From a virus: a stretch of 23,656 nt of DNA. Location: the IMG/VR virus record IMGVR_UViG_3300037882_005099, positions 1 to 23,656 of that record; one strand, 5' to 3'. The position numbers and the translations under genes were made by a program. Each line of letters begins with the position of its first letter. The first letter of the stretch is position 1. Below, one piece after another: positions 1-23,656 of this stretch. Under the pieces are notes generated by a model. It was not told the origin of the DNA, did not search any database, and was given only the letters and a program-made list of their open reading frames with translations.

Positions 1-99
1 CTCGCCCCCACGCCCCGCTTTCGGCTTTTTGGTCGGGTTTTTATGCAGTTTGGGCTCGGCGGCTGCGGATGCCGGAGGGGGTGGAGGTTCGGGAAACAC
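1..99 (-). CDS. Possible partial ORF running off the left edge (Pro/Ala/Lys-rich)
   Basis: On the - strand a frame is open from a GTG at 97-99 to the window edge. It starts VFPEPPPPPASAAAEPKLHK and continues with a Lys/Gly/Arg-rich stretch. The composition is compatible with a real protein, and the G+C content changes sharply at about position 100, where the A+T-rich repeat region begins. It could be a host gene interrupted by the prophage end. The + strand also has an open frame here, ending in TAA at 101-103, so strand and reality are both uncertain. I do not recognise the protein. Confidence 0.2.
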   Translation of the reverse strand, partial: MFPEPPPPPASAAAEPKLHKNPTKKPKAGRGGE

Positions 100-349
100 A
101 TAATATCCATAATATGCCCATTTGAGGCCATGCCAACTAATTGAAAACGCTAAAAATATGAGGTTATGTTGCCTACATAATCTGACATAATATTTTTGAC
201 CCAGCGACATAATGTCATTGATATATAAGTATTTTATTATTTTAATTATTATGTCTGATGAACCTAATCTGGTTAGGTCGATATTAGGAAAATGTTATGT
301 CGGAAACCCGCAGAAATCCGCCAATGTTATGTATATTATGTGTTTCCCG
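90..349. repeat. A+T-rich region with 17-bp inverted repeat and ACATAAT/ATTATGT array
   Basis: CGGGAAACACATAATAT at 90-106 is matched by its exact reverse complement at 333-349. Between the arms, ACATAAT occurs at 98, 175, 186 and 207. The opposite orientation (ATTATGT or TTATGT) occurs at 164, 248, 296, 327 and 335, so orientation flips near the middle. GACAT-A-ATGTC at 206-216 is itself a palindrome, and ACCTAA-tctgg-TTAGGT at 262-278 is another. No convincing gene lies here. The region sits between the recombinase terminator and the likely prophage edge, so a recombinase-binding or attachment role is possible. That role is inference. Confidence 0.7.
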
Positions 350-389
350 CACTATGCCCCCTCCCTCAATTCCCTGACGGGAAACTGCC

Positions 390-427
390 AAAAAATTGGC
401 CAGCCTCGCGCCGGGGCAAGGCTGGCC
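390..427 (-). terminator. Rho-independent terminator after the serine recombinase
   Basis: GGCCAGCCT at 398-406 pairs with AGGCTGGCC at 419-427, a perfect 9-bp stem with a 12-nt loop. On the - strand it is followed by AATTTTTT (390-397). It lies 27 nt past the recombinase stop codon and would end the long leftward early operon. Confidence 0.85.
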
Positions 428-453
428 TTCGCTGATCGGGTGGCTCTGCGTTT

Positions 454-2133
454 CTATGCGCGACGGCGCAGTGGCTGCTCTACATGGATCGGGATCAACC
501 GGCTGCGCGATAATGGACTGTGGTGGCCAAGTCGCTCCTCCGCTACCACCAGTACAGTCGCGTTGTTGTTGCGCTGTTTGGTGGGTTCGCCGGTGGCGAT
601 GGCCATCATGTTGTCCAGGCATCCTTTCAGATCGATGTGCAGGCCGTTGGGCTCTTCGGTGGGGGTGAGCGTGATGTGATCGATCAGCGGGCGGACCTTG
701 CTGGCGATCCGTGACAGCCGCTCCGGATCCTCGATCCCGAGATTGCCGAAATTGGCCACCAGTTGGCGATATTGATCGGCGATGGCCGGGTGGAGAATGA
801 TGGCCTTTTCAGCATGGGCATCGGCGAGCGCGCGGGCGATGGTTTCCTGTTCGGCGCGCGCGGTCTGGAGGGCCTCGACCAGCTGCGGGATATCGCTACC
901 GCCATTTTGGACGGCCTCGATCAGGCGGGTCACTTGTCGATCGAGTATGTCGAGGCGCTTGATCTGCTGGTTGTGCTTGGCGCGACTTTCCGATGCCAGG
1001 CGCTTGCGGGCCTCATGATATTTGCGCACCGCCAGATCGACATGCTCTGGCCGGAGCAGCTCCTTTGACAGGCCAGACAGAACAGTCCGCTCAAGCACTG
1101 CGTTGTTCATGCGGCGGTGATTGGTGCAGGTGCCCTTGGTGCGCGCATTGGCGCAGCCCCATAAATCCTTGGTCTGGATCACGAAATTTCCGCCACATTC
1201 GCCGCAGCGGATTAGGCCGGACAATAGTTTTCGCGGGCGGACGTTGCGGCTGATCGGCAGGCCTTTGGTGCCCGAGGCCCGCTCTTGCACCGCTGCCCAT
1301 GTTTCATCATCGATGATTCGCAGGTGCGGGACTTCGGTGATCTGCCATTGGTCGCGTGGATTGACGCGCGGGTGGCGGCGGCGCGTCTCTGGATCGCGAA
1401 CCATCGTGGTGCGATTATAGACCAGCCTGCCAATATATATCTCGTTGGCAAACAGGCCATTGCCGCGCTTGCGATCGCCATTGATCATGCTGACCTGCCA
1501 TTGCTTGCCCGATGGCGATGGCACACCCTCTGCGTTCAGGGCCTTGCAAATTGCGACGGCCGATTTTCCGGCCAGATAATCCTCGAAGATTCGGCGGATG
1601 ATTAGCGCCTGATCGGGATCGATCTCGCGCAGGCCGCGCTCTGGCTCGCCCCGGCTATCGAGTTGCACCTGTTTGCGATAGCCATACACAATATTGCCGG
1701 GGGTGCGTCCAGCGGCGACGCGCCCGCTTTGTCCGCGCCTGATCTTGTCAGCCAAATCCTTGCGGAACAGCGCGGCCATTGTGCCCTTGAGGCCAATGTG
1801 CAGTTCGCCAATCTCACCCTCAGACAAGGTGAAGATCCGCGCACCGGCATGGAGGATGTGATCATGGAGCCATGACATATCGCCCTGATGCCGCGAGAGG
1901 CGGTCCAAGGCCTCTGCCATCACCTGGTCGGCGCGGCCATTGCGGATATGATCGACCAGCGCATTGAGACCTGGGCGATCCCTGACAGCGCCAGAAATCG
2001 CATAGTCGGTAAAGATTTCCGTTACCTGCCAGCCTTCACGCGCGGCGCGCTCTTGGCAAATGCGCACCTGGTCTTCGATGGACCGGGCGTCTTGCAGCTG
2101 GCTGCTGTAACGTGCGTAGATAGCGGTCCGCAC
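454..2133 (-). CDS. Large serine recombinase / phage integrase
   Basis: This 559-aa enzyme would integrate and excise the prophage by serine-type strand exchange. The N-terminal resolvase domain covers about residues 1-150. Its YARYSS motif places the nucleophile at Ser10, as in gamma-delta resolvase, and the conserved LDRLSR is at 76-81. The 'recombinase' DNA-binding domain spans roughly 165-285. A zinc ribbon follows, with Cys310, Cys313, Cys327 and Cys336, and then a helical, probably coiled-coil segment around 365-445 as expected for large serine integrases. The start is GTG at 2133, supported by AGGGA nine bases upstream; no ATG fits the conserved N-terminus. It is the last gene of the leftward operon, next to the repeat-rich edge and a terminator, the usual place for an integrase beside an attachment site. 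Serine rather than tyrosine integration is unlike P2 itself. Confidence 0.95.
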   Translation of the reverse strand: MRTAIYARYSSQLQDARSIEDQVRICQERAAREGWQVTEIFTDYAISGAVRDRPGLNALVDHIRNGRADQVMAEALDRLSRHQGDMSWLHDHILHAGARIFTLSEGEIGELHIGLKGTMAALFRKDLADKIRRGQSGRVAAGRTPGNIVYGYRKQVQLDSRGEPERGLREIDPDQALIIRRIFEDYLAGKSAVAICKALNAEGVPSPSGKQWQVSMINGDRKRGNGLFANEIYIGRLVYNRTTMVRDPETRRRHPRVNPRDQWQITEVPHLRIIDDETWAAVQERASGTKGLPISRNVRPRKLLSGLIRCGECGGNFVIQTKDLWGCANARTKGTCTNHRRMNNAVLERTVLSGLSKELLRPEHVDLAVRKYHEARKRLASESRAKHNQQIKRLDILDRQVTRLIEAVQNGGSDIPQLVEALQTARAEQETIARALADAHAEKAIILHPAIADQYRQLVANFGNLGIEDPERLSRIASKVRPLIDHITLTPTEEPNGLHIDLKGCLDNMMAIATGEPTKQRNNNATVLVVAEERLGHHSPLSRSRLIPIHVEQPLRRRA

Positions 2134-2239
2134 GAATCATCATCCCTTTTTCATCACAGCCATCATCGTTGCGCTGTGCCATGTCTTCGGCAAGCGCGGA
2201 TATCAGATCCGTGAGAAGAGGCGAGCCGCGAATGGACAT
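2036..2239 (-). CDS. Small ORF coupled to the methyltransferase, overlapping the recombinase start
   Basis: A 67-aa frame begins MSIRGSPLLTDLISALAEDM. Its ATG shares a base with the methyltransferase stop (TGATG at 2237-2241). It fills the otherwise empty 105 nt before the recombinase and overlaps the first 98 nt of that gene in another frame. The overlapping tail is Arg/Pro-rich, as expected of out-of-frame reading, so only the first 30 or so residues look protein-like. It may be a real small protein, or mainly a translational bridge delivering ribosomes to the recombinase GTG. No family is recognised. Confidence 0.4.
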   Translation of the reverse strand: MSIRGSPLLTDLISALAEDMAQRNDDGCDEKGMMIRADRYLRTLQQPAARRPVHRRPGAHLPRARRA

Positions 2240-2994
2240 CAGGCGTTGCGCGAAGCCTCATAGGCCCGGTTGATCCGCTGCACTGCGGTTTGGAAATGGT
2301 CGGCATTATGCTCAATACCGGTGAAGGTCTTGCCTGCCTTGATCGCGGCGACGCCGGTGCTGCCGGTGCCCATGAATGCATCGCAGACCGTTTGGCCTGC
2401 GACGTTGCGCATGATCTTATCCATCACCGCCTCTGGCTTGACGGTAGGGTGGCCATAGATTTTCGACGGTGGGACCGGCGCGACGACATAGCGGTGGAAA
2501 TCATGATGATCCTGCCCCGCCGGATGGTGGCCGCGCTGCCATGCCATGAAGTAATCTTGCGCCCCGTCTTCGGTCCACGCCATGAAGAACTCTTCGACAT
2601 CGGCAATCAGGTTGCGATTGTGGTGCGGCGACGGGTTGCTCTTTTGCCAGTGCATCAAAATGACGCGGTGGAAGCGACGCTTTAGATAGCCCTCAAGATC
2701 GTGCCGCTGATTGGCATGGAAAAAGACGACGCATTGATGGCATTGCAGCGCGTTGATGATGCGGTGATCGAAGCCATCGGTGAGCCCCTCGGCGATAATC
2801 TGTTCGCTGGCTCCGCGCTCCTTGCGCCATTGCCCCCCGCCGCTGTTGTTGAAGACATAGGGCGGGTCCATGCACAAAGCATCGAAATGGCCCAGCGTGG
2901 GCATGAGTTGATAGGCATCGCCCAGCCAGAGCCGGTGGGGGCCGATGCAGACCAGCGACGCGGGTTGCGGCTCGTCGAACAGGGTGAGGCTCAT
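2239..2994 (-). CDS. Phage DNA methyltransferase, beta class (N6-adenine or N4-cytosine)
   Basis: This 251-aa protein would transfer a methyl group from S-adenosylmethionine to an exocyclic amino group in DNA. The catalytic motif IV is DPPY at residues 43-46. The HPTVKP block (182-187, motif X-like) and the AdoMet-binding FMGTGSTG (207-214, motif I) come later, so the order IV, X, I marks the beta class. The region between about 60 and 170 would carry target recognition. DPPY alone does not decide between adenine and cytosine. No restriction enzyme lies beside it, so it looks like an orphan phage methylase protecting or regulating phage DNA. It starts with an ATGA overlap with the multi-HTH gene upstream. 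Confidence 0.93.
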   Translation of the reverse strand: MSLTLFDEPQPASLVCIGPHRLWLGDAYQLMPTLGHFDALCMDPPYVFNNSGGGQWRKERGASEQIIAEGLTDGFDHRIINALQCHQCVVFFHANQRHDLEGYLKRRFHRVILMHWQKSNPSPHHNRNLIADVEEFFMAWTEDGAQDYFMAWQRGHHPAGQDHHDFHRYVVAPVPPSKIYGHPTVKPEAVMDKIMRNVAGQTVCDAFMGTGSTGVAAIKAGKTFTGIEHNADHFQTAVQRINRAYEASRNA

Positions 2995-4214
2995 AGCAGG
3001 GCTCCTGTCGCGACGCCGCCGAGGGTGAAGGCGGGATCGGCTTTGCGGATGGGTTTGATGGTGATCAGGCGGCTGTCTGGCCGCATCGATTGCAGCTGCT
3101 GCTCAAAGGTCTGGCGCGGGGCCGGGGCGGCAGCGGCTGCCATGCGCTCTGCCATCTTTTCCTTTTCGAGAATCTGGCGCGCGGTCGCTGGATCGTGTTC
3201 CTCGAGCAGCTGCTTGTAGCGGTTTCGGTGCGCGAGCTTGTGCGGCATCCATCGCTTGGCGCGGGCAGCGGCCTTTCCGGCCTTGGTGGTATCGAAGATA
3301 GGGTCGGGCAGGCTTTGCCCTGCGGCCTCGAGACGGGCGCGCAGATCGTCGCGGATGCGGTAGCCGGACGTCTTGCCGATCCCGACAATCTCTGCCGCCT
3401 GGGCGACGGGCATGCGCTGCAACAGCAGCTGCTTGAGATGCTCCACCATTTCGGGACGGAGCCGCCGGAAATCATGCTTGGCGCGGCGGCGGACGCCATC
3501 GATATCGCAACCGGGCAGGCATTCGCCCTTGCGCGCCAATCGCTTGATCAAGCGATCGCGGATCCGCTTGCTGGTGGTGAGGCTGACGCCGGTGCGCTTT
3601 TTGATCGTGGCTGAGCCAAAGCCATCGAGATAGAGCTGTTCGACCTGGCGTTTCAGGGCCGGTGCGACGCGCGCGCCGCAATAGGCCTCGCCATTGCCGG
3701 GGGCTGGCAACGGAGCCTTGTCGCGCGCCTTGAGGTCGGCGGTGTAGCGGCGGCGCTCCTCGGCGACGCGGGCGGCGCTGATCCCCATGCGCAGCTGGAT
3801 TTCCTGCCCCTTGACGCCCTTGCGTAGAAACAGGCGCAGCCGTTCGATCTCGTGCGGGAGCAGGAAGCCGCGCGCGTCGCGTTCAGCAGGGCGATGCCCC
3901 TTGCGCGGGCACAGGGCGATCAGCACGGCATTGCATACGGCGGTTTCAGAAACGCCGAATTTCCGACCGATCCGCTCAAAGGACCAGCCGTGTTCTTCGC
4001 GCAGGACGATAGCCTGTTCGAGATCCTCGCCCATCAGCTTTGCCATTGGCGCGGGTGGCCGATGCGCGGTTTGCAAGCCGAGGCGATTGGCCTGGACATG
4101 GATCGCGTGTCGCGAGCGATCGAGCGCCACCGCCACTGGCGGCGCGCCCTGATCGGGATAATGGGCGCGGATATAGGCCAGCTCGGCCTCGGTCCATGGG
4201 CGGGCGCGGATCAT
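2991..4214 (-). CDS. Multi-helix-turn-helix DNA-binding protein (five predicted units)
   Basis: I do not recognise this 407-aa protein as a named family. It reads as a string of DNA-binding units. A SANT/Myb or GcrA-like module is at about 6-47 (RPWTEAELAYIRAHYP and QANRLGL). HTH-like segments lie near 76-101 (WSFERIGRKFGVSETAV), 133-156 (GQEIQLRMGISAARVAEE), 197-224 (SATIKKRTGVSLTTSKRIRD) and 265-292 (VAQAAEIVGIGKTSGYRI). A helical, Ala-rich segment (312-370) and a short tail follow. Cys232 and Cys236 sit between units four and five. It is joined by ATGA overlaps to DUF5131 upstream and the methyltransferase downstream. A role in regulation, in binding repeated DNA such as an origin or att region, or in packaging recognition is inference. 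Confidence 0.85.
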   Translation of the reverse strand: MIRARPWTEAELAYIRAHYPDQGAPPVAVALDRSRHAIHVQANRLGLQTAHRPPAPMAKLMGEDLEQAIVLREEHGWSFERIGRKFGVSETAVCNAVLIALCPRKGHRPAERDARGFLLPHEIERLRLFLRKGVKGQEIQLRMGISAARVAEERRRYTADLKARDKAPLPAPGNGEAYCGARVAPALKRQVEQLYLDGFGSATIKKRTGVSLTTSKRIRDRLIKRLARKGECLPGCDIDGVRRRAKHDFRRLRPEMVEHLKQLLLQRMPVAQAAEIVGIGKTSGYRIRDDLRARLEAAGQSLPDPIFDTTKAGKAAARAKRWMPHKLAHRNRYKQLLEEHDPATARQILEKEKMAERMAAAAAPAPRQTFEQQLQSMRPDSRLITIKPIRKADPAFTLGGVATGALL

Positions 4215-5290
4215 GACCGAGGCTCCGGTATGGCATCATGCAGAACGCCATCAAGCAGGCGACCTGCCTTTTTCTTGCCTATTCGATAGACGTCAGGCTC
4301 ATCGTCGCAGTGCCCATCAACCGCCGACCAATCATCGATCCAACGCCCATCAAAATATGTCTTTCCACGCGCCGCCTTGCATGGATCGAGATATTCTCCA
4401 GCGACTTCACCTGGTGCATAATTGCCCCACTGCTTGAAGTGGAACATGACGCCCGCCGCCGCGCACTGATCACGCAGCGACCGCGCCCAATCCGGGTGCA
4501 TCGGGCGGGCATCGGGGCCACTTTCGCCACCGCAGACCACCCAGTCGAGTTTTGCTGTATCCTTCATCATGCAAAGTACAGCGCCATCCCGCGTATGGCG
4601 GATCGGCCATGATGACCAGTTGCCTGTTAACGCTGAAAGGTGCCCATTCACCGGTATGGACAACCGGGTTAAATTCACCGGCCCCAGCAGCGGCTCTGCG
4701 CTGATCCAGCGCACTGCGGCAGGCGTGAACAGCAGATCGGGGATGCGTTTTTCGGCGGCTCGCTGATCCTCGACAGATACGCCCAGCCAGACGTTGGGGA
4801 AAGGTTGATAAGGGTCGCCACCAGCATCACTGCCGAAGCCATCAATCGCGCAGATTGCATCCTCTAGCATCATGATGCCATGCTCGCTTTCAAAGCGACT
4901 TGTGCAATACGCCTGCATCCGCACCGAACGCTTGGTCAGCACCTGAAACGTGTGTTGCGGGCACAGCGCCATCACCGCAAAAACGCGGTCGATCCATTCA
5001 TCGGGCACGTCTTCATGGAAGAGATCGGCATGCGCGCAGACGAAGATTGTGCGGGGCCGCTTCCAGCGGAACGGCTGTAAGAGCCACTTTTCGTTAAAGC
5101 GGACCTCGCCCGTCCATACCGGGCCAGCCTTGCTGCGTCGGGTCAGGCCGATGCGCGAGGGATCATGCTTTAGCCGGGTTCCGGCCAAGCGCATCGCGTA
5201 GCAATTGGTGCAGCCTGCGCTATGGACCGAACAGCCGGTGATGACGTTCCATGTCGCATCGGCCCATGAGATTTTGGTATGATCAGCCAT
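4211..5290 (-). CDS. DUF5131 / phage Gp37-Gp68 family protein with radical-SAM-like cysteine motif
   Basis: This 359-aa protein matches the family found in many phages and mobile elements. The hallmark start TKISWADATWNVITGC leads into Cys20, Cys27 and Cys30 (C-x6-C-x2-C), an iron-sulfur-like arrangement. Further conserved blocks are DLFHEDVP, QVLTKR, WLGVSVEDQ, WISAEPLLG, VVCGGESGPDARPMHPDWARSL and FKQWG. The family resembles radical SAM enzymes, but its reaction is not known to me. Elsewhere it is often paired with a 'three-Cys-motif partner' protein; I see none here. The gene overlaps the preceding one by 8 nt and runs into the multi-HTH gene by ATGA, so the three probably act in one expression unit. 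Confidence 0.92.
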   Translation of the reverse strand: MADHTKISWADATWNVITGCSVHSAGCTNCYAMRLAGTRLKHDPSRIGLTRRSKAGPVWTGEVRFNEKWLLQPFRWKRPRTIFVCAHADLFHEDVPDEWIDRVFAVMALCPQHTFQVLTKRSVRMQAYCTSRFESEHGIMMLEDAICAIDGFGSDAGGDPYQPFPNVWLGVSVEDQRAAEKRIPDLLFTPAAVRWISAEPLLGPVNLTRLSIPVNGHLSALTGNWSSWPIRHTRDGAVLCMMKDTAKLDWVVCGGESGPDARPMHPDWARSLRDQCAAAGVMFHFKQWGNYAPGEVAGEYLDPCKAARGKTYFDGRWIDDWSAVDGHCDDEPDVYRIGKKKAGRLLDGVLHDAIPEPRS

Positions 5291-5855
5291 GGGTCAGCCC
5301 TTCCATAATGAGGGCCTTGCCGTGGTGCTTGCCGGTGCGGATGCGATCGTAAAGGCGGTAGAGCGTTGTTTGCTCGGCCAAGGCGCTGGGCTCATCGAGA
5401 TTGCTGGTGCGCCAGAGGGCATAGATGCACCAGAAATGCTGCTCTATCTCTGCCAGAACGTTGCGGCGTTCATCCCATCGGGCGACATCGTCTATTGCGT
5501 CAGCGAGGCCGATATCGGTGGATGCCTCAACCATGTCTCGCCATTTTGGCAGTTCTTCGGCCTGCACCGGAAAACTGGCTTGCCCTGCACCCATGGCAGC
5601 GGCGGCGGCTTCGATCATGGGCGTTGCTTGCTCATTCGCCTGGGCGACGCGCGCGGTGGCTTCGCGGGCCAGAGCGTCGGCAAAGGCAAGCACTTCTTCG
5701 GGATCGGGGTGCAGATTGATCATCATGCCCCTGCCGGGTTCCACAGCCATGCACTGCATTTCGGGTGCCATCGGTGCGGCGTTTTGACGGGTATCCCAGT
5801 CGATGATCAATGATGCGCCGAAGAGGCCATCGATGCGAAACTCGCGGGTGGTCAT
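5283..5855 (-). CDS. Hypothetical early phage protein, 190 aa
   Basis: No family is recognised. The N-terminal third (about 1-60) is strand-rich, ending in a block with Met-rich EPGRGMMINLHPDPEE. A helical region follows, with an Ala/Glu/Gln-rich stretch (about 58-95) and an amphipathic C-terminal half containing EQHFWCIYALWR. There is no signal peptide or membrane segment. It starts at ATG 5855, sharing ATGA with the previous stop, and ends inside the DUF5131 gene. The position in the early operon suggests an accessory replication or host-takeover role, but nothing in the sequence proves that. Confidence 0.8.
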   Translation of the reverse strand: MTTREFRIDGLFGASLIIDWDTRQNAAPMAPEMQCMAVEPGRGMMINLHPDPEEVLAFADALAREATARVAQANEQATPMIEAAAAAMGAGQASFPVQAEELPKWRDMVEASTDIGLADAIDDVARWDERRNVLAEIEQHFWCIYALWRTSNLDEPSALAEQTTLYRLYDRIRTGKHHGKALIMEGLTHG

Positions 5856-6172
5856 GGTAGCGGTTCCTCTGATTTGATGATTTCGAGATTGATGCGTTCG
5901 GCGGCGGCAATGGCGACGGCGGCGGTGCGGATCATGCGGCGGTAGGCGATGGCCAAGCGATCGGGTGCCGGGTTGCCGGTGAGTTCATCCAAGACGCCCT
6001 GGGCGCGATCGTGGACCTCAGCCGCCAATTGGCGCACCGGCAGCTGGGCATCGGATTCTGGCGTGTGGCCGTGCTTGGAAATCTGATCGGCGCGGGCTGT
6101 GCAGACGTCCTCAAGCGCGGCTTGCCAAAGCAGATCATGATCAGCCGGCATTGATGGTGATGCCATAGACAT
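5852..6172 (-). CDS. Small phage protein, 106 aa, helical
   Basis: I place the start at ATG 6172 (MSMASPSMPADHDLLWQ) because GGAAGGA lies seven bases upstream; a longer frame to 6280 would overlap the neighbour almost wholly. The core pattern, RADQISKHGHTPESDAQLP followed by an AYRRMIRTAAVAIAAAERI helix, resembles a widespread small phage protein seen beside replication genes. I cannot name its function. The gene overlaps the end of the 79-aa gene by 32 nt and passes to the next by ATGA. Confidence 0.8.
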   Translation of the reverse strand: MSMASPSMPADHDLLWQAALEDVCTARADQISKHGHTPESDAQLPVRQLAAEVHDRAQGVLDELTGNPAPDRLAIAYRRMIRTAAVAIAAAERINLEIIKSEEPLP

Positions 6173-6380
6173 GGGCCATTCCTTCCAATCTGGTGAGGCG
6201 TTCGCGGGCGACCTTGATCTGATCCGGCAGGCGGCGCAGGCGGCTGTATTCGCGGGCCTGCAGCGCCTCGACCTCATCAACCTCCCGCTCAGTAAGGCCG
6301 CGTTGGCGCGAGAGCTGATCGAGCTCGGCCAATCGCTTTTGCTGTTGCTCGACGGTGAGCATGGACGGGCGGCGGCTCAT
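6141..6380 (-). CDS. Small coiled-coil-like protein, 79 aa
   Basis: This protein is almost entirely helical and strongly charged, with heptad-like Leu/Val spacing from about residue 8 to 68 (TVEQQQKRLAELDQLSRQRG and RRLPDQIKVARERLTRLEG). It has no cysteine, membrane segment or catalytic motif. It probably forms a dimeric coiled coil. The start shares ATGA with the zinc-ribbon gene upstream. Function is unknown. Confidence 0.75.
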   Translation of the reverse strand: MSRRPSMLTVEQQQKRLAELDQLSRQRGLTEREVDEVEALQAREYSRLRRLPDQIKVARERLTRLEGMAHVYGITINAG

Positions 6381-6856
6381 GCTGCCTCTCCGCGCGCCGG
6401 AGCCGCTGCGGCGTTCAATTCGCGCAAGGCGGCAGTGACTTCCTCGACCAGCTCGAATCCCTCGGCCACGTTGAAATCTGCGGTAACGGACAGGTTTTGC
6501 GGCCCCGGATAGGTGACAGAGATCAGGATGCGATCTTTGCCAGTGGGTGATTTGGCCTTGATCGGAATGGCGCTGATACGGACTGGCCGTGTGAGGATCA
6601 CCGGCATGCGCGGCAATACGGGGTTATCGACAGCGGCCTGCACTGCCTCTTCCAGCCCATCGAGCTGATCGAAGCCGGTGAAGGGCTTGAACGGTTCACG
6701 GCGGGGGCGCTGGCAATCGGGGCAGATCATGACGATGCCATCGCCCTGATCCTGGCTGATCCAGCCCTTCGGGAGGCCTGAGCCCTCGGGCAGGTGCATG
6801 CGCTGGCCGCAATTGCATTCGTAGATTTCGAGCTGGCAAGAATTGGTGGCTTTCAT
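6377..6856 (-). CDS. Zinc-ribbon-like phage protein, 159 aa
   Basis: The start MKATNSCQLE at 6856 is preferred over an upstream ATG at 6889 because GAAAGGAAAG lies just before it. The N-terminal 50 residues carry Cys14, Cys16, Cys45 and Cys48 (C-x-C, then ICPDC), a likely structural zinc site. The C-terminal half holds a strand-rich section (KDRILISVTYPG) and a final helix rich in Glu and Ala. There is no known enzymatic motif. Such small zinc ribbons in early phage operons often bind nucleic acid or RNA polymerase, but here that is inference only. Confidence 0.75.
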   Translation of the reverse strand: MKATNSCQLEIYECNCGQRMHLPEGSGLPKGWISQDQGDGIVMICPDCQRPRREPFKPFTGFDQLDGLEEAVQAAVDNPVLPRMPVILTRPVRISAIPIKAKSPTGKDRILISVTYPGPQNLSVTADFNVAEGFELVEEVTAALRELNAAAAPARGEAA

Positions 6857-6882
6857 GGGACTTTCCTTTCGCAGGTAAGGGG

Positions 6883-6981
6883 TCAGCAAGTTGGGAGGGC
6901 GGCGCAGAGCGCGCCGATCATGACGGCCAGACAGAGGCCGGTGATGAACATGCGGGTGGGCAGATCGACGCGCGGGATCAT
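6883..6981 (-). CDS. 32-aa single-span membrane peptide
   Basis: The ATG at 6981 shares ATGA with the stop of the 66-aa membrane gene, and the frame ends at 6883. The peptide begins MIPRVDLPTR and then has one hydrophobic span, MFITGLCLAVMIGALCAAL. The two charged arginines before the span suggest N-in topology. Coupled translation and a clean hydrophobic span argue that it is real. Function is unknown. Confidence 0.55.
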   Translation of the reverse strand: MIPRVDLPTRMFITGLCLAVMIGALCAALPTC

Positions 6982-7178
6982 GGGTGTTGCCCGACGAAGC
7001 ACAGGCCAGCGATTACCAGGCCAATGCTGGTGATGACGATCAGCCAGCGGCAGGCGCGCTCGACCGGATCATTCCAGCTGCGGACCAAAGCGACCCAAGC
7101 CAGATCATCGGCATGGATCGGTTCGCCATCGGGCAGGCCATTGATGGGCTTGCGGGTGGGGTTGGTGGCCTTGGTCAT
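6978..7178 (-). CDS. 66-aa single-span membrane protein
   Basis: A hydrophilic N-terminal part of about 43 residues is followed by one transmembrane segment, WLIVITSIGLVIAGLCFV (about 45-62), and a four-residue tail. It is probably anchored in the inner membrane with its N-terminus inside. It is coupled by ATGA to both neighbours: the 173-aa gene upstream and a 32-aa membrane peptide downstream. A holin-like or receptor-blocking role is possible but unsupported; no endolysin lies nearby. Confidence 0.7.
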   Translation of the reverse strand: MTKATNPTRKPINGLPDGEPIHADDLAWVALVRSWNDPVERACRWLIVITSIGLVIAGLCFVGQHP

Positions 7179-7696
7179 GCTGCTTGCTCCTGCTGTGCCG
7201 CCAGTTGGCGGAGGAGGTGGTTCATTCGAGCGATGGAAAGGGCGCGCTCTGGCGGCTGCTCGGCATGCCAGCGCAGAGCGATGATCAGATTTGCCTTGTG
7301 CTCTGTCTCAGCATCAAAGCCGCCGGATTGGCGGGCGATATCGACCAGCGTGTCGATGCTGGCATCAAGGGCGGTGATGCGAGCATCCAAGGTGTCGGGC
7401 TGCGCCTCCAGCCCAAAGCCCGTGGTGAGCCAGCGCCAATGCAGCGCGATGGCGCGCCATGCTGCCAAGTCGATGCGGGCCTGCTCCTCCGACAAGGCGC
7501 GCTGCCGAACCATATCGGGGTAGCGGGCCTTGCGGTTCTGGAAGCATTCGACGGCCATGGCCGCGAGCTCTGGCCAATAGGTGTGCATGCTGGGCGGATC
7601 GATTGATTCAATCCCGCGCCAGTTGCGCACTGGCTCACCGGGCAGCAGGGGCCGGGTGAAGTGATCGCCGGAGATAAGGGGGCGAGCGACGGCCAT
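7175..7696 (-). CDS. Hypothetical early phage protein, 173 aa
   Basis: No family is recognised. The first 45 residues are Pro/Gly-rich with aromatic residues (RPLLPGEPVRNWRGIESID). The rest is mainly helical, with a Trp-rich patch (AWRAIALHWRWLTTG) near residues 79-93 and a Gln-rich C-terminus. There is no signal peptide, membrane span or metal site. It starts directly at the stop of the primase-helicase, sharing one base of TGATG, so it is probably made together with the replication protein. A link to replication is inferred from position only. Confidence 0.78.
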   Translation of the reverse strand: MAVARPLISGDHFTRPLLPGEPVRNWRGIESIDPPSMHTYWPELAAMAVECFQNRKARYPDMVRQRALSEEQARIDLAAWRAIALHWRWLTTGFGLEAQPDTLDARITALDASIDTLVDIARQSGGFDAETEHKANLIIALRWHAEQPPERALSIARMNHLLRQLAAQQEQAA

Positions 7697-10356
7697 CAGA
7701 TCAGCCTCGTGCCGCTGGCATCATCGGGATTGTCAAACACCCAGCAATAGATGCTTTTGCCCGAGGGCGGATTGATCGGCTTTGACGCCAGAAATTTGCG
7801 GGATTTCGAGCCTGTCAGGTGGCGCTTCAATTCGTCCATGCGCGGCGGGACAAGGCCCTTCATCCGGCACTTGGCCTCAAAGGCATTGAGGTTGATGGCG
7901 AAGACCTTATCAGGGGTGCGCGAGAGATTGATGGATTCGCCATTGCCCCAAGCGTCGGGGCCTTCATTGGCGAGGAGCCAGTCCACCTTTTCCCAAAAGT
8001 CCGCGACAATCGGATGGTCGCCACCGGCTGAATTCTGGCGATCGAGCGCCATGGCATCGACGTGCTTAAGCGTCTCATCGATCCATTCGGCGCGGATGTT
8101 GGGGAAAAGTCGGCCCAGCGCCTCGACGCTTGCGCCAAGCTGTGAATGGTTTTTGATGCAGCGGGCGTTGTGGAGCCCAGCGACGCGGCGGCGCATGTCC
8201 GCCTCGTGATGCTGCACCCGTTCAAAAAAGAATGTCAGCCACTGATCGGCCTGTTTGAGGATGTGGATGATGTTGCCCGACAACTGCTCAATGGGCCTGC
8301 CTTCGCAGCGGATCGCGGCGGAGCGGGTGGTTTCGGACCAGCTGGCCTTATCCACATTGAAGGACATCAGGCGTTCGAGGACTGCCGGATGCGCATCGAT
8401 GCGTTCATTCTGCATGAGGTAGATCGAGCCGAGAAAGGGCGGCTCGTAGGTTTCATTGCCATTGGACTTTGCGCCGACGACGCGGGGCGAGCGACCGTTG
8501 AACAAAGTCAGCAGTTCGGACCAGTCAAATTGCCGCCCGTGGCTTTGCTTGCCATCATGGTTGCGGTTGCCCTCGATAAGGCCGACCGGCAGGTTCGCCA
8601 CCTTTTGAAAGTTGCGAGCGACGCCCGCCATGGTGCCCTTATTCGGATCGAAGCCTTCATATTCGAGGCGTCCGAACAGCTTCCAGCAAAAGGATACCAA
8701 GGTGGTCTTGCCCGCGCCGGGGAGGCCGGTGATTTCCAGAAAGCCGAGCGAGGAATGGCGCTTGCGGATCTGCACCGCAAAGAGGGACATGACGAAAAAG
8801 GCGACGGTGATCAGGCCCTTTGATCCCCACGCCGCCCAGACATCATCGGCCCAGTCAAAGGCCAGATTATCGGGATCATATTTGATATCGAGGATGCGTT
8901 CGGCGCTGCGCAGCTTGACGGCCGATTTGCCGAAATCGAAGTAATTCTCGGCGTTGACTTTGATCACAACGCCTTCGCGCACGGCGAGATCGCCCAGCAC
9001 CCATGCCTTGTGCGGCGGCGAGTAGCCAGTGAAGGGGATGGGTTCGACGGTTTTCAGGCGGCGGGTCTGGCGGCGCATCAGGCTGTCGAGCTGATCGGCG
9101 GTGCCGGACCACATGCCCGCAAAGGCCATCAGGCGCTTTTTGAATTCGCCGCTGGCTGCGCAGGCGGCGCTGGAAAAGCGGGCCTTTTCGGTTTTCTGCC
9201 CATCGGGGAAATCGACCTGCAGGAAGTAATTGGTCTCGTCCGCAATATCGTCACGCTCGCGGTACAGGATCCGGAAGGCGCAGTTGGCGATTTCGCGCAC
9301 CTGCAGCTCTTGCATATTGTTTTCGTCATATTTGACGTTCGCGGCCCAGAGGCGGTTGTCATGGCGAAACTGGAAGCTGGCCAGTATCTTGCGCTCCATG
9401 ATGAGCTTGGCCTTGTCGCGCGCGGTCTCGGCGATGGTGATGGCACCATTGTAGAGATATTCTTCGAAGGCCTGTTCGGAGAGCGGAGCCTTTTCGGGCT
9501 CGCCGCGCCATTGCTGGTGGCGCAGGAGCAAATCGTTCCAATCGAGCTTGGTGCCTTCGCCATCGGGGCGCACCTGCATCGCGGTGGCATCCCAGCCCTC
9601 AGCGCGGGCGCGCTTGACGAATTTGCGGGTGTAATCGACGCCTGCCTTGCCGACATCAAAGGCGAAGACGAGGCGTGGCGGATGCTTTTTCGCAGGGCCA
9701 TTGCCCACGGCCTGGCGCAGCAGATCGAGCGCCGCCTCAGGATAGTTGTTGACCGACATGAGGCTGACAGCGGTCTTGCCGACCTGGCACAGGGCCATGG
9801 CGTCGAAGATGCCCTCAGCGAACAGAATGTCATCGGCCAAAGCCAGTTTATCGTAATCGAGGGTGGGTGGTGCCCACCAGTGGCCTTTCCAGCTGCTGCC
9901 GAATTTGAAATTGGCCTTGCGCGGGAAGCGGCCCGGCTTGTCGATGATGCGTTCCCACCAGCTGTCATTGGGCAGGGCAAAGCGGACGGTGGCCGAGCTG
10001 GCGTTCAGATCAGCGTTGAAATAGGTTTCCTGTGTATAGGCTGCGCGCAGCCCCATGAGGTTGAGGCCGCGTTCGTGGAGCAGATAGGCATCGGCGGTGG
10101 CGGTGGGGTTTTCCTCATTGGCCGGTGCCCGCTTTGACCAATCTTCGAAGATATCGGGCAACAAGTTGCGGACGGTATCTTCCCAGCCGCATCGCTCGAC
10201 CCGCCCGCATTTGACGATCCGGGGATCCTTGGCCGCAGCGTAGAGTTCCCATTTGTCGCATTGCGGGCACTGGCCCTGCTGCATCCACTCTCCCTTGGTG
10301 GATTTGAAGCGGAACTTCTTTTTGAGGCCATCAATAATCTGGTCAGAAATGTTCAT
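7696..10356 (-). CDS. Phage primase-helicase with zinc-binding, TOPRIM and P-loop domains
   Basis: This 886-aa protein would prime and unwind DNA for phage replication. The N-terminus has a primase-type zinc site: Cys30 and Cys33 (CPQC), Cys50 and Cys56. A TOPRIM-like domain follows: ILFAEGIFDAMALCQVG supplies the conserved Glu near residue 180, and VFAFDVGKAG near 233 is the Asp-containing strand. The helicase half has a Walker A motif, TGLPGAGKTT, near residue 547, then a candidate acidic Walker B strand (LPVGLIEGN), and LMQNERIDAHPAVLERLMSF as a likely sensor or arginine region. A GC-rich hairpin lies at 10388-10401 in the 85-nt leader. No Shine-Dalgarno is visible before ATG 10356, and a stop lies upstream in frame, so no longer start is available. 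It replaces the rolling-circle A protein of P2, which implies a different replication mode. Confidence 0.9.
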   Translation of the reverse strand: MNISDQIIDGLKKKFRFKSTKGEWMQQGQCPQCDKWELYAAAKDPRIVKCGRVERCGWEDTVRNLLPDIFEDWSKRAPANEENPTATADAYLLHERGLNLMGLRAAYTQETYFNADLNASSATVRFALPNDSWWERIIDKPGRFPRKANFKFGSSWKGHWWAPPTLDYDKLALADDILFAEGIFDAMALCQVGKTAVSLMSVNNYPEAALDLLRQAVGNGPAKKHPPRLVFAFDVGKAGVDYTRKFVKRARAEGWDATAMQVRPDGEGTKLDWNDLLLRHQQWRGEPEKAPLSEQAFEEYLYNGAITIAETARDKAKLIMERKILASFQFRHDNRLWAANVKYDENNMQELQVREIANCAFRILYRERDDIADETNYFLQVDFPDGQKTEKARFSSAACAASGEFKKRLMAFAGMWSGTADQLDSLMRRQTRRLKTVEPIPFTGYSPPHKAWVLGDLAVREGVVIKVNAENYFDFGKSAVKLRSAERILDIKYDPDNLAFDWADDVWAAWGSKGLITVAFFVMSLFAVQIRKRHSSLGFLEITGLPGAGKTTLVSFCWKLFGRLEYEGFDPNKGTMAGVARNFQKVANLPVGLIEGNRNHDGKQSHGRQFDWSELLTLFNGRSPRVVGAKSNGNETYEPPFLGSIYLMQNERIDAHPAVLERLMSFNVDKASWSETTRSAAIRCEGRPIEQLSGNIIHILKQADQWLTFFFERVQHHEADMRRRVAGLHNARCIKNHSQLGASVEALGRLFPNIRAEWIDETLKHVDAMALDRQNSAGGDHPIVADFWEKVDWLLANEGPDAWGNGESINLSRTPDKVFAINLNAFEAKCRMKGLVPPRMDELKRHLTGSKSRKFLASKPINPPSGKSIYCWVFDNPDDASGTRLI

Positions 10357-10441
10357 TTTGTGCCGTTCGCAAGGTGCAACAAAGGGTCCGGCGATTGCCG
10401 GTTCGAGAGCGGGTCAAGTGGTTGGGTGGGGTCAGGCGGGC

Positions 10442-10810
10442 CTAGGCGGCGGTCTGATCCAGATGATCAAAGATCGATATCTGATCGCTATCGCCGGGAT
10501 CATGGCCAGATTCGCGCGCCCCGGCAGGGAAGCGGCGACGCTGATAATCATCGGGCGCGGGCGGGATATCGACGGCGGGATTGGGAGTGGCGCTGGGCGA
10601 CAGGGTGTAGACGACGCTGATCTGCGCCTTCCATGTGTGGCCGCAATCGGCATTCGAGCAGATCATGAACAGGTCTTTGACCGTCGCGGTGACGCGATCC
10701 GATGAGCGGATGATCGAGGGCGCGTTGCAATGGGGGCAAAGCATCAGCGAGCGCGAGGCGCGGACCATGGGCCGGGATGGTTCATGATGGTCAGGATTGG
10801 GGGCGGTCAT
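10442..10810 (-). CDS. ogr: Ogr/Delta-family zinc-finger activator of late transcription
   Basis: The 122-aa protein contains the compact Ogr/Delta module at about residues 22-72. MLCPHCNAP has Cys25 and Cys28, and ICSNADCGHTW has Cys50 and Cys55 (C-x2-C and C-x4-C), with the conserved Arg/Ser/Thr-rich middle. In P2 and P4 such proteins bind zinc and a dyad upstream of late promoters and recruit RNA polymerase. This version has an N-terminal extension of about 20 residues and a longer, Pro/Asp-rich C-terminal tail. It is placed in the early operon, so early expression would lead into transcription of the tail genes. It shares ATGA with the CII-like gene upstream. Confidence 0.88.
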   Translation of the reverse strand: MTAPNPDHHEPSRPMVRASRSLMLCPHCNAPSIIRSSDRVTATVKDLFMICSNADCGHTWKAQISVVYTLSPSATPNPAVDIPPAPDDYQRRRFPAGARESGHDPGDSDQISIFDHLDQTAA

Positions 10811-11298
10811 GCCATATCCTTTCTGATCACGCGGATTTCGGCGCGCATGGCCAAGGCGTTGGCAATCACATCATCCAGCTCTGCCTCAATCCGGATGGCG
10901 TCCTCAATGCTGATATGGCCATCGGCATGGGCATCGCAGATGGCGACGGCGAGATCGGAGGTTTCGCGCGATTGCTGGGCAAAGAGTTGCAGCATATCGG
11001 TGCCCGTGGCCTTGGCCGTGGGGGTGCGGACCAGCTCAAAGCCGATCTGACGGGCAAGGGTGGCCAGCACATAGGGATGGCCGGGATGGCCGATGGTTTC
11101 GGATTCGAGGGCCGCGACCTCATCGATGCGCATGAACGCATCGGTATTGGGGCTGCTGCAATCGGAGAGCCGCTGTTGCCGGGTGCCGAGGCGCATTGCC
11201 GCCGCTTCCTGCCCGCCAAAGGCGCGGAGCAGAGCGCGGGTGGCCCCTTTGAGCTCTTGCTGATCGGCAGGCAAAGTGATGTTGCGCGCGGTGGTCAT
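10807..11298 (-). CDS. CII-type phage regulatory protein (CP76 family)
   Basis: This 163-aa protein matches the pattern of the phage CII/CP76 regulatory family. An N-terminal HTH-like region reads LLRAFGGQEAAAMRLGTRQQ (about 23-42), then LSDCSSPNTDAFMRIDEVAALE. A helical second half follows, with TLARQIGFELV and a dimerisation-like helix near the end. Such proteins act at early promoters in the lysis/lysogeny choice. It sits between a 96-aa unknown and the Ogr activator, each joined by ATGA, so it is expressed from the leftward early promoter. Confidence 0.8.
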   Translation of the reverse strand: MTTARNITLPADQQELKGATRALLRAFGGQEAAAMRLGTRQQRLSDCSSPNTDAFMRIDEVAALESETIGHPGHPYVLATLARQIGFELVRTPTAKATGTDMLQLFAQQSRETSDLAVAICDAHADGHISIEDAIRIEAELDDVIANALAMRAEIRVIRKDMA

Positions 11299-11585
11299 TC
11301 CGCCGGTGCTTTCGTTGGCTTGCCGGGGGCGGTGAAGATCAAGGCGTTACCGCCTTTCGCGTCCATCATAGCCTGTGCGATCAAGGTCTTGCCGATGCGA
11401 CGGGCGGGCATGACGATCAAGCGAGGGGCCAATGGGACAGAGCAGGAAAACCGGACCAGCGGGTGAAAGGCACTGGCCCGGCCCGCCATCAGGTTGCGGG
11501 GGAGGAGCCCATCAGCCTGACGGCAGTTCCCGTTATCCGGAACAAAGTGCGGATGCGGGGCAATTGGTGAATAGGCGCGGATCAT
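11295..11585 (-). CDS. Hypothetical 96-aa protein with P-loop-like motif
   Basis: No family is recognised. The second half reads RLIVMPARRIGKTLIAQAMM and then a strand, NALIFTAPGK. This looks like the strand-loop-helix of a P-loop NTPase followed by the next strand, but the first glycine of the Walker A signature is replaced by proline. The N-terminal half is low in predicted structure. Both ends have ATGA overlaps with well-identified regulator genes, which argues that it is translated. A bare P-loop fragment of this length would not be a complete ATPase, so it may be a degenerate or regulatory remnant. Confidence 0.6.
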   Translation of the reverse strand: MIRAYSPIAPHPHFVPDNGNCRQADGLLPRNLMAGRASAFHPLVRFSCSVPLAPRLIVMPARRIGKTLIAQAMMDAKGGNALIFTAPGKPTKAPAE

Positions 11586-11908
11586 GCGGCCTGCCCCTGC
11601 AAAGGACGGGCGCGGCCCGCGCGGCGGACATCGATGCCGACAAAGCGATCTTCGCCGGGATGATCGATCATGTTGGTGACGTCACCATGAGGCTCGCGGG
11701 GATAGATATCGGGGCGCAGATCGTGGCGCGAGACGCCGTAAAGCGCCTCAGCGCGCAGAACATATTCGGCGGGCATCTGTTTGGACTGATTGAGCCAGCG
11801 CCAGATAGTTGCCTGTGCAACACCCAATGCACGGCCCAGCTTTGACTGATCGCCTGCAGCGGCGACGCAGGCACACAGTGCCTCATATCGTGTGGCGGAC
11901 GTGCTCAT
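11582..11908 (-). CDS. YdaS/Cro-like helix-turn-helix repressor
   Basis: The first 70 residues fit the YdaS/Cro-like family: GDQSKLGRALGVAQATIWRW (19-38) is the HTH, followed by the typical QMPAEYVLRAEALYGVSRHD and LRPDIYP. The protein is 108 aa, longer than the family core of about 70, with a C-terminal extension rich in Arg and Asp. It is the second gene of the leftward early operon, opposite the S24 repressor, which is the position of Cro. It probably competes at the triple operator to favour lytic growth. Confidence 0.85.
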   Translation of the reverse strand: MSTSATRYEALCACVAAAGDQSKLGRALGVAQATIWRWLNQSKQMPAEYVLRAEALYGVSRHDLRPDIYPREPHGDVTNMIDHPGEDRFVGIDVRRAGRARPLQGQAA

Positions 11909-12132
11909 GCGGTTTCGAGCCCCGCCTTGCGCGCGTTGGCCACCATATCGATGAAGCGGAGCGCGCCGAAATGGCGGTGCATGCGGAGGACCGGCAGGCC
12001 CTTGGTGAGCGCATTGCGCTCTGCCGCATCGAACAATTCCAGCATTTCATTGCCGGTGTAGAGGAGGACCGTCTCCGTGCCATTTTCATCCTGGCTGAGG
12101 AGATAGTGGGTATCGTTGATCGCTGTGCTCAT
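11905..12132 (-). CDS. First gene of the early operon, 75-aa unknown protein
   Basis: I place the start at ATG 12132 (MSTAINDTHYLLSQDENG); the longer frame to 12273 would cross the promoter and the repressor start. The small protein has a strand-rich N-terminus (THYLLSQ and ETVLLYTG) and a helical second half ending in RFIDMVANARKAG. It has no classical HTH. By position it may act as a Cox-like or anti-repressor factor, but no motif proves this. The -10 box ends seven bases before the ATG, so its mRNA would be leaderless or nearly so. Confidence 0.75.
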   Translation of the reverse strand: MSTAINDTHYLLSQDENGTETVLLYTGNEMLELFDAAERNALTKGLPVLRMHRHFGALRFIDMVANARKAGLETA

Positions 12133-12138
12133 AACCCC

Positions 12139-12204
12139 ATCTATACGGATGCGGTTAGCTAAGTCAATACGAAAAATCATAGACCAATCTATACGCATGC
12201 GAAT
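12139..12204. promoter_or_regulatory. Triple operator between divergent regulator genes
   Basis: ATACG occurs at 12143, 12167 and 12191, exactly 24 bp apart. The outer two belong to near-identical 15-mers, ATCTATACGGATGCG (12139-12153) and ATCTATACGCATGCG (12187-12201). The right copy contains the perfect palindrome CGCATGCG within AT-n-CGCATGCG-n-AT (12191-12204). The middle copy is the weakest. The spacing and number resemble lambda operators, so these are likely sites for the S24 repressor and the Cro-like protein. Confidence 0.7.
12140..12167 (-). promoter_or_regulatory. Leftward early promoter
   Basis: On the - strand TTGACT (12162-12167) and TATAGA (12140-12145) are separated by 16 nt, close to the sigma-70 consensus. 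Both boxes lie inside the operator array, so bound repressor would block polymerase. Seven bases separate the -10 box from ATG 12132. Confidence 0.75.
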
Positions 12205-12210
12205 TATCAG

Positions 12211-12894
12211 ATGCTCATGAGTAATCCTTCGAGAATCAATGCTGATCGGTTGAAGGCCGAAATGGACCGGCACGGCTTTTCACAGTCGTCCTTGGCGCGC
12301 GTTATCGGGGTATCGCAGGCGACGATCGCCCGCCTTGCTACGGGCGCAGCTTTTGGGTCAACACACCTTCACCGCATCGCTCGCGAGTTGCAAACGACAC
12401 CCGCCTATCTGACTGGCGAAACCGATGATCCCAGTGAAGGGGCCTTGCCCGTACCGACTGCGCAAAGCATCGCGGCGCAGCTGGGCTCCGTGCTCATCCC
12501 GCAGCTCGATATCGGCTATTCTATGGGCGGCGGCAGCGTGTTCGAGGACTATGTGCAGCAGGCCGAAGTGGCGATGCCGCAAGACTGGCTGCGTCCGTTG
12601 ATCAAGGGCCGGTTTGACGAGCTGTTCGTCGCGCGGGGCGAAGGCGATTCGATGATGCCGACGCTGATGGATGGCGACCTGGTGGTGGTGGATACGGCGC
12701 AAAGGCAAATCAACAAGCAGGATCGGCTATGGTGCCTGAGCTATGGCGATCTGGGCATGATTAAGCGGGTGCGGAAATTGCCGACCGGCGGCTATGAAAT
12801 CATGAGCGATAATCCGACCGTGACCTCTATCACGGCCTATGATGACGAGATGCATGTAGTGGGTCGGGTGGTGTGGATCGGGCGTCGGGTTTAG
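12211..12894 (+). CDS. S24-type phage repressor (CI/LexA-like)
   Basis: This 227-aa protein would maintain lysogeny. An N-terminal HTH lies at about 22-46 (FSQSSLARVIGVSQATIARL). The C-terminal domain is peptidase S24-like, with Ser147 in GDSMMPTLMDGD and Lys185 in LGMIKRVRK as the expected catalytic pair, and the usual GRVVWIGR end. The linker (about 70-95) lacks an evident Ala-Gly or Cys-Gly cleavage pair, so induction by RecA-stimulated self-cleavage is not assured. The start may be ATG 12211 or 12217; neither has a strong Shine-Dalgarno. It is divergent from the early operon, with the operators between, and leads directly into accessory genes ten bases downstream. Confidence 0.92.
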   Translation: MLMSNPSRINADRLKAEMDRHGFSQSSLARVIGVSQATIARLATGAAFGSTHLHRIARELQTTPAYLTGETDDPSEGALPVPTAQSIAAQLGSVLIPQLDIGYSMGGGSVFEDYVQQAEVAMPQDWLRPLIKGRFDELFVARGEGDSMMPTLMDGDLVVVDTAQRQINKQDRLWCLSYGDLGMIKRVRKLPTGGYEIMSDNPTVTSITAYDDEMHVVGRVVWIGRRV

Positions 12895-12903
12895 GGGCAT
12901 GTA

Positions 12904-13557
12904 GTGGGAAGCAAAGCTGCGAAAATAGCGCTTTGGGTGATGGCCGGTTTTGGCGCACTGTTTTTCCTGCTGCTGATCGTCGCTGCTATTGTTGGCCCGG
13001 TTGCGCCACCGGAAACTTCGTCCGCCTCGACCAAAGCCACTGCCGCAAAAGTGGTGAAGCCTGCTCCTGCTGAAGACCAGAAGACTCGCGACGCACTGAT
13101 CGCCGTAATAAGAACGATCGCCGTTGATACCGTGTCATGCGCTGTGCACGCGGAAAAGGTCGTAAATCTTACCGGTGAGGCGTCCGGGGATCCCGACTTA
13201 GCAAAACAGGAAAAGGCAATTCTGGCCTATGCTGAGGCAGTCGAGGGCGAACCTCGTTGCCGGGAGATAGCTGAGAAAATCGGGAAGACCGACGCTCCCA
13301 CGTTATCGGATTCCGCCATGTTCAGCAATTTGGGTCTGGCAATTAGTGAGTGTCGCAAGGCATCGATAAAGCGCGCAGATGGCTTGGAAAGTGTGAAGGT
13401 CTTTTTCAACGGTGACCACAGTTCCGACAAAGCGATGGCGACTGCCGCGCTGTTTGTAGAAGCGCGAACGCTTCAAAAATCCTGCCTAGATACCTTGCAA
13501 TATGTTGGCCGCGAGAGCGGATTGGAGGCCGATGCCATGTCGTTTCTGAAACCATGA
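12904..13557 (+). CDS. N-terminally anchored periplasmic protein in the repressor operon
   Basis: The 217-aa protein starts at GTG 12904, with AGGGG seven bases upstream. A transmembrane helix at about 8-31 (IALWVMAGFGALFFLLLIVA) follows two lysines, and a Pro/Ala/Ser/Thr-rich linker (32-57) leads to a helical domain. Topology would be N-in with the domain in the periplasm. The domain has four cysteines (in VSCAVH, PRCREI, SECRKA and KSCLDT), which could form two disulfides. No family is recognised. It lies 9 nt after the repressor gene and overlaps the next gene by ATGA, so it is probably expressed in the lysogen. Confidence 0.78.
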   Translation: MGSKAAKIALWVMAGFGALFFLLLIVAAIVGPVAPPETSSASTKATAAKVVKPAPAEDQKTRDALIAVIRTIAVDTVSCAVHAEKVVNLTGEASGDPDLAKQEKAILAYAEAVEGEPRCREIAEKIGKTDAPTLSDSAMFSNLGLAISECRKASIKRADGLESVKVFFNGDHSSDKAMATAALFVEARTLQKSCLDTLQYVGRESGLEADAMSFLKP

Positions 13558-13847
13558 ATGACCAGCCCACCCGTCGCGGTTTTGTGCTGGGCGCGGCCAG
13601 CCTGTTGCTGGGCCTGACGCTGGCACCGGGGAGTGCCGAGGCGCGCCGCCGACGTAAATCATCGGGGAACAAAAAGCGCCGATCGAGCGGGGGTGGCTCG
13701 CGGAGCCGGAGCAGCAGCTCTGCGCCCAGTGGCGGCTTTCGCAATTGCGCCGAGGCGCGCGCAGCAGGCGCTGCGCCAGTGCGGTCTGGCGATAAGGGCT
13801 ATTCGCGCAGACTGGATCGTGATGGCGATGGAGTGGCCTGCGAATGA
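13554..13847 (+). CDS. Tat-exported Excalibur-domain calcium-binding protein
   Basis: Residues 5-30 form a twin-arginine signal (PTRRGFVLGAASLLLG, ending at SAEA), so the 97-aa protein is probably exported folded. Residues 31-56 are a strongly basic Arg/Lys/Ser/Gly linker. The C-terminal 36 residues are an Excalibur domain: FRNCAEARAAG, then LDRDGDGVACE, with Asp88, Asp90 and Asp92 as calcium ligands and Cys65 and Cys96 able to pair. The basic linker could bind DNA, lipid A or peptidoglycan. It is coupled by ATGA to the gene before and to the SNase-like nuclease after, which suggests joint action outside the cytoplasm. Confidence 0.85.
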   Translation: MNDQPTRRGFVLGAASLLLGLTLAPGSAEARRRRKSSGNKKRRSSGGGSRSRSSSSAPSGGFRNCAEARAAGAAPVRSGDKGYSRRLDRDGDGVACE

Positions 13848-14275
13848 TTCTGACAGCCTTGTTGGGTGTGGCAATTGTGGCCGAGGGCGAGAGCTTTGCC
13901 TGTACGCCGGTGCGCGTGTGGGATGGCGATGGCCCGATCTGGTGCGCGGAAGGGCCGCGCATCCGCCTTTCTGGCATTGCGGCGCGCGAGATCGACGATA
14001 GCTGCAAGGGCGAGCAGCCCTGCCCCAAGACCAGCGGGCCAGACGCACGGGATGCGCTGGCGCGCCTGATCGGGACGATCACCGGGCGATCCAGCGAAGG
14101 GCATTTGTTGATCAAGGGGCCGACGATGCGATGCGTATCGGTGGGCGGGGCCGGGGGCAGTCGTACCGCCGCCTGGTGTGTATCGCCCAAGGCAGGCGAT
14201 GTGAGCTGCGCCGCGGTGAAGGCGGGATTTGCCTTGCGATGGGATCGGTATTGGAAGGGGCACAAATGTCGTTGA
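13844..14275 (+). CDS. Secreted SNase-like (thermonuclease family) protein
   Basis: This 143-aa protein has a short N-terminal signal (about 1-19, ending ESFA) and an SNase-like fold pattern: VRVWDGDGPIW (Asp27, Asp29), RIRLSGIAAREID (Arg41, Glu49) and GSRTAAWC (Arg107). By my alignment with staphylococcal nuclease, Arg35, Glu43 and Arg87 are retained, while calcium ligand Asp40 is replaced by alanine. Eight cysteines indicate disulfides and a periplasmic or secreted location. If active it would cut DNA or RNA outside the cytoplasm. The start overlaps the Excalibur gene by ATGA. A binding-only role cannot be excluded given the lost ligand. Confidence 0.78.
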   Translation: MILTALLGVAIVAEGESFACTPVRVWDGDGPIWCAEGPRIRLSGIAAREIDDSCKGEQPCPKTSGPDARDALARLIGTITGRSSEGHLLIKGPTMRCVSVGGAGGSRTAAWCVSPKAGDVSCAAVKAGFALRWDRYWKGHKCR

Positions 14276-14370
14276 GGATCGAGGCGGCAGTGCTGGGCCT
14301 GTTGATGCTGGCGGCTTATGCGGAGATGATCCGGGGGGCGGTGCGGGTGGTAATCGGGTTAGGCGGGTAG
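14266..14370 (+). CDS. 34-aa membrane peptide
   Basis: An ATG at 14266 lies inside the end of the SNase-like gene in another frame, preceded by GGAAGGGG at a good spacing of five bases. The peptide begins MSLRIEAAVLGLLMLAAYAE and has one short hydrophobic span, then a basic and hydrophobic tail. The strong ribosome site and the overlap style of this operon support it. Function is unknown. Confidence 0.5.
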   Translation: MSLRIEAAVLGLLMLAAYAEMIRGAVRVVIGLGG

Positions 14371-14414
14371 CGCAGCATCGGACTTACGCGCTGTGCAAAC
14401 GGAAATGTCGCACT

Positions 14415-14452
14415 TTGACTTCGACCAGCCTACATCATTTTTCTTATATCTA
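14415..14452 (+). promoter_or_regulatory. Possible promoter of the second + strand cassette
   Basis: The 97-nt gap before 14468 is A+T-rich. TTGACT starts at 14416, and TCGACC (14422-14427) is 17 nt from TTATAT (14445-14450). Neither pairing is close to consensus. GGGAG sits four bases before the first ATG. A separate promoter here is plausible but weakly supported. Confidence 0.3.
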
Positions 14453-14467
14453 AGTTGAGGGAGCTGT

Positions 14468-14788
14468 ATGGACGGAACGCATGTAGCTGGTGAAGTCGTT
14501 ACAGCAGGAACGGCGCTTGCTGGTTTTATTCTCATTTATATTGCTAGCTTAGTCACAGGCTATGGTGGTTATCAGCCGCAAGAACAGAAGAGGGTCATTA
14601 TCGGATTTTTGTCGCGCGCATGGATCGCATTTGTAGGAATGGTGATGGCGCTATTAGCCACAGCCCTATCAATTATTGGGAAGTGGGAAGGCAATGTCTG
14701 CGCCGCGAATGTAGCCGTCTGGCTACTAATAGCGGCATTTGCATGGGCGGTGTTGACGACCGTGCTCATAATAAGGGAGATAAAATGA
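14468..14788 (+). CDS. Three-helix membrane protein of the A+T-richer cassette
   Basis: The 106-aa protein has three hydrophobic segments: about 13-34 (GTALAGFILIYIASLV), 50-70 (AWIAFVGMVMALLATALSII) and 79-101 (AVWLLIAAFAWAVLTTVLII). A basic loop with QEQKRV lies between the first two. It is an integral inner-membrane protein with no recognised family. GGGAG four bases before the ATG is a good ribosome site. The stop is inside the ATGA that starts the next gene, and base composition is lower in G+C than in the flanking phage genes, which suggests recent acquisition. Confidence 0.75.
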   Translation: MDGTHVAGEVVTAGTALAGFILIYIASLVTGYGGYQPQEQKRVIIGFLSRAWIAFVGMVMALLATALSIIGKWEGNVCAANVAVWLLIAAFAWAVLTTVLIIREIK

Positions 14789-15108
14789 TGGCCCTTACCC
14801 TGGAGGCTGAACAGCGCCTAGACGATGTTGGCGTGACGGCATTTTATGACGACGATGCAGATGTCTGGCTCGCCACTGTCCGCGCAACAAAAAATTTTGT
14901 GTCAGGGAACTTCCCAGCTCACTCACGGATTCGTAGAGACGATGTAGCGAAGGCGCTTGTGCCTATCCTTGAGGTCCACGAAGGTTTTAAGGATTTTCGA
15001 GCCGAAAATAAACTTCGCGGAAAATTTTGGGTAAAAGACTTTGCTGATCTGCTGATCGACAAAACTTGGGACACACTGGAGCAGGAGGACAACCATGGCG
15101 AAGAATGA
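14785..15108 (+). CDS. 107-aa soluble protein of the A+T-richer cassette
   Basis: The start is ATG 14785 (MMALTLEAEQRLDDVG), coupled by ATGA and preceded by AAGGGAG. The protein is acidic at the N-terminus (YDDDADVW) and mixed in structure, with KNFVSGNFPAHSRIRRDDVA followed by a second half rich in Lys, Phe and Asp. It has no signal or membrane span. I do not recognise a family. Being tied to a membrane protein upstream and a 49-aa protein downstream, it probably works with them. Confidence 0.72.
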   Translation: MMALTLEAEQRLDDVGVTAFYDDDADVWLATVRATKNFVSGNFPAHSRIRRDDVAKALVPILEVHEGFKDFRAENKLRGKFWVKDFADLLIDKTWDTLEQEDNHGEE

Positions 15109-15244
15109 TCAAAATCTGAAGGCGTCAGAGGACTTCATCCGTCAGGTACTAGCAAAGAATTTTCGGCAAAGTGTACCCGCCGATGCCCTGCGCGCTGCCG
15201 CTGAAAAGCTTTGTGCGTCGGTCCCTGGACGTGCCACATCCTGA
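15095..15244 (+). CDS. 49-aa third protein of the cassette
   Basis: ATG 15095 follows a perfect AGGAGG six bases upstream and lies within the end of the 107-aa gene. The product starts MAKNDQNLKASEDFIRQVLA, is helical and basic, and ends at 15244, 35 nt before the convergent gpD stop. The strong ribosome site makes it the best supported of the very small genes here. No function can be assigned. Confidence 0.65.
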   Translation: MAKNDQNLKASEDFIRQVLAKNFRQSVPADALRAAAEKLCASVPGRATS

Positions 15245-15279
15245 GTTTTCTTTCGCAACGACCGTGCTTGCCCAGCAGC

Positions 15280-16299
15280 TCACTCGGTCTCGAACTTGAT
15301 CGAAGTGGTGAGGCCGCCGGATGAGAGGCGGGTGGAGATTTCCGAAACCAGCCAAGGCAGCGCATCGATCTCGCTATCCCAGCCCTTGAGCTCTGCCGCC
15401 TGATTGGGGATGAATGTGGGATCGCCGAGTGCCAGCGTGTAATCGAATTCATAGGCCGCGCGGCGGTTGCGTTCGGTTTCGGCCTTGGTCGCGGCCTCTG
15501 CCTCACCCTTGCTGCCATAGACGGTCTTTAGCCGCTTGCGCTTTTTGCCGCCGGATTTGACGACGCGGCGACGGCCTGCATCCTGATCCTGGTATCGCGC
15601 CTCTGCGCCATCATGTTCGTTTCGCTGGGCGTGGCGGAAGGTCCAATTCCAGCCATCGCGGCGAGTGATCGTGCGGCGCGGGATATCCTTGCCGCTGGCG
15701 GTGGTGGCCGCGCCAATTGGCATGAAGACAAGGGTCTGATCCTTGACCGTGGCGACGGCATCGTAGCGACGGCCGAGATCGCGGATGAATTGCATATCGG
15801 ATTTGCCCGCCTGTTCGATCACCGCAATTGGCTTGCCCGCCAGATCGGCATGGATGGCAGTGCGCAGGCCGTGGCGACCGGCGATATCCTGCAGGATCTG
15901 GCCAAGGGTCTTGCCCTTCCACACAGCATCGCGGCGGGTGCGATATTCGCCAGTGAGATCGGCGGCGCGGGCGCGAATGGAGATGGTGTCGGGCGGGCCG
16001 GAGCGCTCGACCTCGTCCACCTTGAAGCGGCCCTTGTCGATCAGGCCGGGGGTGACGTCACTGCCGCGCGTCCAGCCGATGGCCAGTTGCAGCACGGCCC
16101 CGGCCTTTGGCGGGACCATGGCCCCATCGTGATTGTGAATGGTGATATCGAGCTGATCCGATTCCTCGCCGCGCTTTTCGGTGAGAGTAAGCTCTAACAG
16201 GCGCGGGTTGATCTTTTCTGCCAGATCGGTGCCATCGGCCAGCGTCAAGCGCAGGCCAGGGACGTTGGCGACGTTTTGCCCGGTGTCTTGATCCGCCAT
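15280..16299 (-). CDS. D: Phage late control protein D (P2 gpD-like tail protein)
   Basis: This 339-aa protein matches P2 gpD, a baseplate-hub or tail-tip component related to T4 gp27. Recognisable parts are the strand-rich N-terminus (LELTLTEKRGEESDQLDITI), the central DMQFIRDLGRRYDAVATVKD block and the C-terminal EFDYTLALGDPTFIPNQAAEL. A basic Lys/Arg-rich stretch (SGGKKRKRLK) lies near residue 255. It is the last gene of the leftward tail operon, as D ends the P2 FETUD operon, and its start overlaps the gpU stop by TGATG. Confidence 0.93.
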   Translation of the reverse strand: MADQDTGQNVANVPGLRLTLADGTDLAEKINPRLLELTLTEKRGEESDQLDITIHNHDGAMVPPKAGAVLQLAIGWTRGSDVTPGLIDKGRFKVDEVERSGPPDTISIRARAADLTGEYRTRRDAVWKGKTLGQILQDIAGRHGLRTAIHADLAGKPIAVIEQAGKSDMQFIRDLGRRYDAVATVKDQTLVFMPIGAATTASGKDIPRRTITRRDGWNWTFRHAQRNEHDGAEARYQDQDAGRRRVVKSGGKKRKRLKTVYGSKGEAEAATKAETERNRRAAYEFDYTLALGDPTFIPNQAAELKGWDSEIDALPWLVSEISTRLSSGGLTTSIKFETE

Positions 16300-16808
16300 C
16301 AGTCTGCCCGTTCGAGATCAATGGTGAAATCGATCTTGCGCGCGATGCCACCGGCCATGATGACGGTGCCGGTCTGATCGATGCCGATGATGCGATAGCT
16401 GCCCCAAACGGTGCCGCGCCCATCGACGAGCGGCCAGTTATCGCCGGTGCCTGCCATTTCGACCAGGCTGGCTATGGCGCCGATGCTGCCCATGATTTCG
16501 GGGACGAGTATACCGGGCAAGCTGACGCTGTCTTCGCCGGGGCCAACATATTGGCTGGCTGGGCGGGCGAGAAAGCGTTCGGAGCTGGCATGCCGCCAGC
16601 TTTGCCGCCGCGACCATGAGTCATAGGCCAAGCTATCAAAGCCAAAGACGAACATGCCGAGCGACATGAGCTCACGCGATCCGGGGACGGGCACGACATC
16701 GGTGCCATTGAGCAAGCGATCGAGCTGACGCGCCTGATAATCTGCGCCCTCGGCCCGGTTGCGCCAATTGTCGAAGGGCAGGCCGGGGATGCCGGGGATC
16801 TTGGCCAT
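16299..16808 (-). CDS. U: Tail protein gpU with N-terminal extension
   Basis: From about residue 48 on the protein follows P2 gpU closely: LMSLGMFVFGFDSLAYDS, then SVSLPGILVPEIMGS, NWPLVDGRGTVWGSYRI and ARKIDFTIDLERAD. gpU is a tail completion or terminator protein acting at the tail tube end. An extra stretch of about 46 residues precedes this core (MAKIPGIPGLPFDNWRNRAE). I choose ATG 16808 because GAGGA lies about nine bases upstream; an internal ATG at the core has no good ribosome site. The total is 169 aa. The gene lies 2 nt after the tape-measure stop. Confidence 0.9.
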   Translation of the reverse strand: MAKIPGIPGLPFDNWRNRAEGADYQARQLDRLLNGTDVVPVPGSRELMSLGMFVFGFDSLAYDSWSRRQSWRHASSERFLARPASQYVGPGEDSVSLPGILVPEIMGSIGAIASLVEMAGTGDNWPLVDGRGTVWGSYRIIGIDQTGTVIMAGGIARKIDFTIDLERAD

Positions 16809-16810
16809 GA

Positions 16811-19111
16811 TCAATAATCCTCGAATGTGCTGTTGCCATGATCGCCCAAAGCGCGCTTCAGTTTCTTCATGACCTTTTCAGCAATTGCGTCCGCATCTTC
16901 GCCTGGCGCGGCGTTGACGTTGAGCGTGATCGAGATCGGTGCAGGCGTGGCCATGGCAGCGCCAGTGCCGCGTGATCCCATGGCCTGGCCGTTGGCGGGC
17001 AGCATGGCCAAGGCCCCGGCAGCGGTGATTCCTGAGGCAAGCCGCGACATTGAGCGCATGGCGTCAAGGCCGCCATGATCAATCCCTAATGCAAGTCCTT
17101 GGCTTACAAACTCACCGGAACGCATCCAAAGGCGACTAGGCGATCTGATTTCTTGTTGCTTGTTGAAGCGCTCAATTGACACCAGTGATTTCAATGCGCC
17201 CCAAACTGCACCTGCACCGGATTTGATCCCACGCACCAAACCCGCGACTATTTGTCGACCAATCTGTGTGAAGGCGCTGATCTTTGCATAGAGCCAGTTG
17301 ATCGCGCTGGAGAACGCGCCCTTGATCGTATCCCAATGGGTGATGATGAGCGAAGCAGCATAGCCAATGGGGCCAGTGAAGGCGAGTATCTTGACCGCGT
17401 TGGCTTTGAGCCAATTCCAGAACTGGCCGAGCCAGCCCATGGCCGTCCAAAATGCTGCCTTGATCTGATCCCAATAGGTGTAGATCAGATAGGCAGCAAC
17501 GCCGATGGCCATGACGATCAGGCCAATGGGGTTCATCATGAGCGCCCGCCCAACGAACATGATGGCGCGTCCAGCCATCATCATGCCTGTGCGGAACAGG
17601 CCAAGCCAATCGAGGCGCATCAAGCCCAGCTTGCTGAGTACACCCCAAAAGCGACCGATAGGGCCAAGCAGTCCACCAAACATGAACTGCAGCGCCCCAA
17701 GGCCAATGCGGAAAGCGGCAAAGCCAGCGACAATGCTCATGACAGTTGTGGCCAGCTCAGGGTTGGCGCGCGCCCAATCACCCACCCAGCGGGCACCGGA
17801 GGCAAGATAGCCCATCACTTGCGTCATCACCGGCAACAAGGTGGTGCCCAACTCAATTGCCAGGGTGGAGGCCGTCGCCTTGAATGCTTCCCAACTGACA
17901 TTGGCATCGTTGAGCAGGCGCTGGTCGAAAGCCTTTTCAGTTGTACCGCTGGACTTCATCGATGCATCGCGGATCTTGCGATATTCATCGAGATTCTGGA
18001 TCAGGCTGCGGATCGCGCCTTGAGCCTGCATGTCTTCGAAGCCGAAGCCCAGCTTCTTCAGATCGCCGGCGGTGGCCTGTTTGGTGATAAGGGCAATTGC
18101 CTCGAATGAATCCATGCCCGCATCGGTGAGCTTTTTCATTTGCGCAGGCAGATCGATGCCAAAATTCTTACTGAAGGCTTTGATCGTGGCAGGCGAATTG
18201 ATCTTGGCCAGCAAGTTCTGGATATTGTTCGCGGCCTGATCGGCGTTGCCTGTGCCTTTTTCTGCGATCTGGAGGGCAGCAGAGAGGTTTCCGACTGCAT
18301 CGAGGCCGCTCTCGCCAAGCGCCTGCAGCTGCGCTGTGAGGGCCGGGAAATGGCGCGCCATGTCGCGGATTTCGAACGCGCCCATATTCCCGGACGCCGC
18401 CATGATATCGAGCGCGGCGCTGGTCTGGTTGATTGGCACCTTCAGATTGTTGAGATTGGCATAGGCAGCGGCTGCGCCATCCGCCAGATCGACCTTGAAA
18501 GCGGTGCCCAAACGGCCAATGGCAGGGACCATGATCGCAGCGCGACGCGGATCCAGACCCTTGCCGGAGAGGACATCGACTGCCGCGCGCATGGACTCGG
18601 GCATTTGCCGTGCCGCAGCTGCTCCTGCCAGAATGTTATCGCGCAGCTGCGCGGTTTCGCGATTCGAGAGATTGGCCTTTTGCTGGATATCGACCATGCC
18701 CGAACTGAAGGCTGCTGCCGCCGACACGGCCACGATCAGCGGTGCAGCCAGCGAGGCCCCGGCCACCATGTTGTCTGTGCCGCGCTGCTTGTATTCATCG
18801 GCCTTGGCGGTAATGCCCGCAGTACGTTCATCGATGGCGTTGATGCGGCTTTGCTGGCGCAGCGCCTCATTGGCATCAAGCACTGCTTGAGCCAGTGCCT
18901 TTTCGCGCTCGACCAGACCAGTGACATTGCCCGATGCGTTGGCGATTTCCCGGCGCACCGATGCCAGGCTGCGTTCGAGCATCTTGGTATTGCTGGCCAT
19001 GTCGCGCAGCGATTGCGAGCCGGAGCGACCCGCGCCGATGATGTTGCGGATCGCGCCCGACATTTTGTCGACGCCAAGGAAGTTGACGGTCAGATTCAGC
19101 TTGCTGCTCAT
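16811..19111 (-). CDS. T: Tail tape measure protein
   Basis: At 766 aa this is the longest tail gene, as expected for the protein that sets tail length. The N-terminal quarter is helical and coiled-coil-like (SLRDMASNTKMLERSLASVR). Hydrophobic stretches occur near 120-140 and again between about 445 and 590, the latter rich in Trp, Met and Gly. The TP901-type core includes VDVLSGKGLDPRRAAIMVPA and LGESGLDAVGNLSAALQIAE. The C-terminus has IRSPSRLWMRSGEF, common in tape measures. The start is ATG 19111, overlapping the E' stop by TGATG; a GTG one codon earlier is possible. Confidence 0.94.
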   Translation of the reverse strand: MSSKLNLTVNFLGVDKMSGAIRNIIGAGRSGSQSLRDMASNTKMLERSLASVRREIANASGNVTGLVEREKALAQAVLDANEALRQQSRINAIDERTAGITAKADEYKQRGTDNMVAGASLAAPLIVAVSAAAAFSSGMVDIQQKANLSNRETAQLRDNILAGAAAARQMPESMRAAVDVLSGKGLDPRRAAIMVPAIGRLGTAFKVDLADGAAAAYANLNNLKVPINQTSAALDIMAASGNMGAFEIRDMARHFPALTAQLQALGESGLDAVGNLSAALQIAEKGTGNADQAANNIQNLLAKINSPATIKAFSKNFGIDLPAQMKKLTDAGMDSFEAIALITKQATAGDLKKLGFGFEDMQAQGAIRSLIQNLDEYRKIRDASMKSSGTTEKAFDQRLLNDANVSWEAFKATASTLAIELGTTLLPVMTQVMGYLASGARWVGDWARANPELATTVMSIVAGFAAFRIGLGALQFMFGGLLGPIGRFWGVLSKLGLMRLDWLGLFRTGMMMAGRAIMFVGRALMMNPIGLIVMAIGVAAYLIYTYWDQIKAAFWTAMGWLGQFWNWLKANAVKILAFTGPIGYAASLIITHWDTIKGAFSSAINWLYAKISAFTQIGRQIVAGLVRGIKSGAGAVWGALKSLVSIERFNKQQEIRSPSRLWMRSGEFVSQGLALGIDHGGLDAMRSMSRLASGITAAGALAMLPANGQAMGSRGTGAAMATPAPISITLNVNAAPGEDADAIAEKVMKKLKRALGDHGNSTFEDY

Positions 19112-19239
19112 CACCCTTCCTTTGCGTGAACCTTATTCCAGCGATCGATGGCCAGGCGTCTCCATCGGATCAGTTCCTCAATTTCCAAGGCCTCCAAATC
19201 AGACAGCGACCAATGGAAGATCATGGCAATATCGGCCAT
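19111..19239 (-). CDS. Tail assembly protein E' (GpE-like), in -1 frame
   Basis: The 42 residues from ATG 19239 (MADIAMIFHWSLSDLEALEI) match the small P2 E' product and its relatives, which have the same MADIATIFHW-type start. The ATG overlaps the gpE stop as TGATG, with GAAGGG just before it, so it may be translated alone. The same frame is open upstream to the slippery site at 19302-19308, so it is more likely the C-terminal part of an E-E' fusion of 158 aa. Such proteins act as tail chaperones around the tape measure. Confidence 0.85.
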   Translation of the reverse strand: MADIAMIFHWSLSDLEALEIEELIRWRRLAIDRWNKVHAKEG

Positions 19240-19586
19240 CAGCCCTTCGACTGTTGTTCCTCGATCATCTGATCCATCATCGCCCGCTCCGCCTTGGTCA
19301 TAAAAAAACCACGGATGACGCCGCCACACTGAGCCAGATCCTCAAGCTCAAGATTGGCGGCTTCGGCATCGGTGATGCTGGGCATCGAAATGCGGGGCAG
19401 CACCTTGATGATGCAGGAAATATCGGCGGTGAGCAGATCGGTGAGGGAGAGGCCGCGCAGCTCGCCTGCCTTGGGCTTGCGCAGATCCAGTTTCTCGATG
19501 CGGGTTTCGCCGCGCATGATCGGCTCTGACAGATCGACGGTCTGGATTTTTGGGGCGGCTGCCAAGTTTTTATCAATATCAAGCAT
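19239..19586 (-). CDS. E: Tail assembly chaperone gpE
   Basis: This 115-aa protein has the size and position of P2 gpE, between the tail tube gene and the tape measure. It is acidic and helical, with a strand-turn pattern at 14-40 (KIQTVDLSEPIMRGETRIEK) and the conserved core GELRGLSLTDLLTADI. AGGAA six bases before ATG 19586 supports the start. Its last codons contain GGT TTT TTT, the frameshift site. With the tube and tape measure it would chaperone tail assembly. Confidence 0.88.
   Translation of the reverse strand: MLDIDKNLAAAPKIQTVDLSEPIMRGETRIEKLDLRKPKAGELRGLSLTDLLTADISCIIKVLPRISMPSITDAEAANLELEDLAQCGGVIRGFFMTKAERAMMDQMIEEQQSKG
19302..19308 (-). promoter_or_regulatory. Programmed -1 frameshift slippery site T TTT TTT
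   Basis: Seven A residues on the + strand give T TTT TTT in exactly the gpE zero frame (GGT TTT TTT ATG, codons 93-96). A slip of -1 continues as TAT GAC CAA for 63 codons to the E' stop, giving a 158-residue E-E' fusion. P2 and many tailed phages have such a site between these two genes. Confidence 0.85.
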
Positions 19587-19621
19587 AGCGGGTTCCTGTG
19601 CTGTTTAGCGGGTGGCGGGAT

Positions 19622-19683
19622 GGGGCGACTGATCAAGACCAGCCGCCCCCAAGGGCATCACGCCCGCTATTTTCGTGATGCCC
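19622..19683 (-). other. Two hairpins between the tail tube gene and gpE
   Basis: GGGCATCACG (19653-19662) and CGTGATGCCC (19674-19683) form a perfect 10-bp stem with an 11-nt loop. Just beyond it on the - strand, TGGGGCG and CGCCCCCA near 19621-19651 can form a second, shorter stem. No T run follows either, so they are not classical terminators. They may stabilise the abundant tube mRNA or lower downstream expression. Confidence 0.55.
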
Positions 19684-19703
19684 AAGCAGCGAATGCGGCT
19701 GGA

Positions 19704-20213
19704 TCAGAGGCCCATGGCCTCGCGGATATCGGCGTAGCGATCGACGCCATCGACAACGAAAATGCTGTTGAGCATGTCGATTTCGATTTCGGTGCGCCCG
19801 TCGATTACAAGTTTGTAATAGGCGAGCGGCATCTTGACCTTATGCTCGGTGTCCTCGCCGGGTTTGGCGTTGCCCATATCGATTTCTTCATGGCGACCGC
19901 GCATGACGATCTCGACCGATTCCACCGCGCTGCCATCGTCGCGCTGATAGGCCCCGACCAGGCGTAGCAAAACGCCATCGAGGCGCGTGATGCCAAACTG
20001 GCGCATCACCTGTTTGACCAAGCCGCCAAGGGTGAATTCGGCCTCCATGAGGCCAAGGCCCATGTCGATCTTGACCGGGCCAAGCATGCCGCCGCCGCGA
20101 TATTCCTCCATCTGCAGCGCCAGCTTTGGCTGGGTGAATTCGGAGACGACGCCCAGATAGGAATTGCCATCGTTGAACAGGTTGAAGTTTTTGAGTTTGC
20201 GGGGCAGGCCCAT
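19704..20213 (-). CDS. FII: Major tail tube protein (P2 FII-like)
   Basis: The start is ATG 20213 (MGLPRKLKNFNLFNDGNSYLG), preceded by AAGGA seven bases upstream; a longer frame to 20258 lacks support. The 169-aa protein keeps the P2 FII pattern: the N-terminal KNFNLFNDG, the GRHEEIDMGNAKPGEDTEHK block, YYKLVIDGRTEIEIDMLNSI and a short C-terminus. It forms the inner tube through which DNA passes. The gene lies between sheath and gpE, as in P2. Confidence 0.93.
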   Translation of the reverse strand: MGLPRKLKNFNLFNDGNSYLGVVSEFTQPKLALQMEEYRGGGMLGPVKIDMGLGLMEAEFTLGGLVKQVMRQFGITRLDGVLLRLVGAYQRDDGSAVESVEIVMRGRHEEIDMGNAKPGEDTEHKVKMPLAYYKLVIDGRTEIEIDMLNSIFVVDGVDRYADIREAMGL

Positions 20214-20275
20214 AGTCAGATCCTTTCGAAAGGGGAGAGCGCCAAAATGCCTGGCCAAAATACCGGAGCGCGCGA

Positions 20276-21427
20276 TCAGTTCAGTTGATCGGCGAAACCG
20301 GCATAATATTTGTCGGTAATGCGCTGGTTCAGGCCGATATCCTCAGCCGGAGCAGTGGGGGTAAAATCATAATCGATCACCAGCTTGCCACCGGCTAGAT
20401 TGGTCTGGGTGTTCAGGGCACCATCGAACCAGGCGCGGCCATCAATGATACGGCCCTGTGCCTTTAGGCTGCGGATTTCAGCGTTGATGGTTTCGATGAT
20501 GTCCTTGATCAGGCTGACGGTCATCGGCTTATCGACAGCCCAGGCAATGCCGCGCGCAATGGTATCCTGCAGGGCCTGGCTGGTTCGCACTGCGCTTTCG
20601 AATGCGAATTCGGGCGCTTCCGAGCAGGTACGGTTGCCCCAAAAGCGGAAGCCAGTCATGCGGATCATGGTGGTGACCTGGCCATCATTGAGCAGGCCTG
20701 CTGCCGTGCTGGAATCCTGCAGATCGAAATAGACCGATTTGTCGATGCCAATGACGCCATCGACGGCCACATTTGACAAGGTCTTGTGCCAACCCTGCTC
20801 TTCATCGATGCGGGCGCGCAGGCCTAGGGCGCGGGCGACAGCATCGCCAAGGAAGCCGCCGGTGAAGTTTGGCCAGATCAGCATCAGTTCGCGGGCGGCA
20901 AAGTTTTCACGATAGGTGAGCGCTTCGTCGATATCGTCGCCAATGGCGCGAGCATAGACAAAGCCGCGCAGCTTGCGCGCGATGATCGCCATTTCAGTCG
21001 TGACAGCCTGTGTGTCGAGGCCCGGTGCGCCAATGATACGCGGGCGGACATCAAGCTTTGCCTCTGCATCGAGCAGGGCCTGCAGGCCGGTGCCGACGCC
21101 ATTGACGATCGAACCGATGACATTCGCCTCGGTTGCCTCATCATCGACGCCAGCGGCGACGCGGACCACGACCAGAATGGGCGAGGTTTGATCAGCAATC
21201 GCCTCAAGCGTGGGGAGCAAGGTGCCACCAGTACCAGCATCGCCAATGGCAGCACGGATATCGGTGACCAGCACTGGCGTGTTAAGCGGAAAGGCTGCGT
21301 TCAGCGCATCGGTGGCCGCGCCAACTGCGGCGGTGGCGGTGGCGACCAGGCCAATGATGGCCGTGGCGACAGGAACGATCGGGCGAGCGCCAGTGGTCAG
21401 CTCGTTTACTTTGATACCGTGCGGCAT
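20276..21427 (-). CDS. FI: Contractile tail sheath protein (P2 FI-like)
   Basis: This 383-aa protein surrounds the tube and contracts on infection. Conserved sheath features include the N-terminal HGIKVNELTTGARPIVPVAT, the FPLNTPVLVTDI block, RPRIIGAPGLDT, LTYRENFAARELMLIWPNF, FRFWGNRTCSE and the C-terminal LVIDYDFTPTAPAEDI. The start is supported by AAGGAG eight bases upstream of ATG 21427. The gene confirms a contractile (myovirus-type) tail. It is followed by 62 nt of untranslated spacer before the tube gene, which contains the palindrome CCTTTCGAAAGG. Confidence 0.95.
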   Translation of the reverse strand: MPHGIKVNELTTGARPIVPVATAIIGLVATATAAVGAATDALNAAFPLNTPVLVTDIRAAIGDAGTGGTLLPTLEAIADQTSPILVVVRVAAGVDDEATEANVIGSIVNGVGTGLQALLDAEAKLDVRPRIIGAPGLDTQAVTTEMAIIARKLRGFVYARAIGDDIDEALTYRENFAARELMLIWPNFTGGFLGDAVARALGLRARIDEEQGWHKTLSNVAVDGVIGIDKSVYFDLQDSSTAAGLLNDGQVTTMIRMTGFRFWGNRTCSEAPEFAFESAVRTSQALQDTIARGIAWAVDKPMTVSLIKDIIETINAEIRSLKAQGRIIDGRAWFDGALNTQTNLAGGKLVIDYDFTPTAPAEDIGLNQRITDKYYAGFADQLN

Positions 21428-21447
21428 GGACGTGGCTCCTTTGGTGG

Positions 21448-21828
21448 TCAGTTCAGGGCAGCGACGGTGGTTGCACCGCCGCGCCGGATAGGGATGGACA
21501 GGCGGACATGATCATTGGCGCGGGGCAGATCGGTACGCTCACCCGACAGGTTGATGGTAAGTTCGCCATTGGCCGTGCCGGGGCTTATCGAAATCGCCTT
21601 GAGCTTGAGGCGCGGTTCCCAGCGCGCGATCGCGACGGCCGTCGCGGCAAAGACGAGCTGACGGGTCGCCGGGTTAATTGGCTGGTCGATCAGGTCGATC
21701 AGCATCGATCCATAATCGCGGCGCATGACGCGCGAGCCCAGAGGCGTCGACAGGATATCGCCAATCGACTGCGCCAGATGCGCGTTGCCAGCCAGTGCCT
21801 GGCCGGATTGGCGGTGCATGCCGATCAT
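21448..21828 (-). CDS. W: Baseplate wedge protein gpW (gp25-like)
   Basis: The 126-aa protein has the gp25/GPW pattern: LAQSIGDILSTPLGSRVMRR, then DYGSMLIDLIDQPINPATRQ and an EPRLKLKAI strand. In P2 gpW is part of the baseplate wedge that nucleates sheath assembly. Its ATG overlaps the gpV stop (ATGA), and 20 nt separate it from the sheath gene. In P2 the gene after W is J; here the sheath follows directly. Confidence 0.93.
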   Translation of the reverse strand: MIGMHRQSGQALAGNAHLAQSIGDILSTPLGSRVMRRDYGSMLIDLIDQPINPATRQLVFAATAVAIARWEPRLKLKAISISPGTANGELTINLSGERTDLPRANDHVRLSIPIRRGGATTVAALN

Positions 21829-22406
21829 GCCGGAGCCCCGGTCTGTGCGCCGCCTGCCTGGACGCCAGTGTGCTTGTGCGACTTAAGGCTTTTTCCATCG
21901 GCCAGCACATCATCGGTGGCTGTGACCTTGCCGGTGACTGCAATATCGCCGGTGACCTCGATATTGCCGGTGATGCGGATGGTTTCGGCGGTGATCCGGG
22001 CCTCGGCCCCGGCGGGCAGGATGGCGCGCAGGATGTGGCTTTCGGGATCATAGGCGATCTCAGCGCCATCGGAGAAGCGGATCAGCTCCTCCGGTGAATT
22101 GCCTGCAGGCGGGAAAGCGTCGCAGGTGATGCCGACAAGGATCAGGCCAGCCGATAGTTGCCCATCGGGGCAGATCAGCAGGGCCTGCTCACCCACCGAA
22201 GGCGGGGACCAGATTGATGTTTGACCAGATCGCGGCATGATCCAGCGCAAGGGCGGGCTTTCCAGATCGTCATCATCGTCGGGATCTCCATAGTTGATGG
22301 TGCAGCGCGCAGCCGCCAGATCGACAGACGCAATCACGCCAACCCTGATCAGGGTGGCGGGATCGGTCGGGATATCTTCCCGCGATGAAGGTGCAGCAAA
22401 AGCCAT
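21825..22406 (-). CDS. V: Baseplate spike protein gpV
   Basis: This 193-aa protein matches P2 gpV, the membrane-piercing spike at the tail tip. An OB-fold-like N-terminal part carries LIRVGVIASVDLAAARCTI and IWSPPSVGEQALLI. A repetitive strand-rich section (ITAETIRITGNIEVTGDIAV) would form the trimeric beta-helix, and the tip has KSLKSHKHTGVQAGG, with the HxH iron-binding type motif of P2 gpV (His-Lys-His). I choose ATG 22406; an upstream in-frame TTG would start in the terminator hairpin. Only GGGCGG is available as a ribosome site. Confidence 0.92.
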   Translation of the reverse strand: MAFAAPSSREDIPTDPATLIRVGVIASVDLAAARCTINYGDPDDDDDLESPPLRWIMPRSGQTSIWSPPSVGEQALLICPDGQLSAGLILVGITCDAFPPAGNSPEELIRFSDGAEIAYDPESHILRAILPAGAEARITAETIRITGNIEVTGDIAVTGKVTATDDVLADGKSLKSHKHTGVQAGGAQTGAPA

Positions 22407-22413
22407 ACCGCCC

Positions 22414-22450
22414 AAAAAGGGCAGGGCTGGCCCAAAGGCCAGCCCTGCCC
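22414..22450 (-). terminator. Strong rho-independent terminator just upstream of gpV
   Basis: GGGCAGGGCTGGCC (22419-22432) and GGCCAGCCCTGCCC (22437-22450) form a perfect 14-bp stem with a 4-nt loop. TTTTT follows on the - strand (22414-22418). It would end transcription coming from the spike/fibre gene. It ends only eight bases before the gpV start codon. Confidence 0.9.
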
Positions 22451-22451
22451 C

Positions 22452-22472
22452 TTGTATCGGCGGCGGTTACAA
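22452..22472 (-). promoter_or_regulatory. Ogr-like dyad upstream of gpV (tentative)
   Basis: TTGTA (22452-22456) and TACAA (22468-22472) form a short dyad containing TGT-N13-ACA. P2 late promoters carry a TGT-N12-ACA dyad near -55, so this is off by one base. If used, transcription would begin close to the gpV ATG, beyond the terminator. Confidence 0.25.
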
Positions 22473-22522
22473 GGGTTTATGTGGCTATTTATCGTAGCGA
22501 CGAATTTGAGCCATGTTGCGCA

Positions 22523-23656
22523 TCAATCTTCCACCTCGTAGAACTGCCGCGCTGCAACAAATTCGGCAGCTAACTCTCGCGTCGGGAACTCTACCAATTG
22601 AAGCGAGTGGAACTGCACTGCCGATCCGGCAGTAATGCCCAGCACGCGGATTCGCGGTGGGAGTGCCGGGGTTCCAGTCCAACGGCTTTGGGCCACAATC
22701 GTAGTGAGCTTACCTGCTGGCGTTTTCAGCCGGTTCGAGAATTGGGTCATGAAACCCGCTTGGTTCGTAAATTCCCACTCGGCTTCTTCTTCGGTCCTCA
22801 CCGTCATCAGAAATACATAGTCTCTGTTCTGAGTCAGCAGCGACGAAACCTGCAAATCAAAGCCGTAAGTCGCCTGCGTAAGCCAATTCAGATATTTCTG
22901 TTCCGGCCAAAGGCCCCCGGTTGTTCCCCAATTTCGCGTTCCGGTGCCTGCGAATGTCATGCGTGGACTTATGCTGGCATTATCCGCACCTTCAAAGCGC
23001 TCGGAAATCAAAACGCGACCGTCCGGAACACCGCCCGCGCGCACAAGTCCTGTTGGCGTGGGGCCATAACACCAGATGCCTCGACCGTTGCCAAATTCGC
23101 CCGAAGGCCGAGTTATCAGATGCGGGATCGAAATCACGTCCGCCCTAATGCGGTCGAGAATAAGACCGCCACCCTCTTGCACCACAGGCGGCGCATACAA
23201 CACAGCGTCATTAACAATAACGCTGCCGCCCGCCTTAACCTTTATTAAAGGAAGGTGGGCATCATCGGAGATCAGTATTGTTCCGCCAACGTCCGGCTTA
23301 TTTCCGGTGGTGCGCCGTGTCGCTTCAACGTCACATTCTTCGATTGTGAGGCCCGCGAAAGTCCTTGTCGTAGTTGTCGTGCCATTGGCCTCAAACCACG
23401 GGCTTTGCACGGTGACGCGGCCAGCCGCTACATGCAGCGCTGTTTTACACGCTTCCATAGTTGGCTTAATGATGTGCAGTCGCGGCGTGAAGTCAGAACC
23501 GGCCCCACAGATTATGCCGAAAGTGCTAGACTCGTGCTTCCAATTTATCAGCACTTTATTACCGGAGTGGCCTTCGCTATTATAAGAGGCAGGCGTCACG
23601 ACAACCGAAACCGGCGCATTATTGCCGTCCAGCGCGCCGGTTAAGGTGTTGCTGCC
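22523..23656 (-). CDS. Partial tail spike or fibre protein (C-terminal part)
   Basis: The frame is open to the right edge, so the N-terminus is missing; at least 377 residues are present. A first GTG at 23599 is internal. The visible N-terminal half is rich in Val, Ile, Gly and Thr with short repeating strands (ALHVAAGRVTVQSPWFEANG, AHLPLIKVKAGGSVIVNDAV), the look of a right-handed beta-helix. From about residue 220 a jelly-roll-like domain follows (YGFDLQVSSLLTQNRDYVFL, then VRTEEEAEWEFTNQAG). A receptor-binding or polysaccharide-degrading spike fits best. Base composition is lower in G+C than in the tail genes to its left, as is common for exchanged receptor modules. Confidence 0.7.
   Translation of the reverse strand, partial: GSNTLTGALDGNNAPVSVVVTPASYNSEGHSGNKVLINWKHESSTFGIICGAGSDFTPRLHIIKPTMEACKTALHVAAGRVTVQSPWFEANGTTTTTRTFAGLTIEECDVEATRRTTGNKPDVGGTILISDDAHLPLIKVKAGGSVIVNDAVLYAPPVVQEGGGLILDRIRADVISIPHLITRPSGEFGNGRGIWCYGPTPTGLVRAGGVPDGRVLISERFEGADNASISPRMTFAGTGTRNWGTTGGLWPEQKYLNWLTQATYGFDLQVSSLLTQNRDYVFLMTVRTEEEAEWEFTNQAGFMTQFSNRLKTPAGKLTTIVAQSRWTGTPALPPRIRVLGITAGSAVQFHSLQLVEFPTRELAAEFVAARQFYEVED

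What the first reader, a model, noticed from the sequence alone, without database searches (positions are those of the whole stretch)
12904..14370. Repressor-linked exported module: anchored protein, Tat Excalibur protein, SNase-like nuclease and membrane peptide
Directly after the repressor, where lambda carries rexAB, four overlapping genes all encode products destined for the membrane or beyond it. An Excalibur domain and an SNase-like domain, which I recall as fused in some secreted nucleases, appear here as separate neighbours with different export signals. A lysogen-expressed periplasmic nuclease complex could degrade incoming phage DNA or alter the cell surface.
Basis: inference. Interest (0 to 1): 0.68.

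Follow-up and report, generated by a model that had tools for sequence, protein, structure and literature searches.

The report
Prophage-borne exported split nuclease cassette
Next to its repressor gene, this bacterial virus carries a small set of genes for a DNA-cutting-type protein and its partners that are sent out to the cell envelope; the same nuclease gene rides on unrelated viruses, plasmids and conjugative elements of the same bacteria, which suggests a shared way to destroy foreign DNA on its way into the cell.

Summary
Directly after the S24 repressor of a P2-like sphingomonad phage (9-bp gap) come four overlapping co-directional genes: a membrane-anchored four-helix-bundle protein, a Tat-type Excalibur protein, an exported SNase-fold protein (SNaseL) and a 34-aa membrane peptide. 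SNaseL is unseen by Pfam, but its model (pLDDT 91) matches staphylococcal nuclease at Z 11.8. It keeps the equivalents of D21, R35, E43 and R87; D40 is Ala.

The link between parts is not chance. In 80 bacterial SNaseL loci, 25 Excalibur genes lie within 1.5 kb, all same-strand (5 in the other 716 kb, none in 280 kb of control DNA). The membrane peptide recurs at SNaseL 3' ends and is fused to Excalibur in eight genomes. The same slot holds canonical SNase plus Excalibur in distant relatives. SNaseL also rides alone in siphophages, downstream of traG in conjugative elements, and on 56 plasmids.

Best reading: a split version of SPbeta YokF (SNase-Excalibur lipoprotein that lowers transformation), forming an envelope DNA barrier carried by mobile elements. 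Its target (transforming, phage or conjugating DNA) and its activity without D40 are untested. New variant of a known kind.

The parts
12211..12894 (+). S24/CI-type repressor (HTH + peptidase S24), 227 aa, likely head of the transcription unit
   Evidence: Pfam Peptidase_S24 1.9e-16, HTH_3 5e-8; phrog_4 transcriptional repressor 1.4e-42
12904..13557 (+). membrane-anchored 217-aa protein: one N-terminal TM helix, disordered linker, periplasmic four-helix bundle with four invariant Cys
   Evidence: homologs at the same place in L045, L060, L123-L126; model pLDDT 79, helices 59-204; resembles chemoreceptor ligand-binding bundles, Z 12.5, within the range of chance for helical bundles
13554..13847 (+). 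Tat-type exported Excalibur protein, 97 aa, basic linker (net +11)
   Evidence: PF05901 7.9e-18; sequence; same type in L075 of a related phage
13844..14275 (+). SNaseL: exported SNase-fold protein, 143 aa, 8 Cys
   Evidence: phrog_18798 (unknown function) 3e-40; structure model and fold match; 38-row alignment; alignment to canonical SNases
14266..14370 (+). 34-aa single-pass membrane microprotein overlapping the 3' end of SNaseL
   Evidence: recurrent at SNaseL 3' ends and fused to Excalibur in other genomes
14468..14788 (+). 106-aa multi-TM protein, co-directional, role in the cassette unknown
   Evidence: ORF; only weak holin-like match E 0.053
14791..15108 (+). 105-aa soluble protein, no family match
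   Evidence: internal start of the 162-aa ORF; no Pfam match

Best explanation
This is a lysogeny-linked cargo cassette in a P2-like phage of sphingomonads. It encodes an envelope-located, membrane-tethered DNA-degrading complex: an exported SNase-fold protein, an Excalibur partner and a single-pass membrane microprotein that tethers them, with an anchored helical-bundle protein placed next to the repressor. It works like a split form of the SNase-Excalibur lipoprotein YokF of prophage SPbeta. Co-transcribed with the repressor in the lysogen, it would cut exogenous double-stranded DNA in the periplasm before it crosses the inner membrane, so blocking transformation and other DNA entry that could remove or compete with the resident element. 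Shown here: gene set, overlaps, export signals, fold, most catalytic residues, non-random association of the parts, carriage by several unrelated kinds of mobile element. Inferred: co-expression with the repressor, physical complex, catalytic activity, the DNA-barrier role and its target.
For: Fold Z 11.8 to staphylococcal nuclease with D21/R35/E43/R87 equivalents kept. Export: Tat signal on Excalibur; relatives of SNaseL with clear signal peptides or a lipobox; 8 Cys in 104 of 120 members. Association: 25 Excalibur genes in 260 kb around SNaseL, all same strand, against 5 in 716 kb and 0 in 280 kb control. TM ORF at the 3' end 23/71 vs 7/169, p about 1e-8, fused to Excalibur in L195, L196, L203, L214, L216, L220, L227, L237. 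Same slot in other P2-like phages holds Excalibur and SNase: L054, L133 with the same ATGA overlap, L102/L103 nearby with canonical SNase. First gene after the repressor is exported or membrane in 15/25 relatives against 47/236 control genes, p 5e-5. SNaseL on siphophages as a lone inverted gene between terminase and ParB/methyltransferase genes, downstream of TraH/TraG, on 56 plasmids, 31 of them conjugative. At least three separate places of P2-type members in the tree. YokF = SNase + Excalibur lipoprotein on SPbeta, reported to lower transformation about tenfold (PMC4774983). 19 of 20 SNaseL genomes tested encode ComEC.
Against: The D40 calcium ligand of staphylococcal nuclease is Ala throughout, so activity may be weak or need another metal site. 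No Pfam SNase match. Most SNaseL copies, all siphophage ones included, lack a neighbouring Excalibur, so Excalibur is not obligatory. Natural transformation of sphingomonads is not shown here. No expression data. PADLOC gave no convincing defence match to the cassette, and known defence genes near SNaseL were not clearly above control.
Confidence: 0.45

Rival explanations
1. Superinfection exclusion: the complex sits at the inner membrane and cuts or blocks phage DNA during injection, a periplasmic counterpart of SNIPE or of membrane moron proteins such as HK97 gp15.
For: Phage-borne, repressor-linked, membrane-tethered nuclease fold; lone inverted copies in siphophages in the manner of morons; SNIPE shows that a membrane nuclease can cut DNA during injection (PMC13190303).
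Against: Also on plasmids and conjugative elements; no specificity element for phage recognised; SNIPE acts on the cytoplasmic side with a GIY-YIG domain; no convincing PADLOC match.
Confidence: 0.25
2. Extracellular or periplasmic DNA scavenging or biofilm loosening: a host-benefit cargo that feeds the lysogen or alters its surface, without a barrier role.
For: YokF and related surface nucleases also support growth on external DNA (PMC3929857); SNaseL-Excalibur pairs exist on chromosomes outside recognised mobile elements.
Against: Repeated carriage by several classes of mobile element and placement next to the repressor fit an element-centred role better.
Confidence: 0.15
3. SNaseL is a catalytically dead SNase fold that binds DNA or protein, for example as an exclusion or surface protein at the mating or injection site, and does not cut.
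For: D40 equivalent is Ala in all viral members, a set not selected on that motif; the genome set was selected on GIAARE and cannot count; a copy lies downstream of traG in conjugative elements, the region where F carries traS/traT (general knowledge).
Against: D21, R35, E43 and R87 equivalents stay under strong constraint; invariant Asp51 two residues after the Glu might replace the ligand (inference).
Confidence: 0.15

Closest known systems
YokF of Bacillus prophage SPbeta (SNase-Excalibur lipoprotein nuclease)
   Same: prophage-borne, exported, membrane-attached, SNase fold plus Excalibur; reported to lower transformation (PMC4774983)
   Different: one polypeptide with a lipid anchor and canonical SNase domain; here separate genes, Tat-exported Excalibur, a membrane microprotein, D40 lost, Gram-negative host
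DNases of mobile elements that inhibit natural transformation (Campylobacter CJIE1 Dns, CJIE2/CJIE4 nucleases, Vibrio ICE IdeA)
   Same: nuclease cargo of prophages and integrative elements that lowers transformation (PMC4774983)
   Different: homology of those nucleases to SNaseL was not tested here; an Excalibur partner is not described for them in that paper
SNIPE membrane nuclease
   Same: membrane-located nuclease acting on DNA during entry
   Different: DUF4041 plus GIY-YIG domain facing the cytoplasm (PMC13190303); no shared domain seen
phrog_18798
   Same: SNaseL matches this PHROG over nearly its whole length, 3e-40
   Different: the family carries no function; the fold, partner genes and spread over plasmids and conjugative elements are not recorded there

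Membership tests
Staphylococcal nuclease family (PF00565) | SNase OB fold | tested here: met
   VIA Z 11.8, rmsd 2.7, 104 aligned; Foldseek alone gave only weak SND1 matches, best E 0.016
Staphylococcal nuclease family (PF00565) | match to the Pfam model | tested here: not met
   no hit at E<=1 for SNaseL, although proteins of the same slot in related phages do match
Staphylococcal nuclease family (PF00565) | catalytic R35, E43, R87 and ligand D21 | tested here: met
   D29, R41, E49, R107 aligned to canonical SNases; D21 equivalent 120/120, R35 and E43 in 116 of 116 readable, R87 in 104 of 104 readable
Staphylococcal nuclease family (PF00565) | ligand D40 | tested here: not met
   Ala46 at that place
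Staphylococcal nuclease family (PF00565) | metal-dependent nuclease activity | not testable with these tools
   needs purified protein
YokF-type SNase-Excalibur nuclease | SNase and Excalibur in one chain | tested here: not met
   separate overlapping genes; YokF has both in one chain
YokF-type SNase-Excalibur nuclease | lipoprotein anchor | tested here: not met
   Tat signal on Excalibur and short hydrophobic start on SNaseL; a relative, L229, has a lipobox
YokF-type SNase-Excalibur nuclease | carried by a prophage | tested here: met
   temperate-phage gene content around it
Prophage moron or lysogenic-conversion cargo | extra genes, opposite to flanking lytic genes, variable between relatives | tested here: met
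   + strand block before - strand gpD; slot content differs in nearly every relative
Prophage moron or lysogenic-conversion cargo | expressed in the lysogen | not testable with these tools
   only inferred from the 9-bp gap to the repressor gene and absence of a + strand terminator-like site before 14502
SNIPE | DUF4041 and GIY-YIG domains | tested here: not met
   no such match in any product
F-type entry or surface exclusion (TraS/TraT) | sequence relation to TraS or TraT | not tested
   only the position downstream of TraG_N genes was seen

The most novel reading that the evidence does not exclude
SNaseL with its Excalibur and membrane-microprotein partners is a common DNA-entry exclusion module of sphingomonads, shared by temperate phages, conjugative plasmids and conjugative chromosomal elements, that destroys any incoming DNA in the periplasm: an outward-facing counterpart of SNIPE, built from three small proteins.
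Probability: 0.25. Interest if true: 0.75.

Novelty: new variant of a known kind. Interest (0 to 1): 0.52.

Why it matters
A nuclease-fold family labelled hypothetical or unknown, with hundreds of copies in sphingomonads, appears on phages of two architectures, plasmids and conjugative elements, with partners that can be predicted from gene order and fusion. If it is an envelope DNA barrier, it would explain part of how mobile elements of these bacteria keep rivals and curing DNA out, and it gives a simple test set for the idea that mobile elements block DNA uptake.

Tried and rejected
Pfam and PADLOC for the four products: only Excalibur recognised. Sequence search of solved structures with the SNaseL profile: nothing meaningful. 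Foldseek alone: weak SND1 matches, best E 0.016. Viral-contig scan with the 217-aa protein: no relatives found by its patterns; relatives came from the slot comparison instead. SNaseL in named phage records: none. Defence-island reading: neighbours of SNaseL include Hachiman HamA (L230), Septu PtuA, a methyltransferase, an E2 and a Shedu domain, but 115 control proteins from the same genomes also gave many PADLOC matches, largely Cas3-type helicase and RtcR-type ATPase models, so no enrichment is claimed. The lambda rexAB analogy is positional only. Papers on a prophage SNase with superinfection exclusion: none found. In the siphophages SNaseL is alone, so the four-gene set is not a fixed unit; only Excalibur and the microprotein show a significant link to SNaseL. 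The anchored protein is tied to the repressor rather than to SNaseL (in L123-L126 it occurs without SNaseL). The membrane microprotein has no detectable sequence match by tblastn; the claim rests on position, hydropathy and fusions.

Full report
What the window is. The window is a complete virus record of 23,656 bases, probably a fragment of a genome. Its genes are those of a P2-like temperate myophage: integrase, primase, Ogr, CII-like and Cro-like regulators, an S24 repressor, gpD, gpU, tape measure, gpE, head closure and sheath. Relatives of its cargo come from Sphingomonadales and some Rhodobacterales.

The observation. Four + strand genes follow the repressor with a 9-bp gap and overlaps of 4, 4 and 10 bp. 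The first (217 aa) has one TM helix and a periplasmic four-helix bundle with four invariant Cys. The second (97 aa) has a twin-arginine signal, a strongly basic linker and an Excalibur domain (7.9e-18). The third (143 aa, SNaseL) has no Pfam match; it belongs to phrog_18798, function unknown. The fourth is a 34-aa membrane peptide. Two more + strand genes follow before the opposing tail gene gpD.

Is the third gene an SNase? The model from 38 family members has mean pLDDT 91. Foldseek's matches were weak, but structural re-alignment of its candidates gives staphylococcal nuclease at the top, Z 11.8, 104 residues, rmsd 2.7. Aligned to proteins from related phages that do match PF00565, SNaseL keeps the equivalents of D21, R35, E43 and R87 and has Ala in place of D40. 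In the viral set, which was not selected on that motif, the Ala is constant; the genome set was fetched with a pattern containing GIAARE and cannot be used for that point. Eight cysteines in 104 of 120 members, and relatives with clear signal peptides or a lipobox, support export.

Is the grouping more than chance? Three tests. First, in 80 bacterial SNaseL loci, 25 Excalibur genes lie within 1.5 kb (260 kb in all), all on the same strand; the remaining 716 kb holds 5, and 280 kb of control DNA from the same genomes holds none. Second, an ORF with a TM segment starts at the 3' end of SNaseL in 23 of 71 non-phage loci against 7 of 169 control genes, and as a short peptide in 12 against 1; in eight genomes this TM segment is fused to an Excalibur domain. 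L188 (Novosphingobium indicum) has the same order as the window: Excalibur, SNaseL, 41-aa TM peptide. Third, the slot between repressor and gpD is variable in P2-like relatives, yet in L054, L133 and L102/L103 it again holds Excalibur and an SNase (in L133 with the same ATGA overlap and a canonical active site). The first gene after the repressor is exported or membrane-bound in 15 of 25 relatives against 47 of 236 control genes.

Where else the nuclease occurs. In most viral relatives SNaseL is a lone gene, inverted with respect to the late genes, between the small terminase and ParB/methyltransferase genes of siphophages. In bacterial genomes six loci have it downstream of TraG-type genes; TraG_N was confirmed by Pfam in one and TraH in another. 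It lies on 56 sphingomonad plasmids, 31 typed conjugative, near partition, SSB and AbiEii genes in those read. A tree puts P2-type phage copies in at least three places next to chromosomal or plasmid copies (few columns, rough support). This is cargo taken up repeatedly.

Mechanism. The closest characterised protein is YokF of SPbeta, which I checked here: SNase 9.5e-33 and Excalibur 9.4e-14 in one putative lipoprotein. A paper on conflict between mobile elements and transformation states that YokF lowers transformation about tenfold and lists DNases of other prophages and ICEs with stronger effects (PMC4774983). The window's cassette looks like YokF in pieces: nuclease fold, Excalibur, and a membrane tether. 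The simplest reading is an envelope DNA barrier made in the lysogen. 19 of 20 SNaseL genomes encode ComEC, so DNA uptake is at least possible. Superinfection exclusion in the style of SNIPE (PMC13190303) is the main rival; DNA scavenging and a non-cutting role are others. Shown: genes, fold, residues, export signals, association, distribution. Inferred: lysogenic expression, complex, cutting, target.

Novelty. Nuclease cargo of mobile elements is known, and so is the SNase-Excalibur pairing. What is new is the split form with a membrane microprotein, the unrecognised SNase-fold family with a changed metal site, its spread over several kinds of mobile element in one bacterial order, and its place beside the repressor.

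Noticed in passing
window 4211-5290 (-): phrog_2045 protein (3e-110); a distant relative (36%) sits upstream of SNaseL in three related loci L235, L236, L239.
   Followed up: no
L015, L016: SNaseL copies of two siphophage contigs carry an in-frame stop, so the gene can be lost.
   Followed up: no
L123, L125, L126: The repressor-linked anchored protein has an extra N-terminal zinc-ribbon-like region before the TM helix (weak Pfam matches for L126).
   Followed up: partly
L075:4968-5993, L054:5067-5672: Other cargo of the same slot: a HIRAN-domain protein, and membrane-anchored tRNA_anti-like proteins, one with SHOCT.
   Followed up: partly
L230:8333-12012: Hachiman-type HamA and a DEAD helicase directly downstream of SNaseL and Excalibur, behind a TraG-type gene.
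   Followed up: no
L202:7617-13742: 2041-aa protein with double-PIN-associated HTH and TPR-GreAB-C-PIN matches beside an Excalibur-SNaseL pair.
   Followed up: no
bacterial Excalibur partners, e.g. L188, L196, L231: Most chromosomal Excalibur partners carry a conserved HGG...GCHNDRKNGGRHCH stretch before the Excalibur domain that the phage copy lacks.
   Followed up: no
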